A stretch of 64,000 bases of DNA from Lentimicrobium sp. GTDB taxonomy: Bacteria > Bacteroidota > Bacteroidia > Bacteroidales > Lentimicrobiaceae. The notes beneath the pieces were generated by a model. It had not been told where the DNA came from. It saw only the letters and a list, made by a program, of their open reading frames with translations, and did not search any database. Location of the stretch: positions 56,235-120,234 of the forward strand of contig JAMLHF010000005.1 of NCBI GenBank assembly GCA_023957275.1, in the 5' to 3' direction. The position numbers and the translations under genes were made by a program. The number at the start of each line of letters is the position of its first letter. Position 1 is the stretch's first letter. Shown here in pieces: positions 1 to 64,000 of the stretch.

Positions 1-1290
1 TGTCCAGGTTGCACCACCGTCGGTGGTTCTGGTAAATTCATTGATGGTTGATCCGGTGCCCGAACCGTCATAAGCAGCTGCCCATGCCACGTTCTCATTT
101 ACAGCATGAATATAATTAATACCACGCGACGGACTCACGAAACCGCTGTTCTGGATGATCCAGCCAACGGGGTTGTCGCCCGGCATTACGCCAATAATAG
201 CCCTGTTGTCGTCATTGAAGTTATTGCCCCCGGGATTCAGTGATCCGATGGCAAAATAACCATTGTAGGATCCCGACCATCCCCAGTTGAAGTGGAATTT
301 GTTATCGCTCATGCGATAGCCGTCGCAGATCCATGCGTGGCCGCCGCTGGCGGTGCTCGATCCTGCATAATAAACAGGACGGGCGGCATCAAGTTCTGTG
401 CGGAGCAGGGTGTACCAGTCAGCCATCAGCGGATAATCAGTTTTGCTTTTTAGCTCGGCAGTGGGTGCGAAGTTAAAATAGTTGACCAATGCGAAAGGAA
501 CGTCTTCGCTGAAGGCTCCTGAACCATCGGCACCATACTGCATATTTACCGATACCCCCGCATGATACATAAGGGTTGCAACTGCAGCGTTGGCCGTAGT
601 TACATTGTTTGGCATCGCAGCATAATTGTAGGTAGCAGCTCCAAAGTCAGCTGACTGTATGCCATAGGTAGGATGCATATAACTGTGATATCCAATTCCC
701 GAGGTCGGGAAATTGTGGTATTTCATCAACACCGACATGGTAGTGGCAACGCAGCCTGTCCATGCCCTGCCGCAGGAGCCGAATCCGGCGCCCGGCTCAA
801 CCGGACAAAGCGCGTTATAATAGCATCCCTGATCCCAGGTGGTGGTAACCAGCGGTGTTACATCCATAATTTCACGCTCCATGTTATTATTCAGGATATT
901 GTCCCAAACGGGGCGGGTGGCAGAATTGTCCATACGTGAAGTCGCAAGGGTTGCAATCTCGCGGCTGTAATTTTCAATCCATGCCTGTGCAGCCGGATTG
1001 TAGACTTCTGCATCAAGGGTTCCGCTGTGCGAATAGCCCAGAACGGGAATAGATGCATCGTCGGCTGCTACCATCACAAAACCTCCTGAAGTGAAAGTAA
1101 AGGTGTAGATGGTGGTGATGCCGTCAGTGGCATTTTCAAGGGTTCCGCTTACCGAATAATCAGTAATTGAAGCCGGAGCATTATGAACATAGTAGTTCAC
1201 TGCTACCTGCTCAGCTGTTTTTTTGTCAACCGGGTTGGCAGAAACTGCCAATGTTAACAATGCCAGCGCAAGGGTAAAGATTCTCTTCAT
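1..1290 (-). CDS. C10 family (streptopain-like) secreted cysteine peptidase, C-terminus beyond the window
   Basis: The reading frame is open from the ATG at 1288-1290 to the left edge (430 codons), so the C-terminus is missing. Residues 1-18 form a signal peptide (MKRIF, then a hydrophobic run ending in SAN). A propeptide-like segment follows. The peptidase domain has the catalytic cysteine at C180 in a TGCVATTMS context and the catalytic histidine at H318 in GGHAWICDGY, followed by a FNWGWSG motif, as in the streptopain family. After the peptidase domain (from about residue 360) the chain runs into a segment with an Asp-box (TTDGGATW, about 420-427) typical of BNR/sortilin-like beta-propellers. 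In Bacteroidota such proteins are exported and often carry a C-terminal sorting domain; that part lies outside the window. The call is firm for the peptidase domain; the substrate is unknown. Confidence 0.9.
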   Translation of the reverse strand, partial: MKRIFTLALALLTLAVSANPVDKKTAEQVAVNYYVHNAPASITDYSVSGTLENATDGITTIYTFTFTSGGFVMVAADDASIPVLGYSHSGTLDAEVYNPAAQAWIENYSREIATLATSRMDNSATRPVWDNILNNNMEREIMDVTPLVTTTWDQGCYYNALCPVEPGAGFGSCGRAWTGCVATTMSVLMKYHNFPTSGIGYHSYMHPTYGIQSADFGAATYNYAAMPNNVTTANAAVATLMYHAGVSVNMQYGADGSGAFSEDVPFALVNYFNFAPTAELKSKTDYPLMADWYTLLRTELDAARPVYYAGSSTASGGHAWICDGYRMSDNKFHFNWGWSGSYNGYFAIGSLNPGGNNFNDDNRAIIGVMPGDNPVGWIIQNSGFVSPSRGINYIHAVNENVAWAAAYDGSGTGSTINEFTRTTDGGATWT

Positions 1291-1386
1291 TTTTGAATGA
1301 AAATTTAGTGAATGAAAAATTGATTGAAATGAAATTTCAGCAGTCAATTCATGCTAATGCATAAAGGATTCCAAAGATTGGACGGA

Positions 1387-1394
1387 CAAATATA
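1387..1394 (-). promoter_or_regulatory. Candidate -7 promoter box for the C10 peptidase
   Basis: On the minus strand the sequence reads TATATTTG, matching the Bacteroidota -7 consensus TAnnTTTG, about 97 bases upstream of the peptidase ATG. No matching TTG lies 19 bases upstream, so the assignment is tentative. Confidence 0.35.
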
Positions 1395-1453
1395 AGATTT
1401 AATCAATAAGATATGCTTTTAAGGGCAGGAAAATCATGAAACATTTTTGAACA

Positions 1454-2113
1454 CTATTCTGCAATGCCTGTCAGCAAATCCACGAGTTCAGCGGGAGATG
1501 GGATGATCAGGTCAGGATTTTCGGCCTCAATCTCTCCCCGCGAACCGTATCCATATAAAACCCCGGCGGAGGAGATACCTGTCAGTTTTGCACCTCTGAT
1601 ATCATGGTAACGGTCGCCGATCATTATTATCTCTTTTCCGGGCAGTATGCCGTGTTTCTGAAGGGTGTAGGTGATCAGTTCCGCCTTGTCGCTGCGATTG
1701 CCGTTGATTTCGCAGCCCGAAACCATTTCAAGGAATCTGCTCAAGCCTGCTTTTTCCACAATCTTTGACGCGTATATCCCGGCTTTTGAGGTCACCAGGC
1801 TCACGCTCAGTCCCATGGATACAAGCTTTTCAAGCGCACCGGGGATGCCCGGGTATACTGTAAATAAATTCATTCCTTCGCGCCCGTAAAATTCACGGTA
1901 AATCGCTGTGGCTTCTTCTGCTTTATGGTCGCTGAAGCCAAATAAAGTTTTGAAAGACTGCCGCAAGGGCGGACCGATGAATGGATTCAACTCCTCTTCG
2001 CTGCAGGGAGCGGGAATCCCCATTTCCATGAGTGTGTGTAAAACCGATCTGAAAATGCCGGGTTTCGAGTCGATCAAAGTACCGTCAAGGTCGAAAAAAA
2101 GGTGTGTGTACAT
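1454..2113 (-). CDS. HAD-family phosphatase, phosphoglycolate phosphatase-like
   Basis: This 219-residue cytoplasmic HAD subfamily IA hydrolase should remove phosphate from a small phosphorylated metabolite through an aspartyl-phosphate intermediate. Motif I is FFDLDGTLID (nucleophile D8, acid D10), the cap domain follows at about residues 18-85, motif II is LVTSKAG with its Ser/Thr, and motif IV is GDRYHDIRGA. Length and motifs fit the Gph/PpaX group, but substrate assignment within this group is unreliable from sequence. The gene stands alone between the C10 peptidase and the aconitase operon and has no obvious terminator of its own. Confidence 0.85.
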   Translation of the reverse strand: MYTHLFFDLDGTLIDSKPGIFRSVLHTLMEMGIPAPCSEEELNPFIGPPLRQSFKTLFGFSDHKAEEATAIYREFYGREGMNLFTVYPGIPGALEKLVSMGLSVSLVTSKAGIYASKIVEKAGLSRFLEMVSGCEINGNRSDKAELITYTLQKHGILPGKEIIMIGDRYHDIRGAKLTGISSAGVLYGYGSRGEIEAENPDLIIPSPAELVDLLTGIAE

Positions 2114-2425
2114 TGTATTATCTGGTCACTTAGTGGTGAAAAAATCTGTATTGAATGATAGTCTTACATAAAAAGCAGGAAATGTTCTAAGAACCATCCA
2201 TTTGATTTCAGCTATTTTAACATCCCGAAAGATTAACAGATTATTTGATTCAGGCAAAATCAGTACCGGACTGGAAACGGGTTATGACCATTTAAACCGC
2301 AGGTTGACGAATCCGTATGATTTCTGCCGGTGAAATTAAATATTTGGCTGCGAAAGCCACACCTTTTATTGAAAAAAAAGGCCGGTCCGTAATGAACCGG
2401 CCAATGACGTTTTAACAAGCACTGT
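2114..2425. other. Intergenic region downstream of the aconitase-family gene
   Basis: The only structure I can support here is the terminator at 2372-2402. Short frames in this stretch have no recognisable content. The HAD gene promoter should lie near 2114-2200, but no box matching TAnnTTTG stands out. Confidence 0.4.
2372..2402 (-). terminator. Rho-independent terminator of the icd-HD-aconitase operon
   Basis: On the minus strand a perfect 7-bp GC-rich stem (GGCCGGT/ACCGGCC, 9-base loop) is followed at once by eight T residues. It lies 24 bases beyond the aconitase stop codon. Confidence 0.9.
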
Positions 2426-4231
2426 TTACAGCAGGCCGCCGTTTTTGTATATCTGCAACTGTGCATCATAAAATTTATTGATGCGGGTGGACTTGCCTTT
2501 ACTCAAATTGGTGAGATCGCCGGTGGTGAAGTTAACACGGATTACATCACCTGTTTCCATTGAGGTTTCTTCGAGCATCCCTTCTGCATAGGTAAGAATC
2601 GGAAGGGCGGCATTGATGGCGTTTCTTTCATAGATGGCTCCGTATGATTCAGCAATGATACACTGAACACCCAGCGCCTTAAAACAGTCAACTGCCTGCT
2701 GGCGTGAACTTCCGGCTCCGAAGTTTTTGGTAGTAACCACGATATCCCCGGGCCGCGCCTTTTTGGCAAAATCCTCATAACCTTTCAGATTGTCGAAAGT
2801 GTACTGACCCATTTCATTTATGTCGGTAATGGCCAGGTAGCGGTTGTGGAAGATCATATCAGTATCGATATCGTCTTTACGGATAACCCAGACACGGCCT
2901 TCAACAGTGGTTTTTACCTCTGCGGGGACCTTTTTTTCTTTAACGGTCGTTTGTGTGGCGCCCTCGGTTTTGGTGAATACGGCAGGTTGCTCCGGGATAT
3001 TCATCGGGTCGGTGATGTATCCTGCCACTGCTGATGCAGCCACTGTTGCCGGGGATGCAAGGTATACATATCCTTTGCCCTGCTTACCTGCAAAATTCCG
3101 GTTTCCGGTGCTGATGGTCACCTCTTCCGGTCCGTTCTGCCCGACCTGCCCGGCTGCGCAACCTGCGCAACCTGCGTTAGAAACCAGCGCCCCGGCATCC
3201 TTGAAGATTTTGATCAACCCCTCATTCAGCGCCTGTTGCCAGATTTCGTCGGTTGAAGGGACAATTTTAAGGACAACGCCGGGTGCAACTTTACGGCCTT
3301 TCAGGATTTCCGCGGTAATCCTGAGGTCCTCAATACGTCCGTTGGTACAGCTTCCGATAAAAGCGGAATCGATTTTCTTTTTCATTACCGATTCCAGCGG
3401 GGCATTGTCGTGGGGATGGCCGGGATTGGCCACCATGGGTACAAACCTGCTGATGTCGATATCAAAAGTTTTGGTATAAACAGCATCACCGTCGGCCACA
3501 ACCGGGGTATAGCGCTTGCCGGTCAATGTCTGCAAGGCGTCAAGTACTTTTTCGTTGGGTGTAAACAGAATGATGATGGCGCCCATCTCCGTGGCCATGG
3601 ACGAAATGGTAATCCTTTCATCAAGGGTCAGCGCTTCAACGGCATCCCCATAAACTTCCACGCTGTATCCCAGCAGTTTGTTTGCCCCGAAGACCGACAG
3701 CAGATTGAGCACAATATCCTTTGCAGTGACATTGGCAGGGAGTTTCCCGTTCAGGTTGAGTTTCACCGATTCAGGAACCTTAAACCAAACAGCCCCTTTG
3801 GCCCAGGCAGCGGCAATGTCCTGATCGCCCATTCCTTGTCCGAAAGCACCGATTGCTCCCATAATATTTGCATGGGAGTCGGTGGAAACAAAGGTTGATC
3901 CCGGAAAGACAAATCCCTTGTCGATGGCGAGATGGGTTCCGATGCCTGCATCTACATCATAAACAGGGATATCGTGCTGCCTGGCATACATTCGGCAGAA
4001 CTGCTGATTGGCCGCATATTTCTGGTCGGAACCGCCGGGGTTGCAATCGAAGGTGAAAACGGTATGTCTGGGATCTGCAACCGAAAGGCCGTTGTCAAGC
4101 AGGTTTTTTACCACATTGGCGCCGCCGAAGTCACGTGCGGCCCGGGTATCGATAAACACGTCAATGATATCTCCCGGTTTTACGGTTTCCTGATCCGAAT
4201 GACTGGCCAGGATTTTTTCAATAATTGTCAT
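2426..4231 (-). CDS. Aconitase-family hydro-lyase, large and small subunits in one chain
   Basis: This 601-residue iron-sulfur hydratase joins a LeuC-like catalytic part (about residues 1-400) to a LeuD-like swivelling domain (about 445-601). The three [4Fe-4S] ligands are visible as C295 (GSCTNGR) and C355/C358 (GCAGC). Other family marks are STDSH at 116-120 and NFGAGSSRQQA near 503. The organisation and length are close to the Aquifex-type single-chain aconitase and to homoaconitase/isopropylmalate isomerases. The specificity loop in the small domain reads RYLAITD rather than the YLRT of isopropylmalate isomerase. The gene ends a three-gene operon that starts with an NADP-type isocitrate dehydrogenase, so citrate to isocitrate is the most likely reaction. 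Substrate choice is an inference; family membership is certain. Confidence 0.85.
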   Translation of the reverse strand: MTIIEKILASHSDQETVKPGDIIDVFIDTRAARDFGGANVVKNLLDNGLSVADPRHTVFTFDCNPGGSDQKYAANQQFCRMYARQHDIPVYDVDAGIGTHLAIDKGFVFPGSTFVSTDSHANIMGAIGAFGQGMGDQDIAAAWAKGAVWFKVPESVKLNLNGKLPANVTAKDIVLNLLSVFGANKLLGYSVEVYGDAVEALTLDERITISSMATEMGAIIILFTPNEKVLDALQTLTGKRYTPVVADGDAVYTKTFDIDISRFVPMVANPGHPHDNAPLESVMKKKIDSAFIGSCTNGRIEDLRITAEILKGRKVAPGVVLKIVPSTDEIWQQALNEGLIKIFKDAGALVSNAGCAGCAAGQVGQNGPEEVTISTGNRNFAGKQGKGYVYLASPATVAASAVAGYITDPMNIPEQPAVFTKTEGATQTTVKEKKVPAEVKTTVEGRVWVIRKDDIDTDMIFHNRYLAITDINEMGQYTFDNLKGYEDFAKKARPGDIVVTTKNFGAGSSRQQAVDCFKALGVQCIIAESYGAIYERNAINAALPILTYAEGMLEETSMETGDVIRVNFTTGDLTNLSKGKSTRINKFYDAQLQIYKNGGLL

Positions 4232-4246
4232 GATGCTTATTGTTTT

Positions 4247-4819
4247 TCAGATTTTTAATCGTTCACGGAAGGGTTCGAAAGTCATAAAATCGGCATGATG
4301 AACCACATAGGCTTCCACGGAACGTTTTACCATGTTTCCTTCGCCGGCATGGGTGGCGATGATATGACAAACTGCTGCCGGTACGCCGCACATTTCGGCC
4401 AGTGAAACGCCTGAAAAGGGATGGCGGAGGTATTTTCCATAACTGCCCTGAACCGATTTTCCGTCTTTCATTTCATACTCAAGCAGTTTTCCAACGTCTG
4501 CCAGGATGGCGCCTGCGATCAGCACATCCATATCTACCGGCAGGTCATTTCTGAAGAAAAGGTTCATCTGGTTTCCGCAATCTTTGGCGATATGAACCAC
4601 CGCGCGTTTGTGATCCATAAAGGTAACCTTCAGATCAGGCCCGGCCAGAAGGGTGAACGGAATGCTGTTCAGGTCGGCCGGGGTGAGCACACTTTTCTGA
4701 AGCGCCAGCGCCCAGGTATTGGTGGTGGTTTCACGCAGCGCGGCATCTTTGATCCATTCCAGTTCGGGCCAAAGTTCCTGCGCCTGTTTGATAAATTCAG
4801 GGTTGATCTCAGGGGTCAT
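4247..4819 (-). CDS. Divergent HD-superfamily protein encoded between isocitrate dehydrogenase and aconitase
   Basis: This 190-residue protein has the spacing of an HD-type metal-dependent phosphohydrolase fold: H76 in VVHIAKDC, the position of the HD dyad at 107-108, H133 in RHPFSG, H157 in ATHAGEG and D177 in HHADF. The dyad itself reads ILADVGK, so the family-defining histidine is alanine (A107) while D108 is kept. The protein may therefore bind metal differently or have a regulatory role. It lies 15 bases upstream of the aconitase gene and 84 bases downstream of icd on the same strand, so co-expression is likely. The function is unknown; a link to isocitrate or citrate metabolism is an inference from the operon. 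Confidence 0.75.
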   Translation of the reverse strand: MTPEINPEFIKQAQELWPELEWIKDAALRETTTNTWALALQKSVLTPADLNSIPFTLLAGPDLKVTFMDHKRAVVHIAKDCGNQMNLFFRNDLPVDMDVLIAGAILADVGKLLEYEMKDGKSVQGSYGKYLRHPFSGVSLAEMCGVPAAVCHIIATHAGEGNMVKRSVEAYVVHHADFMTFEPFRERLKI

Positions 4820-4844
4820 AGCTGTTTCTTTTTTTTATGAATAA

Positions 4845-4877
4845 ACTCCCCTTTGCCTTTATAAAACAAAGGGGAGT
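4845..4877 (-). terminator. Intercistronic hairpin between icd and the HD gene
   Basis: A perfect 11-bp inverted repeat (ACTCCCCTTTG/CAAAGGGGAGT, 11-base loop) sits between the icd stop codon and the HD-protein start. On the transcribed strand it is followed by TTTATTC rather than a strong T-run. It could be a partial terminator or an mRNA-stabilising element that lowers expression of the two distal genes relative to icd. Confidence 0.55.
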
Positions 4878-4903
4878 ATCAGTGAATTAATTTCAGTCGT
4901 CGT

Positions 4904-6103
4904 TTACTTCAGTTTTGCAATGATAGCGTCAGCCATCTGACGGGTTGAAGCAGCTCCCTGATTTACAACATCCGGCGTTCCGCGGAGCTTGAGCATATCG
5001 TATGCCCGCACTTCACCTTCAGCAACCACTTCCATTACAGCCTTGCGGATGCGGCCGGCAGTTTCATCTTCATTCAGGTGCTCAAGCATCATTACGGCCG
5101 AAAGTATCATGGCAACCGGGTTTACAATGCTGGTTTCGTAATCAGCATATTTAGGTGCGGATCCATGGGTCGGCTCAAATACGCCGATTCCGTTTTCGGG
5201 ATTGAACTGGGCGCTGGTAGCGAACCCGAGACCCCCGATCAGACCGGCAAAGGCATCGGATACAATATCGCCGAACATATTACCGGCCACAATTACGTTA
5301 TAATTCTCGGGATTTTTGGTCAGCCACATCATCATGGCATCGATATTCACATCTTCTACCCTGATGCCCGGGTATTCGGCCTTGCTCATCTCCTGAGCTA
5401 TCTTAAGCATCATGCCAGAGGTTTCGCGGATTACGTTTGGCTTTTCGCACACAGTAATTTTATCGAAACCGCGTTTTTTGGCATATTCGAAAGCCGCTTT
5501 CACAATACGTGAAGTGTATTTTTTTGTGAAGATGCGGGTGGATACTGCCAGCTCGGGACGGGGACACCAGGCGAAATTATCTTTGAATTTCGGATGGGTC
5601 ATCAATGCGTCATATACCTGGTCGCCCGGATTGGTCCATTCTACTCCGCCGTAAAGACCTTCGGTATTCTGACGGAAAATCATCACATCCACCACCGGTT
5701 CTTCCGGATTGCCATCCTTGCCGCGGCGGATAAAGTTGAGCGGGTTACCCGGCAACGTCTGGCAGGGGCGCATACAGATATCAAGGTCGAACTTCTGGCG
5801 CATGCTTACGATCGGACTGTAATAAGTAAAACCTTTGCCCTGAAGTTCGGGAGCGAGCTCTGCCGCGGCCTTGTCCTTGGGTTTTGAAGTGATGGCTCCG
5901 AAGAGGGCAATTTTGTGCTTTTTCAGAAGCTCAATGGTGCGGTCGGGCAAGGGATTGCCTTCTTTGCACCAGAATTCCCAGCCTATGTCGCCATGAACAT
6001 ACTCTGCGTCAAATCCCGCGGCTTCAAGCACCCTGATGGTTTCTTCGAGTACAACTTTTCCAATGCCATCACCAGGCAAGGTTACAATAGTTCTTTTTGC
6101 CAT
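4904..6103 (-). CDS. icd: Isocitrate dehydrogenase, NADP-type, isocitrate/isopropylmalate dehydrogenase family
   Basis: This 399-residue cytoplasmic enzyme should oxidatively decarboxylate isocitrate to 2-oxoglutarate. Visible marks are the N-terminal LPGDGIGK motif, the substrate arginine region (MRQKFDLDICMRP), FRQNTEGLYGG, the lysine in CEKPNVIRETSG, the metal site NMFGDIVSDAFAG and the cofactor loop THGSAPKYA. The Lys-Tyr pair in that loop is the NADP signature of bacterial isocitrate dehydrogenases; NAD-dependent isopropylmalate dehydrogenases have Asp-Ile there. It is the first gene of an operon with the HD protein and the aconitase-family enzyme. I prefer isocitrate dehydrogenase over isopropyl- or homoisocitrate dehydrogenase for these reasons, but this has not been shown biochemically. 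Confidence 0.85.
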   Translation of the reverse strand: MAKRTIVTLPGDGIGKVVLEETIRVLEAAGFDAEYVHGDIGWEFWCKEGNPLPDRTIELLKKHKIALFGAITSKPKDKAAAELAPELQGKGFTYYSPIVSMRQKFDLDICMRPCQTLPGNPLNFIRRGKDGNPEEPVVDVMIFRQNTEGLYGGVEWTNPGDQVYDALMTHPKFKDNFAWCPRPELAVSTRIFTKKYTSRIVKAAFEYAKKRGFDKITVCEKPNVIRETSGMMLKIAQEMSKAEYPGIRVEDVNIDAMMMWLTKNPENYNVIVAGNMFGDIVSDAFAGLIGGLGFATSAQFNPENGIGVFEPTHGSAPKYADYETSIVNPVAMILSAVMMLEHLNEDETAGRIRKAVMEVVAEGEVRAYDMLKLRGTPDVVNQGAASTRQMADAIIAKLK

Positions 6104-6145
6104 TTCTTATAATTTTTAGTTGTGATTTGGTTCCGATCAACGTGT

Positions 6146-6175
6146 CAAAAATATGGAACAAAACTAAAATGGCAA
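6146..6175 (-). promoter_or_regulatory. Promoter of the icd operon
   Basis: On the minus strand TTG (6175-6173) is followed after exactly 19 bases by TATTTTTG (6153-6146), a full match to the Bacteroidota housekeeping consensus. The box lies about 43 bases upstream of the icd start. Confidence 0.7.
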
Positions 6176-6210
6176 GTAATACATAGAAATAATTTTAAGC
6201 TGATTTCTTG

Positions 6211-6236
6211 CATGTATATTTAATAATCTATACATG
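6211..6236. promoter_or_regulatory. Perfect 8-bp inverted repeat upstream of the icd promoter
   Basis: CATGTATA and TATACATG are separated by 10 AT-rich bases, about 36 bases upstream of the icd -33 element. The size and symmetry would suit a dimeric regulator. No regulator can be named. Confidence 0.35.
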
Positions 6237-6612
6237 TCATATACTGGTTAAAAGCCTCTTAATCAATGCCTGACTGATGCCCGGGTATGCCGGATTTTGA
6301 CTTTCTGCCTGATTTTTTCAATTATCATCATAGTATATTACAGGGTAATGTTCGTTTTATGGATTGGCTATCTGACAATTGAAGTACATTTTTTACGGGT
6401 GAGTCAGGTTTTGTTTCCTGTCAGGAGATTCGAAAGCTCAAATTAACAACGGAACTCTGCTTAAGACTTTAAGCCGGAAGGTCTTAACCAGTTTAGTATT
6501 TTCGGATTCTTCACCATTCCGGTATGTTTCCGGAAGGGCAGATGTTTTGCCTGACCTTATAATTTGGGATACTTTCGTAAATTTGCGGGCTGAAGCCGGA
6601 TAAATTCCTGAA

Positions 6613-8037
6613 ATGAACCTGTCATCTTACCTTGAGCATCCTGTTTTTAAGGCTGTAGCCGGAGCTGCTGCTGAATTGGGTGTGCCCGCCTATGTAATCG
6701 GCGGGTATGTCAGGGATATTTTTCTTAAAAGAGCTTCTAAAGATATTGATTTTGTTACGGTAGGCGATGGTATTGCGCTGGCCGGCAAAGTGGCCCATGC
6801 CTTCAGGGGGCATCACCCGGTTAGCGTTTTCCGGAATTTCGGAACAGCCATGTTTCATCTTGATGAGATGCAGCTGGAATTTGTCGGGGCCCGCAGGGAA
6901 TCATATCATCCTGATTCACGGAAACCGGATGTGCTTCCCGGAACATTGGAGGACGATCAGCGAAGACGCGACTTTACCATAAATGCATTGGCGATCAGCC
7001 TCAACCATGAGAATTTCGGGGAACTGATCGATCCGTTTAACGGCCTTTCCGACCTGGAAGCCGGGATTATCCGTACACCGCTTGACCCCGGAATAACTTT
7101 TTCGGATGATCCGCTGCGCATGATGCGTGCCATCCGTTTTGCCGCCCAGCTGAAATTTACCATCCACCCCGAAACGTTTAAAGCCATATCAGACAACAGG
7201 GAGCGCATTTCCATTATCTCCGGAGAACGCATCAGTGAAGAACTCAACAAGATCATCATGACTGTGAAGCCGTCAGACGGATTTCGTTTACTTGATGAAT
7301 GCGGCTTGCTCACACTGATATTTCCGCAGTTTGTTGCATTGAAAGGCGCTGAAACCGTTGATGGCAAAGGCCATAAGGATAATTTTCATCATACCCTGGA
7401 AGTGCTCGACCGCATTGCACCCAACACAGATAATCTTTGGCTGCGATGGGCGGCATTGCTTCATGATATAGGAAAACCGCCCACGCGCCGTTTTGTGCCT
7501 GAGCAGGGATGGACATTCCATGGTCACGATGCCAGGGGGGCGCGGATGGTTCCCCAGATATTCCGGCAACTCAGGCTCCCGTTGAATGAGAAGATGAAAT
7601 ATGTGCAAAAGCTGGTAGCGCTGCATCTGAGGCCCATCGGCCTTACTGAGGAAGAAGTTACCGACTCGGCCGTGAGAAGACTGCTTTTTGAAGCTGGTGA
7701 CGACATTGATGATCTTATGACCCTCTGCGAGGCTGATATTACTTCAAAAAACAGGGAAAAGGTCCTGCGTTTCCTCAAAAACTTTGCAATTGTAAGGAAT
7801 AAATTACGCGAGATTGAAGAAAAGGACCGCCTGCGCAACTGGCAACCGCCAATTTCGGGGGAGATGATTATGAAGGCTTTTAATTTAAACCCCGGCAGGG
7901 AGGTGGGCCTGATAAAAACAGCCATCAGGGAAGCAATACTTGATGGTGTACTCGAAAATGAATATGATAAGGCCTATGATTTTATGCTGGAGGAAGGCAA
8001 ACGCCTTGGTTTAATTCCTGCAAAAGATAACACCTGA
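6613..8037 (+). CDS. CCA-adding enzyme family tRNA nucleotidyltransferase with HD domain
   Basis: This 474-residue protein belongs to the class II nucleotidyltransferases that add or repair the 3' CCA of tRNA. The head domain shows GGYVRD at 30-35 and the catalytic DxD at D44/D46; [10 protein letters not shown] follows, then the RNA-binding neck. An HD phosphohydrolase domain carries LLHDIGKP (H284, D285) and FHGHDARGA. The length fits the Bacteroidota CCA enzymes that carry an HD domain. A poly(A) polymerase function cannot be excluded from sequence, but CCA addition is favoured because the only tRNA seen here (41904-41976) lacks an encoded CCA. Confidence 0.88.
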
Positions 8038-8110
8038 AATTTGGATTTTTTGTTTCAATCAATTAATTTTAACCTCGGTAAACAACACTCAATTTTAAAA
8101 TTCTGCAATA

Positions 8111-8704
8111 ATGCACGCCTATAGGTTCAGAATGCTTCACGAAGATCAGGAAGACTTCCTCAGGGACTTCGATATACTTGCTTCACAGTCTTTTGCTGAC
8201 TTTCACCAGATTATCAAGCAATCGGTGGAACTCAGCGGCAACGAACTCGCATCATTTTTTGTTTGTGACCGCAACTGGCGGAAAAAGAAAGAGATCACCC
8301 TTATAAACATGCAGGATGATGCCATCTCGCAGCAGGAGGAAGAATATGAAGATGAACGCAGAGGGCCGAAGCCCGGACGTATTCCTATTGCCGAAATGGA
8401 CAAGGTTCGCATTAAGGATATCATTGATGACCCGCATCAGCGGTTGTTATATGAGTATGACTTCCTGAATCCCAAAACTTTCTATATTGAACTGATGCGG
8501 ATCCTTGATGCGGATAAAACAGCGGAATATCCCGTATGTGTGAAAAGTACCGGCAAGTTTATTTCTGCTGTAGTCCCCATTCCCCCTTTGGAAGCCGATG
8601 GCGAAGATGAAATTGCCCTTTTGAGCGAATTCGACGATGTCCTTGACAATGAGGATGATGATCTTCCGGAGCCTACTTTTGGTCAGGATATCGACTTTAA
8701 CTGA
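8111..8704 (+). CDS. Plasmid pRiA4b ORF-3-like family protein (IS1096 TnpR-like)
   Basis: This 197-residue acidic protein starts MHAYRFRMLHEDQEDFLRDF and matches the pRiA4b ORF-3-like fold family found upstream of miaA in many Bacteroidota. The N-terminal half contains the FADFHQIIKQS segment; the C-terminal tail is strongly acidic (LDNEDDDLPEP). Despite the family name, nothing here looks like a mobile element. The stop codon overlaps the miaA start by one base (TGATG), which points to translational coupling. The molecular function is unknown. Confidence 0.8.
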   Translation: MHAYRFRMLHEDQEDFLRDFDILASQSFADFHQIIKQSVELSGNELASFFVCDRNWRKKKEITLINMQDDAISQQEEEYEDERRGPKPGRIPIAEMDKVRIKDIIDDPHQRLLYEYDFLNPKTFYIELMRILDADKTAEYPVCVKSTGKFISAVVPIPPLEADGEDEIALLSEFDDVLDNEDDDLPEPTFGQDIDFN

Positions 8705-9627
8705 TGCCCGTTTTACCGCCTTCTTGTCTTATTGTGATTGCCGGCCCCACCGCAGTTGGTAAAACGGATGTGGCCATTGCCGTCGCACGCCATTTTGGTT
8801 GTGAGATTGTTTCGGCTGATTCCAGGCAGTTCTATCGCGAACTGAAAATAGGCGCTGCGGCCCCGTCAGCGGAACAACTATCGGCGGTTAAGCATCATTT
8901 TGTAGGCCATCTTTCCGTTCAGGATGCCTATGATGTTTCGCGTTATGAAAAAGAAGCGCTGGATCTGCTGCAGCGGCTATTCCTGGAGAACAGGTTTGTG
9001 CTGCTTACCGGTGGTTCGGGTTTGTACATTCAGGCTGTTTGTGATGGCTTTGATGAATTGCCTGACAGTGATCCGAAGATCAGGGCGGATCTGCGCGACA
9101 AACTGGAAAGGGAAGGTTTGGCTTCGCTCAGGGCGCTGCTGCGTCAGTCTGATCCGGCTTATTATGGGCAGGTTGACCCTGCCAACCCAAACAGAATCCT
9201 GCGGGCGCTGGAAGTCAGCCTTACAACAGGGAAACCATTCTCATCATTCAGGAAGCGCAACCTTGCCGATCGTCCTTTCAGTACCGTTAAGATCTGCCTG
9301 GATCTGCCCCGTGAGGAACTGCATAACCGGATCAATGCCAGGGTGGAAGCAATGATGAAGGCCGGGTTGTTGGAAGAGGCCGGGTCGTTATACCCCAAAC
9401 GCGCTTTGAATGCACTGAATACGGTCGGATACAAGGAACTTTTTCAATATTTTGATGGTAATTGTACCCTTGAAGTCGCCGTGGAAAAAATTAAAACCAA
9501 TACCCGCCGGTATGCCCGGCGTCAGCTTACCTGGTTCCGGAAAGATAAGGAAATGGTGTGGAGCCGCCCCGCTGCGGAAGAAGTAATCGGGTGCATATCC
9601 GGGAAACTGCAAACCCTTATGGATTAG
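8704..9627 (+). CDS. miaA: tRNA dimethylallyltransferase
   Basis: MiaA transfers a dimethylallyl group to N6 of A37 in tRNAs reading UNN codons. The 307-residue protein has the P-loop GPTAVGKT near the N-terminus, the SADSRQFYREL motif, the HHFVGHLSVQDAYDVSRYE segment and LTGGSGLYIQAV, all characteristic of the family. It is coupled by a one-base overlap to the preceding gene and is convergent with the lipoprotein gene six bases beyond its stop codon. The start is fixed by the TGATG overlap. Confidence 0.96.
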   Translation: MPVLPPSCLIVIAGPTAVGKTDVAIAVARHFGCEIVSADSRQFYRELKIGAAAPSAEQLSAVKHHFVGHLSVQDAYDVSRYEKEALDLLQRLFLENRFVLLTGGSGLYIQAVCDGFDELPDSDPKIRADLRDKLEREGLASLRALLRQSDPAYYGQVDPANPNRILRALEVSLTTGKPFSSFRKRNLADRPFSTVKICLDLPREELHNRINARVEAMMKAGLLEEAGSLYPKRALNALNTVGYKELFQYFDGNCTLEVAVEKIKTNTRRYARRQLTWFRKDKEMVWSRPAAEEVIGCISGKLQTLMD

Positions 9628-9632
9628 CAGAT

Positions 9633-10022
9633 TTACCGCAACAGACGAATCCGGAATGTTTCTTCGTAATAGACGAAATACCAGTACAACCTGCGATTGA
9701 TCTCAATGCCATAATCGGTGGTGGGATTCCAGTTGATATAGGAGCCGATAATCCGGTTGTAACGGCCGCGCATGAAGTAATCATTCCAGTTGTTTACGCC
9801 GATGTTATTCATGGTCCGGTAGTAATCATTGCTCCGGTCAAATGAAGGGGAAAACCTGAGCCGGTACCAGCGCTCAAAATCAGGATCAATGATGGTGATC
9901 TCATACCCGGAAGTGTCGATGGCGGGGCTGCCGGAGGCCGGCTGCCGGCCTGTAATTTCTTTCTGCTGCGAACATGCCCAGCCTGTCAATACAAGCAGCA
10001 ACAGAAATGCTGATTTTTTCAT
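9633..10022 (-). CDS. DUF6146-like lipoprotein
   Basis: This is a small exported protein of about 129 residues. I chose the ATG at 10020-10022 because it begins a lipoprotein signal peptide: MKKS, a leucine-rich core, then a lipobox ending in GWAC. A start nine codons upstream would bury that signal. The mature part is rich in Tyr, Trp and Arg (DPDFERWYRLRFSP, then NWNDYF), as in the DUF6146 family that neighbours miaA in Bacteroidota. It is probably anchored in the outer or inner membrane; its function is unknown. Confidence 0.72.
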   Translation of the reverse strand: MKKSAFLLLLVLTGWACSQQKEITGRQPASGSPAIDTSGYEITIIDPDFERWYRLRFSPSFDRSNDYYRTMNNIGVNNWNDYFMRGRYNRIIGSYINWNPTTDYGIEINRRLYWYFVYYEETFRIRLLR

Positions 10023-10127
10023 GGTGCTCCAATTTAATCTGTCCGTCAATTAACTGAATGCCAGAGATGAAGCACCAAAAGTTGTGCCAAAATTCAATGC
10101 TGATGCCAGGAAACAGTAAGACTATTC

Positions 10128-10334
10128 TTACGGGGTCTTTCCCTTTTTGTGATGAAAGACCCGGGCCGTAAAATAGCCCACGAAGAACACAATTGCGATC
10201 AGTATAACCAGCGGTAATTCAAATGCGAAAAACAACAGTTTTACTTTCACGCTGTCCAGGTTCTGAAATGAGAAGATCAGCAGGATGATAATCACGCTGA
10301 TATTGATGATCTGTTTAACGGTTATATTTTTCAT
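10128..10334 (-). CDS. LapA-like (DUF1049) small membrane protein
   Basis: A 68-residue protein starting at MKNITVKQ (ATG 10332-10334) has two predicted membrane helices: IINISVIIILLIFSF, then LPLVILIAIVFFVGYFTARVF with a basic C-terminal tail. Between the helices is the FQNLDSVKVKLLFFAFELP motif typical of DUF1049/LapA proteins. An upstream ATG would add 24 residues without membrane character and is less likely. The role in envelope assembly is inferred from the family. Confidence 0.65.
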   Translation of the reverse strand: MKNITVKQIINISVIIILLIFSFQNLDSVKVKLLFFAFELPLVILIAIVFFVGYFTARVFHHKKGKTP

Positions 10335-10781
10335 ACCCAATTGTTGTTTTGTGCCTGAAATCAGTTTGTTCTGTCTATGGCAGGAGAAGATGACCGGCTC
10401 AACCACTTTCTGTATGACAAGTTCCGGTATCTGTAACTTACCGGCATCTGAGGTTGATCTCCGTTGCCGGGATTTTTTCTTTTCCGTCCTAAACGATCCG
10501 TCTTTTGATCAGCTCCGGTCCTTCGCTCCCAATGGTAACATGGCTTAAGTCAGCACATCAGAAGAAGGGAAGATTATCTTCAATGGTGATGCCAAATACG
10601 ATGGAAGAAATGTTTTTCTTCCCGTTCCGCTCTTATTGAAAGTAATGGTTCCGATGTTGTTCGGTTGGACAAGGTAAATATAAGGATTTTTGAAAGACTC
10701 ACCGGAACAATCTGATAAAATGATATGCTTTTCTTCCGGTGCAGGCTAAGACCAGGGTCCGGATAAAGAAGCAAGGAGTTG
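10335..10781. other. Intergenic region without a supported gene
   Basis: About 450 bases between the LapA-like gene and the metallo-hydrolase. A 77-codon frame at 10580-10813 on the minus strand has no recognisable domain and overlaps the hydrolase 3' end. I see no structured RNA, repeat or terminator. Confidence 0.4.
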
Positions 10782-11663
10782 TTATTGCTGTAAAAAGGGA
10801 TACAGCGTATCAATCCAGCGATCTTCGGTAATGAAGAAAGACCCGAACGATGCCCATTTGTTCAGCAGCCCGGCCGATTTCATCTGTTCTGCATCCATTC
10901 CCTGCGACCTGGCTTTTTGCAATACTTCCAGTGTCTCGCTGAGGTTGTTGAGCCAGTTTTTATATTCGGTTTTAGAGAAAACAGGTCCATGTCCGCCCGA
11001 AAAGATTGTATTGTCAGGAAAATTATTGAGGATCCAGTCGACATTCTTCAGGTATGTCAATGGGTTTCCTCCATTGGAAACATCAACATAAGGAAAATAG
11101 CCGGCAAAAAGCAGATCTCCGACTACCAGTACCCCTGCTGCCGGGAAGTAAACCAGCAGATCTCCTCCGGTATGCCCGCCCGGCAGGTGCGTAATTTCAA
11201 TGGTTTCATTATTGAAATCAAGCGTCATGGCGCCTTTTATAGTGATATCGGGCCGGGCGTGAACCGGTGGCGCCGGTAAGGTTGTTTCGCCCCTTACCTG
11301 ATCCTTGCTCAGATATTCTTTTACGGTAGGATGCGCGATGATGTGCGCCCCTTTTCCCAGGACGGCATTGCCGCCTGTGTGATCGCCGTGCAGGTGGGTG
11401 TTGATGAGAAACCGGATTTCCTTGTCTGATAATTCTCTTAGAGCTTCTTTTACTTCCGCTGCAGTTCTGTCGTAGGCGGCGTCAATCAGCAGTAATCCAT
11501 CAGGTCCGGTCTGTAAAGCTACTGAAACGCGGTTGTCGACAAACAGGCGGTAAATACCCGGAGCCAGTTCAGTGGCGATAACCTCTGTTTTCACGGTTTC
11601 GGATTGTGCAAAAACGGCTCCCGTCAGGAGCGACAGCAATAATGCAAATACAATGTTTTTCAT
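10782..11663 (-). CDS. Secreted metallo-beta-lactamase-fold hydrolase
   Basis: The 293-residue protein has a clear signal peptide (residues 1-19, cleavage after VFA). The metal-binding motif is THLHGDHTGG with H90, H92, D94 and H95; a second His lies in LPGGHTGGD, an Asp in VVGDLLF and a final His in FSGGHGPV. These are the ligands of a dinuclear zinc MBL-fold enzyme of the type seen in class B beta-lactamase relatives and quinoprotein-relay/SoxH-like proteins. Substrate is unknown. The location is periplasmic by the signal sequence. Confidence 0.85.
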   Translation of the reverse strand: MKNIVFALLLSLLTGAVFAQSETVKTEVIATELAPGIYRLFVDNRVSVALQTGPDGLLLIDAAYDRTAAEVKEALRELSDKEIRFLINTHLHGDHTGGNAVLGKGAHIIAHPTVKEYLSKDQVRGETTLPAPPVHARPDITIKGAMTLDFNNETIEITHLPGGHTGGDLLVYFPAAGVLVVGDLLFAGYFPYVDVSNGGNPLTYLKNVDWILNNFPDNTIFSGGHGPVFSKTEYKNWLNNLSETLEVLQKARSQGMDAEQMKSAGLLNKWASFGSFFITEDRWIDTLYPFLQQ

Positions 11664-11993
11664 AACAGTCTGGATAAACTTTCAGGATTTGCTGATCAGT
11701 TGAATTTATGAATATAACCAAAAGAAACCGGGAATGTTTTCGTGTTAGGTTCATTCTGATTAATTCCGGTATGGCTCCGAATGTATGAAATACAACAGGC
11801 TGATGATGCCGGCCTATTTATTGTCAAAGGGATAACCGGATTCAAATATGGGGAATCTGTGATTTTGGAAGGAAAATGATAACCATCGGAAAAAGTCAGG
11901 GCTAAGCACTTGTTTTAATACGTGCATGCCCTGCAAGCACAGTAATATGGTGTATATTGGTATGCCAGACGCAAGCGGGTTATGGGTAAATGG
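11664..11993. other. Intergenic region with an imperfect hairpin
   Basis: This 330-base stretch between two minus-strand genes contains an interrupted hairpin at 11898-11933: CAGGGC/GCCCTG, then GCAC/GTGC across a small internal loop. No T-run follows on either strand, so I do not call a terminator. Nothing else is evident. Confidence 0.35.
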
Positions 11994-12884
11994 TTATTCA
12001 TTGTACTCAGCCATATTGCCTTTGGATCGCTGCTTTTTGCCAGCCAGCAACCGGAGTCGTTCTAAAATAAGATCTTTGTACTTAATCTGCAGAAAATGAC
12101 GTTCATTTTCAAGCATATGATATTCTACGTAAGGTGAGTTGATCAGTCTTTCCCTGGCAAATTTCACATTTTCCGGAAGGATCAGTCTGTCTCTTGTTCC
12201 CTGGAACATGATCACGGGAGCCTTGATTTCAGGCCAGAGGGGCAGCATTTCGGCAAGCGATTCGTAATGTGAAAGTTTTTCATCATTGGCAACCATGATT
12301 TTGGGCGGAAGTATCCTGCGGAAAAACCTGTGCCTGATCAGATAACTGATGTCGTAAGTGGTTTCCAGACCAGGAGCGAGCGAAGCGGATACGAGAACCA
12401 CCCCGTCGACCTTTCCGGGCTTTTGCATGGCCATCTTGGCCGCAACGGTTCCGCCGTATGAAGATCCGATAATGTAAAGCGGAGATGGAAAACCTTCTTT
12501 TTCGAGAATTTTCCACATCGCCCTGGCCTGCTTTCGCACTGACACTTCTGATTTTCCGGCATCCGATAATCCATAGCCGGGTCTGTCAGCTGCGATGATA
12601 TTAGCCCATCCTGCAAGACTTGTGTCCTGATAATAAGTATTGTACACAGTCATGTCGCTGGGCGATCCGTGAAGAAAAAAAAGGGTGGGGAAGGAGTCGT
12701 TCCGGTGCAGGTGCATATATCCCAGGTTCCGGTCGTCAAATTTCAGTTCTTTAAAGCGCTCCTCCTGAAATGGAAAATTGTGTGAACCCGCTGTCTGACG
12801 GGTCTGCATGCAGGCGGTAAAACCCAGGAATGTGAAAAGTGAAAGTAGTAAAAGAGATTTGATGGTTTTGTTACGCATAAACAT
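11994..12884 (-). CDS. Alpha/beta-hydrolase lipoprotein
   Basis: This 296-residue alpha/beta-hydrolase has an N-terminal lipoprotein signal (LLLLSLFTFLGFTAC), so it is probably attached to a membrane facing the periplasm. The oxyanion region is FFLHGSPSD, the nucleophile elbow is IGSSYGGTVA with the central serine, an Asp lies in FQGTRDRLILP, and the likely catalytic His is in ENERHFLQ. These are the parts of a Ser-Asp-His triad. The start could be either of two in-frame ATGs two codons apart. The substrate is not predictable. Confidence 0.83.
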   Translation of the reverse strand: MFMRNKTIKSLLLLSLFTFLGFTACMQTRQTAGSHNFPFQEERFKELKFDDRNLGYMHLHRNDSFPTLFFLHGSPSDMTVYNTYYQDTSLAGWANIIAADRPGYGLSDAGKSEVSVRKQARAMWKILEKEGFPSPLYIIGSSYGGTVAAKMAMQKPGKVDGVVLVSASLAPGLETTYDISYLIRHRFFRRILPPKIMVANDEKLSHYESLAEMLPLWPEIKAPVIMFQGTRDRLILPENVKFARERLINSPYVEYHMLENERHFLQIKYKDLILERLRLLAGKKQRSKGNMAEYNE

Positions 12885-12983
12885 GACAAATTGAGAAATA
12901 TAACAAAGATCGTGAGATTAAAGTTTAATTGCTGACAAAATATCTTTGTAAGGTGCTCATTCGAGCTGGTTTGCAGGCATTTT

Positions 12984-13817
12984 TCAAACGGTTAAATCAT
13001 TTACTGATGTGGTATTTGTTTGTGTGTTGCGAAGCGCTTCGGCCTGTTCAACCGATTTTGCCAGGTCATTTATAAATCTGACCATAGGACCACCGTCAAT
13101 TACATCATGATCAAGCAAAACAGTGACATTAAGCATATCACGGATAACCACTTCATTGTTCACTACCACTGCTTTTTGAATTACGGAACCAATACCAAAC
13201 GTAACAGGATGAACCGAAACGGGAATAAACCAACCGCTGATTTTTCCTGTCATGCCGAGAGAAGTTACGGAAACATTGCCCATTTTGCTGAAGGCGGAAA
13301 AGGGACGGTTCAGTATAGTCTGCCACACCAGCCGTCTGAGAAATCCCGGTAAACGGTAATAGATGCCTTCGGTCAGACTTCGTTTCCGGTGAAGCAGGAT
13401 ATCGTTCCCTGACAATTGCTGATTTTTGGCATCTTCAATATCCCGGGTAATCTCAGCTAATGATTTCCCGTTTACTTTTTGAATCAGCAACGGAATCGGA
13501 ACTTTTTCGCCGTCAATTACTTTTTCTACAAGCATTGAGATATTGATGTCATCAAAACTGATGATCCTGCGCCTGCCAGCCCGAAATGAAGCCGCTTTGC
13601 CGTGCTTTGCAAGGGTGATACCGATAGATTTGAGTATCCATGCATTAAAGGATACCGTGCTGCCCGCTTTTCTGATTTCCCTGAGCCTTTTCCGGCCTTC
13701 GCTTACATCAAACTCCAGCAGGGCACTGACATGATGCTTTTTTTTTCCTGCTGACATCACGTCGAAAGTGGCAATGCGTGATAACGGAAATCTGTGATAA
13801 GTATGGCTCGGCTTCAT
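12984..13817 (-). CDS. Stand-alone 2-oxoacid dehydrogenase E2-type acyltransferase catalytic domain
   Basis: The 277-residue protein consists only of the chloramphenicol-acetyltransferase-like catalytic domain of dihydrolipoamide acyltransferases. There is no lipoyl or peripheral-subunit-binding domain ahead of it. The active-site motif reads LLDHDVIDGGPM, with H237 and D241 in the positions of the usual DHRxxDG motif. No E1 or E3 genes are nearby. It may act on a CoA thioester or on a lipoyl domain supplied by another protein. The substrate is unknown. Confidence 0.78.
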   Translation of the reverse strand: MKPSHTYHRFPLSRIATFDVMSAGKKKHHVSALLEFDVSEGRKRLREIRKAGSTVSFNAWILKSIGITLAKHGKAASFRAGRRRIISFDDINISMLVEKVIDGEKVPIPLLIQKVNGKSLAEITRDIEDAKNQQLSGNDILLHRKRSLTEGIYYRLPGFLRRLVWQTILNRPFSAFSKMGNVSVTSLGMTGKISGWFIPVSVHPVTFGIGSVIQKAVVVNNEVVIRDMLNVTVLLDHDVIDGGPMVRFINDLAKSVEQAEALRNTQTNTTSVNDLTV

Positions 13818-14058
13818 ACCGGTTGTTTTAATTGTATTTTGAAATTGCGCGAATCAGGGCGGATAATCACCGTGAAATTATGTTTTCCAATGGATTGGCC
13901 ATGGTTCTGGTTAATTTCGTGGTGATTTGAAGTTGCTGATTTATCCTGAAAGTTCAATAGTTCCCGGGGAAATTACAGGATTAACTGAACATGGCCGGAT
14001 TCCTGTCAGGGTTCCGGCTATGCGCAGTTTGAAGATTAACTATTAATGTCAATGGCCG

Positions 14059-16152
14059 TTACTTCAGATAGGTGTCGAGCCAATTGAAGAATTCTCTTTG
14101 CCAGAGGATTGAATTTTGAGGTTTAAGCACAAAGTGCGTCTCATTGGGGAAGAACAGAAAGCGACTGGGGATGCCCTGCAGCTGATTGGCATTGAATGCC
14201 TGCATGCCTTGTGTATAAGGAATCCGGAAGTCATATCCGCCATGTACTACCAGCATGGGTGTGTCCCAGTTGCCCACAAAGTTGTGCGGTGAAAAGTCAT
14301 AGCTCTTCGGGCGGGGATTGTCATAGAAGGCGCCCTTGTAGTCGAAATTCACAAAGAACATTTCCTCGGTTTCAAGGTACATGCTTTCAAAATTGAAGAT
14401 TCCGCAATGCGAGATAAAAGTTTTAAAGCGCTTGTTGTGGTTACCTGCAAGCCAGTATACGGAGAATCCGCCATAACTTGCGCCCACTGCGCCAAGCCTG
14501 TTTTCGTCAACCCAGGGCTCTGCGGCAACGGAGTCAATGGCTGTAAGGTAGTCCTTCATATTTTGTCCGCCGTAATCGCCGCTGATCTGATCATTCCACT
14601 CCTGTCCGAAAGTAGGCAGGCCCCGGCGGTTAGGCGCTACCACCACATAATCGTTGGCAGCCATCATCTGGAAATTCCAACGGTATGAAAAGAACTGGCT
14701 TACAGCGCTTTGTGGTCCGCCCTGGCAATAGAGCAGGGCAGGATATTTTTTATCCGGATCAAAACCGGGAGGTAAAATAACCCATACGAGCATTTTCTTG
14801 CCGTCGGTGGTAGTGATCCAGCGTTTTTCCGATTTACCGAGCTTCACATTTTTCAGAATCTGGCGGTTGGTGAAGGTCAGTTGCTCCTCACTGCCGTCGG
14901 GCCTGACCCTGAAGACCTCAGTGGGAAGGTCATGACGCATTTTTGTAATAATCAGGTCGTTGCCATCTATGGCATAAGATTGTATGTCGTGATCTCCGCT
15001 GGTTAGCCGGGTAATCTTTTTTGAAGCGAGTTCCATTTTGTAAACCTGATAGGTGGCATGAATCCCGCTGATGAAGTAGAGGTATTTTCCGTCGGCACTG
15101 AAACTGAACTGCGATGAACTTTGGTCAAACCCTTCGGAAAGGTCCGTATAAACGCGGCTTTTGATGCTTACTGCCTGTCCTGCTTTGGGCTTCAGGTCTT
15201 TTTTTAGTTTCTCAAGTGCTTTCGGGTTAAATTCAACCATCATAATGCGGTCTTTGTCGGCTTCAAAGCCGGGTGTAGCCATACTGCGCCAGACCAGTCT
15301 GGTGCCATCGGGCGAAAACGCCGGATCCTGGTCGTATCCCGGATTGCTTTCACTCAGGTTTTCTGTGGTTTCTGAAGCAAGGTCGTAAAGGTAAATGTCA
15401 CTGTTTGTGCTGACCGCATAATCCCTGCCTTTGAGTTTTTTGCAGGTGTATGCCAGCGCTTTGCCGTCGGGCGACCAGGCAATCTGTTCCATTCCTCCGA
15501 AAGGAGTCATCGGGCTGTCCCAGGGCTCTCCCGGCATGATATCTTTCCCTTCTCCGGGTTTGCCGTTATTGTATGGCGCGATAAAAATATGACTGTATGC
15601 GTAGTCGTGCCAGCTGTCCCAGTGCCGGTACATGAGATCGTCGTATATCAATGCATCGGCGAGGGGGAGGTCGGGATACCTGTCGTGAACATCCTGCTCG
15701 ATTTTCACATCTTTTGCATAGGCAATATATTGCATATCTGGCGAGTACAAAAAGCCACTGATGCCTCCTTCTATATTGGTAATCTGTTCTTTGCTCTCCC
15801 CGTGAGGTCCCATTTCCCATAATTGGACAGAACCTGACTCGGCCGAAAGAAACCCGATTTTTTTTCCATCCGGACGCCAAACGGCATTGAATTCACTGCC
15901 GGCGAATTCGGTCAACCGCCGCGGCGACTCTGCATTGGGGTCAAGTTTGTAGATATCACGGTTGCCTTTGTTGGTTGCCGCATCGTACCAGGTAACACCG
16001 TATATAAAGCTTCCGCCCTGAGGGGCGAGCTGAACATCGCTTAAGCGGCCCAGTTTCCACATGGTTTCTGCCGTAAATCTTTCCTGTGCAAGGCCTGTAA
16101 AAGTCATGCCCGCCATTAAAAATGCAGACATGAACAATCGGAAATTTTTCAT
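14059..16152 (-). CDS. S9 family peptidase (prolyl oligopeptidase/DPP-like), exported
   Basis: The 697-residue protein starts with a signal peptide ending near GLAQ (residue 22). Residues of about 25-420 form the WD40/beta-propeller gate with repeats such as WSPDGKALAYT and FSPDGTRLVWRS. The C-terminal alpha/beta-hydrolase domain has S559 in GASYGGFS, D641 in GGYDFRIPY and H673 in NETHFVL as the catalytic triad. It should cleave short peptides in the periplasm. It is transcribed alone, divergently from the histidine kinase. Confidence 0.92.
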   Translation of the reverse strand: MKNFRLFMSAFLMAGMTFTGLAQERFTAETMWKLGRLSDVQLAPQGGSFIYGVTWYDAATNKGNRDIYKLDPNAESPRRLTEFAGSEFNAVWRPDGKKIGFLSAESGSVQLWEMGPHGESKEQITNIEGGISGFLYSPDMQYIAYAKDVKIEQDVHDRYPDLPLADALIYDDLMYRHWDSWHDYAYSHIFIAPYNNGKPGEGKDIMPGEPWDSPMTPFGGMEQIAWSPDGKALAYTCKKLKGRDYAVSTNSDIYLYDLASETTENLSESNPGYDQDPAFSPDGTRLVWRSMATPGFEADKDRIMMVEFNPKALEKLKKDLKPKAGQAVSIKSRVYTDLSEGFDQSSSQFSFSADGKYLYFISGIHATYQVYKMELASKKITRLTSGDHDIQSYAIDGNDLIITKMRHDLPTEVFRVRPDGSEEQLTFTNRQILKNVKLGKSEKRWITTTDGKKMLVWVILPPGFDPDKKYPALLYCQGGPQSAVSQFFSYRWNFQMMAANDYVVVAPNRRGLPTFGQEWNDQISGDYGGQNMKDYLTAIDSVAAEPWVDENRLGAVGASYGGFSVYWLAGNHNKRFKTFISHCGIFNFESMYLETEEMFFVNFDYKGAFYDNPRPKSYDFSPHNFVGNWDTPMLVVHGGYDFRIPYTQGMQAFNANQLQGIPSRFLFFPNETHFVLKPQNSILWQREFFNWLDTYLK

Positions 16153-16473
16153 CTTCTGGATTTATTCGTTTGAAATGCTAAAGTAGGAAAATCCTCATTC
16201 AATCGGTCAATGCCGGTGAATATTCCCATCCCGATGGTAAAAAATTGTCCCGAAGACGGAAAATATGTCCTGAAATGGGATGTAGGTTTATAGACATTGT
16301 TTATAAATCTATGATAATGAATTGTATAAAATACTGGCGGGGAGTTTGATGTGTATTTAACGTCTGCGTAAATTCAGAACAGAAATCTCTATAGCTTTGC
16401 ATTGAAAGATAAAACTGTATCAGGCAGATTACCGGATGAAATAAATTGAACCAGCAAGGTCGGAACCTGAAGT
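16153..16473. other. Divergent intergenic region between the S9 peptidase and the hybrid histidine kinase
   Basis: The only signal I can support is the -7 box TAGCTTTG at 16392-16399 on the plus strand. No coding frame or hairpin stands out. Confidence 0.4.
16392..16399 (+). promoter_or_regulatory. Candidate -7 box for the hybrid histidine kinase
   Basis: TAGCTTTG matches TAnnTTTG and lies 74 bases upstream of the ATG. No TTG is found at the usual 19-base distance. Confidence 0.4.
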
Positions 16474-18807
16474 ATGGGAATCAGAAAATTAATTAAACAG
16501 CCACGGCAGGCAAATGGCAATACATTACTGATTTGTATTGATCATAATGGAATCATCAATTCACTGGAGGGGCCGGTGATTCATCTTTTGGGTTATCAAC
16601 CTGATTATCTGATGGGTAGAGTTTTCAGAGAGTTTATCCCTGATGAAGATGAGCACAAACTTAACTGCCTGTTTGATAACTGCACCGACCGCAGCGAATT
16701 CAGGGTGCGCCGAAGTGATGGAAGCCTGATGTATGCGGATGCCTTTGTTTACGATGTGTTTGACGATGTACACACCCACCTTGGTTATTGCCTGAGAATT
16801 TACGATATGACTGCGCGTATGGCACAGATTAACAGCCTTATCGAAAATGAGGAAAAGTTTCTGGCCATTATTGACAATACAAGAGATATCATTTGTATAT
16901 TCAGGGATCGTAAGATATTGTATATCAATGAAGTTTCGGTGAAAATGCTGGGTTATCCCAGAGAGGAACTTTACAGAAGGGATTATTTTTCTTTGTTTTC
17001 GGAAAATGACCGTGAACGTGTTGAAGAGTACGAACTCGTGAATAAGGATAAGCGGGCCGGAAGGTGGAACTTTATTGCCGAGCTGATTACGGCTGAAGGT
17101 AAAAAGCTGATCTGCGAGTTTGATATCAAATCAATTCGCTATGGAGGATCTAAAGCCTCCATGGCTGTGATTCATGACATCACTGATTATACGCTTGCCC
17201 TTGCGGAGCTTACACAGGCTAAACAGGAGGCTGAGTCAGCGAATCGTATAAAGTCTGATTTCCTTGCGATGATGAGTCATGAGATCAGAACTCCGTTGAA
17301 TGGAGTGATCGGGATGACGAATTTGTTGTTGAATACCGGCTTGACAGCAGTTCAACGTGATTACGCCGAAAATATCCAGGCTTCCGGTGAGAATCTGATA
17401 TCAATTATTAACGATATTCTCGACCTGACAAAAATTGATTCAGGCAGAATGGAACTTGAAAGTGAACCTTTTGAATTACAGGCATGTATTGAGGATACCC
17501 TCGATCTGCTGGCATATAAAGCCATTGAGAAGCAACTTGATCTGCTTTACTTTATAGAGCATGATGTTCCTGCAGTACTGAAGGGTGATTTACATAGATT
17601 GCGGCAGATTTTGTTGAACCTGGTAAGCAATGCCATTAAATTCACCAGTAGCGGTGAGATTTTTATATCTGTTCAGCTATTGGGACAATCAGCAGATGAA
17701 GTTGAACTGAAATTTCAGGTCAAGGATACCGGTATAGGCATTGATCCTGATAAAATAGCGCAGCTTTTTGAAGCATTTGTTCAGGCTGACAGCTCTACCA
17801 CGCGGAAATACGGAGGCACCGGGCTGGGCCTGGCTATTTCGAAGCGTCTGGTAAACCTTATGGGCGGTGAAATATGGGCGGAAAGTGAACCAGGGAAAGG
17901 CTCGGATTTCTATTTTACCATAAAAGCAAAAACTTCCCAGGTGGCAAAGCCCAGGCTGAGGGTAAAAGGTAATGTTGTGCAGCTGAAGGATCGCAGAGTG
18001 CTGATCGTTGATGACAATCAGACGAATTGCCAGATTCTTAAATTGCATTTTGAAAGCTGGGGAATGAAGCCATTTATCGCTGATTCGGGACAGGCTGCAT
18101 TGGCAGTGCTCGAAAATGAAAGCGCATTTCACATTGCGGTTCTTGATTACCAGATGCCAGCGATGGATGGTGTTCAACTGGCAAGGAAAATTAGAAGAAT
18201 GGGCAGGTATGAGAAACTTCCGCTGATTTTATTATCTTCGTCAGGCGATCACGAGCAGCATTCAGCCGGTCTTTTCGATGCCAGGCTTTTAAAACCTGTC
18301 AGGATTAAGGGCTTGTTTGATGAGGTGTTGCACATTATGACTGATATAGAAAAAAGAAGAAAAATGGCAGAACCTCAAACCAACCAGATTGATGTAAACA
18401 TGAGCCAGCGGCTTCCATTGCGCATTTTGGTTGCTGAGGATAATCTGGTGAATCAGAAACTGGCCATTTCCCTGCTCAACCTTATGGGCTACAAGGTAGA
18501 TGCAGTGCTCAACGGGGCTGAGGTGCTGAAAATAATGAATGAGAAGGAATATGATATTATCCTGATGGACCTTCAGATGCCTGAAATGAACGGTATTGAG
18601 GCGACAATCAGGATCAGGGAAATATATCCACCCGAAAAACAGCCCCATATTATTGCCATCACCGCCAATGCAATGCTGGGCGACCGGGAAAAATGCCTTG
18701 CAGCCGGAATGGTGGATTATATGTCAAAACCAATCAAGATATATGAATTGCAGGCTGCACTCGAGAAGTGGGGTTCTCTGAAACTGGCCGCCCGCCAGGA
18801 TTTTTAA
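16474..18807 (+). CDS. Hybrid sensor histidine kinase: PAS-PAS-HisKA-HATPase-REC-REC
   Basis: This 777-residue protein has no membrane segment, so it is a cytoplasmic sensor. Two PAS domains occupy about residues 10-115 and 125-245. The dimerisation/phosphotransfer helix carries H269 in [11 protein letters not shown]. The ATPase domain shows the N box (LVSNAIKF), the DTGIGI motif and [10 protein letters not shown]. Two receiver domains follow: the first with VDDNQTN and phospho-acceptor D558 (LDYQMP), the second with AEDNLVNQ and D699 (MDLQMP). There is no HPt domain, so phosphate must pass to a separate protein. The single-domain response regulator at 49909 is one possible kind of partner, though nothing links them directly. 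The signal is unknown. Confidence 0.93.
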
Positions 18808-18936
18808 AACAACAGTTTAAATTGTTGCAGCTGCTGTACCTTAAGATTGTTGTAATCCGGCCGGCGCTGATCCTTCATAAGTTAATATGAAAAGCTGATA
18901 CCCGGATTTAGCGCTGAATTTTCATACCTGTAAAAC

Positions 18937-18977
18937 AAAGATCAAAGCCTTAAGTCAATATTAAGGCTTTGATCTTT
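18937..18977. terminator. Bidirectional terminator between the histidine kinase and GH31 genes
   Basis: A perfect 17-bp inverted repeat with a 7-base loop (stem AAAGATCAAAGCCTTAA) lies between two convergent genes. Its outer ends are A-rich and T-rich, so it can act in both directions. Confidence 0.85.
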
Positions 18978-18996
18978 AATTGTTTCTGAAAGTTTA

Positions 18997-21459
18997 TTAC
19001 TCCCAGCCGATGACGATTCTGCTGTTTTTCAGGCTGAATTCCGCTTTAATCGTCGGCAGGGGCTTATGCGGAGATTCGAGATATTGGGGGTCTCCCGGTT
19101 CGAGCGCGTTGAAAAGATCGGTCAGGTGCGATGTTAGCTTCAGGTTTTTGCCATCCAGCCAGAGTTTAGTCCCATCTGCAAAGCCATGCAGAATAAGTTC
19201 CACCTCGCTGAATTTACTGCTGAAGTTTCCTTCTGCTGCTTCCAGGACAATTTCGCGGCGTTGCGGGTCAAAGCGGATCAGGCGGCTGTAATTGTTTCCG
19301 TTTTCGTATGCATAAGTTTCACCGTCGTCTTCATAGTAGGTAAATGAATTGACGGTATTTCCGTTAAAAACATGCAGGAAGAGCGTACTGCCCGGATTTT
19401 CGGCTGTACTTAGTACTGACCGCTGCATGGGGATAACAGCGCCACCTTTTGCATACAATGGCAGCCGGTACAGGGGGGCTTCTGCAATGATTTCGTTGTT
19501 GCCTTCAAGCCTTTTTCCCGTGTGCAGGTCGTACCATTCGCCTTCCGGAAGGTATACCCTGACCAGGTCGCGGGTGCTTTCAACGGGCGCTACCAGGATA
19601 AAAGGGCCGAAAAGGTACTGGTTCTGATATTCAGTCTGGTAAATTTTATTATCGAAAGTGTAGTCGATGGACAGGCTCCGGGCAACCGGCATGCCTGAAA
19701 GAACAGCTTCTCTGAAATTACTGTACAGGTATGGTAGAAGTTTGTAGCGCAGACTGATGTAATTGCGCGAGATGTTTTCAACCACTTCTCCGTATGCCCA
19801 TGGTTCCGCCTGGCGGGTATCGTAATGGGTATGGCTCCTGAAAAACGGGCTGAATGCCCCGATGCCAATCCAGCGGGCAAAAAGGGCGGGGGAGGCGTCT
19901 TTGCTGAAGCCGCCCACGTCAACGCCGGTAAAGGCCACTCCGCTGAGGCCGATGCTGTTTACCAGCCTGCATCCCAGCATCATATGCTCGTCGGTTGCCT
20001 GGTTGTCGCCTGTCCACAGGGCGGTATAGCGCTGCAATCCCGAGTAGCCGGCCCGGGTAAGTATCAGCGGCCGGTGGTCGTTCATCAGCTTGCGGGTGCC
20101 TTCGTAAGTACTTTTCGACATCAGCAGACCATATACATTTTTAGCTTCACGGTACGAGGTCTTCCTGCCTTCCCAGTCGAACTCCACAAGGTGCGGGGTG
20201 TAGCCGTTGCCCCAGGAAGCGATTTCATTCATATCGTTCCAGAAGCCTGTAACGCCGTCGTTTACCAGCCCCCTGAACTTTTCGCCCCACCAGGCGCGGG
20301 CGGCAGGTTTGGTGAAATCGGGGAAGTGGCACCATCCTGGCCAAACCTGGGCGGTGTAAACGGCTCCGTCGGGATATTTGGCAAACATATCCTTTTGAAG
20401 TCCGTCTTCATAAGCTTCATAACCTTTTTCAACCTTGATGCCGGGATCCACGATCAGCGTGGTATGAATGCCCATTGCTTTCAGATCAGAAAGTAGTTTT
20501 GCCGGATTGCTGAAGCGGTCGGGATGCCAGGTGAAGATCTTGTACGCGTCCATGTGATGGATGTCGAGGTAGATCACATCGAGCGGAATCCTGCGGTCGC
20601 GGAAGTTCTGCGCGGTGTTCAATACTTCCGTATCAGGGAAATAACTCCAGCGGCATTGCTGGTATCCCAGTGCCCACAGTGGCGGCATGGTCATCCGGCC
20701 GGTGAGATGGGTGTATTGCTTAAGGATTCCGGCAACTGAAGGGGCATGCATAAAATAATAATCCATTTCGCCGTCGTCGGCGCTGAATGAACTGAAACGG
20801 TCGTTGCTGGCGCCGAAGTTAAAACGGCTGCGGTGGCTGTTGTCCATAAATATCCCGTAAACCAGGCTGTCGTGCGTACCGATGTAAAAAGGTATAGTAA
20901 CATAAAGGGGATCATCATTGGGGCCGTACCTGGGATTGTCGGTGTTCCAGTTGTCGTAAGCCGAACCCCGGCGATCGAGGTTACCGGTTTTTTCGCCCAG
21001 GCCTGTGAAGCGCTCCCCATCAATCAATTGTTTGTAGGTGGTGACTTCAGTGCCTATCCATGATGTTCCGAAAGCCGGGTCGTCAGCATTCAGCATCCTG
21101 CCGTCGGGGGTGTAAAAACTGAAGCGTACGGGATTGCGGCTGACGTCGAGCCGCAGCGCCTCCGTACGCACGACAAGCCGGTCCTGTGTTTCCTCCAGCG
21201 TATAACCGGCTTTCCCCGGAACAGCAACTACCGCGTATGAGAAGTCCTTCCTGAATTCGTCCTTCACAATTCTTATTCTTATGATACCTGCTTCATACAC
21301 AGTTAGTTCAGCCTTTCCGAAATCGGTGTTCAGTATCAGTCTTTGCTCTTCTCTGCTGAAGGTGGTGAGATTGCCCAGGCTCCTGCTGAGTGAACCCTGT
21401 GAAAATGCCTGACTCATAAGCAATGTAAATAACGTCAGTGTGAGTATTGTTTTCTTCAT
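18997..21459 (-). CDS. Glycoside hydrolase family 31, alpha-glucosidase-like, exported
   Basis: The 820-residue enzyme has a signal peptide (residues 1-20). A beta-sandwich N-domain spans about 30-240 and the catalytic barrel about 255-570, followed by C-terminal beta domains. The nucleophile is D409 in GFWNDMNEIASW and the acid/base is D486 in WTGDNQA, the two GH31 signatures. It should release glucose or a related sugar from the non-reducing end of alpha-linked glucans in the periplasm. It follows the GH13 gene by 62 bases on the same strand, so the two are probably an operon. Alpha-xylosidase or a related GH31 activity remains possible. Confidence 0.92.
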   Translation of the reverse strand: MKKTILTLTLFTLLMSQAFSQGSLSRSLGNLTTFSREEQRLILNTDFGKAELTVYEAGIIRIRIVKDEFRKDFSYAVVAVPGKAGYTLEETQDRLVVRTEALRLDVSRNPVRFSFYTPDGRMLNADDPAFGTSWIGTEVTTYKQLIDGERFTGLGEKTGNLDRRGSAYDNWNTDNPRYGPNDDPLYVTIPFYIGTHDSLVYGIFMDNSHRSRFNFGASNDRFSSFSADDGEMDYYFMHAPSVAGILKQYTHLTGRMTMPPLWALGYQQCRWSYFPDTEVLNTAQNFRDRRIPLDVIYLDIHHMDAYKIFTWHPDRFSNPAKLLSDLKAMGIHTTLIVDPGIKVEKGYEAYEDGLQKDMFAKYPDGAVYTAQVWPGWCHFPDFTKPAARAWWGEKFRGLVNDGVTGFWNDMNEIASWGNGYTPHLVEFDWEGRKTSYREAKNVYGLLMSKSTYEGTRKLMNDHRPLILTRAGYSGLQRYTALWTGDNQATDEHMMLGCRLVNSIGLSGVAFTGVDVGGFSKDASPALFARWIGIGAFSPFFRSHTHYDTRQAEPWAYGEVVENISRNYISLRYKLLPYLYSNFREAVLSGMPVARSLSIDYTFDNKIYQTEYQNQYLFGPFILVAPVESTRDLVRVYLPEGEWYDLHTGKRLEGNNEIIAEAPLYRLPLYAKGGAVIPMQRSVLSTAENPGSTLFLHVFNGNTVNSFTYYEDDGETYAYENGNNYSRLIRFDPQRREIVLEAAEGNFSSKFSEVELILHGFADGTKLWLDGKNLKLTSHLTDLFNALEPGDPQYLESPHKPLPTIKAEFSLKNSRIVIGWE

Positions 21460-21522
21460 ATATCATTCGTTTTCCAGAACAGGTTTGAAACTGCCTGAGG
21501 GTGAAATTCTCCGGGATCGCGC

Positions 21523-22896
21523 TTATCTGTAATAGACCTTATAGCCCCAGGCCGGAAGTTCTGCCGATTCATCTTTTCTGAATCTGACTTCTTCGCCAGT
21601 AAACAGTTCGGTATATTTTCCTTTATGCGCTTTACCGCTGTAGGTGAATGATACAGGTTCCGGACTGAGATTCAGTACTACAAAAACTTTATGGTCATCC
21701 TTTTCCCGGATAAATGCAAATACTTTCTCATCCGCGTTCGTGTTGATCCTGAGCCAGTTTCCGCCCCAGGGGCCGTTGTACAGGGCAGGGTTTGTCTTTT
21801 TCAGGTTCAGGATGGTTTTGTAAAATCCGGTCATGCTGTAATTGCCCCATTCAACAGGATCTTTTTCGAAAAACTCCAGCCGCTTGTCAACACCGGCTTC
21901 CTGCCCTGTATATACCAGTGGCATTCCGGGTACGGTGGCGGTAAGCACATATAAAGCCTCAACGCCCTCGCCCAGCCTTTCAAATTCGGTTCCGTTCCAT
22001 GAGTTTTCGTCATGATTCGTAATAAAATACATACGGTAGGCTCCCTCAGGATAAAGGGTGTCATTTTTCTTCAGATAGGTTTCAATATCGTTTGCATTGG
22101 CTTCGCCTTTGGCAATCCTGTTTTTGATGTTATGGAATTCCCATCCGTACGTCATGTCGAAAGCGGTATGCAGCCATGGTTTTTCCCCCTCAGCCAGCAT
22201 AAACACCGGTTTGATTTTGTCAAGCTCCTTCCTGGCATTGTCCCAGAAAGTTGCCGGAACAAGCTCTGCAACATCACAGCGGTATCCGTCAATATCAAAC
22301 TCCTTCACCCAGTATTTCATGGCTTCGAGCATGTAGCCGCTGGTTTCGTTGAATTCGTAATTGAAAGCTACAACATCGGTCCAATCGTAAGGCGAAATCA
22401 TATTGCCAACCGAGTCCTTTTTATAATACTCCGGGTTTTCGGTTACCAGGGGATTGTCCCAGGATGAATGGTTGGCAACCCAGTCGATAATCACATACAT
22501 TTCTGCTTCGTGGGCTTTTTTTACCAGCTGCTTAAAGTCTTCCGGTGTGCCGAATTCAGGATTTACCCCGTAATAGTCTTTGATGGAATAATAGCTGCCG
22601 AGGGTGCCTTTGCGGTTAAGTTCTCCGATTGGGTGAATGGGCATCAGCCAGAGGATATCTGTGCCAAGTTCCTTAAGCCGGGGCAACTGGGCCTCAACGG
22701 CGGCAAAGGTACCTTCAGGAGAAAACTGCCTTATATTTACTTCGTAAATACTCAGGTTTTTACTCCATTCCGGTTGCTTCACCTGCCCCGGTTCGTTGCC
22801 TGAAGCTCCGGATTCTTTTGCCTGTTTACAGGACGTGAGTATGCTTATCTGGGATAAACCCAGAATAATGAAAAGGATTGACTTGCTGATTCTCAT
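21523..22896 (-). CDS. Glycoside hydrolase family 13 alpha-amylase-like lipoprotein
   Basis: I start this gene at the ATG 22894-22896, not at a longer frame reaching 22989. The shorter form begins with a lipoprotein signal (lipobox cysteine C23 in SILTSC), and a -7 promoter box at 22935-22942 lies inside the longer frame. The 457-residue protein is a GH13 enzyme: nucleophile D208 in GYRCDVAE, acid/base E236 in MLAEGE, and D296 in TNHDENSW. A C-terminal beta domain follows from about residue 370. It should cut or rearrange maltodextrins at the membrane and is followed by the GH31 alpha-glucosidase. Confidence 0.9.
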   Translation of the reverse strand: MRISKSILFIILGLSQISILTSCKQAKESGASGNEPGQVKQPEWSKNLSIYEVNIRQFSPEGTFAAVEAQLPRLKELGTDILWLMPIHPIGELNRKGTLGSYYSIKDYYGVNPEFGTPEDFKQLVKKAHEAEMYVIIDWVANHSSWDNPLVTENPEYYKKDSVGNMISPYDWTDVVAFNYEFNETSGYMLEAMKYWVKEFDIDGYRCDVAELVPATFWDNARKELDKIKPVFMLAEGEKPWLHTAFDMTYGWEFHNIKNRIAKGEANANDIETYLKKNDTLYPEGAYRMYFITNHDENSWNGTEFERLGEGVEALYVLTATVPGMPLVYTGQEAGVDKRLEFFEKDPVEWGNYSMTGFYKTILNLKKTNPALYNGPWGGNWLRINTNADEKVFAFIREKDDHKVFVVLNLSPEPVSFTYSGKAHKGKYTELFTGEEVRFRKDESAELPAWGYKVYYR

Positions 22897-22934
22897 GGAT
22901 CTGAATGTTGGTTTCTTAATCTCAGGTTTATCTG

Positions 22935-22942
22935 CAAAGATA
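22935..22942 (-). promoter_or_regulatory. -7 promoter box for the GH13-GH31 operon
   Basis: The minus strand reads TATCTTTG, a full consensus match, about 39 bases upstream of the chosen GH13 start. Its position argues against the longer GH13 frame. Confidence 0.6.
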
Positions 22943-23039
22943 ATTATTATGTTCATCCCCGGGAATTGGTCATCATGCTGACTTTTCAACTGAAATGGTC
23001 CTTCTGTGTCAACCTGCGATCCGCTCTGAAGCCGTAAAA

Positions 23040-23079
23040 CTGAAAAAAGCCATTCCTGGTCAGAAACGGCTTTTTTCAG
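23040..23079 (-). terminator. Terminator after the M16 peptidase genes
   Basis: A perfect 12-bp stem (CTGAAAAAAGCC/GGCTTTTTTCAG, 16-base loop) lies 17 bases beyond the stop codon of the second M16 gene. The transcribed strand carries a T-run within the descending arm. Confidence 0.8.
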
Positions 23080-23095
23080 ATGGCGTGCTATTGCT

Positions 23096-25204
23096 CTAAT
23101 TAATACTGAAGAGGTCGTCTTTCAGTTTTGAATTGATTTTGATGCTGAGTACTTTAAGGTCGATTGTTTGCGGACCCATCTGCTGACTGATGGCAAAGGG
23201 GAATTTTACACCGTTCACTTCGCGGTAATCGCCAAAGGTGGCAGTCCCCTGTTCGCTGAGTTCTTTAATTTTTAATCCTGATTTGACATCGAAATACTGG
23301 GTTGACTGTTTTCCTGAAGGATAGGTAAGCATGAGGCGATAGGCTTCTGTACCGTCAATTTCTTCAATTCCTTCGAGGGCTAACGTGACTCCGAGTCTGC
23401 CGTAATGCAGTTCCTGATTCAACTCGGCTTCCACTTTCATATCTTCAAGTTCATCGCCCTCGAGCACCTTGCTTTCACCGCCCATTGGTGAAACCAGTTT
23501 TGCAGTAGTCCCGTCAAATACCATTTTCTGGAAGACCATTTCACCGGCTCCAACCTTCATCATATACTTGTTGGGTGATTTGCGGTAGAAATCAAATCCG
23601 ATGGTCATACCCTGCATGGTGGTGCTGGCCATCATGGTCATGTCCTTGATCTTATTCATGGCTTTTTCTCCGCCAATTGCGCTGATGTATGACTTCAGCA
23701 CGGTTTCGGCGGTTACGCCTTCCGGTGCTGGCTTTACCCTGGTGTTCGGATCGTATTCCTTGCCGTTGAAATCATAGTATTGAATGGCTTTGCCATTTGT
23801 AAATTTATCCAGTTTGGGCGCTATCTCTGCAGCTTTACCGACTGCAAGGATTACAGTGTTTTCGGGTTTGATATATTTTCCGGCCACATTCCGGATATCC
23901 TCAGCCGTGACAGCTGCAAGATTTTTCATGTAGTTGGCATAATAATCTGCCGGAAGGTCGTAACGGGCAGTGCTGATTGCAAAATTCGCAACAGTCTGGG
24001 GGCGTTCAAGAGAAAGGGCAAAATTGCCGTTCAGGTAGTTTTTCACAAGGCTGAGCTCATCTTCTGGTACCAGTTCTTCACGAATGCGGCGCATTTCATG
24101 GAATACTTCATGGATGGCGCTGTCGGTGACAGAATTTCTGATTTCCGTATTGACATTGAACCTGCCGGTAAGTTTATCTGCATTAAGCTGAGAATAAGCT
24201 CCGTATGTGTATGCCTTGTCTTCACGCAGGTTGTTGAACAGTCTGAAGGTTCCGCCTCCCAGGATGGTGTTCATGACGCGGGCCTTGATGGCGTCCTCCG
24301 AGCCGGGTTGCAGCTCAACCGGATAGCCGATTCTCAGGGCTGTCTGAACTGCATCGGGACGGTCGACAATGGCGACAACGGTAGATGCCGGAGGAGCGGG
24401 TGTTTCAGGTACAAATTGCATCACTTCCGCTTTTTCCCAATTGCCCAAATATTTCTGCATAAGTTCCATTGCCTCGGCCTTGGTGATGTCACCGACAATG
24501 GCCATATACCCGATATTGGGTCTGAAAAATGCCTGATAAAAAGACCGGCAGTGGTCTACACTGATGTTTTCAACTGATTTTTCAGTCATAGATTCCCCGT
24601 AAGGGTGGGCTGCACCGTAAACCAATTGCTTGCTGATCCTGTCGCTGATTGCTTCCGGATCATTTTCCTGCGCTTTCAGTCCCGAAATGGCCTGGGTCTT
24701 CAGCTTGGCAAGTTCCTCTTCTTTAAAGGAAGGATTCATCAGGACATCTGCCATCAGCGTCAGCAATTGATCGTTGTGCTTTTTGAGGGCAGAAGCATAG
24801 ATTCCGGTAGAGGAAGTGCTCAGGCTAGCGCCTATAAAGTCGATGGCTTCATCCAGTTCATCCTTTGTCAGGTTGGTGGTGCCGGTTCGTAACATTTGTC
24901 CGGTAAAATCTGCCATGCCTGCCATGTTGCCTTCAGGAACCGGATTGTAATCAAGAATCAGGGAGTAGGATACTCTCGGAATTTTATGATTCTCAACAAC
25001 AAACACCTTCAAACCATTGTCCAGTTCAAAGCTTTCGTATTTACCAATATTGATAACCGGGGCCGGAGCGGGTTGTGGTCTTACACTTCTGTCAAGCTTT
25101 TCCTTTTCAGCAGATGCTTTTCTGGTTTTAACCTGCTGGCCACTCAGGAACTGGGGTATTGCTGCAAAAGCAACGGCTATGGCAATTATCGTCAGTTTTT
25201 TCAT
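23096..25204 (-). CDS. M16 metallopeptidase-like protein, non-catalytic partner, with C-terminal lipoprotein-carrier-like domain
   Basis: The 702-residue exported protein (signal peptide 1-22) has two M16 repeats over about residues 50-480. The zinc motif HxxEH expected in the first repeat is absent; the segment reads GMADFTGQMLRTG, so this chain cannot bind zinc in the usual way. It probably pairs with the catalytic M16 protein encoded 19 bases upstream, as in alpha/beta M16B peptidases. The last 200 residues form an additional domain (IGGEKAMNKIKDMTMM onward) resembling LolA-like or DUF4292-type lipoprotein-binding folds. That assignment is tentative. Confidence 0.85.
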   Translation of the reverse strand: MKKLTIIAIAVAFAAIPQFLSGQQVKTRKASAEKEKLDRSVRPQPAPAPVINIGKYESFELDNGLKVFVVENHKIPRVSYSLILDYNPVPEGNMAGMADFTGQMLRTGTTNLTKDELDEAIDFIGASLSTSSTGIYASALKKHNDQLLTLMADVLMNPSFKEEELAKLKTQAISGLKAQENDPEAISDRISKQLVYGAAHPYGESMTEKSVENISVDHCRSFYQAFFRPNIGYMAIVGDITKAEAMELMQKYLGNWEKAEVMQFVPETPAPPASTVVAIVDRPDAVQTALRIGYPVELQPGSEDAIKARVMNTILGGGTFRLFNNLREDKAYTYGAYSQLNADKLTGRFNVNTEIRNSVTDSAIHEVFHEMRRIREELVPEDELSLVKNYLNGNFALSLERPQTVANFAISTARYDLPADYYANYMKNLAAVTAEDIRNVAGKYIKPENTVILAVGKAAEIAPKLDKFTNGKAIQYYDFNGKEYDPNTRVKPAPEGVTAETVLKSYISAIGGEKAMNKIKDMTMMASTTMQGMTIGFDFYRKSPNKYMMKVGAGEMVFQKMVFDGTTAKLVSPMGGESKVLEGDELEDMKVEAELNQELHYGRLGVTLALEGIEEIDGTEAYRLMLTYPSGKQSTQYFDVKSGLKIKELSEQGTATFGDYREVNGVKFPFAISQQMGPQTIDLKVLSIKINSKLKDDLFSIN

Positions 25205-25223
25205 TGTATTTCCTCCTTATTGA

Positions 25224-26549
25224 TTACAGGGTTTGTTTTGGTAAATAATAGAGTACAACCCTGTTTTCCTTTGTAAGGTATTGGTTGGCAACCCTTTTGA
25301 TATCGGCTTTAGTCACTGCCATATAGCGGTCAATCTCTGTATTGATCAGGTTGGCGTCACCGTAATACATGTGATAGTCTGAAAGACTTTCAGCTATACC
25401 AGCCATGGTAGAATTCCGGCTGATAAAATCATTTTCAATCTTGTTGCGCAGTTTTTCAAATTCGCGGTCGCTGAGCTCTTCCTGCTGAGTTTTGGCAATC
25501 TCTTCATTGATGGCATTTTCAAAGTCGTCGGGAGCAACACCTGAATTTACAATACCGAATACCAGGAACAGACCCGGATCTTCCAGGGCAAAGGGAAAGG
25601 CTCCGACAAACATGGCTTTCTGCTGTTTGTCAACAATCGATTTGGTCATACGGGAGCTTTCACCATCGCTCAGCAGCGTGGTAAGCATACTTAATGCATA
25701 ATAGTCAGGAGTCCCCTTTGCAGGGATGTGATAGGCCTGAACTACCGCCGGCAACTGAATGTTGTCGTAAACGGTATCGCGTACTTCTGCTGTTTTAGCA
25801 GGTTCCACGATGTCTGGCCGGTAAATTTCCTTTGTTCCCCTGGGAATGTCACCGAAATATTTCTGAACAAGTTCTTTCGTTGACTCCACATCAATATCAC
25901 CGGCAATGGAGAGGGTGGCATTGTTGGGGACATAAAATATAGAATGGAATTCCATAAATTCTTCAAGGGTGGCGTTATTGATGGATTCAGCCGATCCGAT
26001 GGGCATCCAGCGGTAAGGATGTTCTTTAAAAGCGGCACTGAAAGTTTTTTCCATCAGGGTGCCGTAAGGGCGGTTGTCGTACGACTGTTTGCGTTCTTCC
26101 TTCACAACGCTGCGCTGGGTTTCGACACCGATGCTGTCGATGCGCAGGTGAAGCAGCCTCTCTGATTCCATCCAGAGGCCGAGTTCAAGTTGATTTGAGG
26201 GGAGCAGCAGGTAATAAAAAGTTCTGTCGAAGCTGGTATTTGCATTCAGGCTTGCCCCTGCATTCATGGCAATTTTGTCGAATTCACTCCTGCCGATGTT
26301 CTCGCTTCCTTCAAACATCAGGTGTTCGAAGAAATGGGCAAAGCCGGTACGCTCCGGATCTTCGTTTTTCGAACCCACATGATAGGAAATGGTTACGGCA
26401 ACAATAGGAGTGGAATTGTCCTTGTGAAGGATAACATGCAGGCCGTTACCCAGATCATACTCCGTGAAGTCGATTCGGTTTTGGGCGCCTGCCAGCATAA
26501 ATGCCATTAAGCCCGCAGCCAACAGTATGGCTTTTCTTGGTGTGTTCAT
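25224..26549 (-). CDS. M16 family zinc metallopeptidase, catalytic subunit, exported
   Basis: The 441-residue protein has a signal peptide (1-22). The inverted zinc motif is H72-F-F-E75-H76 in AHFFEHLMFEGS, with the third ligand a glutamate in VVKEERKQ (E151 or E152). A second M16 repeat from about 220 shows the R/Y-type region near SRMTKSIVDKQ. It should degrade peptides in the periplasm together with the non-catalytic M16 protein encoded next. It begins 24 bases after the HAD gene on the same strand, so all four genes from mgsA onward may be one transcript. Confidence 0.93.
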   Translation of the reverse strand: MNTPRKAILLAAGLMAFMLAGAQNRIDFTEYDLGNGLHVILHKDNSTPIVAVTISYHVGSKNEDPERTGFAHFFEHLMFEGSENIGRSEFDKIAMNAGASLNANTSFDRTFYYLLLPSNQLELGLWMESERLLHLRIDSIGVETQRSVVKEERKQSYDNRPYGTLMEKTFSAAFKEHPYRWMPIGSAESINNATLEEFMEFHSIFYVPNNATLSIAGDIDVESTKELVQKYFGDIPRGTKEIYRPDIVEPAKTAEVRDTVYDNIQLPAVVQAYHIPAKGTPDYYALSMLTTLLSDGESSRMTKSIVDKQQKAMFVGAFPFALEDPGLFLVFGIVNSGVAPDDFENAINEEIAKTQQEELSDREFEKLRNKIENDFISRNSTMAGIAESLSDYHMYYGDANLINTEIDRYMAVTKADIKRVANQYLTKENRVVLYYLPKQTL

Positions 26550-26573
26550 CTGAATGAAATTTGATTTGAAGTG

Positions 26574-27233
26574 TTATTTGAATAATTCCATGATTGTATT
26601 AACGTCAATTTCAGTAAAATCGCTGATGACTTTATGGGCTTCTGTGAGTTCCGCCTTGTGATGTGTTGTCGCCACGCCAATAACTTTCATTTTCGCGTGC
26701 AGGGCGGCATCAATTCCTTTCAGCGTGTCTTCAAAAACCAGGCAGTCAGCCGGCGCAGCATCGAGCATCGAAGCCGCCTTCAGAAAAACTTCCGGATCCG
26801 GTTTGCCCCGGCTCACCATGGAAGCATCGGCAATCGCCGTGAAAAATTCCTGTATTCCGGTTTCCGCCAGAATAAAGTCAACATTGGCCCTTTCTGCTGA
26901 TGTGGCTATGGCCATAGGGACTCCGGAGGCTTTCAGGTCATGAAGCAAGTCCTTCAGTCCTGGCAATGGTTGCACATTGTCCCTGTAAAGATACCGGTAT
27001 ATCAGTTCTTTTTCAGCTGCATATACGGCGATTTTTGCGGCAGGTAACTCTTTCTTAAAAATATAGTTCAGGTGATCTGTATTTGATCCGCCAAAAACAT
27101 TTTCACGGAAATCATCGGCAGTGATGCTTTTGTTATGGCGCGCACAGAATTTCTCCCAGGCCATCAGGTGATACCGGAAATTGTCAACCAGTACCCCGTC
27201 CATATCGAAGATTACAGCATTACTCTCTGCCAT
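26574..27233 (-). CDS. HAD-family phosphatase/beta-phosphoglucomutase-like
   Basis: The 219-residue HAD-IA protein has motif I VIFDMDGVLVD (D9, D11), the cap region FRENVFGG, motif II ATSAER, the lysine in RGKPDPEVF and motif IV FEDTLKGIDAA. The features are those of the beta-phosphoglucomutase/hexitol-phosphatase branch, where the cap decides the substrate. Its start overlaps the mgsA stop by one base (TAATG), so the two are translationally coupled. The pairing suggests a role on a phosphosugar or triose phosphate, but this is inference. Confidence 0.87.
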   Translation of the reverse strand: MAESNAVIFDMDGVLVDNFRYHLMAWEKFCARHNKSITADDFRENVFGGSNTDHLNYIFKKELPAAKIAVYAAEKELIYRYLYRDNVQPLPGLKDLLHDLKASGVPMAIATSAERANVDFILAETGIQEFFTAIADASMVSRGKPDPEVFLKAASMLDAAPADCLVFEDTLKGIDAALHAKMKVIGVATTHHKAELTEAHKVISDFTEIDVNTIMELFK

Positions 27234-27703
27234 TACATTTTTACTTCGCGGTTAATATATGTGCTGTAGTCTTTTACCTTTTGCCTGTATTCCTCATTGA
27301 AAAGGTGAGATGAAATGATAAAATCCGCGGTTGACCGGTTACAGGCGGTAGGGATATTGTATAACACAGTGATCCGCAACAATGCTTTCACATCTACATC
27401 ATGCGGCTGAGGTTGCATCGGATCCCAGAAGAAAATCATAAGGTCAATCTCACCATCGACGATCATTGCGCCAAGTTGCTGATCTCCGCCCAGGGGGCCT
27501 GATTTCAGCTTAATTACTTCAAAACTGCCGAATTTTTCACTGTCGAGGGCCGACTTAAGCTGCTGCTCAATAAGCTTTCCGGTAGTTCCTGTACAGATAA
27601 TTTTGTGCTGAAGCAGGGTAACGGCATTGTATTCTACCCATTCTATAAGATCCTGTTTGCGGTTATCGTGCGCTACCAGGGCAATTCTCTTTTTCTTTTC
27701 CAT
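27233..27703 (-). CDS. mgsA: Methylglyoxal synthase
   Basis: MgsA converts dihydroxyacetone phosphate to methylglyoxal and phosphate, bypassing lower glycolysis when phosphate is short. I chose the ATG at 27701-27703 because MEKKKRIALVAHDN is the family N-terminus; an upstream frame adds a non-conserved 31-residue extension. The 156-residue protein has H11, the TGTTG phosphate loop near 38-42, SGPLGGDQQ with D74 (the likely catalytic aspartate), FFWDPM with D94 and QPHDVDV with H101. It is divergent from pfkA and coupled to a HAD phosphatase gene. Confidence 0.95.
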   Translation of the reverse strand: MEKKKRIALVAHDNRKQDLIEWVEYNAVTLLQHKIICTGTTGKLIEQQLKSALDSEKFGSFEVIKLKSGPLGGDQQLGAMIVDGEIDLMIFFWDPMQPQPHDVDVKALLRITVLYNIPTACNRSTADFIISSHLFNEEYRQKVKDYSTYINREVKM

Positions 27704-27809
27704 GGTCAAAGGAATAAACGGCGAAATTAAGAAAAAGAGCAATGTTGTCTGCTTTTTTTCTCCGGTATGCGTTGCATGGGTCAGGGACTTCCTCATATAT
27801 TAATTTTTG

Positions 27810-27817
27810 TATCTTTG
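27810..27817 (+). promoter_or_regulatory. -7 promoter box for pfkA
   Basis: TATCTTTG matches the consensus and lies 61 bases upstream of the pfkA start. There is no clear TTG 19 bases upstream. Confidence 0.55.
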
Positions 27818-27878
27818 CAGCGTTTTTCAGAAGTGAGACACTGAAGACCTAAGTTATTCATTTTAAAGAAGAAACTAC

Positions 27879-28973
27879 ATGAACAGAGTAATGGTACTTA
27901 CCGGTGGCGGCGACTGTCCGGGACTAAATGCGGTAATCCGCGCCATCGTAAAGCGAGCCGCCCGCGAAAAAGACTGGGAAGTTGTGGGTAGTATTGAAGC
28001 CTTCAATGGTATTCTGCGTGAACCTACTGAAATTGTTGTGCTTGACGAAAAAGCCGTTTCCGGAATTCACTACCAGGGTGGCACCATCATACAAACTACC
28101 AACAAGGGAGGTCCTTTTGCCTGGCCCGTTAAGCAGAAAGACGGTTCATTCATTGCCGTCGACCGCTCCGACGAGATGATCAGAAAGATTCAGTACCTAG
28201 GAATTGACGCGGTGATCAATATCGGCGGTGACGGATCTCAGCGGATTTCGCAGGCTTTATTTGAAAAAGGGCTGAATATCATCGGAGTGCCCAAGACCAT
28301 CGACAATGACCTGTCTGCCACTGATGCAACCTTCGGTTTTCAGACTGCGATTCAGATTGCAACTGAAGCGGTTGATAAACTGGTTACCACTGCTGCCAGC
28401 CATAACCGCGTGCAGATTCTGGAAGTGATGGGCCGCAACGCCGGCTGGATCGCGTTGAACGCTGCAGTGGCCGGTGGCGCTGAGATATGCCTGCTGCCTG
28501 AGTTTCCCTACGATATCGAAAAAGTAATGGAACGGATTGAGAAACGTTTCGATAAAGGCCGCGGTTTTGTAAATATTGTGATTGCAGAAGGTGCGCGCAA
28601 CATCAAAGGGGATCTTGTAGCCGAAAAAAGCCAGGAAGTTGGCTATGCCAATGTAAAACTGGGTGGAGTTGGGTTCCGGTTTGAAGAGGAATTGAAAGCC
28701 GCCGGTTGTGAGCACAGCATTCGCACAACCGTGCTTGGTCACCTGCAAAGGGGCGGCGTTCCCATTGCCTACGACCGGGTGCTGGCTACCCAATATGGGG
28801 TTAAAGCTTTTGAGCTTGTGCTAGCCGGTGAATTCGGCCGTATGGTTTCGTACCGTCATCCCTACATCACTTCCGTTACACTGAAAGAAGCGATTCAGAA
28901 GCCTAATCTTGTGGATTCTGATACCGCGCTGATGAAAACCGCCCGTGGCATCGGAATCTGTTTCGGCGATTGA
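27879..28973 (+). CDS. pfkA: 6-phosphofructokinase
   Basis: This 364-residue enzyme phosphorylates fructose-6-phosphate to the 1,6-bisphosphate in the cytoplasm. It has GGGDCPGLN at the N-terminus, GGDGSQ at 116-121, PKTIDND at 139-144 with the catalytic aspartate, and MGRNAGW. The nucleotide-specificity positions are a glycine (G119, equivalent to residue 104 of E. coli PfkA) with a lysine (K139, equivalent to 124). Glycine at the first position speaks for ATP rather than pyrophosphate; lysine at the second is shared with pyrophosphate enzymes. This Gly/Lys mix is known from the group III enzymes. It is divergent from mgsA and ends at a strong terminator. Confidence 0.95.
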   Translation: MNRVMVLTGGGDCPGLNAVIRAIVKRAAREKDWEVVGSIEAFNGILREPTEIVVLDEKAVSGIHYQGGTIIQTTNKGGPFAWPVKQKDGSFIAVDRSDEMIRKIQYLGIDAVINIGGDGSQRISQALFEKGLNIIGVPKTIDNDLSATDATFGFQTAIQIATEAVDKLVTTAASHNRVQILEVMGRNAGWIALNAAVAGGAEICLLPEFPYDIEKVMERIEKRFDKGRGFVNIVIAEGARNIKGDLVAEKSQEVGYANVKLGGVGFRFEEELKAAGCEHSIRTTVLGHLQRGGVPIAYDRVLATQYGVKAFELVLAGEFGRMVSYRHPYITSVTLKEAIQKPNLVDSDTALMKTARGIGICFGD

Positions 28974-28999
28974 TGCCGGGAGAGAAGAGCCCATTAAAA

Positions 29000-29047
29000 C
29001 AAATGCCTGAATGACCGTTCGCGGCAGTTCAGGCATTTGCATTTTTT
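29000..29047. terminator. Terminator between pfkA and the CotH gene
   Basis: A perfect 12-bp stem (CAAATGCCTGAA/TTCAGGCATTTG) encloses a smaller CCG-TTCG-CGG hairpin with a UUCG tetraloop, and six T residues follow shortly on the plus strand. It separates two convergent genes. Confidence 0.88.
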
Positions 29048-29068
29048 GGTGTTCCGTTGCGCCCCGGG

Positions 29069-31318
29069 TTAATTTACCAACAGTTTGGCAATGCCACCGG
29101 TGGCGCTTTTTACAAGATAAATGCCCGGTTTAAGACTGCTGATATTTATACTGCGGCTTGTAACGGATGGAATTACTTCTCTGCCACACAGATCGTAAAC
29201 GGAAATGTCCAGTGCTTCTGTCAGGTATAGGCTACCTGTGTTGTTAGGATTCGGAAAAATAATTAGTCCGGGTATATGAATTTCATGGATGCCTACCATG
29301 CTGTTGGTGCTTCCGGGTGTCGGATGGTCAAAAAACTTCCATTCCGATGCACCATCGGTCACCCTGCCCATGGATATGTTGGTTGACTGATTGGTGTATG
29401 TAATGCCATCGATGAGCGCAAATCCGGACGCTTCATTGTCGAAAATTCCGATCTCTTCATTGTCTTTATCAAGTTTATAGGGGGTGTGCATGCTTCCTTG
29501 AGCTGGCTGACCATCGGCCCATATAAGGAGGTAGCCGCCGGCCGCGATGGTGGTATCGGGGAATGCCCATTTTACCGGGTTGTCCAGGTTGTCACTCAGG
29601 TACTTGTCACCCAGCCACACCGGCTGACCGCCGGCGTTATAGATCTCAATCCAGTCGTCGTACTCACCGTATTCATCTGCGATGGTCGAGCTGTTGCTGG
29701 CCATAAACTCATTGATATAGAGCATTAGCGGGTTGAGTGCCGGAATGGTGTACTCAACGGCATCGCAGGGCCGGGAAACGGTAACCTGATTGTTGTCAGT
29801 CGCTCTTATTCTGAACTCCAGCAATGTGCTGGCATCCATCCCGCTGAGTGTAGCGATGAACGTTCCGCCGCCGGATGTGGTTTTATTGATCAGTCCGTTT
29901 TCAGTCATGGTCTTTTGCTGCCAGTCGCCACCATTTATCCTGTACTCGAGCGTCACAGAATTCAGGTTTTCGTCTTCCGCAAAGGCAAGGATCCTGCATT
30001 CCTGAAAGGGGAGGGGCGCATTGTGCCGGATATATCTGATCATGGGCGGGGCGTTCAAATTCAACGCCTGGTCCAGTGCTGAGGTGTTTCTTGTCTGCAG
30101 GTATGGCAGCAGCCCGATAGGCACATGCGCACCGGTTCCTGCTTCAAATGATTGGTTGAACGATGCAATCGTGTATCCATAGTCCAGCGGATAATAGGGG
30201 TCGGTTGCCACAAAGGGCTGCAGCCGGTCGCGGATTACAAACAGGTTGTCGAGGAAGTCCTGCCGTGAAGTGACCTGCTGAATGGCCTGCTTCAGGTAAT
30301 AAGTGAATTGTGCTTTGTAATCCGGTACCTGCATCAGGCGCGTAAAAAGAGGACGAGGTTCGGAAGGATGCGCCCAATTGTATATATTTCTTGTAGCCCA
30401 TTCAATCCCGAACCAATCGATGCCGAAAGTATTGTCCACATCGTAAGGGATGTATTCAAACAGCCCGGTGGCCGTGTTGTGATAAAGGTAAAAATTGTTT
30501 TTATTGTAGATATACCCGTCCCAGTTACCGGTAATTATATCTACAGCCGCTACTTTGAGGTAATCCTGCACATTAAAGACTTTTTCGAGGGCACACGGAA
30601 GTTGTTGGAGAGATGTGTTGTTGAGTACATCAATAAAGTGCGCCAGGTCGCTGTAATCATCCGCCTCTTCATTGATTTTAAGTTCATAGGCCCTTCGACC
30701 TCCTGATTCAAACTTGTAAAGGTCGGGGTTAGCCCCGCGGTAGGTCAGGTCCGCCGGATAAAGGCATTTGTATAGGTTACCGTCATTATTGCCAAACCAT
30801 GTTTTTGCAAATTCTTCATCGATGTGCTCAACATTTATATAAAGCCCGTGGTAGTTGCCGTTGATGTATACCTGAACATGGTTGTACCGCGGACCCGCCA
30901 GCGAACTTTGCCTGAGGATATCCCAGTAAATGCCCGCCCTGCTCACCGAAGGGTCATTATGCTCCCCGTTCAGGTTCAGTTTTTCAACGCCGTAATATTT
31001 TCTTCCGGATATAAAGGTGTTGAAGGAAATTTTAAAAGATTTCTTTTGTGAATACCTTGAGGTGTTGCCCCTGAGTCTGAACCCGATGTCGCGGATGGTG
31101 TCGTGTACATTGCCGTTGTCAAAAACGAAAACCGCCCTGAATTCGTGATCCGACTCCACATTGTCATAAATCCAGGTCAGGGTGTCGGGATGGATCAGCA
31201 CATCGATCCGCGGGACCGTTGATTTGATATATACTTCGCCATCGGCAGGAAATAATGGTTGTCCGTAAAGGTATGTGCAGGCGGTGATCAGAATAAGAAG
31301 AGAAGAAAATCTTTTCAT
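29069..31318 (-). CDS. CotH kinase-family protein with lamin-tail domain and T9SS sorting domain, secreted
   Basis: The 749-residue protein has a signal peptide (residues 1-19). The CotH-type protein-kinase-like domain spans about 30-370 and includes FRLRGNTSRYSQKKSFKI, KLNLNGEHNDPSVSRAG and the acidic YDVDNTFGIDW motif. Ig-like and linker regions follow, then a lamin-tail domain (INEFMASNSSTIADEYGEYD, about 535-660). The last 70 residues form a type A C-terminal sorting domain (IFPNPN, VYDLCGREV, LKPGIYLVK), so the protein should be exported by the type IX system and attached to or released from the cell surface. The target of the CotH domain is unknown. Confidence 0.92.
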   Translation of the reverse strand: MKRFSSLLILITACTYLYGQPLFPADGEVYIKSTVPRIDVLIHPDTLTWIYDNVESDHEFRAVFVFDNGNVHDTIRDIGFRLRGNTSRYSQKKSFKISFNTFISGRKYYGVEKLNLNGEHNDPSVSRAGIYWDILRQSSLAGPRYNHVQVYINGNYHGLYINVEHIDEEFAKTWFGNNDGNLYKCLYPADLTYRGANPDLYKFESGGRRAYELKINEEADDYSDLAHFIDVLNNTSLQQLPCALEKVFNVQDYLKVAAVDIITGNWDGYIYNKNNFYLYHNTATGLFEYIPYDVDNTFGIDWFGIEWATRNIYNWAHPSEPRPLFTRLMQVPDYKAQFTYYLKQAIQQVTSRQDFLDNLFVIRDRLQPFVATDPYYPLDYGYTIASFNQSFEAGTGAHVPIGLLPYLQTRNTSALDQALNLNAPPMIRYIRHNAPLPFQECRILAFAEDENLNSVTLEYRINGGDWQQKTMTENGLINKTTSGGGTFIATLSGMDASTLLEFRIRATDNNQVTVSRPCDAVEYTIPALNPLMLYINEFMASNSSTIADEYGEYDDWIEIYNAGGQPVWLGDKYLSDNLDNPVKWAFPDTTIAAGGYLLIWADGQPAQGSMHTPYKLDKDNEEIGIFDNEASGFALIDGITYTNQSTNISMGRVTDGASEWKFFDHPTPGSTNSMVGIHEIHIPGLIIFPNPNNTGSLYLTEALDISVYDLCGREVIPSVTSRSINISSLKPGIYLVKSATGGIAKLLVN

Positions 31319-31673
31319 TTTTCAGCAATTTACAGGGAAATAGTCCTTCATTTTATGCAAAGGTAGTTTATTCATAGTTGTAAAAGGGTTACAGGCAGCG
31401 ATGATCAAACCGTATTTTTACCGTATTGATGTAAATTCTGGTATCAATATGAAGATTTGACTCACTCCGGAAATGCAATTTGTTAAAAATTTGTTAAAAA
31501 TCTTAAATTTTCAACAGCGTAATATCAGATTAACAACCTGTAAAACAATACTATAAGACTCAAGGCGAAATAAAGTGTTTAAGAAAATATAAAAAACATT
31601 AAACATTATTTACGCAGACGGGTTTAATTATCGTCTAACAAATTAATTGAAAACTTAAACAAAACCTGATATC
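31319..31673. other. Divergent intergenic region between CotH and fasciclin genes
   Basis: The stretch is AT-rich. It contains the CotH -7 box (31358-31365), a tandem 11-mer TTTGTTAAAAA (31479-31500) and a small AGACG/CGTCT hairpin (31616-31636) in the presumed leader of the fasciclin gene. I cannot identify the fasciclin promoter with confidence. Confidence 0.4.
31358..31365 (-). promoter_or_regulatory. -7 promoter box for the CotH gene
   Basis: The minus strand reads TACCTTTG, 40 bases upstream of the CotH start. The -33 TTG is not evident. Confidence 0.5.
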
Positions 31674-32612
31674 ATGAAAACAAACTTCTTAAAATTTCGC
31701 TTTGCGGTTTTAGCCATTGCGGCTGTAACATTATTTGCTTCCTGCTCTAAAGACGATGATAATCCTGCACCTCCGGCAGAAATGCCAAAAGATATTGTTG
31801 AGGTGGCTGTTTCGGATGCCCGCTTTTCCATCCTTGTTGAAGCGGTCTCCAAAGCCAACCTTGTCAGCGCGTTGCAGGGCGACGGTCCCTTTACGGTGTT
31901 TGCTCCTACCAATGATGCTTTCAACGCTTTATTTGCCCAGTTGGGCGTAAGCGGCATTGCCGATCTGGATGCAGCGACCCTTACACCGATTCTTCTCAAT
32001 CACGTAGTTGCCGGTAATATCAAATCTTCGGATATCTCTACCGGATATGTTTCAACACTGAATGCAACCGATCCCGCTCAGTCCGGTGTTCAGGTGTTTG
32101 TGGAAAAAGGCAGCGGCGTTATGGTTGACGGCAGCAAGGTGATCATTGCAGATGTAATGGCGTCAAACGGTGTGATTCACGCCATAGACAAGGTGATTCT
32201 GCCTGCAAATGTTGTAAACCATGCAATCAATAATTCAAATTTCAGCATTCTGGTGCAGGCCGTTGTCAAGGCCGGGCTTGTGGAAGCACTCAGTGGAACC
32301 GGTCCGTTTACGGTTTTCGCACCCACCAATGATGCTTTTAATGCACTCTTTACTGCTCTCGGCGTCTCCGGAATCGATGCACTTACAGCCGAGCAACTCA
32401 CGCCCATTCTTCTCTATCACGTAGTTCCGGGCAATGTGCGTTCTAACCAGGTGTCCAGCGGCAGTGTGCCCACCCTTAAAGACGGAAGCAATCTGAATGT
32501 TAACGTAAGCAATATGGGTGTCAATATCAATGGTTCGGTGAATGTTATCGCCACCGATGTTCAGGGCTCCAATGGTGTGATCCACGTGATTGACGCAGTT
32601 TTGGTTCCATAA
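31674..32612 (+). CDS. Lipoprotein with two fasciclin (FAS1) domains
   Basis: The 312-residue protein has a lipoprotein signal peptide (lipobox LFASC, cysteine about residue 24) followed by an acidic SKDDDNPAPP linker, typical of Bacteroidota lipoproteins. Two FAS1 domains occupy about residues 40-175 and 180-312. Each contains GPFTVFAPTNDAFNALF near the first helix and an ILLxHVV motif near the middle. The two domains are closely similar, which points to an internal duplication. FAS1 proteins act in adhesion; surface display is inferred from the acidic linker. A strong terminator follows 22 bases after the stop. Confidence 0.92.
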   Translation: MKTNFLKFRFAVLAIAAVTLFASCSKDDDNPAPPAEMPKDIVEVAVSDARFSILVEAVSKANLVSALQGDGPFTVFAPTNDAFNALFAQLGVSGIADLDAATLTPILLNHVVAGNIKSSDISTGYVSTLNATDPAQSGVQVFVEKGSGVMVDGSKVIIADVMASNGVIHAIDKVILPANVVNHAINNSNFSILVQAVVKAGLVEALSGTGPFTVFAPTNDAFNALFTALGVSGIDALTAEQLTPILLYHVVPGNVRSNQVSSGSVPTLKDGSNLNVNVSNMGVNINGSVNVIATDVQGSNGVIHVIDAVLVP

Positions 32613-32634
32613 ATTATCTTATGGGATTATGGTG

Positions 32635-32664
32635 AAAGCCTGCCGGATTTCCGGCGGGCTTTTT
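32635..32664 (+). terminator. Terminator after the fasciclin gene
   Basis: A 12-bp GC-rich stem (AAAGCCTGCCGG/CCGGCGGGCTTT with one G-T pair) and a 4-base loop end in a T-run. This is a standard rho-independent terminator. Confidence 0.92.
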
Positions 32665-32685
32665 AGTTGATAATCATTTCTAAGA

Positions 32686-33444
32686 TCAATTTGCCGGGAG
32701 TGTAATTTCCTGACCGTCAATAAACTGCCTGATCACCCCGGATAGCAGTTTATAACCTTTGCCGTTAAGGTGCTCTCCATCAAATGAATAAAGGCTGTCA
32801 AGCTTATTCGTCCGTTTACAGAGTGTGTGATAAACATCAATGAATTCAGCATTATTTTCCCCGGCAATAATCCTGATTCTTTCATTTATTCCGGCAATAG
32901 AATCATTGCTTATTAAGGTATTGTTTGCGGGGATCATACTCATGCATAGTATTCCTGCATCAGGGCATTTATTCCGGATGGATCTGATAATCTGTTCATA
33001 GTATGACGAAATAGTGTCAATTGGCCTTTCAAAAACAAGATCCTTGGGATCCAGCATAAATATAATTTTTGAGGGTGAGGCATCTGTTACCTGATCCACC
33101 CTGTTGTATATTCCTATAATATCATCTCCTCCTATTCCCCGGTTTTTTATCAATGGATTTGAAAGCATTTCAGCCCAGTCGCAGTAATCGGCAATGCTGT
33201 TGCCTAAAATGATAATTGCGTTTGAATCGGCGGGCATTTCCCTGAATGTGCCGGTCTTCATTTTGTAATAAAAGCTTATATATGAGTTTGTACTGTATGA
33301 TTGGTGATTGAATCTCATCCTGAGATAGTTTATCCCGCCTTTCTTTTCAAAATGATTTGCAATCACCAGCAGCATGAAGGCATTCATGGCAAGTGAGACC
33401 CACAGAAGGACCTTGATTATCCGGTTATTGGATTTGATGTTCAT
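32686..33444 (-). CDS. SGNH/GDSL-type hydrolase, membrane-anchored
   Basis: The 252-residue protein has one N-terminal membrane helix (VLLWVSLAMNAFMLLVIANHF), probably an uncleaved anchor. The SGNH blocks are visible: block I IILGNSIADY (Ser in GNS), block II NRGIGGDD, block III MSMIPANN with the Asn, and block V DGEHLNGKGY with the Asp and His. It is likely an esterase or acetylhydrolase acting on a glycan or lipid outside the cytoplasm. The substrate is not predictable. It is convergent with the fasciclin gene. Confidence 0.82.
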   Translation of the reverse strand: MNIKSNNRIIKVLLWVSLAMNAFMLLVIANHFEKKGGINYLRMRFNHQSYSTNSYISFYYKMKTGTFREMPADSNAIIILGNSIADYCDWAEMLSNPLIKNRGIGGDDIIGIYNRVDQVTDASPSKIIFMLDPKDLVFERPIDTISSYYEQIIRSIRNKCPDAGILCMSMIPANNTLISNDSIAGINERIRIIAGENNAEFIDVYHTLCKRTNKLDSLYSFDGEHLNGKGYKLLSGVIRQFIDGQEITLPAN

Positions 33445-33647
33445 ACTGCAGGAGCTTTAAAGATCAACTTCTATCAAAAAACATTACAGATTTAGATGGT
33501 AAGTGAAGGGTGAGTATAGCAGTTAATAAGTTCAGATTTCTTTAAAAGTGATCATAGTATTAATCATTATCTCCTTCTGATACTGCTCCTTGGTAAATGG
33601 GCAGGTTAATGCAGGGGCTTCTGAAAATTGAGTTTATGATGCTCCCT

Positions 33648-33678
33648 CAAATATAGTGAATCTCATGGATTTTTGCAA
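33648..33678 (-). promoter_or_regulatory. Candidate promoter for the SGNH hydrolase gene
   Basis: On the minus strand TTG (33678-33676) is followed after 20 bases by TATATTTG (33655-33648). It would give a leader of about 200 bases. Confidence 0.4.
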
Positions 33679-33815
33679 AGATTTTCAGCAAATTCCGCAT
33701 AGTGACTTTTTATGATATAAAATCCGGAAGCGTTATTATTCGGGGGCTGATGCAGCAGGGAGCCAAACGCTGCAGGATAATATACTATCAGGATGAATAG
33801 AGTACTGATAATCCT

Positions 33816-33823
33816 TATCTTTG
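33816..33823 (+). promoter_or_regulatory. -7 promoter box for the GH65 fusion gene
   Basis: TATCTTTG is a full consensus match. Transcription would begin near 33830, which places an upstream ATG at 33831 at or before the transcript start and supports translation from 33867. Confidence 0.55.
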
Positions 33824-33866
33824 CACTGGTTTGTTAAATTTTAAACTTACACATAATCAGCAGACT

Positions 33867-36800
33867 ATGAAAAACAGACATTTTGATGCCGTGATTTTTG
33901 ATCTGGATGGAGTGATTACAAAAACTGCGCTGGTACACAGTTCGGCATGGAAAAAAATGTTTGACGATTATCTGAAAGAAAGGGAATCGAAAAAGGGCGA
34001 AACATTCCGGGAATTTACCCATGCAGGCGATTATCTTCCCTTTGTAGACGGTAAGCCAAGATATAAGGGAGTTCAGGATTTTCTGGCCTCCAGGGGCATA
34101 GACATTCCTTTCGGGGACCCTTCGGATACCCATGATATGGAAACCGTTTGCGGGCTGGGTAACCGTAAGGATTATGCATTCAATGAAATACTGAAGCGCG
34201 ACGGTGTGGGCGTGTATGAAAGTACCGTCAGGCTTATCAATGAACTGAAATCATCGGGAATCAGGGTGGGCGTTGCCTCATCAAGTAAGAATTGTGCTCC
34301 GGTACTTGAAGCAGCCGGGCTGTTGCATCTCTTTGAAACCCGTGTTGACGGAGTTGTTTCGGCTGAGTTGAAGCTGAAAGGCAAGCCTGAACCGGATATT
34401 TTTACCACTGCCGCGGATAATCTGGGCGTCTCCTATGGCCGGACGGTGATTGTCGAAGATGCCGTTTCGGGGGTGCAGGCAGGTCAGAAAGGCGATTTTG
34501 GCCTGGTAATCGGTGTTGCACGTGAGGAAAATGCTGTTGAGTTAAGACGTAACGGGGCGGATGTGGTGGTTGAAGACCTGGAAGCGGTCACCATTGACAG
34601 TATAAATGACTGGTTTCTCCACGGACTTGAGGATGACAAATGGTCGGTATCCTACCATGCCTATGAACCGGGTAAAGAGCGCACACGCGAAGCCCTGCTT
34701 ACGGTGGGCAACGGCTACTTCGGCACCAGGGGGGCCATGGAAGAAACTACTTCGAATCAGGTGAATAATCCGGGTACTTACATCGCGGGTCTCTATAACC
34801 GGCTTTCATCAAAAGTTGGCGACCGGATGATCGAAAATGAAGATTTTGTGAATGTTCCCAACTGGCTGCCTGTTACATTTCGCATCAACGACGGAGAATG
34901 GTTTGATTTCAACCGTACGGAATTCCTTGATTTTCATAAGCACCTCGATTTCAGGACGGGTGTTTTTACCAGAAAACTTATTGTCAGGGATGCGGATGGA
35001 AAGGTTTCAGAGATCGTTTCAAAGCGCATTGCCAGCATGGCTGATCCTCATGTCGCATCTCTTCAGTATCAGGTCACTCCGTTGAATTATAGTGGTAAGA
35101 TTACCATCAGGACTGGAATTGACGGCGATATTATCAATAGCAATGTTGAACGTTACAAGCAATTGAACCAGCAGCATCTGAAACCTGTTACCGAAGGTAT
35201 CGGGGGAGATACACTCTGGGTATGCGTCGAAACCGTGCAATCAGCCATAAAGGTGGCGGAAGCTGCATGCCATAATGTTTTTGTTAACGGAACTCCGGTG
35301 AAGGTTTCCGGCAGGCAATTTAAGGGCAGGAGCAGCGCATTTCTTGAATATGAGGTCGGCGCGGATCAGGGAACACCTGTAATGCTTGACAAATATGTGG
35401 CCATATTCACTTCCAAACATGACGATGTTAATGACCCGTTGGCTGAAGCTAAGGCTGCCGTTGCAGTGAATCCCGGGTTTGACCATGTTATGGCCCGAAG
35501 CAGCATGGCCTGGCGGGAATTATGGGAAAAGACAGATGTTGTGGTTGAAGGCAGCCGTATGGATCAGAAACTGATACGGCTTCACCTGTATCATCTTATG
35601 GTGTCAGCATCCCCTCACAATGCGCGCATCGACGCAAGTTATACGGCGAGGGGACTGCATGGCGAAGCTTACCGGGGACATATTTTCTGGGATGAGTTGT
35701 TCATACTGCCCTTCTACAATATGCATTTGCCTGAAACAGCCAGGGCTACATTGATGTACCGTTACAATCGTTTGCCGAAAGCGCGTGAATATGCTGCTCA
35801 GCATGGCTATAAAGGGGCCATGTTTCCCTGGCAAAGCGGAAGTGACGGCAGGGAAGAAACGCAGGTGGTTCATCTGAATCCGTTATCGGGTGAGTGGGGG
35901 GATGATTACAGTTCGCTGCAGCGCCATGTCTCACTGGCTATTGCCTATAATGTCTGGGAGTACTATCATACTACAGGGGATCTGGAGTTTCTTAAAAATT
36001 ACGGGGCGGAGATGTTTCTGGATATCTGCCGGTTCTGGATGGATAAGGCTCGGCTGAATCTTGTAACCGGCCGTTATTCCATATCCGGCGTGATGGGGCC
36101 CGATGAGTTTCATGAGCAATACCACGGTTCAACTGAAGGAGGGCTGACCGACAATGCATATACCAACATTATGGTAGTATGGGCCGTTGATAAAGCCTTT
36201 GAAATACTCGCACTTGCCGGAGATCATGCTGACGCTGTAAAAGCCGGACTTGGCCTTGACGATCGTGAGCTTGAGGCATGGAAACGGATTTCCAGGAAGC
36301 TGAATATCGTTATTTCTCCCGAAGGTATTATTTCGCAATACGACGGCTACTTCGGACTTAAAGAACTTGACTGGAACTATTACCGTCAGAAATACGGTAA
36401 TATCTACCGGCTGGACCGCATTCTGAAAGCGGAAGGGAAGTCGGCCGATGAGTTTAAGGTTGCCAAACAGGCTGATACCCTGATGACTTTCTATAATCTG
36501 GACGAATCGGAAGTAAGCCTGATCCTCGAGGAGTTGGGGTATTCTGTAAACCCCGGCTACCTGAAAAAGAACCTGGATTATTACCTCGCCCGTACGTCAC
36601 ATGGCTCTACCCTGAGCCGGGTGGTTCATGCCCTGCTGGCCAATATGAGCGGCGACCGCCGGCTCAGCTGGGAGTTGTATCAGGATGCGCTCAGCAGCGA
36701 CTATAACGATATTCAGGGCGGGACAACCGCCGAAGGTATCCATCTGGGTGTTATGGCGGGCACCATTCTTATTGCCATGCATGCCTATGCTGGTCTGAAC

Positions 36801-37022
36801 CTGAGGGGTGACCGGATCAGAATAAATCCAAACCTGCCGGAAGCCTGGACATCCATTGCTTTTGGATTTGAATTTCAGGGTAACTCACTGAAAATTAAGG
36901 TGAATACAGTGTCGGTAGAGGTTGTTGCAAACAAAATCAAATCTGACGAAGTTAAAATCGAGATAAATGGATCCGTGTATTCCCTTACCGGCGGTCAGGT
37001 TCTTAAAGTTGATTTGAAGTAA
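33867..37022 (+). CDS. Bifunctional beta-phosphoglucomutase (HAD) / GH65 disaccharide phosphorylase fusion
   Basis: This 1051-residue cytoplasmic protein joins two enzymes. Residues 1-250 are a HAD beta-phosphoglucomutase-like domain with FDLDGV (D12, D14), VASSSKN, GKPEPDIF and EDAVSGVQAG. From W259 (WSVSYHAYEPG) onward it is a GH65 phosphorylase: TVGNGYFGTRGAMEE, then the catalytic acid E747 in GPDEFHEQ, and a C-terminal beta domain. GH65 enzymes phosphorolyse maltose, trehalose, kojibiose or similar disaccharides to beta-glucose-1-phosphate, which the mutase domain turns into glucose-6-phosphate. I start at 33867 because the HAD family begins with this Met and the -7 box at 33816-33823 lies too close to the upstream ATG at 33831. 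Maltose is the favoured substrate because MalQ lies in the same block. Confidence 0.9.
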   Translation: MKNRHFDAVIFDLDGVITKTALVHSSAWKKMFDDYLKERESKKGETFREFTHAGDYLPFVDGKPRYKGVQDFLASRGIDIPFGDPSDTHDMETVCGLGNRKDYAFNEILKRDGVGVYESTVRLINELKSSGIRVGVASSSKNCAPVLEAAGLLHLFETRVDGVVSAELKLKGKPEPDIFTTAADNLGVSYGRTVIVEDAVSGVQAGQKGDFGLVIGVAREENAVELRRNGADVVVEDLEAVTIDSINDWFLHGLEDDKWSVSYHAYEPGKERTREALLTVGNGYFGTRGAMEETTSNQVNNPGTYIAGLYNRLSSKVGDRMIENEDFVNVPNWLPVTFRINDGEWFDFNRTEFLDFHKHLDFRTGVFTRKLIVRDADGKVSEIVSKRIASMADPHVASLQYQVTPLNYSGKITIRTGIDGDIINSNVERYKQLNQQHLKPVTEGIGGDTLWVCVETVQSAIKVAEAACHNVFVNGTPVKVSGRQFKGRSSAFLEYEVGADQGTPVMLDKYVAIFTSKHDDVNDPLAEAKAAVAVNPGFDHVMARSSMAWRELWEKTDVVVEGSRMDQKLIRLHLYHLMVSASPHNARIDASYTARGLHGEAYRGHIFWDELFILPFYNMHLPETARATLMYRYNRLPKAREYAAQHGYKGAMFPWQSGSDGREETQVVHLNPLSGEWGDDYSSLQRHVSLAIAYNVWEYYHTTGDLEFLKNYGAEMFLDICRFWMDKARLNLVTGRYSISGVMGPDEFHEQYHGSTEGGLTDNAYTNIMVVWAVDKAFEILALAGDHADAVKAGLGLDDRELEAWKRISRKLNIVISPEGIISQYDGYFGLKELDWNYYRQKYGNIYRLDRILKAEGKSADEFKVAKQADTLMTFYNLDESEVSLILEELGYSVNPGYLKKNLDYYLARTSHGSTLSRVVHALLANMSGDRRLSWELYQDALSSDYNDIQGGTTAEGIHLGVMAGTILIAMHAYAGLNLRGDRIRINPNLPEAWTSIAFGFEFQGNSLKIKVNTVSVEVVANKIKSDEVKIEINGSVYSLTGGQVLKVDLK

Positions 37023-37058
37023 GGGGGCGTAACTAACTGAATTAAAAAAATAATCAAG

Positions 37059-37697
37059 ATGCTGAATGACATTTTACAGTTGAACAAAAAGCATGAATTT
37101 GCTGCCAGAACCATCCTTGAAAAGGTGATGGCTGAAAAATCCGGCAAATATATCATTACCATTTCAGGGGAAGTGGAAACCGGTAAATGCGAAGTAGCCC
37201 ACATGCTGGGAAAACTTTTGAAGAGAGAAGGAGTAAGGGTGAAGTTGCTTCACATGGACAATTATTACAAAATTCCTCCGCTCGAACGCACAGAATGGCG
37301 TAAACGGCATGGATTGGAGAGTGTGGGCTATGATGAGTACGACTGGGAAGTTGTGAGCCGGACCCTGGCCGGGTTTAAAGAAAACAAGCTGACCACCCTG
37401 CCGTGTGTCGATTTGTTTACCGGACAGATTGATCAGTTAACCACTAATTTTGCCGGAATAGAGGTGCTGATCATCGAAGGATTGTATTCCGTGAAAATTG
37501 AGGAAGCCAACCTGAAAGTATTTATTGAACAAACCTACCGGGACACGATAGAGGAGCAGAAAATGTCGGGGAAAGAGGAGCTGGATGAATTCAGGATGCA
37601 GATCCTCGAACGCGAACATCAGGTGGTTCAGTCGCTCAAGCCGCTGGCCGATTTTTACCTCGATTTTGATACGGCCAGCGAGATCTATCATTATTAA
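37059..37697 (+). CDS. Uridine kinase-like P-loop protein with altered Walker A motif
   Basis: The 212-residue protein belongs to the uridine kinase/phosphoribulokinase-like P-loop family. The Walker A segment is GEVETGKC (37-44): the lysine is kept (K43), but the following Ser/Thr that binds magnesium is cysteine (C44). The substrate-side motif HMDNYYKIPPLERTEWRK and the lid ILEREHQVVQS are conserved with its neighbour. It lies 36 bases after the GH65 fusion and 21 bases before a paralogue of equal length. It is probably part of the same transcript. The substrate is unknown; a sugar or nucleoside kinase role is possible, and catalysis may be weak or lost. Confidence 0.8.
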   Translation: MLNDILQLNKKHEFAARTILEKVMAEKSGKYIITISGEVETGKCEVAHMLGKLLKREGVRVKLLHMDNYYKIPPLERTEWRKRHGLESVGYDEYDWEVVSRTLAGFKENKLTTLPCVDLFTGQIDQLTTNFAGIEVLIIEGLYSVKIEEANLKVFIEQTYRDTIEEQKMSGKEELDEFRMQILEREHQVVQSLKPLADFYLDFDTASEIYHY

Positions 37698-37718
37698 GTA
37701 ATTTTAAAAAAGACTGTT

Positions 37719-38357
37719 ATGTTAGGAGATGTATTACTGATCGGAGAAAAGCATGAGAATGCCGCCAAAGCCATTCTTCCAAAGATTCTGGAAAACCGGA
37801 AAAATAAGTATATCATTGCCATTTCCGGAGAATCAGGGTCAGGAAAAACAGAGTTATCGCATGTGATTGCCAAAATGCTCAGGAAAGAGGGTATCTTTTG
37901 CAAACCCATTCACATTGATAACTATTACCGCATCCATCCCCTTGAGCGTACCGAATGGCGTAAAAAGCACGGGATCGGAACGGCTGTAGGACTTGGGGAG
38001 TACGACTGGGATACCATATACCGGAATATCGATGATTTCAAAAATGACAGGGTTTCAACCATGCCCTGCATCGATCTCGTTACCGAGCAGGTAGATCATC
38101 TTACCACCGATTTTAAGGGTATCGAAATGATCATCGTTGACGGATTATATGCCATTCATACAGAGGGCGTTGATCTTGGAATTTTTATCGAACTGACCTA
38201 TCATGAGACTAAAAAAGCCCAGGTAGTAAGGGGAAAGGAGCCTCAGAACGAATACCGTATGCAGGTGCTGGAACGTGAGCACCAGGTTGTACAATCGTTA
38301 CGCGAAAAAGCAGATATTTTTATCAATAAGGAATATCAGGTCGTTCCGGCCCGCTAA
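37719..38357 (+). CDS. Uridine kinase-like P-loop kinase, canonical paralogue
   Basis: The 212-residue protein is a tandem paralogue of the preceding gene, with the same HIDNYYRIHPLERTEWRK segment and ILEREHQVVQS-type lid (VLEREHQVVQS). Its Walker A motif is standard, GESGSGKT (37-44, K43 and T44), so it should bind and use ATP. It ends the GH65-kinase-kinase block just before a terminator. Free glucose released by the GH65 enzyme would need a kinase, which makes a sugar-kinase role attractive, but the family is best known for uridine and the link is inference. Confidence 0.83.
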   Translation: MLGDVLLIGEKHENAAKAILPKILENRKNKYIIAISGESGSGKTELSHVIAKMLRKEGIFCKPIHIDNYYRIHPLERTEWRKKHGIGTAVGLGEYDWDTIYRNIDDFKNDRVSTMPCIDLVTEQVDHLTTDFKGIEMIIVDGLYAIHTEGVDLGIFIELTYHETKKAQVVRGKEPQNEYRMQVLEREHQVVQSLREKADIFINKEYQVVPAR

Positions 38358-38372
38358 AAGTGCAAAAAAAAA

Positions 38373-38412
38373 CAGCCTGCCATTTTTTAAAAGGAACAGG
38401 AATGGCAGGCTG
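38373..38412. terminator. Bidirectional terminator between the kinase and malQ genes
   Basis: A perfect 12-bp stem (CAGCCTGCCATT/AATGGCAGGCTG, 16-base loop) flanked by A- and T-rich bases separates two convergent units. Confidence 0.85.
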
Positions 38413-38426
38413 CTTATTGATGGAAT

Positions 38427-39965
38427 TTACTGATGGTTGTCAGGATCGGGGATTTCTTCTTCCGTAACCCTGTTTGTGCGGTTATACAGCGTGCTCAGAT
38501 TCCGGAGGGTAATCTCATGTTCTCTGAGCAGTTGTCCGTCAAGGAACCGCCATTGCCAGTTACCTGACAGGGTGCCCGGTACATTCATTCTTCCGTTTGT
38601 TCCCAATCCCAGCACATCCTGAAGCGGAACCACCGCAATATCCGATACCGAAGCCCATGCCAGCCGGATCATCTGCCAGTGGATACCGGTACCAATACTT
38701 CCAAGGTATTGATGCAGTTTTAGTTTGTCTTCCGCGTCAAGGCTTTCGTACCAGCCAACCACCGTATCATTGTCGTGCGTACCGGTATATACCACGCTGT
38801 TTTGCGGATAGAAATGCGGCAGGTATGGGTTGGCCTTGCTTTTATCGAAAGCAAACTGCAGGATTTTCATCCCCGGAAGGTTAAATTGTAACCGTACCTC
38901 GTCAACATCGGGCGTGATTACTCCCAGGTCTTCGGCAATGATGGGGAGTTTTCCCAGTTTTTTGTCAAGGGCCTCGAATAGCTCAACCGCCGGCGCTTCG
39001 ATCCATTGCCCGTCGATGGCTGTTTCGGCGCCGAAGGGGATGGCCCAGAATGCCACAAGCCCCCTGAAGTGATCGATGCGAATGATATCTGCCAGTTCCA
39101 GGTTATGGGCTACCCGTTTGATCCACCAGTCGAAACCGGTTGCTTTCAGATAATCCCATTTAAAGAGAACATTGCCCCACAACTGACCGGTTTCACTGAA
39201 AAAATCGGGGGGGACGCCGGCCACCATTTCCGGATTCAGGTCCCCGTCCAGCAAAAATACCTCCGGGTTAGCCCAGGCGTCACTGCTGTCGAATGAAACG
39301 TAAAGCGGAATATCGCCGATAATCTGAATGTTTTTTTCGTTGGCGTAAGATTTGAGCTTCATCCATTGGCAGTTGGCAACAAACTGCAGAAATCTGTGGT
39401 ATCCTGCCCGCTCTTCCAGTTCCTGTCTGGTTTTGTCGAGTGCCGGCTGCTTTCTGAGTCTCAGGTCATCGGGCCATTCATACCAGGGAATTCCCCCCAG
39501 GCTTTCTTTGATGGCCATAAACAGGGCATAGTCGTCAAGCCAGTGACTGTGCTTCTCTTTAAAGTCGTTGAAAGCATTTCTGTCGGCATCCGGCGCCGCC
39601 TCGCAAAACGCCCGGTAGGCTTTAGTGAAAATCTGCTCGCGTGAGCTGTTCACAAACGCATAATCAACCCTGCCGTTGTTTCTTCGTTTGGCTGCTGAAA
39701 GATCATTTTGGCCGATTAACCCCTTATTGACAAAATGTTGAAGGTCAATCAATACCGGGTTCAATGCATAGGCGGAATAGCTCTGATAGGGGGAGTCGCC
39801 CGGACCTGTCGGGCCAAGGGGCAACACCTGCCAGAGGTTCTGATGCGCTCTTTCCAGGAAGTCAACAAAATGATAAGCTTCTTCACCAAAGGTACCGATG
39901 CCATATTCATTCGGGAGCGAGGTGGGATGCAGCAATATGCCGCCTGATCGTTGGTTGGTCATCAT
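38427..39965 (-). CDS. malQ: 4-alpha-glucanotransferase (GH77)
   Basis: MalQ moves alpha-1,4-glucan chains between maltodextrins and releases glucose. The 512-residue protein has the GH77 N-terminus GGILLHPTSLPNEYGIGTFG, the LPLGPTGPGDSPYQ motif, the nucleophile region IRIDHFRGL, the acid/base in PIIAEDLG and the third aspartate in GTHDND. The length matches the short, single-domain bacterial form. It starts 5 bases after the MFS transporter stop, so both are one operon. The ATG could be either of two adjacent Met codons. Together with the transporter and GH65 fusion it forms a cytoplasmic maltodextrin route. Confidence 0.95.
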   Translation of the reverse strand: MMTNQRSGGILLHPTSLPNEYGIGTFGEEAYHFVDFLERAHQNLWQVLPLGPTGPGDSPYQSYSAYALNPVLIDLQHFVNKGLIGQNDLSAAKRRNNGRVDYAFVNSSREQIFTKAYRAFCEAAPDADRNAFNDFKEKHSHWLDDYALFMAIKESLGGIPWYEWPDDLRLRKQPALDKTRQELEERAGYHRFLQFVANCQWMKLKSYANEKNIQIIGDIPLYVSFDSSDAWANPEVFLLDGDLNPEMVAGVPPDFFSETGQLWGNVLFKWDYLKATGFDWWIKRVAHNLELADIIRIDHFRGLVAFWAIPFGAETAIDGQWIEAPAVELFEALDKKLGKLPIIAEDLGVITPDVDEVRLQFNLPGMKILQFAFDKSKANPYLPHFYPQNSVVYTGTHDNDTVVGWYESLDAEDKLKLHQYLGSIGTGIHWQMIRLAWASVSDIAVVPLQDVLGLGTNGRMNVPGTLSGNWQWRFLDGQLLREHEITLRNLSTLYNRTNRVTEEEIPDPDNHQ

Positions 39966-39970
39966 GGTCT

Positions 39971-41479
39971 TCAGTGTTCGTCTTTAACAAACATTACGGT
40001 TGCCGCTGCAATAAACATGGAAATACCGCCGAGTACAATGGCGTAAACGGCTTCACCGCCGAACAGGTCCCGGGTAAAGAAGCCCAGTATACTGGCCGCC
40101 AGTATTTGCGGGATAACGATAAAGAAGTTGAAAATGCCCATATACGTTCCCATTTTGTTGGCCGGAAGTGCGCCCGCAAGGATGGCGTAAGGCATGGATA
40201 AGATGCTTGCCCAGGCAAATCCGACGCCCACCATGGAAACCAGCAGCAGATTCGGATCTTTGATAAAATAGATTGAGATCAGCCCCAGTCCGCCGGCGAC
40301 CAGTGCCAACATGTGTGTGAACTTCCGTGAAGTGCGTTTGGCGATGACCGGAAGGAGGAAAGCCACGGCGGCGGCAAATCCGTTATATACGGCGAAGCAG
40401 ATGCCTACCCAGTCGGCGCCCTTGTTGAAAAGTTCGGATGTGGGATCGGTAGTGCCATAGATATGCTTGGTTACGGCGGCGGTGGTGTATATCCACATCG
40501 CGAAAAGCGCGAACCACGAAAAAAACTGGACTACCGCGAGTTGAGCCATTGTTTTCGGCATGCGGTAGAGGTCGTGCATCACCACGGCAATGCCGTTTTT
40601 AAGGTTTCCGCTGCGGATGATCAATCCCGAGATCAGCATCATCAGGCCATAAACGCCAAGGCCGGCTGAAAAAATATAAAGTTCGGGGTGGAAGCCGAAG
40701 TGGTATATAATGTACGAAAGAACCAGCCCTACACTTATCCAGAGGATGCTCCGGTTGAGGAATACGCGGCTGACCTTACCCGGTTCTGAGATTTCCTCTC
40801 CGGGGGTTTCTCCGGTGACCAATCCTTCTGCTTCAGCGTGCGCTTTCAGTTCTTCGGGAGAGTATTCCTTTGTCCGCAAAACGGTCCATAGAACGGCGGC
40901 AAAAAAGGCAAATGCTCCCAGGTAGAAGGAGTATTGCACGGAAGGTGGTATTTTGCCTTCGGGCGCAGTATTGGCAATGCCGAACCAGTTAGTCAGGATG
41001 TAGGGCAGGGCAGAAGCCACAACAGCCCCGGTACCGATAAAGAAACTCTGCATGGCAAAGCCTTTGGTACGCTGTTCCGAAGGGAGCATGTCACCAACAA
41101 AGGCCCTGAAAGGCTCCATGGAAATGTTGATGGAAGCATCCATAATCCAGAGCATGCCGGCGGCAACCCAGAGGGTGGGGGAGTTGGGCATAATGATCAA
41201 CGCAATGGATGCCAGTATGGCTCCAACCATAAAGAACGGCCGTCTTCTGCCCCAGCGGTTCCATGTATTATCGCTCAGATGGCCGATAATGGGTTGCATA
41301 ATGAGTCCGGTAACCGGGGCGGCAATCCAGAGGATGGGTATTTCATCCACCTTGGCGCCCAGGGTTTCAAAAATCCGGCTTACATTGGCATTCTGCAGGG
41401 CAAATCCGAATTGTATCCCCAGAAATCCAAAACTCATATTCCATATCTGCCAGAAACTGAGGTGCGGCTTTTTACTCAT
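39971..41479 (-). CDS. MFS sugar transporter (SLC45/GPH-like)
   Basis: The protein of about 502 residues has twelve predicted membrane helices. I start at the ATG 41477-41479, giving MSKKPHLSFWQIWNMSFGFL, the usual N-terminus of this subgroup; a longer frame adds 36 residues without membrane character. The first loop contains the family motif GHLSDNTWNRWGRRRPFF (GxLSDrxxxRxGRRRP). Members import sucrose, maltose or maltodextrins by proton symport. Genetic linkage to malQ favours maltose or maltodextrin. Confidence 0.9.
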   Translation of the reverse strand: MSKKPHLSFWQIWNMSFGFLGIQFGFALQNANVSRIFETLGAKVDEIPILWIAAPVTGLIMQPIIGHLSDNTWNRWGRRRPFFMVGAILASIALIIMPNSPTLWVAAGMLWIMDASINISMEPFRAFVGDMLPSEQRTKGFAMQSFFIGTGAVVASALPYILTNWFGIANTAPEGKIPPSVQYSFYLGAFAFFAAVLWTVLRTKEYSPEELKAHAEAEGLVTGETPGEEISEPGKVSRVFLNRSILWISVGLVLSYIIYHFGFHPELYIFSAGLGVYGLMMLISGLIIRSGNLKNGIAVVMHDLYRMPKTMAQLAVVQFFSWFALFAMWIYTTAAVTKHIYGTTDPTSELFNKGADWVGICFAVYNGFAAAVAFLLPVIAKRTSRKFTHMLALVAGGLGLISIYFIKDPNLLLVSMVGVGFAWASILSMPYAILAGALPANKMGTYMGIFNFFIVIPQILAASILGFFTRDLFGGEAVYAIVLGGISMFIAAATVMFVKDEH

Positions 41480-41594
41480 AAAGACGGTTTTAAAATTTAG
41501 CGTTAAAAATACGGAAAAAACTTGCTGTACAAACTGAAATGGCCTGCCCGATAATTTTTTCATAGCCGCTGTCTTTATAAACATCAAGTTTTAT

Positions 41595-41602
41595 TATTTT
41601 TG
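41595..41602 (+). promoter_or_regulatory. -7 promoter box upstream of the tRNA-Gly repeat array
   Basis: TATTTTTG matches TAnnTTTG and ends 16 bases before the first repeat unit. A CTTTA lies where TTG is expected. Transcription from here would cover the four partial tRNA units and the complete tRNA. Confidence 0.55.
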
Positions 41603-41618
41603 CAATGAAATTCCAATC

Positions 41619-41903
41619 GCGGAAGTAGCTCAGTCGGTAGTCTCGTCACCAATGACGAGATCTCAAGCTGAGGGTATAATAATAACAATGCGGAAGTAGC
41701 TCAGTCGGTAGTCTCGTCACCAATGACGAGATCTCAAGCTGAGGGTATAAATAATAACAATGCGGAAGTAGCTCAGTCGGTAGTCTCGTCACCAGTGACG
41801 AGATCTCAAGCTGAGGGTATAATAATAACAATGCGGAAGTAGCTCAGTCGGTAGTCTCGTCACCAGTGACGAGATCTCAAGCTGAGGGTATAATAATAAC
41901 AAT
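41619..41903 (+). repeat. Tandem array of four tRNA-Gly-derived units with a hairpin in place of the anticodon arm
   Basis: Four head-to-tail units lie at 41619-41689, 41690-41761, 41762-41832 and 41833-41903 (71, 72, 71 and 71 bp). Each starts with tRNA positions 1-22 of the tRNA-Gly that follows. A 24-base insert then replaces positions 23-36, that is, the rest of the D arm, the 5' anticodon stem and the anticodon. The unit continues with tRNA positions 37-47 and an AT-rich 14-base spacer. The insert contains the palindrome TCTCGTCACCAATGACGAGA; units 3 and 4 have G in place of the second A of the loop, which extends the stem by one pair. No unit has a T arm or 3' acceptor strand, so none can be a working tRNA. 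Unit 2 has one extra A in the spacer. The function is unknown. Confidence 0.93.
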
Positions 41904-41976
41904 GCGGAAGTAGCTCAGTCGGTAGAGCATCAGCTTCCCAAGCTGAGGGTCGCGGGTTCGAATCCCGTTTTCCGCT
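41904..41976 (+). tRNA. tRNA-Gly (anticodon CCC)
   Basis: The 73-base gene folds as a complete cloverleaf: acceptor GCGGAAG/TTTCCGC with one G-T pair, D stem GCTC/GAGC, anticodon stem TCAGC/GCTGA with loop TTCCCAA, and T arm GCGGG-TTCGAAT-CCCGT. The anticodon CCC (41937-41939) reads GGG. The discriminator base is T, as usual for bacterial tRNA-Gly. The CCA end is not encoded and must be added by the nucleotidyltransferase. Directly upstream lie four truncated copies of its 5' part. Confidence 0.97.
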
Positions 41977-41977
41977 C

Positions 41978-42009
41978 AAAAAACGAGGTCAGATGGCTTC
42001 GTTTTTTTT
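41978..42009 (+). terminator. Terminator of the tRNA-Gly transcript
   Basis: AAAAAACGAGG pairs with CTTCGTTTTTT (one G-T pair, 8-base loop) and is followed by more T residues. It begins two bases after the tRNA discriminator base. An in-frame ATG at 41993 lies inside its loop. Confidence 0.85.
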
Positions 42010-42125
42010 GTATAATATAGAAAGCACAAGCTATGCCAGGTTGCACTGCGAAAAAATAAACTGCAGGCAGTCCGTTCAATTGCTGAAATTTCATGTTTAT
42101 ACTCTGTCGTACTTAAAGAACGGCT

Positions 42126-42133
42126 TATATTTG
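42126..42133 (+). promoter_or_regulatory. -7 promoter box for the GT-C membrane protein gene
   Basis: TATATTTG is a full consensus match that lies inside the long open frame from 41993. A transcript starting near 42140 would use the GTG at 42164. Confidence 0.45.
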
Positions 42134-42163
42134 TTGCTGAAACGAATTTTAGCATTCACGCTG

Positions 42164-43615
42164 GTGCAAGAGAAATCGCAAACATCAACTGACTTCCCGG
42201 GATACTCCGTATGGCTGGTTGCAGCCATTGCGCTGGCGGTTAAACTGGCCTTGTATCCGTTTTCACAGCAGGTTGATGCCGATGCGGTCAGCCGCATCCT
42301 TACCTCCGAAGCCTGGGCCGCAGATCCCCATTGGATTGTTACGGGTGTATGGGCTCCCTTTCATTATTACCTTAACGGCCTGGTTATAATGTTGTTCCAG
42401 AGCCGGGATGCGGCGCCCGTTCTGGTCAATATTTTGTTTTCCGTTCTGACGCTTTTTCCCCTTTATTATTTTACCCGGCGGGAATTCAGCCACAACGGGG
42501 CGGTGGCGGTCACCTTCTTTTTTGCCATCAGCCCGGTGGTTTTCCGTTACAGTTTCCTGGTGATGGCCGAAACGCCCGCGCTGTTTTTTATCGCGCTGAC
42601 AATGAACCAATTGTCGCTGGCGCTCCGGAACCTGAAGTGGAAGGATTTTGTATTGGCCGGCTTCTTTCTGACCCTGGCATCCGGCTTCAGGTATGAAGCC
42701 TGGCTGCTGATTGCCCTCTTCGGCCTGCTGATACTGATTCATGGACGCCGGAAGCAGGCGCTGGTTTTTGGATTGGCCGCTTCGGTTTTCCCGTTAACCT
42801 GGATGATACAGAATTACCTTGCAACCGGCGATGCCATGTACAGCATTTCAGCCAACAGCCGGTGGACGCTTGATGTAATGGGCACCAACAAACAGGTTGA
42901 TTTTGAAGCGATGTTACGCAGAATCTGGTTTTTCCCCTTCTCCTGGCTGATTGCATTTGGCCCGCCGCTTGCCTGGATCGTGGCGCGTCAAATGATCAGG
43001 ATGCCGGGCAGGGAGAATTTCAACCGCCACGAAGCCCGTTGGATGTTACCTTTTGCCATTTTTCTGCTGGTAATGATCTACAATTCGGTAAGCGGGAAAC
43101 TGTTGCTTCATCAACGGTTTTCCATGACCCCCGTGTTGCTTTCCATACCGTTTGCAGCCCCCTGGTTCTCAGTGCTGAACCGCAGCAAAATCAGAAAAAT
43201 GTTTCTGTTCGGCCTGATAACCATTGCCCTGTCGATGCTGTACACCATAGGAGGCGTAAAGCCCCTGCCAAGACTGAAAGACCAGCGGATCGTTCAGTTT
43301 TCACGAAATTTAATCCCTGCGCTTTCGCCTGACGATTTGCTGGTGGTTGACTTTGCCGGATGGGAGAATACTTTTTATCTCGGACTGCAGTCGGGAAAAG
43401 GCCGTGATCAGTTAATTCTGCTGGAGGGCAGCTCCCCTGAAGCGATTCCGCAGCAGCGTATTCGCGAATTGCTTGAGGACCGCAGGCACATTGTCTTTCT
43501 GATCAATGACGGCTCATCCTTAAGCGGGTTACTGCCTGAGCTCACCCCCTCCGTTGCCGACACCTTGTTGCAGGATCCGGATATCCGCTTAACGTTGATC
43601 CGCCCTGATATTTAA
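42164..43615 (+). CDS. GT-C (family 39-like) polytopic membrane glycosyltransferase
   Basis: The protein has about 483 residues from the GTG at 42164, with eight or more membrane helices. The first loop after helix 1 carries the acidic motif QQVDADAVSR, as in PMT/ArnT-type enzymes that use lipid-linked sugars. The soluble C-terminus begins at about residue 390 (DQRIVQFSRNLIPALSPDD). I chose the GTG because the frame from the ATG at 41993 would start within the tRNA terminator, and the 57 extra residues (with scattered Cys and His, no membrane pattern) look non-coding. TTG codons at 42131 and 42134 are alternatives. The substrate is unknown. Confidence 0.75.
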   Translation: MQEKSQTSTDFPGYSVWLVAAIALAVKLALYPFSQQVDADAVSRILTSEAWAADPHWIVTGVWAPFHYYLNGLVIMLFQSRDAAPVLVNILFSVLTLFPLYYFTRREFSHNGAVAVTFFFAISPVVFRYSFLVMAETPALFFIALTMNQLSLALRNLKWKDFVLAGFFLTLASGFRYEAWLLIALFGLLILIHGRRKQALVFGLAASVFPLTWMIQNYLATGDAMYSISANSRWTLDVMGTNKQVDFEAMLRRIWFFPFSWLIAFGPPLAWIVARQMIRMPGRENFNRHEARWMLPFAIFLLVMIYNSVSGKLLLHQRFSMTPVLLSIPFAAPWFSVLNRSKIRKMFLFGLITIALSMLYTIGGVKPLPRLKDQRIVQFSRNLIPALSPDDLLVVDFAGWENTFYLGLQSGKGRDQLILLEGSSPEAIPQQRIRELLEDRRHIVFLINDGSSLSGLLPELTPSVADTLLQDPDIRLTLIRPDI

Positions 43616-43639
43616 ATTGAGAGTTCAGTATTTTTATGC

Positions 43640-43656
43640 TTCAGGCAATGCCTGAA
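43640..43656. repeat. Near-perfect 17-bp palindrome
   Basis: TTCAGGCA-A-TGCCTGAA lies 25 bases after the stop of the GT-C protein gene and upstream of the DUF4173 gene. There is no T-run, so it could be an operator or a weak transcript end. Confidence 0.4.
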
Positions 43657-43768
43657 TAATATTCTGACCTGTTCATCGTTATTGAGGAAAAGTAAATATG
43701 TTGCAGCCATTTCCGTAACCGGATGCTATGACTGTTTTACATACTGTGCCACTCAATTCCGTTTCCGG

Positions 43769-45262
43769 ATGAAAAAGTCATTTCTACTGTTTCCACTGGC
43801 ATTCGCACTTATATTTGCCTATCTGTTTCACAGGCAGCAAGCCGGGGTAAATATTTTGATATTCAATGCATTGCTGATAAGCCTGCTGATCCGGACCAGG
43901 CGTCTGAGTCCGGGTAACCGGTTTCATTTAATTTTCCTGGCCGGCGCAGGCATCAGCAGCATCATGGTGGCGGTTTACGGAGAGGGGGTGGCGCTGGCAG
44001 GCAATATTCTTTCATTGATGGTGCTTTGTGCAGTGGCTGCATATCCCGCGATGGTGGTGCCGCTAAATGCGATGATTGCACTGCCTTCGGCAATGCTGAC
44101 AGGGCCCCGGGAGTGGCTCAGGGCCATCACCGCTGAACCCGGTGGTAAATCCGGCACAGGCCGGGTATTCAGGAAAGGGGCCATGTGGCTGTTACCCCTG
44201 ATTGTCTTTGCGCTGTTTATGCTGATTTACTCCGCTGCAAGCCCGTTTTTCAACAAGTTTACCGGTAACTTTCTTCAGGGATTCAGTGACCTGATGCAAA
44301 AAATCTTTCGTTGGATTTCACCTGGTTTTTTCTGGTTAACGATAGTGGGATTTGCGTTATACCTGTTCTATTTCTTTGGCACCTTCAATAATATTTTCAG
44401 GGTTTTCAGGGAAGAAGAAACCGACCGGCTTATCCGCAGGCGCAAACCATTTTCCGGCGGTTTCAATGCATTGAAAAATGAATACCGCTCAGGCATTATC
44501 CTTCTGATATTGCTCAACCTGGCGCTGGCGCTGATGAACGTGCTTGATATCCGGCATGTCTGGTTGTTTTTTGAATGGGACGGAGGTTACCTGAAGCAAT
44601 TTGTACACGAAGGCACCTGGCTGCTGATCGTATCCATACTGATCTCCATTGTCATTGTAGTATGGTTATTCAGGGGCAACCTGAACTTCTATTCCAAAAA
44701 CCGGTTGTTGCTCGTGCTTTCCCGTATCTGGCTGTATCAGAATATAATACTTGCAATTTCGGTAGCTGTCAGGAATTTCTGGTACATTCATTATTTCAAC
44801 CTGGCCTTTAAGCGGATCTGGGTGTTTGCGTTCCTGATTCTCGTCGTCTTCGGCATTATTACGGTATTGTTGAAGCTCAGACATAAAAAAACGCTGCAGT
44901 ATCTGCTGGTGCAAAACAGCCTGATGGCCTACGCGGTAATTATCTTTACCGGATTGTTCAACTGGGATATGGTGATTGCCCGGCACAATGTGAAACATGC
45001 CGGAAAGGCATTTTTCCATACTGATTTCATGATGCACCTCGACAGCAGTACTTTACCGGTGCTCAGACTCGATGCGGAAACCCTCATTCAGATTGATTCG
45101 GTAAACCGCATCAATTTTCCTGATCATCATTATTATACTTCTATGGACTATTATTCCGGGCACATCGGTCAGCGCTCCCGGAATTTCCTGCAGGGTTATC
45201 CGAAGCTGCAATGGCAATCACTGACGGTTTCGGATGCCATTACCTATCGCAGGTTGAAATGA
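43769..45262 (+). CDS. DUF4173-like polytopic membrane protein
   Basis: The protein has about 497 residues from the ATG at 43769, which directly precedes the first membrane helix (SFLLFPLAFALIFAYLF). The 29 codons upstream in the same frame are Cys/Tyr-rich and look non-coding. There are about eleven membrane helices, and a soluble C-terminal segment (LDSSTLPVLRLDAETL, then YYSGHIGQRSRNFLQGYP) faces one side. The layout fits DUF4173/DUF4153 proteins, whose function is unknown. Confidence 0.75.
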   Translation: MKKSFLLFPLAFALIFAYLFHRQQAGVNILIFNALLISLLIRTRRLSPGNRFHLIFLAGAGISSIMVAVYGEGVALAGNILSLMVLCAVAAYPAMVVPLNAMIALPSAMLTGPREWLRAITAEPGGKSGTGRVFRKGAMWLLPLIVFALFMLIYSAASPFFNKFTGNFLQGFSDLMQKIFRWISPGFFWLTIVGFALYLFYFFGTFNNIFRVFREEETDRLIRRRKPFSGGFNALKNEYRSGIILLILLNLALALMNVLDIRHVWLFFEWDGGYLKQFVHEGTWLLIVSILISIVIVVWLFRGNLNFYSKNRLLLVLSRIWLYQNIILAISVAVRNFWYIHYFNLAFKRIWVFAFLILVVFGIITVLLKLRHKKTLQYLLVQNSLMAYAVIIFTGLFNWDMVIARHNVKHAGKAFFHTDFMMHLDSSTLPVLRLDAETLIQIDSVNRINFPDHHYYTSMDYYSGHIGQRSRNFLQGYPKLQWQSLTVSDAITYRRLK

Positions 45263-45526
45263 CCATATTTTTTCCTTAGGTCTTTTCAGGAGTCTGCAAA
45301 CCCGAATCCGGATGAAAAATACCGAAAACCTTTATTCTTCCCGGAACGGCATATTGCTGTAATATTTGGACCGAAAAATAATTAAGTTGCCGGATGCAGG
45401 GGGTGCATGTCGTAAAAGCGTTGAGTTACTTCGACAGATTTTTACCGAACCAGCATGTTATAAGTGCATAGTCAATGCTTCCGCTGCAGATTAAATATCA
45501 GCAATACCTTAATTAACCTGACTTTA

Positions 45527-46039
45527 TCAATTACCCAGTAACTGCCGGTATATCCTGAAGTTTTCATTGTCAAAGCAGACGAAAATTACTTTTATCCGGG
45601 CAGGATTGGTACTGATGAAATCCTGAACGGCACCGATGGCAATTTCGGCGGCGCGCTGTCTGGGAAAGCCGTAAATACCAGTACTGATATTCGGGAAAGC
45701 AATGGTGAAGCATTGATTTTCTAAACCCAGTTTCAGGCTTTGAGTGTAACAGGCATGCAGCAAGGCTTCTTCGTTGTGGTTACCACCCCGCCACACAGGT
45801 CCTACGGTGTGGATAACGCAGCGTGCGGGCAGGTTAAATCCCGGCGTAATCCTGGCTTCTCCGGTAGGGCAGCCCCCGATGGCGCGGCAGGCATCGAGCA
45901 GTTTTGGTCCTGCAGCCCGGTGAATGGCGCCATCCACCCCGCCACCGCCCAGCAGACTGTTGTTGGCTGCATTTACAATCGCGTCAACCTGCAACGCGGT
46001 AATATCGCCTGTTATCAGGCTGATGGCTTTATTCTCCAT
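45527..46039 (-). CDS. Macro-domain protein, O-acetyl-ADP-ribose deacetylase-like
   Basis: The 170-residue single macro domain has [19 protein letters not shown] with the adenine-binding Asp and the catalytic-side Asn. It also has [39 protein letters not shown] and the diphosphate loop [12 protein letters not shown]. These match the YmdB/MacroD-type hydrolases that remove acetyl from O-acetyl-ADP-ribose or ADP-ribose from acidic residues. It is a short cytoplasmic protein 42 bases downstream of the NfeD gene on the same strand, and may be co-transcribed. Confidence 0.93.
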
Positions 46040-46081
46040 TTCAGGTTGTTTTGATTGTTTAAAAATTCCGATAATTCGTTA

Positions 46082-47449
46082 TCAGGCTTTTCGTACGATC
46101 AGCTGTGCATTTTCGTATTTCACGACGCGGATCGCTTCGCCTTTCTCAATGAAACCTGCTTCGGCCACGGCATCAAATATCTGTCCTTCAATGTCTATTT
46201 TACCGGCCGGTCTGAGCATGGTAAAGGCGGTGCCTGTTTTGCCTTTCATTTCCATATAATGCGCATCTGCCGAAACGTAACCTTCGGTGGTCTGCTGGGT
46301 AGTGAGCAGTGCCAGATCGCCGAACATGGTGTGCCCGCCGAAGAGTTTCCGGGTAAGAAAGAAGGACCCGATCAGGGAGAAGAATGAGGCGATGATCACG
46401 ATGAAGAATGCCTGGATAAACCCGTTCAGCCTTACTCCGGTAAAATCAAAGCCAATGTTGTCGATCATACTCAGGGTGAGGCCGGTTACTATAAGGATAA
46501 TGCCCGAAATGCCGGCCACACCGAAACCGGGTATGGCAAACAACTCTACCATCAGCAATATCAGCCCGATGATGAAAACAAGGATCTCCCAGTTGGCGGC
46601 CAGGCCTTCAATATAGAGAGGGGCAAAATACAGCATTGCAGCTACAGCAGCTGCTGCCAGCGGGAATCCGATGCCAGGGGTCTGCAGTTCAAAATAGATG
46701 CCTCCGATGATGATCATAATCAGCAGACCGCTGATCACAGGCTTTGTCAGAAAGCCGATGATTTTATCCGTTGCGGATAGTTGTTGTTCCACCACTTTAA
46801 AATCCTGTTTGCCGGTTATTCTCAGAATTTCCTCAATGCTTTCGGCCTGGGCGTTGCAGAATTTGTAGCGGATGGCTTCAGTGGTTGTAAAGGTGATGAC
46901 CTGGCCGGTATCGGTAACGCCTTCGATGTAAACCCTTGGATCAACCATGCCCTGGGCGATGTCTGGGTCGCGTCCGGTTGCTTCAGCGGTAGAACGCATG
47001 GTAGAACGCATGTATGACTGATACTTGTCAGGCATGGGTTTGCCGGTCTGGTCCACAACAGTGGCAGCACCTATGTTGGCGCCGGAACGCATGTAAATGC
47101 TGTCGCAGGCGATCGAGATCAGTGCCCCCGCCGATGCGGCATTATTGTCAATAAAGACCCATACCGGGATTTTCGACTGAAGAATGGCGGTTCTGATGCT
47201 GTCTGCCGTTTCAACCATCCCCCCGTAGGTGTTCATGTGTATCAGGATGATATCGGCATTCAGTTCTTTTGCCTCCCGAAATGCTTTTTTGGTGTTATGC
47301 CACACCGGCGGGGCAATCTCCTGCTTGATGTCGAATTTATAAATCAATCCGGATGGATTGCTGCTGTCATTCAGGCTCTGGGCGCGCAATCCTGCCAGAT
47401 TCAGCAGGAATAATGCCAGCATGATTATATTTACAGACTTCTTTATCAT
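46082..47449 (-). CDS. NfeD-family membrane serine protease (long form)
   Basis: The 455-residue protein has a signal sequence or N-terminal anchor (1-23) and a ClpP-like periplasmic protease domain at about 30-215. The Ser-Lys dyad is S107 in NNAASAGAL and K142 in PDKYQSY. Several membrane helices follow (about 235-365), and the chain ends with an OB-fold NfeD domain (GKTGTAFTMLRPAGKIDIEGQIFDA, split by family convention). Long NfeD proteins cleave stomatin-type partners in membrane microdomains. No stomatin gene is adjacent in the window, so the partner must be elsewhere. Confidence 0.9.
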   Translation of the reverse strand: MIKKSVNIIMLALFLLNLAGLRAQSLNDSSNPSGLIYKFDIKQEIAPPVWHNTKKAFREAKELNADIILIHMNTYGGMVETADSIRTAILQSKIPVWVFIDNNAASAGALISIACDSIYMRSGANIGAATVVDQTGKPMPDKYQSYMRSTMRSTAEATGRDPDIAQGMVDPRVYIEGVTDTGQVITFTTTEAIRYKFCNAQAESIEEILRITGKQDFKVVEQQLSATDKIIGFLTKPVISGLLIMIIIGGIYFELQTPGIGFPLAAAAVAAMLYFAPLYIEGLAANWEILVFIIGLILLMVELFAIPGFGVAGISGIILIVTGLTLSMIDNIGFDFTGVRLNGFIQAFFIVIIASFFSLIGSFFLTRKLFGGHTMFGDLALLTTQQTTEGYVSADAHYMEMKGKTGTAFTMLRPAGKIDIEGQIFDAVAEAGFIEKGEAIRVVKYENAQLIVRKA

Positions 47450-47531
47450 ATCAGTGAGGCGTTGTTAATTAATGCGAAGATAATAGTATATTGGTGAATA
47501 TCAGGTGTTTTTTCAGCAAATGATTTTCAGT

Positions 47532-48338
47532 TCAGATGTGACCGAAATATTTCCCGATTACCTTCTTCATTTCAGGATGTGCATATGGATTGCCTGCAAT
47601 CAGTTCCCTTCCGAAGAGGTGGTTGCTGCCGCCGGTGAAATCGGTTACCACGCCTCCGGCCATCTCTACTATAAAACTGCCTGCAGCTACATCCCACGAA
47701 TTCAGTCCGTATTCATAGAAGCCTTCGAATCTGCCGCAGGCAACATAAGCCAGATCCGCAGCTGCTGAACCTAACCGGCGCAAACCGGCTGTATGTTGCA
47801 TAAAGTGCTTGAAGACCGTTACATAATCATCAAGCCGGCCGTAATCATAATAAGGGAAGCCTGTGGCCAGCAGGCTGTTGTCGAAGTCTTTTACCGGAGA
47901 AACACTGATTTCTTTGCCGTTGAGCATGGCTTTGCCACCTTTCCAGGCATAAAAACACTCCTCCAGGTTGATTTCATAAACCACTCCCACCACTACTGTA
48001 TCGCCTTCCATCAGCGCGATGCTGACGCAGAAGACGGGGACTTTATGAATAAAATTGGTGGTTCCGTCGAGCGGATCAATTACCCATCTGAACAACTGCT
48101 GATCATGGCCGGCGGTGTTTTCCTCGGTAATAAATCCCGAACCGGGCAGCAGGTCTTTAAGGCGGTTTACAATCAGTTCTTCTGCCGATTTATCTACATA
48201 AGTCACATAATTGTGATGCCCTTTCTGCTCGATTTCAGTATGAGTTATATTGTTGAGCTGTTGCAGAATGTAATTCCCGGCTTCCCGGGCAATATCGCAT
48301 ACGCCATTGCATAATGCTTGGTAATCTGTTGTTTTCAT
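47532..48338 (-). CDS. Inositol monophosphatase-family phosphatase
   Basis: The 268-residue protein has the magnesium-dependent phosphatase motifs: VDKSAEE, the glutamate of FITEEN, the metal site WVIDPLDGTTNF and NSWDVAAGSFIVEMAGG. These are the hallmarks of the IMPase/SuhB family, which hydrolyses inositol phosphate or related sugar phosphates. The start overlaps the mtaB stop by four bases (ATGA), so the two genes are translationally coupled, with mtaB first. 3'-phosphoadenosine phosphatase (CysQ-like) activity is an alternative within the family. Confidence 0.9.
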   Translation of the reverse strand: MKTTDYQALCNGVCDIAREAGNYILQQLNNITHTEIEQKGHHNYVTYVDKSAEELIVNRLKDLLPGSGFITEENTAGHDQQLFRWVIDPLDGTTNFIHKVPVFCVSIALMEGDTVVVGVVYEINLEECFYAWKGGKAMLNGKEISVSPVKDFDNSLLATGFPYYDYGRLDDYVTVFKHFMQHTAGLRRLGSAAADLAYVACGRFEGFYEYGLNSWDVAAGSFIVEMAGGVVTDFTGGSNHLFGRELIAGNPYAHPEMKKVIGKYFGHI

Positions 48339-49633
48339 AGCTGGTCGTTGACTTTTACCGTGAACATGCCATCCTTGTCCGGTTCGAGCAGGGTGACGCT
48401 TTCAATCTGATTAACTGAATTTTTATCAAATGGTTTCTTGCAATGGATATAATTTCCGGTAAAGCCGTTCATAAATCCCTTATGCATACTTGATTCCCAC
48501 AGGACCAACTGATGACTGCCCCTGTTTTCGTTATAGAATAACTCCTTTTTCCTTTCGGAGAGCTGATGCAGCAGCCGGCTGCGTTCCTGTTTGATGGCTT
48601 CAGGAACCTGTTCTTCCAGCAATGCGGCCCTGGTACCAGGTCGCTTTGAGTAGGTGAATACGTGCAGATACGATACCGGAAGGCTTTCGATAAAATCCAC
48701 GGTTTGCCTGAAATCCTCCTCCGTTTCACCCGGAAATCCGGTGATGACATCCGCCGCGATACAGGCATCGGGCATCATCATTTTAATGGTGTTGACCCGG
48801 TCAGCAAATACTTCACGCTTGTACTTCCGCTTCATCAGCTCAAGAATACGGTCGGTGCCCGATTGCAGCGGTATGTGGAAGTGGGGCATAAACCGTCGGT
48901 TTTGGGCGACCAGCGTGATGATTTCATCTTTCAGCAATTCCGGTTCCACGGACGAGATTCTGATTCTTTCTATGCCCTCAAGTTGTCCGAGTGCTTTCAG
49001 AAGCTCAGTGAAATTTTCGCCGTTCCGTCTGCCGAAATCACCGATATTGACCCCGGTAAGCACAATCTCCTTTACTTCGGAGGAAGCTATCTGCTGAGCT
49101 ACCTGAAGCGTGGAAGCAATGGTCGCGCTGCGGCTCCGGCCACGGGCAAAAGGAATGGCGCAATAGGTGCAAAAATAGTCGCAGCCATCCTGAACCTTGA
49201 AAAATGAACGGGTACGGTCTCCCATGGAAAAGCCCGGTTCAAAGTCAGTTGGCATGGAAGGTGCCGGATTTCTTTCTGCTTTATACTTCCTCAGACCGGC
49301 AATATATTCGGGGAGCCGGTATTTGTCACTGTTGCCCAGAATAATATCCACCCCGTTGATTTTATGAATTTCTTCCGGCCTTAGCTGGGAATAGCAGCCA
49401 ATCACAGCCACCGATGCTTCGGGATTTTTTCTTGAGGCCTGCCTGATAGCGGCCCTGGTCTTCTTTTCAGCCTGCGAAGTAACCGTGCAGGAATGGATTA
49501 CGTAATAATCGGCTTCCTCGCTGAAATTGACGATTTCGTAACCTGATGCGGTAAATTTTCTTGCAATGGCCGAAGTTTCAGCAAAATTAAGCTTGCAGCC
49601 AAATGTCTGAAATGCAATTCTGTTATTCTTCAT
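48335..49633 (-). CDS. mtaB: tRNA threonylcarbamoyladenosine methylthiotransferase
   Basis: MtaB adds a methylthio group to t6A37 of tRNA using radical SAM chemistry. I start at the ATG 49631-49633, giving MKNNRIAFQTFGCKLN, the conserved N-terminus; an upstream frame of 37 codons is not conserved. The 432-residue protein has the UPF0004 domain (about 1-120, FGCKLNFAET, then IHSCTVTSQAEKKTR and IGCYSQ), the radical SAM motif CDYFCTYC near 150, and a C-terminal TRAM domain. A -7 promoter box sits only six bases before the ATG, so the mRNA may be leaderless. Confidence 0.95.
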   Translation of the reverse strand: MKNNRIAFQTFGCKLNFAETSAIARKFTASGYEIVNFSEEADYYVIHSCTVTSQAEKKTRAAIRQASRKNPEASVAVIGCYSQLRPEEIHKINGVDIILGNSDKYRLPEYIAGLRKYKAERNPAPSMPTDFEPGFSMGDRTRSFFKVQDGCDYFCTYCAIPFARGRSRSATIASTLQVAQQIASSEVKEIVLTGVNIGDFGRRNGENFTELLKALGQLEGIERIRISSVEPELLKDEIITLVAQNRRFMPHFHIPLQSGTDRILELMKRKYKREVFADRVNTIKMMMPDACIAADVITGFPGETEEDFRQTVDFIESLPVSYLHVFTYSKRPGTRAALLEEQVPEAIKQERSRLLHQLSERKKELFYNENRGSHQLVLWESSMHKGFMNGFTGNYIHCKKPFDKNSVNQIESVTLLEPDKDGMFTVKVNDQL

Positions 49634-49638
49634 TGCTG

Positions 49639-49646
49639 CAAAGATA
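49639..49646 (-). promoter_or_regulatory. -7 box directly before the mtaB start
   Basis: The minus strand reads TATCTTTG, and five bases separate it from the ATG. A normal spacing to the transcription start would place +1 at or next to the A of the ATG. Confidence 0.55.
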
Positions 49647-49797
49647 GGCATTTGAACAGTGTGCCTGTCTGTTTCAACGATGGCTGATCCGGTTAAGTTT
49701 CCGATGTGCCGTGAACGAATGCTGTTTTGAGTGCCTTTTATCAAATGATATATTTAATCCATCATTTTTGCATATAATTATTCCGGATAAATTGTTG

Positions 49798-49805
49798 TAA
49801 CTTTG
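49798..49805 (+). promoter_or_regulatory. -7 box for the single-domain response regulator
   Basis: TAACTTTG matches TAnnTTTG and lies 103 bases upstream of the ATG. The -33 element is unclear. Confidence 0.45.
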
Positions 49806-49908
49806 CGAATGGATATAGATTATTTCTGTATTTCTTTTGTGATTCCTTATATATGAATACAGAAACCGAATTGCAGTCCGGTATTTTTTTGAAAGGAGAT
49901 TTCCGGTA

Positions 49909-50316
49909 ATGGAGAAAGTTATTGTTGATAACATCGCGGCGACGCAGGGGCTTTGGAAGGAAAGAACGATATTGATAGTTGAGGATGTTGAGTCGAATTA
50001 TCAGTTTCTGGCTGCCACACTCCGTAAGTCCGGCGCTGAAATTCTGTGGGCAAAATCAGGCGAAGATGCATTGAAACTAGTCTCAGGAGATGCGAAAATT
50101 GATATAGTCCTGATGGATGTCCAGCTTGACGGGATGGACGGATACATGGTTACCTTAGAGTTAAAAAAAATAAGGCCGGATTTGCCCGTTATTGCACAAA
50201 CTGCTTATGCAATGAAGGGAGAGAAGGAAAAAAGCAAAGCCGCAGGCTGCGATGATTATCTTTCGAAACCCATCAGGCCATCAGAATTGCTGAGAACAAT
50301 CAGCAGGTATCTCTAG
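49909..50316 (+). CDS. Single-domain response regulator (CheY-like)
   Basis: The 135-residue protein is one receiver domain with no output domain. It shows the acidic pair in LIVEDVESN, the phospho-acceptor Asp in VLMDVQLDGMDG, the Thr/Ala switch in AQTAYAM and the conserved Lys in YLSKPIRP. Its sequence is close to the receivers attached to hybrid histidine kinases (YDDYLSKPI-type), so it probably works as a phosphate relay. No kinase is adjacent. The stop codon shares the CTAG palindrome with the stop of the convergent EamA gene. Confidence 0.93.
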   Translation: MEKVIVDNIAATQGLWKERTILIVEDVESNYQFLAATLRKSGAEILWAKSGEDALKLVSGDAKIDIVLMDVQLDGMDGYMVTLELKKIRPDLPVIAQTAYAMKGEKEKSKAAGCDDYLSKPIRPSELLRTISRYL

Positions 50317-51206
50317 ATAACTTTCGCGGTTTTTCCACTGAAGTGCTGAATCAATATTCCTCCTATAATCAGGATGAGGCCTGCTATTGTAGAGATCAGA
50401 ATCTTTTCACCGACAAATACCGAAACAAAAATCAGTGAAAGAAAAGGGGAGAGGTATACGAGGTTGCTCACCCTTGCTGTGTTTTCGGCGTATTTCAGCG
50501 CTTTCAGCCATAGCACAAATGTAATTCCCATTTCAAACAAACCGATATAAACAACACCGGTTACACCTTTTATACCCGGCAGAACGAGGTTGCTGGTTGA
50601 GATGGCGTAAATAAGAATATAAAGGAATCCAAACGCGAAGTTCATGAACAGTTTTTCGGTCTCCTCACGCTTATCCTTCAGATTGAGCAGCCAGTAAGAT
50701 GCCCAGAAAAATGCGCTGACCAAAGCAAGTGCCACCCCGGCAGGATGTGAGAAACGCATTGTCAATATCCGCCCTTCGGTAGCAATTACAAATATTCCTG
50801 AAAAACTGATCAGTAGCGCCAGAAAACTGATCGGTGAAATCTTCTGACGGAGGAATGGAATGGACAGTAACACCAGAATCATTGGCCAGATATAGTTTAA
50901 TACTACTGCCTCCTGGGCCTGAAGAATGGAGTAGGCTTTCAGAAGTATGAGGTAATAGGCAAAAGGATTTAGAAACCCCATAATGGCAGACATTCCGATA
51001 TTCCCTGGACCGGCGTTGACGATATTTCTCATTTTTCCGCTTATGGTCAGGGTCAGCGCAAGGAAAATCACGGCGACAAAGCTGGCAAAAAGCAATACCT
51101 GGACAAAGTTCAGGTAATTCAGTGTCAGCTTGAAAGCTGAACCGATGGTAGACCAGAAGAGGACTGCCATCAGTGCGAACATCAGGGATTTATTGCCGGT
51201 TTTCAT
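50313..51206 (-). CDS. EamA/DMT-family transporter
   Basis: The 297-residue protein has ten predicted membrane helices in two EamA repeats (about 8-140 and 152-290), each with the SAF/AxxW-like pattern. Family members export or import small metabolites, often amino acids or nucleotide sugars; the substrate cannot be named. A consensus -7 box lies four bases upstream of the ATG, suggesting a leaderless mRNA. Its stop overlaps the convergent response-regulator stop. Confidence 0.88.
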   Translation of the reverse strand: MKTGNKSLMFALMAVLFWSTIGSAFKLTLNYLNFVQVLLFASFVAVIFLALTLTISGKMRNIVNAGPGNIGMSAIMGFLNPFAYYLILLKAYSILQAQEAVVLNYIWPMILVLLSIPFLRQKISPISFLALLISFSGIFVIATEGRILTMRFSHPAGVALALVSAFFWASYWLLNLKDKREETEKLFMNFAFGFLYILIYAISTSNLVLPGIKGVTGVVYIGLFEMGITFVLWLKALKYAENTARVSNLVYLSPFLSLIFVSVFVGEKILISTIAGLILIIGGILIQHFSGKTAKVI

Positions 51207-51210
51207 TTTG

Positions 51211-51218
51211 CAAAGTTA
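51211..51218 (-). promoter_or_regulatory. -7 box directly before the EamA gene
   Basis: The minus strand reads TAACTTTG four bases ahead of the ATG, which implies little or no 5' leader. Confidence 0.5.
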
Positions 51219-51365
51219 CGGATTGGTTTAACGCGCAGCAGGTTGCCGGCATCTCTGTTTTATTGTAATTATCCGCTGCAAGGGAAGCTGGTCATCATAA
51301 TCGCTTCTGGAAGATATCTAGATTTAACGATTTAATTTAGTTAACTTTAGATAAAATTCAGGGGC

Positions 51366-51395
51366 TTGCCAATCATCAAAAAGTATTTACTTTTG
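51366..51395 (+). promoter_or_regulatory. Promoter of the arcC-argF operon
   Basis: TTG (51366-51368), exactly 19 bases, then TACTTTTG (51388-51395). This is one of the clearest Bacteroidota-type promoters in the window and lies 26 bases before the ATG. Confidence 0.75.
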
Positions 51396-51421
51396 CTCCA
51401 AAATTAACTAACCATAATCTT

Positions 51422-52366
51422 ATGAAGAAATTAGCTGTTGTGGCCCTGGGAGGCAATGCGTTGCTCAGGAGTGACCAGAAGGGAACAATTGATGATCAGG
51501 AGACAAATGTGTACGAAACGGCTGAGCGACTGCTCACGCTGATAAGGTCAAATTATAATCTTGTGATTACCCATGGTAACGGTCCCCAGGTGGGAAACAT
51601 ACTGCTTGCCAATACTGCAGGACATAAATTGTATGGGTTGCCGGATATGCCCCTGGATATCGCTGTGGCGTATTCACAGGGTTTCATAGGTTATATTATT
51701 GAGCAGCAGTTGCGAAATGTAATGATGGCCAATGATCTGGACAGGGACATTATTTCCATTATAACCCAGGTGCTGGTTGATAAGGACGACCCTGCGTTTA
51801 ATAATCCGACCAAACCTGTAGGTCCGTACTACACAAAAGAAGAATCTGAAAGGATCGCAGAAGAAACCGGAGCCAAATTTGCGGCCGATCCTCGTGGCAG
51901 GGGCTACCGTAAAGTTGTTGCCAGTCCCAAGCCTTTGGTGATCAGCAATCAGAAGTCGATAGAATCACTGGCACGTGCCGGTCAGATCGTCATTGCAGTT
52001 GGGGGAGGCGGTATTCCTGCATTTTATGTTGAAGAAAATAAATTACAGGGAATTGATGCCGTAATTGACAAGGATCTTGCTTCGTCCCTGCTTGCAGTGC
52101 ACATCAGGGCTGATAAGTTTTTTATTCTGACGGATGTTCCCAAAGTCTGTATTAATTTCAATACTCCGCAGCAGAAAGAGCTCGACCGCATGACGATTGC
52201 CGAAGCCAAACGCTATCTTGAAGAGGGGCAGTTTGCAGAAGGCAGTATGGCGCCCAAAATCAGGGCTGCTATAACCTTTGTGGAGGGAAGCGGCAAGGAT
52301 GCCATCATTACAAGCGCCGATAAACTCGGTATCGATAATGGCGGAACCCGCATTGTTATTGTTTAA
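51422..52366 (+). CDS. arcC: Carbamate kinase
   Basis: ArcC interconverts carbamoyl phosphate plus ADP with carbamate plus ATP. The 314-residue amino-acid-kinase-fold protein has VALGGNALL, THGNGPQVGN, VVASPKP, IAVGGGGIP, the DKDLASSLLA motif and GSMAPKIRAA, all hallmarks of the family. It is followed 32 bases later by ornithine carbamoyltransferase, the classical pair of the arginine deiminase route that makes ATP from citrulline. An arginine deiminase gene is not in the window. Confidence 0.95.
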   Translation: MKKLAVVALGGNALLRSDQKGTIDDQETNVYETAERLLTLIRSNYNLVITHGNGPQVGNILLANTAGHKLYGLPDMPLDIAVAYSQGFIGYIIEQQLRNVMMANDLDRDIISIITQVLVDKDDPAFNNPTKPVGPYYTKEESERIAEETGAKFAADPRGRGYRKVVASPKPLVISNQKSIESLARAGQIVIAVGGGGIPAFYVEENKLQGIDAVIDKDLASSLLAVHIRADKFFILTDVPKVCINFNTPQQKELDRMTIAEAKRYLEEGQFAEGSMAPKIRAAITFVEGSGKDAIITSADKLGIDNGGTRIVIV

Positions 52367-52398
52367 TCAATTTGAAAAACCATTAAAACAATTCTATT

Positions 52399-53400
52399 AT
52401 GGCATTTAATCTCAGAAACAGGAACTTCCTGAAACTTTTGGATTTTACTCCTCAGGAAATTAAGCATTTACTACAATTATCTGTTGATCTCAAGAAGGCA
52501 AAATATGCCGGAACTGAGCAACAGCGTCTGAAAGGAAAGAATATTGTACTTCTTTTCGAAAAAGATTCGACCCGCACCCGCTGTGCGTTTGAAGTTGCCG
52601 CCCTTGATCAGGGAGCTCATGTTACTTACCTCGGCCCCTCAGGATCTCAGATGGGTAAAAAAGAGTCCATGAAAGATACTGCCCGTGTGCTGGGGCGGAT
52701 GTATGATGGTATTGAGTACCGTGGCTATGGTCAGCATATTGTTGAGGAGTTAGGCAAGTATGCAGGTGTCCCTGTTTGGAACGGGTTAACTACCGAATTC
52801 CATCCTACTCAGATACTGGCGGACTTCCTGACAATGATGGAACACTCCGATAAGCCTTTGCATCAGGTTGCCTTCTGCTACCTGGGCGACGCCCGGAATA
52901 ATATGGGCAATTCCCTGATGGTGGGCGCAGCAAAAATGGGCATGGATTTCAGGGCAGCAGCCCCTAAAGCATGCTGGCCTGATGAAAAACTGGTAGCTAC
53001 CTGTCGCGAGATTGCAAAGGAAACCGGCGCCAGTATCACCCTGACCGAGTCAGTTGAAGAAGGTGTGAAAGGCGTTGACTTCCTTTATACCGATGTATGG
53101 GTATCTATGGGCGAACCAGCCGAAGTCTGGGCTGAGCGTATTAAACTGTTGAGCCCTTATCAGGTGAATATGGATGTTGTTAAAAAGACTGGTAATCCCA
53201 ACGTGAAATTCCTGCACTGTCTGCCTGCATTCCACAATCGTGAAACAGTTATTGGTGAGGATGTATTCCAGAAGTATGGACTGGAAGCAATGGAAGTAAG
53301 TGAAGATGTGTTCGAATCACCAATGTCGGTGGTTTTTGATGAGGCTGAAAACAGATTGCATACCATCAAGGCTGTAATGGTGGCAACCCTGGGTTGCTAA
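52399..53400 (+). CDS. argF: Ornithine carbamoyltransferase
   Basis: The 333-residue enzyme has the carbamoyl-phosphate motif STRTR (57-61), the [13 protein letters not shown] loop, the [12 protein letters not shown] motif, the ornithine-side SMGEPAE loop and the HCLPAFHN motif with its cysteine. These fit a true ornithine carbamoyltransferase rather than the N-succinylornithine enzyme of Bacteroides. Pairing with carbamate kinase favours the catabolic direction (citrulline plus phosphate to ornithine plus carbamoyl phosphate), so arcB would also be a fair name. Biosynthetic use cannot be excluded. Confidence 0.93.
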
Positions 53401-53413
53401 AAGCTGATCCTTG

Positions 53414-53460
53414 TGGATAAAATTAAAGGCGATCTCAAAGGTCGCCTTTAATTTTATCCA
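53414..53460. terminator. Bidirectional terminator between argF and the phosphoglucomutase gene
   Basis: A perfect 19-bp inverted repeat (stem begins TGGATAAAATTAAAGGCGA, 9-base loop) separates convergent genes. Confidence 0.85.
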
Positions 53461-53472
53461 AATCCAATGAGA

Positions 53473-55218
53473 TCATCGGAGTTTCATGGCTGCAATCATC
53501 TCTTCGAGCTGTGCCCGCATGCCGGCATTGACTTTGTCAAACTGTGATTTGTCGGGCAATTGCCCCTTAACTCCAAAGTAAAACTTGATCTTTGGCTCAG
53601 TGCCTGAAGGACGCACCGTAATTTTGCTGCCTCCCTTCAGGAAAAACTGAAGTACATCTGATTTGGGGAGATCAATGGGTTTTTCATCACCGGTAATGAG
53701 GTTGAATTCCTTCTGAAGTTTGTAATCTTTGATTACCTCAACGGGAATGCTGTTGATTTCACGGGGCGGCGAATTCCGGTATCCATCCATCATTGCCTGA
53801 ATCTCTTCCGCCCCTGACTTGCCTTTTTTAGTGATCGAAATCAGGTCTTCGAGATAAAAGCCATATTCCTGATAAATATTGATAAGCATCTCATACATCG
53901 ACATGCCCATATTCCGAGCCCAGGCGGCTGTTTCTGCAAGCAGGGCGCAGGCCGCAACCGCGTCTTTGTCACGCACAAAATCACCGACAAGGTAGCCGTA
54001 ACTTTCCTCTCCGCCTCCTATAAACTTTTTCTGACCTTCAAACTTACGGATGATTTCAGCGATGTATTTGAAACCGGTAAGCACATCGTATGATTCAACC
54101 CCATGACTAATCGCAATGTCCTTCAGTAATTCGGATGTCACGATGGTTTTCGCGATAAACTCTTTTCCGGTAAGTTTTCCTTTGATCTTCCACTGACGGA
54201 TCAGGTAATAAATCAGCAGTGATGCGGATTGATTTCCATTGAGAAGTATGTAGTTGTCATTGTTATCTTTTACTCCGACACCAACGCGGTCACCGTCAGG
54301 ATCCGTGGCAAGAATCAGGTCAGCATTTACTTTTTTAGCCAGTTTCAATGCAAGCTCGAGTGCGGCTTTTTCTTCAGGATTCGGGGATACAACTGTTGGA
54401 AAATTTCCGTCAGGCGTAAGCTGTTCCTTTACCGTTTGAATGTTTGTAAAGCCAAATGCTTTCAATGCTTCCGGAACAAGCTTATAACCTGTTCCATGTA
54501 TCGGCGTGTAAACGATTTTCATATCGCTTTGCCGTTTGATTACATCGGGTGAAATTGATAAGGAAACAAGTGTGCTGATGTATTCCTTGTCAATGTCTTC
54601 GCCAATGTTAACAATATTTTCAGGATGGCCCGAAAATTTTATATCTCCGACTGACTCAATCTTTTGCACTTCGGCAATCACATTCTTATCATGAGGAGGT
54701 ACCAGTTGTCCGCCATCACTCCAGTAGACTTTATAGCCATTATATTCTTTAGGGTTGTGCGAGGCCGTAACAACAATGCCTGTATGGCACTTAAGATAAC
54801 GGACGGCAAATGAAAGCTCGGGCGTGGGCCGGAGCGAATCAAAAAGAAATACCTTTATGCCATTGGCTGCCAGCACTTCCGCTGAAATTCCGGCAAAAAG
54901 TCCGCTGTTGTTACGCGAGTCATACGCTATGGCTGCCCTGATTTCACTTTCATTTATCAATGCCTTTTTCAGGTAATTGGCCAGGCCCTGAGTTGCAGCA
55001 CCAACCGTGTATTTGTTCATGCGGTTGGTTCCCACACCCATGATACCGCGTAAACCGCCGGTACCAAATTCAAGATCACGATAAAAACATTCAACAAGCT
55101 CGGCCGGATCATTGTCCATCATCTCCTTTACCGCTTTTCTGGTGTCGGCGTCGTAATTTTCTTCAAGCCAGACTTTTGCTTTTCCGATAATCTTCGGGTC
55201 TACTTCCTTTATTGTCAT
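53473..55218 (-). CDS. Alpha-D-phosphohexomutase (phosphoglucomutase/phosphomannomutase)
   Basis: The 581-residue enzyme interconverts hexose-1- and hexose-6-phosphates. The phosphoserine loop is VTASHNPKEYNGYK, the magnesium loop is TDPDGDRVG, the sugar-binding loop is GGEESYG and the C-terminal phosphate-binding loop is RPSGTEPKIK. Length and motifs fit the long PgcA/PGM2-like type. It stands at the end of a same-strand series with nucleotide-sugar genes, where glucose-1-phosphate would feed UDP-glucose. Confidence 0.93.
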   Translation of the reverse strand: MTIKEVDPKIIGKAKVWLEENYDADTRKAVKEMMDNDPAELVECFYRDLEFGTGGLRGIMGVGTNRMNKYTVGAATQGLANYLKKALINESEIRAAIAYDSRNNSGLFAGISAEVLAANGIKVFLFDSLRPTPELSFAVRYLKCHTGIVVTASHNPKEYNGYKVYWSDGGQLVPPHDKNVIAEVQKIESVGDIKFSGHPENIVNIGEDIDKEYISTLVSLSISPDVIKRQSDMKIVYTPIHGTGYKLVPEALKAFGFTNIQTVKEQLTPDGNFPTVVSPNPEEKAALELALKLAKKVNADLILATDPDGDRVGVGVKDNNDNYILLNGNQSASLLIYYLIRQWKIKGKLTGKEFIAKTIVTSELLKDIAISHGVESYDVLTGFKYIAEIIRKFEGQKKFIGGGEESYGYLVGDFVRDKDAVAACALLAETAAWARNMGMSMYEMLINIYQEYGFYLEDLISITKKGKSGAEEIQAMMDGYRNSPPREINSIPVEVIKDYKLQKEFNLITGDEKPIDLPKSDVLQFFLKGGSKITVRPSGTEPKIKFYFGVKGQLPDKSQFDKVNAGMRAQLEEMIAAMKLR

Positions 55219-55269
55219 AATATGTCAGATTTTTCAGTGCTTTAATCAGTTTGCTCTAACCTGATTTCT

Positions 55270-55656
55270 CTATAAATTGTTCATTACTTTCCGGTAACCC
55301 TCAATGACTCCCGGAGCGTTAAAAGTAATAATTATTCCCATTCTTTTACCTGAAATTTTCAGCTTTGATTGCAATGAATGCAGTTGCAGCAGTGAAATCT
55401 CCCGTTCCGACTGGATTTCTACAATCGCTTGATTTTCAACAAGTATATCAACAATTATTTCTTTACTTGTTTTGATGTCCTTGTAGTAAACGGGAAACGC
55501 AACATCCCGTTTGAACAACAGGCCTTGCAATCTGAGTTCATGAAGGAAACAGGTATGATAAATCTGAACATCAAGCCCCTGACCGAGTTCGGAGTAGACT
55601 TCTGATGCTGCTTCAAATATCCGGGTATGCAGTTTGTTGAGTTCAGCCCTGTTCAT
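55270..55656 (-). CDS. GxxExxY-family protein
   Basis: This 128-residue protein resembles the GxxExxY family, a small nuclease-like fold common in Bacteroidota. The defining motif is altered: the segment reads LGQGLDVQIYHTCF, keeping Gly and Tyr but not the central Glu. Later parts match well (LLFKRDVAFPVYYKD, then IIVDILVENQAIVEIQS with the PDDEXK-like Asp and Glu). It overlaps the start-side gene by 14 bases, which suggests coupling to the sugar operon. The function is unknown. Confidence 0.72.
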   Translation of the reverse strand: MNRAELNKLHTRIFEAASEVYSELGQGLDVQIYHTCFLHELRLQGLLFKRDVAFPVYYKDIKTSKEIIVDILVENQAIVEIQSEREISLLQLHSLQSKLKISGKRMGIIITFNAPGVIEGYRKVMNNL

Positions 55657-56500
55657 TCAGCAAAGCTAGGCATTTTTTAAGGCTTTCGTACCACCAGGGG
55701 ACAGCGCAGTGCGTGATTGCGGCATATTTGCTTTTGTCAAGCACACTATAATAGGGACGGGGAGCAGGCAGTGGGTATCCGGCGGTGCTGGTAGGGATGA
55801 CTTTGCAGTGAATTCCTGAGAGTTCGACAATGGTTTTTGCAAAATCATACCAACTGCAAGCCCCTTCATTGGAGAAATGGTAAATGCCGCCATCCGCATT
55901 TTTGTCGATTAGGTTAAGTATGGCATTTGCCAGATCGTATGCCCAGGTAGGTGATCCGATCTGGTCAGCGACAACTTTCAGCAATCCCTTTTCCTTGCCA
56001 ACCCGGAGAATGGTTTTTACAAAATTCTGACCATGAGCTGAATAAAGCCACGATGTTCTTATAATGATTGAACCGGGTGCAGCATTCATTACATTGTTTT
56101 CACCCAGGGCCTTGCTTTTGGCATAGACGCCTGCAGGTTCAACCGCATCCGTCTCCAGGTAAGGTTTATAATTCCGGCCATTGAAAACATAATCGGATGA
56201 AATATGTATCATTCTTGCGCCATGGCTTGCAGCAGCCGCGGCCAGGTAACCCGGCCCGCCGGCATTTAGCCGGTACGCCGCCTCAGGCTCCGTTTCTGCT
56301 TTGTCAACGGAAGTGTATGCCGCACAATTGATGATCCGGTCGGGACGGGTCTCCTGAACAAAGCGATTAACCAGATCGTGGCTGGTTATGTCTAACTCCT
56401 GGTAATCGGTAAATATAAATTCATGTTCAGGCAGGTTCGCAGCCATCAACTGCAACTCATTGCCCAACTGTCCTTTGCTCCCGGTAACCAGTATCTTCAT
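55643..56500 (-). CDS. rfbD: dTDP-4-dehydrorhamnose reductase family protein
   Basis: The 285-residue short-chain reductase has the NAD(P) motif VTGSKGQLGNEL, the HISSDYVFNG segment, YAKSKALGE with the catalytic Tyr and Lys, and RTSWLYSAHG, the standard RfbD marks. It would reduce dTDP-4-keto-rhamnose to dTDP-rhamnose. RfbA, RfbB and RfbC are not in the window, so either they are elsewhere or this reductase acts on another nucleotide sugar made by the neighbouring UDP-sugar enzymes. Confidence 0.88.
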   Translation of the reverse strand: MKILVTGSKGQLGNELQLMAANLPEHEFIFTDYQELDITSHDLVNRFVQETRPDRIINCAAYTSVDKAETEPEAAYRLNAGGPGYLAAAAASHGARMIHISSDYVFNGRNYKPYLETDAVEPAGVYAKSKALGENNVMNAAPGSIIIRTSWLYSAHGQNFVKTILRVGKEKGLLKVVADQIGSPTWAYDLANAILNLIDKNADGGIYHFSNEGACSWYDFAKTIVELSGIHCKVIPTSTAGYPLPAPRPYYSVLDKSKYAAITHCAVPWWYESLKKCLALLNEQG

Positions 56501-56506
56501 TTATTC

Positions 56507-57445
56507 TTATTTGATAATGGTTTTGAAATATTCTATCGTATGCTTCAACCCTTCGTCAAGCTGAATTTTTGGCTCCCAGTTCAGTTTTTGGCGGGCAAGG
56601 GTGATGTCGGGCTGTCGCTGGAGCGGATCATCGCTGGGCAGAGGCCGGGTGATAATTTTTGATTTTGACCCGGTGAGATGTATTACTTTCTCTGCCAACT
56701 CCCGTATGGTAAACTCGTTAGGATTCCCGACATTCACCGGTCCGGTAAATTCATCGCCGGTGTTCATCAGCCGGATCATGCCGTCAATAAGATCTGAATA
56801 GTAGCAGAAACTTCGGGACTGTTGTCCATCTCCGTAAAGGGTTATTTCTTCTCCTTTAAGCGCCTGAACTATGAAATTGGAAACCACCCTGCCGTCGTTG
56901 GGGTGCATGCGGGGACCGTAAGTGTTGAAAATCCGCATGATTTTAATCCTGACATTGTTTTGCTTGTGATAGTTCACGAAAAGGGTCTCTGCGGCCCTTT
57001 TTCCTTCGTCGTAACAGGCACGCTCACCGATGGGATTAACATGTCCCCAGTAACTTTCGGTTTGAGGATGTATCTGCGGATCCCCATAAACTTCGCTGGT
57101 TGAGGCCTGCAGGATTTTGGCCTTAATGCGCTTAGCCAGCCCCAGCATATTGATGGCGCCCATCACGGAGGTTTTAACCGTTTTAATGGGGTTGAACTGG
57201 TAATGAATGGGTGAAGCGGGACAGGCCAGATTGTATATTTCATCCACTTCAATGTAAAAGGGCATGGTGACATCATGCCTTACCAGTTCGAAATATGGAT
57301 TATCAAGCAAATGGACAACATTTGACTTCTGTCCTGTGAAATAGTTGTCAAGGCAAACTACTTCATTGCCTTCATTCAGCAACCTTTCGCATAAATGTGA
57401 CCCCAGGAATCCGGCGCCGCCTGTTACCAGGATTTTCTTTCTCAT
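56507..57445 (-). CDS. UDP-glucuronate decarboxylase (UDP-xylose synthase-like)
   Basis: The 312-residue SDR enzyme has [15 protein letters not shown] for NAD binding, LASTSEVYG-type ([12 protein letters not shown]) and [10 protein letters not shown] with the catalytic Tyr and Lys, plus [10 protein letters not shown]. These are the signature of UDP-glucuronate decarboxylase, which forms UDP-xylose. It lies 42 bases downstream of the UDP-glucose dehydrogenase gene, which would supply UDP-glucuronate. The two steps therefore make UDP-xylose for surface glycans. Confidence 0.92.
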
Positions 57446-57487
57446 CTGATGAATTTTATCGCCTGACTAAGAATTATTAAACCGGAA

Positions 57488-58816
57488 TTACGGCTTTTCT
57501 GTATTAACTCCGACGCAGAAGTATGAAAAGTCGAGTGACTTCAATTCGGCAGCATCATAGATATTACGACCATCAAAGATTACCGGGTTTTTCATTAATT
57601 TCCTGATCACTACCCAGTTCGGGTATCTGAACTCAGTCCATTCTGTCAGCAGGAACAAAGCATCCGAGTCTATTGCTGCTTCATAAGGGTCTTTGCAGTA
57701 TTCTATCACTTCACCGATCCTTCTTTTAGACTCATGCATAGCCACCGGATCGTATGCTTTTACCCTGCACCCTTGTTTCAGCAGGTGGTCGATTATGACC
57801 AGCGAGGGGGCTTCACGCATATCGTCAGTTTGTGGCTTGAATGACAGGCCCCAGATTGCAACGGTTTTACCCCTGACATCGCCTGTGAAAAAGCTCATGA
57901 ATTTGTTGAATAACAATGACTTCTGATCATCGTTCACGGCTTCCACCGCTTTCAGTATCCGCATGGAGTATCCAACCGTGTCAGCGGTCTTTATCAGTGC
58001 TTTTACGTCTTTTGGAAAGCAGGAACCTCCATAGCCAATGCCCGGGTATATAAATTTGTTGCCGATCCTTGTATCACTGCCAATGCCTTTGCGGACCATA
58101 TTTACATCGGCACCCATGATTTCACAAAGGTTAGCGATGTCATTCATAAAGCTGATCTTGGTTGCAAGCATGGCGTTTGCCGCATATTTTGTCATTTCTG
58201 CAGAAGGGACATCCATAAATATAACCGGGTGCCCGTTAAGTGTAAACGGTTTATACAGCCGGGCCATGATTTCCTGCGCTTTTTCCGATTCAACCCCTAC
58301 AACAATCCGGTCGGGTTTCATAAAATCATTGATGGCGTCGCCTTCCTTGAGAAATTCGGGATTGGAAGCGACATCGAAAAAGATGCCAAGTTCACGCCTG
58401 TCAAGCTCTTCCTGAACTGCGGCCCGTACTTTTGCAGCAGTGCCAACGGGTACGGTGCTTTTCGTTACCACCGTGATATGTTGATTCATGTGCTGGCCAA
58501 TGGTTCTGGCAACATCCAGCACATATTTCAGATCTGCACTGCCATCTTCATCCGGCGGGGTTCCCACAGCGATAAAGATTACGTCAGAATCATTCACACA
58601 ACTGGGCAGATCGGTTGAGAAATGTAACCTGCCTTTCTCGGTATTCCTGGCAATCATTTCATCCAACCCTGGTTCGTAAATCGGGGAGATGCCTTTTTTC
58701 AGATTGTCGATTTTTTTCTGATCAATGTCAACACACACAACATTGATGCCTACTTCAGAGAAGCAGGTTCCGGTAACAAGACCGACATAACCTGTTCCAA
58801 CTATAGTGATTTTCAT
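57488..58816 (-). CDS. ugd: UDP-glucose 6-dehydrogenase
   Basis: The 442-residue enzyme oxidises UDP-glucose to UDP-glucuronate with two NAD. It has GTGYVGLVTGTCFSE for NAD binding, the STVPVGTA and NPEFLKEGDAI motifs, the catalytic Cys in GYGGSCFPKD and the C-terminal WGLSFKPQTDDMREAPS segment. It is the first gene of a same-strand nucleotide-sugar operon and has a strong consensus promoter 39 bases upstream. Confidence 0.95.
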   Translation of the reverse strand: MKITIVGTGYVGLVTGTCFSEVGINVVCVDIDQKKIDNLKKGISPIYEPGLDEMIARNTEKGRLHFSTDLPSCVNDSDVIFIAVGTPPDEDGSADLKYVLDVARTIGQHMNQHITVVTKSTVPVGTAAKVRAAVQEELDRRELGIFFDVASNPEFLKEGDAINDFMKPDRIVVGVESEKAQEIMARLYKPFTLNGHPVIFMDVPSAEMTKYAANAMLATKISFMNDIANLCEIMGADVNMVRKGIGSDTRIGNKFIYPGIGYGGSCFPKDVKALIKTADTVGYSMRILKAVEAVNDDQKSLLFNKFMSFFTGDVRGKTVAIWGLSFKPQTDDMREAPSLVIIDHLLKQGCRVKAYDPVAMHESKRRIGEVIEYCKDPYEAAIDSDALFLLTEWTEFRYPNWVVIRKLMKNPVIFDGRNIYDAAELKSLDFSYFCVGVNTEKP

Positions 58817-58854
58817 AGAGTAAAGAATTTTCCTGCTTGTTTATTTGAAAGTAG

Positions 58855-58884
58855 CAAATGTACCAAATAGAAGTCAGGCTGCAA
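58855..58884 (-). promoter_or_regulatory. Promoter of the ugd operon
   Basis: On the minus strand TTTTG (ending at 58882) is followed after exactly 19 bases by TACATTTG (58862-58855). It lies between the LuxR regulator stop and the ugd start. Confidence 0.75.
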
Positions 58885-58902
58885 AAGCCGTATGCTTAAA
58901 AA

Positions 58903-59481
58903 TCACAGATTTGCTTCTTCCAGTGTAATCATGCCGTTCAGGATGGCAAATACAGTGAGTCCAGCAGCAGTTTTAATTCCCAGTTTTCTGATGATGTTCT
59001 TTCTGTGTGTCAGCGCGGTATGCAGGCTCAGGTTCAGTTTTTCAGCGATATCCTTGTTGCTTGCGCCGAGAGCCAGCAGCCTTACTACTTCTTTTTCGCG
59101 TTTGCTGAGCTCTTTTTCCGGAGTTGACATGTTTTCGTTTTCTTTTCCGGTTTGCAGCATCATCTTAATCTTTGCTGCAAGTTCAACAGGAGTCATGAAA
59201 AGTGAAAGATTCTGCTCATTCCCCGGCAGGTGGTTCTCCGAAAAAAGGAAAATCCCCTCAGGTTTACCTGATGTTACCAGCTGATGAAAACCAGCATCGT
59301 CGCTGAATTCTTCTCCTGCAATAATCAACTGAATATCATTGTTTTCATAGAGGTCGGTTGCGGTTGTCAGATCGGCAGCAAGGAATATCTTTACGGGCAG
59401 ATTAAGATCGGTAAGGCATTGTCTCAGACCAAGCCTGATTATATGCGATTGGGAAAGGATCATTAAACCGGTTCGTTTCAT
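58903..59481 (-). CDS. LuxR-family regulator with a receiver lacking its phospho-acceptor
   Basis: The 192-residue protein has a C-terminal LuxR-type helix-turn-helix (about 125-185: LSKREKEVVRLLALGASNKD, then LSLHTALTHRKNIIRKL). The N-terminal half keeps the length and secondary-structure pattern of a receiver but lacks its chemistry: the N-terminal acidic pair is missing (LMILSQSHI) and the phospho-acceptor position reads IIAGEEF. It probably responds to something other than phosphorylation. The gene begins 10 bases after the RIC-type hemerythrin gene and is likely co-transcribed with it. Confidence 0.85.
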   Translation of the reverse strand: MKRTGLMILSQSHIIRLGLRQCLTDLNLPVKIFLAADLTTATDLYENNDIQLIIAGEEFSDDAGFHQLVTSGKPEGIFLFSENHLPGNEQNLSLFMTPVELAAKIKMMLQTGKENENMSTPEKELSKREKEVVRLLALGASNKDIAEKLNLSLHTALTHRKNIIRKLGIKTAAGLTVFAILNGMITLEEANL

Positions 59482-59491
59482 AATCTCTGGT

Positions 59492-60217
59492 TTAACGCCG
59501 GTTCAGTTTCAATTCAGTCTCCATCATCCTTACTTTTGGAATCATGATCTTGTCCTCGATTCGGGAATGTTCATTCAGATCTTTCTCCAGCCAGTAAAGT
59601 TCCGCTGTAATCCGGTTGACCAGGTCAAAGTCAAAAGGCTGCGGAAGGTATTTTATCATGATGTTTTTGAGGTCATTCAGTTTCTCTTCAACATTGTCAT
59701 GCTCGGTTTCATAATGCTGAATGGTATAGTCAGGAATCCCCGTTTCGGATTCTTCCGGATGGTTGAAGCGGTTTTCGATACCAAGTACATAGGGGAAGGT
59801 GACCTTTTCCTCACGCATGATGTGGTCGTTCAGTTCCCTGCAGTAGGCGGCAAAAAACCTGTTTACAACTTTAAGGCCGGGGTTTTCGGGTTGCTGGCCG
59901 GAGCACAACCGGTCGATTAACTCCTGAATATAGGGGATCTGATGGTTCAGGTAATAGTCATGGGTTTTCTGAAGGTATCTGACCAGTTGTTTCAATGAAA
60001 ATCCGGTGAGATCATGCGCCGGGAAATAGCTTTCATCAAGAAATGAATTGAGGATTACAACCATGAATACCGGGTCAATGTCTTTTTTGTGGCAGATCTC
60101 GCCAACGGTGACATCCCCAAATCCGGGTTGAATATCAAATCTTCCGATAACCCTGAGCAGGTTGTGGTTTTGCAGAATGGCATCTGCCAGATTTGTTTCT
60201 GTACTGATGGTTCTCAT
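59492..60217 (-). CDS. RIC-type (YtfE/ScdA-like) hemerythrin domain protein
   Basis: The 241-residue cytoplasmic protein resembles the di-iron proteins that repair iron-sulfur clusters after nitric oxide or oxidative damage. The hemerythrin ligands are visible: H86 (KTHDYY), H92, H132 and E136 (DHIMREE), H173 (TEHDN), H217 and E221 (EHSRIED). The N-terminal part lacks the ScdA cysteine motif. I start at the ATG 60215-60217, because an upstream extension reads through the phage operon's terminator and a -7 promoter box lies at 60255-60262. It is followed by the LuxR-type regulator. Confidence 0.88.
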   Translation of the reverse strand: MRTISTETNLADAILQNHNLLRVIGRFDIQPGFGDVTVGEICHKKDIDPVFMVVILNSFLDESYFPAHDLTGFSLKQLVRYLQKTHDYYLNHQIPYIQELIDRLCSGQQPENPGLKVVNRFFAAYCRELNDHIMREEKVTFPYVLGIENRFNHPEESETGIPDYTIQHYETEHDNVEEKLNDLKNIMIKYLPQPFDFDLVNRITAELYWLEKDLNEHSRIEDKIMIPKVRMMETELKLNRR

Positions 60218-60254
60218 GTCAGTTGATTGGTTCTTGAAAGCACGGCGAATGCTG

Positions 60255-60262
60255 CAAAGATA
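60255..60262 (-). promoter_or_regulatory. -7 promoter box for the RIC gene
   Basis: The minus strand reads TATCTTTG, 37 bases upstream of the chosen start. No clear -33 TTG. Confidence 0.55.
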
Positions 60263-60304
60263 AATCAGAAAAGCGCAGCTGGAAACTATGAGGGTATTGC
60301 TGAA

Positions 60305-60335
60305 AATAAAAAACCCGGCGAAAGCCGGGCTGTTT
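60305..60335 (-). terminator. Terminator after the phage tail-like gene
   Basis: On the minus strand GCCCGGC-TTTC-GCCGGG is followed by TTTTTTATTTT. It lies about 85 bases beyond the tail-like gene's stop and marks the downstream end of the phage-derived transcript. Confidence 0.88.
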
Positions 60336-60419
60336 TGTGATCCCGCTGGTATTTGCAACCATACTATAAATCAAATATTTAGGTAATAAAGGGCGTGTAA
60401 TAGGTAGCGCAAAAAATAT

Positions 60420-63017
60420 TTATAACAGTTCAATTACAGCCAGATTTGATGTTACTGAATTCCCGGCATTTTCATTCTGCCATGTGAAAGTAAGTTCAAT
60501 ATCATTATCTTTCGAAGTGTCAACTGTTATTGCTGTTAATGTCTGAAGTCTTATCATTGCGGAATAGCCTGCTGATCTGATTTCAATGTGAATAAAACCG
60601 GCAGGCATGATGGTACCTGTTTCGCCAATTGTTCTGACGGTCGCCATCAAATCAACAATAAGTACTGCATCACTCAAAGAGTTGAACAATGCGCCAGTAA
60701 TAGAAACTAATGTTGTAGTACCAAACAAAACTTTAAATGTAGCGTTTTGCGTGCTTGCTGGTGTGCTAATGTAGCCTTGTAATCTAATCCGGATCGTATT
60801 GCCAACAACAAGGCTGTCAGCTGGGATTGTTCGTGTTCCTGTTCCAGTTGTAAATAATGAATTTTCAACTGATGTATTTGAAATAGTTTTAGAGGCTGTC
60901 TGTTTGAATATACATCTTACAATGTCCTGTAAAAACGTATTTTTTGAAACCCAAACCGGTGAAACATTATCACCCTGACCAATCAGAATTTCATTTAGTT
61001 TACCTGAATTCTCTGATTTTAGCGGTTCCAAAAATAATTCATATCCGGATAATTTATAAATTCCCCAATTATCAACAGAATCATCTTCATGAATAGGGCT
61101 TACTGTTTCACCTGTGCGCTTCCATAGGCTTGATGATGTACTCCCGCTTGAAGATCCCCCGGAACCCTGATCGTTTGACGTGGGGGCGTCAAGTGCTTCG
61201 TTTAAAACAATATTTGCCCGGTCAATGTCATAAAATACCGTGCTTAATGATACCTGTTCTAAATCCGGATCGAGTTCATAGCCCAATATCATTAACCGTT
61301 CATTTTTATATTGAGGGTATTGCCAAAACTCCAAAAAACCCATGTAAGCGAAATCAAAGGCTCTTATTGCATTTCGCTTCATTGATATGGTTTCCTGCAA
61401 TCTGAGCTTATTAATATCCATCCAAACGGCACCACTTGAATCATGTTTCCAATCTTCGCTGTTTTTCCATAATTCCGTAAATGAATCATAAACCCTTAAC
61501 CTGCCTGATGAAAAAGCCCTGGGACCATCTCCGATGGTTGTTACTTCAAGTTCTTCAACTGTTCCGCTGCCAATAACAGAAGAACCGTTTGTTGTGTTCA
61601 GTGCTGAATATTTGATTTGTCCGTTGACTTCGCTGGCTGTTTCAAGTAAATGAATCAATGAAACATTATAAAGGCTCACGGTTGCGGAACCTGTATAAGT
61701 GTTTGTTGTTGTCCCATCAACAAGACATAGATCATCAAACCATATTCCAAAATTCCCGTTTCCTGATTCTGGTGCCGGTGGAAGATTTGTACTTACAACA
61801 AAAATAAGCGTTGTATCTCCCATCGTGAAATAATTGTTTGGTACAAAATAGAAAAATGATTCCGTTGTTGTCCAGGCTAATGTATTTGTGTCGGGCGTGG
61901 TTATGCCTGACAGATAATAGCTGCCTACCTTCAGTTTTAACTTAAACCGCATGTAAACCAGCGTAATTAATCCGTTGGGGGCAGAAGCATAAAAATCATC
62001 AAGAATAACTTTTATATTGAACCCAACTTGTAATACTTCACCACTACCGCCAAGCAAATTTTCAATAGCTATGTAACTACCTTCAGTATAGTTTGGCGGC
62101 AGAATGTTTGACCCGCCTAAACCTTGTTTATAGCTGTATATTAAAGACATTTTCTTACAAGGCGGGTAAAACCTGAAAGTTCCATCTGTCCGTTCAGTAT
62201 CAAAATATAATCTTAGATCAACGTTATTACTTGATAGTAATTCATAATCTGCGCCGTATGTATAAAAATAGATCCCGTTTAGATCGTTGACATGCTGCAT
62301 GATAAAACAGTCCCCGGCCATAAATATCCGGTAATGAAACTGGGTGCAAATTTTAAATAGTACATCCCATGCACTATTAGAATTAATAACCCCAAAATCA
62401 TCATATTCCTGAAAACAGTCATAACCAAGATCAATATGTTCTAAACCGCATTGAGGCTTATCTAAGTTCAATTCTATCCATGTAAAATAACTGATTTTAA
62501 TAATCGGCAAGTCATGCACCCAAGTTGATTGATAATTGATTTTGCTAATGCAATTGATCACATGCTGTAATATTGTTGCCCTACCTTCATACTTAACGCC
62601 ATAATTATCATACGTAATGTTTTTAAGTCTTGAAAGGCCGCAAACCGCATTAAGATTTATTTGATAGGTATAATATTCGTCAGGAATTTCCAGCAATGAA
62701 TTAATCAATTGCCCTTTCCATATCTGAGTATCATTCCTGAGAATCTTAACAATAATCTGATCCTCTCGTAAAGTAACAATGGTTGATATAAATTCCTCAA
62801 AAACTGTGTCGATTTCACGCACGTTTACAGAAATATCCGCAACTGAAGGTATTACAGCATCAAGATATTGCCCTACCGGACCCTCATCATACCTTAATTT
62901 GAAATAACCATCTATTTCAATAGCATCCCCGGTGAAATCAGTATCATGAAATTCAACGGTATAACATGCATTTGAAATTGCACTTGTGTACTGATTAAAG
63001 AAAAATCTCTTAGCCAT
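60420..63017 (-). CDS. Large phage tail-like structural protein
   Basis: This 865-residue protein has no hit I can name with certainty. It is rich in Thr, Ser, Asn and Tyr and predicted to be mostly beta-strand. Residues of about 1-250 (KLRYDEGPVGQYLD, then REIDTVFEEFI and ILRNDTQIWKGQL) resemble distal-tail or baseplate hub proteins. A Gly/Ser-rich linker (SNDQGSGGSSSG, about 615-627) precedes a C-terminal beta-rich module. The DNA is more AT-rich than the neighbouring chromosomal genes, as expected for recent phage DNA. It lies directly downstream of an HK97-type capsid gene. A tail or fibre role is inference from composition and context. Confidence 0.6.
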   Translation of the reverse strand: MAKRFFFNQYTSAISNACYTVEFHDTDFTGDAIEIDGYFKLRYDEGPVGQYLDAVIPSVADISVNVREIDTVFEEFISTIVTLREDQIIVKILRNDTQIWKGQLINSLLEIPDEYYTYQINLNAVCGLSRLKNITYDNYGVKYEGRATILQHVINCISKINYQSTWVHDLPIIKISYFTWIELNLDKPQCGLEHIDLGYDCFQEYDDFGVINSNSAWDVLFKICTQFHYRIFMAGDCFIMQHVNDLNGIYFYTYGADYELLSSNNVDLRLYFDTERTDGTFRFYPPCKKMSLIYSYKQGLGGSNILPPNYTEGSYIAIENLLGGSGEVLQVGFNIKVILDDFYASAPNGLITLVYMRFKLKLKVGSYYLSGITTPDTNTLAWTTTESFFYFVPNNYFTMGDTTLIFVVSTNLPPAPESGNGNFGIWFDDLCLVDGTTTNTYTGSATVSLYNVSLIHLLETASEVNGQIKYSALNTTNGSSVIGSGTVEELEVTTIGDGPRAFSSGRLRVYDSFTELWKNSEDWKHDSSGAVWMDINKLRLQETISMKRNAIRAFDFAYMGFLEFWQYPQYKNERLMILGYELDPDLEQVSLSTVFYDIDRANIVLNEALDAPTSNDQGSGGSSSGSTSSSLWKRTGETVSPIHEDDSVDNWGIYKLSGYELFLEPLKSENSGKLNEILIGQGDNVSPVWVSKNTFLQDIVRCIFKQTASKTISNTSVENSLFTTGTGTRTIPADSLVVGNTIRIRLQGYISTPASTQNATFKVLFGTTTLVSITGALFNSLSDAVLIVDLMATVRTIGETGTIMPAGFIHIEIRSAGYSAMIRLQTLTAITVDTSKDNDIELTFTWQNENAGNSVTSNLAVIELL

Positions 63018-63029
63018 ATGTACCTATTT

Positions 63030-63067
63030 AAAAAAAATAAGGGGTTATCAGTTAAGCTAACCCCTTA
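63030..63067 (-). terminator. Terminator between the capsid and tail-like genes
   Basis: A perfect 10-bp stem (TAAGGGGTTA/TAACCCCTTA) is followed on the minus strand by eight T residues. It could limit read-through from the capsid gene. Confidence 0.8.
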
Positions 63068-63120
63068 CCAACCAAAATCCACCTAAACCCAATTTAAGAG
63101 GAAAAATTTAAGAAAGGCAA

Positions 63121-63161
63121 CAGGCGGAAAAACACGCAATGGAAAAGCGTAAAACCGCCTG
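63121..63161 (-). other. Compound hairpin just after the capsid gene
   Basis: CAGGCGG/CCGCCTG forms an outer stem enclosing a smaller ACGC/GCGT stem. It lies 23 bases beyond the capsid stop and may assist the nearby terminator or protect the capsid mRNA. Confidence 0.45.
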
Positions 63162-63183
63162 CGCCTGTCTGCCGGACTATTTT

Positions 63184-64000
63184 TTAACCTGCTGATTCAA
63201 CAGGATAATTGGCAATATTTACAGCCTTTGCAAATGCTGCGGGCTGTTCAAGGGCGAAATCACCCCGCCAGGTACATTTTATAATTACCTGATGCTTTTT
63301 GAATGTATCACCGCTGGTGGTGCTTACTTCAAGCTGCATACCCTGACGGACTCCCCACAACAGTTTTGAGAAATCACCTGCAAAAGCAATACTTTCATCC
63401 GTTCCGGTTCCAAGATTGGCCGGAATGCTGGTGGTGTGCAATCTCTTAATTCCTGAAATCAGATCGGGGGCAATGTAATTCATTCCCAAATCATTACGCA
63501 TTTTTGCAAGGTTCCCGATATCACGGGGGTTCAGCAGGAATGCAGTTGTGTCATGGTTTGCAAGTGCCAGTTTTGTCCAAAGATCAATTAAAACGGTATA
63601 ATCAACGCTTGAGGTTCCGAGTAAATCAACTTCCTGAACTCCAACAGTAGCATTTAGACCGGTTGGTTCATTGATCCCTGTACCCATTAATGCAAGCTGA
63701 TCCAGCTTCACGGCCAGAGCTTTGACAATGGCGTTCTCAATTGCAACTGCTGCATTTGGGGAGTCAGCGGCCAATTCCCTGGACATAGTTACGATCGTTC
63801 CGATGGTGCTAGCAGTCAAGGAAACCCCGTCAAATTCCATATCCGGATTGTCGCTGAAAGCCTCATTTTCCAGTTTTATTTCAAACAGGGGATCTGTTAA
63901 CTGTCGTGCAATAGTCATTGTTGCACTGTCCATAACAATCGTTTTTGCCCCGGCTGATAATACCACAGAACGGGCACGGGCGGCATCAATTACACTTGCA
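63184..64000 (-). CDS. HK97-type phage major capsid protein, N-terminus beyond the window
   Basis: The frame is open to the right edge, reading ASVIDAARARSVVLSAGAKT before the first internal start, so the N-terminus is missing; 271 codons are visible. The content fits the HK97 capsid fold: TIARQLTDPLFEIKLENEAF, the P-domain SRELAADSPNAAVAIENAIV, the GTGINEPTGLN turn and the C-terminal KHQVIIKCTWRGDFALEQPA. Capsid monomers assemble into the phage head. No protease or portal gene is visible, since they would lie upstream, outside the window. Confidence 0.88.
   Translation of the reverse strand, partial: ASVIDAARARSVVLSAGAKTIVMDSATMTIARQLTDPLFEIKLENEAFSDNPDMEFDGVSLTASTIGTIVTMSRELAADSPNAAVAIENAIVKALAVKLDQLALMGTGINEPTGLNATVGVQEVDLLGTSSVDYTVLIDLWTKLALANHDTTAFLLNPRDIGNLAKMRNDLGMNYIAPDLISGIKRLHTTSIPANLGTGTDESIAFAGDFSKLLWGVRQGMQLEVSTTSGDTFKKHQVIIKCTWRGDFALEQPAAFAKAVNIANYPVESAG

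Follow-up and report, generated by a model that had tools for sequence, protein, structure and literature searches.

The locus described here raises the question of what a row of broken tRNA copies is, and how it came to lie directly in front of an intact tRNA gene. The window, meaning the whole 64-kb stretch analysed, is part of one contig (contig 91) of a 4.4-Mb Lentimicrobium genome in 145 contigs. We find that the array it carries is one case of a pattern that several Bacteroidota families show, frequently together with a GIY-YIG gene.

Anatomy of the array at tRNA-Gly(CCC)

ARAGORN and Rfam both call one tRNA at the locus, Gly(CCC), at 41904–41977 on the plus strand, and directly upstream of it lie four direct tandem units of 71, 72, 71 and 71 bp, which Tandem Repeats Finder reports as a single array of period 71 with 98% matches (period 143 is listed as well). 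Repeat finding and alignment to the tRNA place unit 1 at 41619–41689, unit 2, whose spacer has one additional A, at 41690–41761, unit 3 at 41762–41832 and unit 4 at 41833–41903, all on the plus strand. Each unit is composed of exact tRNA positions 1–22, 23 bases reading TCTCGTCACCA[A/G]TGACGAGATCT, exact tRNA positions 36–47 and an AT-rich spacer, and the T arm and 3′ acceptor strand are missing. The first-pass annotation had already given the four unit starts, the exact 1–22 and the missing 3′ parts correctly; its account of the insert holds for the anatomy and is wrong by one base at the boundary, which it had set at 24 inserted bases followed by tRNA 37–47.

The 23-base insert stands for tRNA positions 23–35 and consists of a perfect palindrome, TCTCGTCA-N4-TGACGAGA, plus TCT. 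A stem scan located the palindromes, each with a perfect 8-bp stem, at 41641–41660, 41712–41731, 41784–41803 and 41855–41874; owing to the three extra bases of the TCT, they are not flush with the breakpoints. The insert occupies the place of two stem strands, the 3′ one of the D stem and the 5′ one of the anticodon stem, so that a unit cannot fold as a tRNA, and the calculated fold of a single unit (−22.4 kcal/mol) is a hairpin enclosed by a short CTCAG/CTGAG stem. The window overall is not rich in palindromes, with 25 stems of at least 7 bp compared with 11–29 in ten block shuffles. Besides the tRNA, no known RNA family reaches an Rfam cut-off in the window; this includes group I ribozymes, which argues against a group I intron in the anticodon loop.

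A putative −7 box of a promoter (TATTTTTG, 41595–41602, plus strand), which matches the Bacteroidota −7 motif TAnnTTTG, precedes unit 1, and a terminator-like inverted repeat with a T run, read directly in the sequence and similar in the same-genus genome G001, follows the tRNA at 41978–42009 on the plus strand. A TA-N2-TTTGC stretch stands in several relatives upstream of unit 1, or of the tRNA itself where units are absent, suggesting that the array is probably the leader of the tRNA transcript. For the tRNA itself, pairing is calculated at 0.81 without the array, 0.52 with it and 0.50 (sd 0.19) with a shuffled leader; given this lowered pairing in the model, the array might perhaps be non-neutral.

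Integrative elements with tRNA attachment sites also place partial tRNA copies beside an intact tRNA. Here, in contrast, 5′ and inner parts of the tRNA are kept (1–22 and 36–47), a hairpin lies inside and no tRNA 3′ end is present, so that the first-pass annotation rightly set aside an attachment-site remnant; a reading of the open reading frames between 36 and 47.5 kb revealed no integrase. The rtT repeats at E. coli tyrT likewise lie in tandem next to a tRNA gene and include part of a tRNA, but theirs is a 3′ piece, which the units here lack, and the hairpin substitution is absent from rtT. Phage or plasmid origin was considered and rejected: a search with the 411-bp locus hit 148 plasmid records and 72 phage records, none at 80% cover, and the ten matches listed are tRNA-sized.

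The locus and its hairpin in related genomes

The orthologous locus was compared in a same-genus set of 19 genomes, the window's own (G000) included, with 20 loci read in part; G005, G014 and G016 (another tRNA or unread there) and G002 (contig end) were left aside. Four upstream units in G000 compare with three in G001, two with other hairpins in G011, one each in G006, G017 and G004, one plus a scrap in G009 and one with a decayed hairpin in G012. Downstream copies are found in G008 (three, with two hairpins in each) and G011 (two, with a T-loop hairpin). No units were seen at the tRNA-Gly(CCC) locus in G003, G010, G015 and G018, the last with two such loci (the second is L031), and G007 and G013 may carry decayed units. 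Units that could have been missing from every relative are therefore present in several of them. An assembly artefact is unlikely, because same-genus genomes have three, two, one or no units here, some with other hairpins, and it was rejected on the further ground that separate genomes hold three units with variants of their own (G001, in two contigs). In the G004 unit, 5 of 22 tRNA bases are changed compared with 0 of 16 in the hairpin arms; arms that stay unchanged as the tRNA part decays hint at constraint on the hairpin. Of the origins weighed in the first-pass annotation, a palindromic insertion amplified later holds up as one option. An RNA with a role of its own at this locus finds little support, since copies number zero to four, units decay, hairpins are swapped (G011, G008) and four genomes are unit-free. 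As a separate observation, an open reading frame resembling by eye a tyrosine recombinase begins at about position 1780 of the G004 locus (L016), after tRNA-Gly(CCC), so that the tRNA is maybe also an attachment site there.

A search for the insert in Bacteroidota, which the first-pass annotation had proposed, found the hairpin at other loci and in other genomes. With at most one mismatch, the window palindrome occurs at 25 places in 12 of the 19 same-genus genomes, compared with none for a reversed control pattern, which speaks against a chance occurrence. By reading, 21 of the 25 sites lie within partial tRNA copies (11 Gly, 7 Asp and 3 Arg(CCT)), and the remaining four are in a 23S rRNA gene (G015), an apparent group II intron reverse transcriptase frame (G012), a palindrome (G018) and a tRNA-free stretch (G009). 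The 23S site (L041, G015:C78, 818–837) looks like an exchange of hairpin for hairpin, this place presumably carrying another helix in other bacteria; a pattern for variation of that helix matched only G015 itself among the 19 genomes. The G012 site (L040, G012:C65, near 1501) seems by eye to break the reverse transcriptase frame.

A stricter pattern run over GTDB genomes returned 43 stretches, 29 of them from Bacteroidota. Nineteen of these 29 are, by reading, partial copies of tRNA-Asp, Arg or Gly, eight of which were already in the same-genus set, and the 14 stretches from outside Bacteroidota (Lentzea and others) have no tRNA context. An order-level sample contained the hairpin in 4 of 295 genomes, two of them outside the genus, and two other genomes have different hairpins at the same place of tRNA-Asp copies. 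The hairpin of one genome, G455, was found nowhere else in that genome than at its two tRNA-Asp copies. In other Bacteroidota (L071, L076, L078, L080, L083 and L087) the window hairpin lies within or directly next to TCTCG/CGAGA repeats that form larger palindromes.

GIY-YIG genes and partial copies of the adjoining tRNA

Many of the partial tRNA-Asp copies adjoin a GIY-YIG gene of about 80–100 codons, and two of the linked nucleases match Pfam PF01541 with E values of 3e-16 and 8.3e-14. The same-genus set has 40 GIY-YIG matches in 14 of 19 genomes; the genes lie behind Asp, Val, Asn, Met, Pro and Arg tRNA genes, with hairpin-bearing partial copies of the same tRNA nearby, and for five YhbQ-like genes (L118, L119, L127, L128 and L134) the 1100 bp upstream contain no tRNA on the same strand. 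With a threshold of E ≤ 1e-12, the protein search of the phylum sample found matches in 59 of 395 genomes, and 4 of the 81 matches listed contain an inner stop; a tightly spelled tRNA-Asp pattern reached only 3 of the 395 genomes, probably because it demands a single spelling. From the 81 matches listed we took 49 Bacteroidota loci picked through the GIY-YIG gene (29 given by the protein search and 20 hand-picked from lower ranks, tandem cases first). A tRNA gene is present at 45 of the 49, and the GIY-YIG start lies at most 400 bp behind the tRNA at 30, by a pattern that misses some. Pooling all sets, we counted 104 distinct GIY-YIG proteins, 79 of them with a tRNA on the same strand no more than 1100 bp upstream; some of the loci had been entered through the hairpin. 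The Y, YxG, R, H and E columns are kept in 90–91 of 91 aligned nucleases, and judged by sequence the linked genes likely encode small DNA-cutting enzymes of the GIY-YIG homing type.

In the named isolate Perlabentimonas gracilis (L068), a GIY-YIG gene stands directly behind tRNA-Asp, with two hairpin copies of the tRNA upstream and one downstream. In a twin array from another family (L181), the intact tRNA-Gly(GCC) is preceded by four copies and followed by two GIY-YIG genes; the copies run tRNA 1–25, TCCCGA...TCGGGA, 34–49, one with an extra 40-base stretch and one with a base change, and their hairpin differs from that of the window. Two upstream tRNA-Asn copies in L132 (G011) have a similar plan. 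Two side observations concern tRNA calls: in L176 (G580), nine tRNA genes lie close by and three ARAGORN calls of Gly(GCC) are an apparent tRNA-Asp body with a changed anticodon, and the upstream copy in L106/L177 (G455), a hairpin-substituted tRNA-Asp, is called tRNA-Ala(CGC) by ARAGORN, which makes it an annotation trap.

Partial copies of the local tRNA, as same-strand pieces of at least 12 bases, occur in 38 of the 49 GIY-YIG loci, and pieces of at least 10 bases in 42; we rely on the former, since 10-base pieces can include chance matches. A palindrome abuts a piece of at least 10 bases in 30 of the 49. Among distinct pieces of at least 12 bases, the ratio of those in tRNA direction to those in the opposite one is 91:1 in the phylum set and 45:0 in the genus set (counted without three overlapping loci), in total 136:1, so the copies look like direct duplications. 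In a small control, 2 of 12 distinct other tRNA loci have such pieces.

We defined a replacement segment as whatever lies between two tRNA pieces, with no hairpin required, dropped beforehand pairs whose gap is close to that in the tRNA (ordinary diverged tRNA copies, mostly from L176) and kept only the nearest partner of each fragment. The phylum set yielded 52 segments in 32 of 49 loci, and 17 loci gave none. Compared with shuffles, 45 of the 52 reach p ≤ 0.05 as palindromes. In 33 the palindrome fills the gap exactly, flush at either breakpoint, and these 33 comprise 12 different 7-base arms; 37 of the 52 start with TC and end with GA. Breakpoints recur at 51/60 (seven times), 57/61 and 23/34 (four times each) and 50/59, 25/34 and 36/47 (three times each), which means that the part removed is a single stem strand (anticodon or T) or else the T loop. 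A few segments add bases without tRNA loss (56/57, 73/74), as do some palindromes at Arg loci (46/46, 62/63). The genus GIY-YIG loci gave 21 segments in 11 of 30 loci (none in 19), 16 palindromic and 4 flush, and the genus Gly locus gave 10 segments in 4 of 9 loci, all 10 palindromic and 1 flush. The window units belong to this class of palindrome-substituted partial tRNA copies, being on the same strand, with tRNA bases replaced and an intact tRNA adjoining. A GIY-YIG gene is frequent at loci of the class and not universal; a six-frame search of the window's own genome gave none at the window locus or elsewhere on contig 91, the matches being on contigs 68 and 114, adjoining tRNA-Asp and tRNA-Met.

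The nucleases tend to group by the adjoining tRNA in a quick tree of 91 proteins and 89 columns (13 of the 104 were left out as short or containing X, and some rows entered through the hairpin). Six tRNA labels require 11 changes on it compared with 33.2 for shuffled labels, and none of 200 shuffles was as low. The Gly(GCC) nucleases form one starred clade from a single family. The Asp label takes six changes; one starred clade, drawn from several families, has 22 rows, of which 15 carry the Asp label and 7 no label. The Asn label takes three, with a starred clade of seven from four families. Over all labelled rows, 18 changes by tRNA compare with 24 by family, a rough comparison because named records bear other family names. 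Of the tRNA labels, Asp and Asn do not form single clades, and 40 of the 88 tree branches are open.

Origin of the broken copies

On balance we lean towards reading the array as a tandem, non-coding tRNA-Gly(CCC) satellite of a wider Bacteroidota class, in which cuts by tRNA-specific GIY-YIG enzymes of the homing type and their repair would duplicate tRNA genes and palindrome-broken copies would persist and multiply. A small nuclease, its gene often just behind the matching tRNA gene, would cut that tRNA gene, and recombinational repair would duplicate the segment in the direct orientation observed. A copy in which a palindrome has displaced some of the tRNA bases, in most cases those of a single strand of the T or anticodon stem, would have neither a cut site nor a tRNA fold, so that broken copies could persist beside one retained intact tRNA. 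Unequal crossing-over or slippage would then raise and lower the number of repeats, differences in copy number being what is observed. The window array would be a satellite lacking a nuclease of its own, and the hairpin that it has in common with a tRNA-Asp locus suggests that a nuclease acted in trans or that a former occupant was lost; its units, probably carried in the leader of the tRNA transcript, may be without a job of their own.

This reading is supported by the differences in hairpin and copy number at the orthologous Gly(CCC) locus and by the same hairpin in partial Asp and Arg(CCT) copies, and also by the tRNA pieces and palindromic replacements at the GIY-YIG loci, the common direction of the copies, the twin array in L181, P. 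gracilis, and the grouping and conserved residues of the nucleases. Against it stand the Gly(CCC) loci themselves, at none of which a nuclease gene was seen (G004 has units and no GIY-YIG match), the palindromes away from tRNAs in the same genome and the Arg palindromes added without loss. The unchanged hairpin arms of G004, the loci that gave no replacement segment, the single flush segment among 10 at the Gly locus, the limits of the tree and the lowered calculated tRNA pairing count against it as well. Nor does the model explain why the replacement is palindromic, and the palindromes are its least explained part. A bolder form, which we offer tentatively with the balance against it, would make the system a new minimal mobile element: an isotype-specific GIY-YIG enzyme would damage a tRNA gene that the cell needs while passing on an undamaged copy, and the broken copies would be marked by a palindrome that the nuclease cannot cut, as a natural cleave-and-rescue system across Bacteroidota with the window array as a nuclease-free satellite.

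The palindromes could instead be mobile REP-like sequences of about 20 bp that insert into stem-loop DNA, with tRNA genes being hit only if a spare copy renders the damage harmless and with an incidental link to the nuclease. The pattern TCCCG-N8-CGGGA occurs at 33 places in the window's genome compared with 5 for a control, 4 of the 33 being in tRNA-Met copies, and none of 20 stretches read around other such sites has a tRNA, so the palindromes may be mobile in their own right. Several of the sites (L141–L151, G000) have by eye direct repeats of 3–5 bp at their edges, such as GCGG and CACGA, and the 23S rRNA and reverse transcriptase sites, as well as the Arg copies with palindromes and no base loss, point the same way. 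We nevertheless consider this origin unlikely, in view of the flush replacement of tRNA bases at recurrent places (33 of 52), the confinement of the G455 hairpin to two tRNA-Asp copies and the rarity of partial copies at other tRNA loci in the small control. Two further features of the genome were seen in passing: in L150 and L151 the TCCCG...CGGGA palindromes are nested in another palindrome, and L138 (G000:C71:44883-45509), a stretch with no tRNA, carries TCCCGATCGCTATCGGGA in each of four direct repeats spaced 203 bp apart.

It seems to us rather improbable that the hairpins serve as the recognised ends of a mini-element, built of a hairpin, a tRNA part, a nuclease gene and a second hairpin, that moves as a unit: hairpins do lie on both sides of tRNA and GIY-YIG gene in G455 and G015, and tandem units of 315, 348 and 372 bp occur in L189, L124 and L090, but upstream copies are often gene-free and no copy away from its cognate tRNA was shown with such flanking ends. 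That the units are a functional RNA, as a decoy for a tRNA-binding enzyme or a regulator of the tRNA-Gly transcript, is very doubtful, for although they lie between putative promoter and tRNA, fold at −22.4 kcal/mol, lower the calculated tRNA pairing and have arms that appear by eye more conserved than loops, they vary from zero to four copies with none in G003, G010, G015 and G018, lie upstream or downstream, exchange hairpins and lower the pairing no more than a shuffled leader does.

We found no description of the palindrome-substituted partial tRNA pattern in our searches of the open-access literature, in line with the first-pass statement that no system of this form was known. Short palindromes dispersed in bacterial genomes include REP elements with their RAYT transposases and the Rickettsia palindromic elements; those described here differ in being about 15–24 nt long, often a flush substitution inside a partial tRNA, and GIY-YIG-linked. 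Small spreading hairpins, some in or near tRNA and rRNA genes, are also present as repetitive hairpin-forming elements in sponge mitochondria and as double-hairpin elements in Allomyces. These are organellar, unlike the present ones, and we know of no nuclease-linked partial tRNA arrays among them.

The closest precedent that we found is, by analogy, the amplification by SegB. In phage T6, this GIY-YIG enzyme was shown to be needed for tandem amplification of the tRNA-segB unit, and repeats of this type involve microhomology between the tRNA and the 3′ end of the nuclease gene (PMC13096335). SegB and related free-standing phage GIY-YIG homing endonucleases resemble the present enzymes in lying beside tRNA genes, and SegB repeats are tandem units of tRNA and nuclease gene (PMC13096335). 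The system described here differs in being chromosomal in Bacteroidota, with nucleases grouped by tRNA, copies bearing palindrome substitutions and cutting that we infer.

The pattern joins three loose facts, namely partial tRNAs open to miscalling by tRNA finders, small GIY-YIG genes with no known role and short palindromes. If the nucleases drive duplication of the adjoining tRNA genes, this would be the bacterial equivalent of SegB amplification in phages, with essential genes as its target, and would offer a testable route by which tRNA gene families may grow, break and change anticodon.
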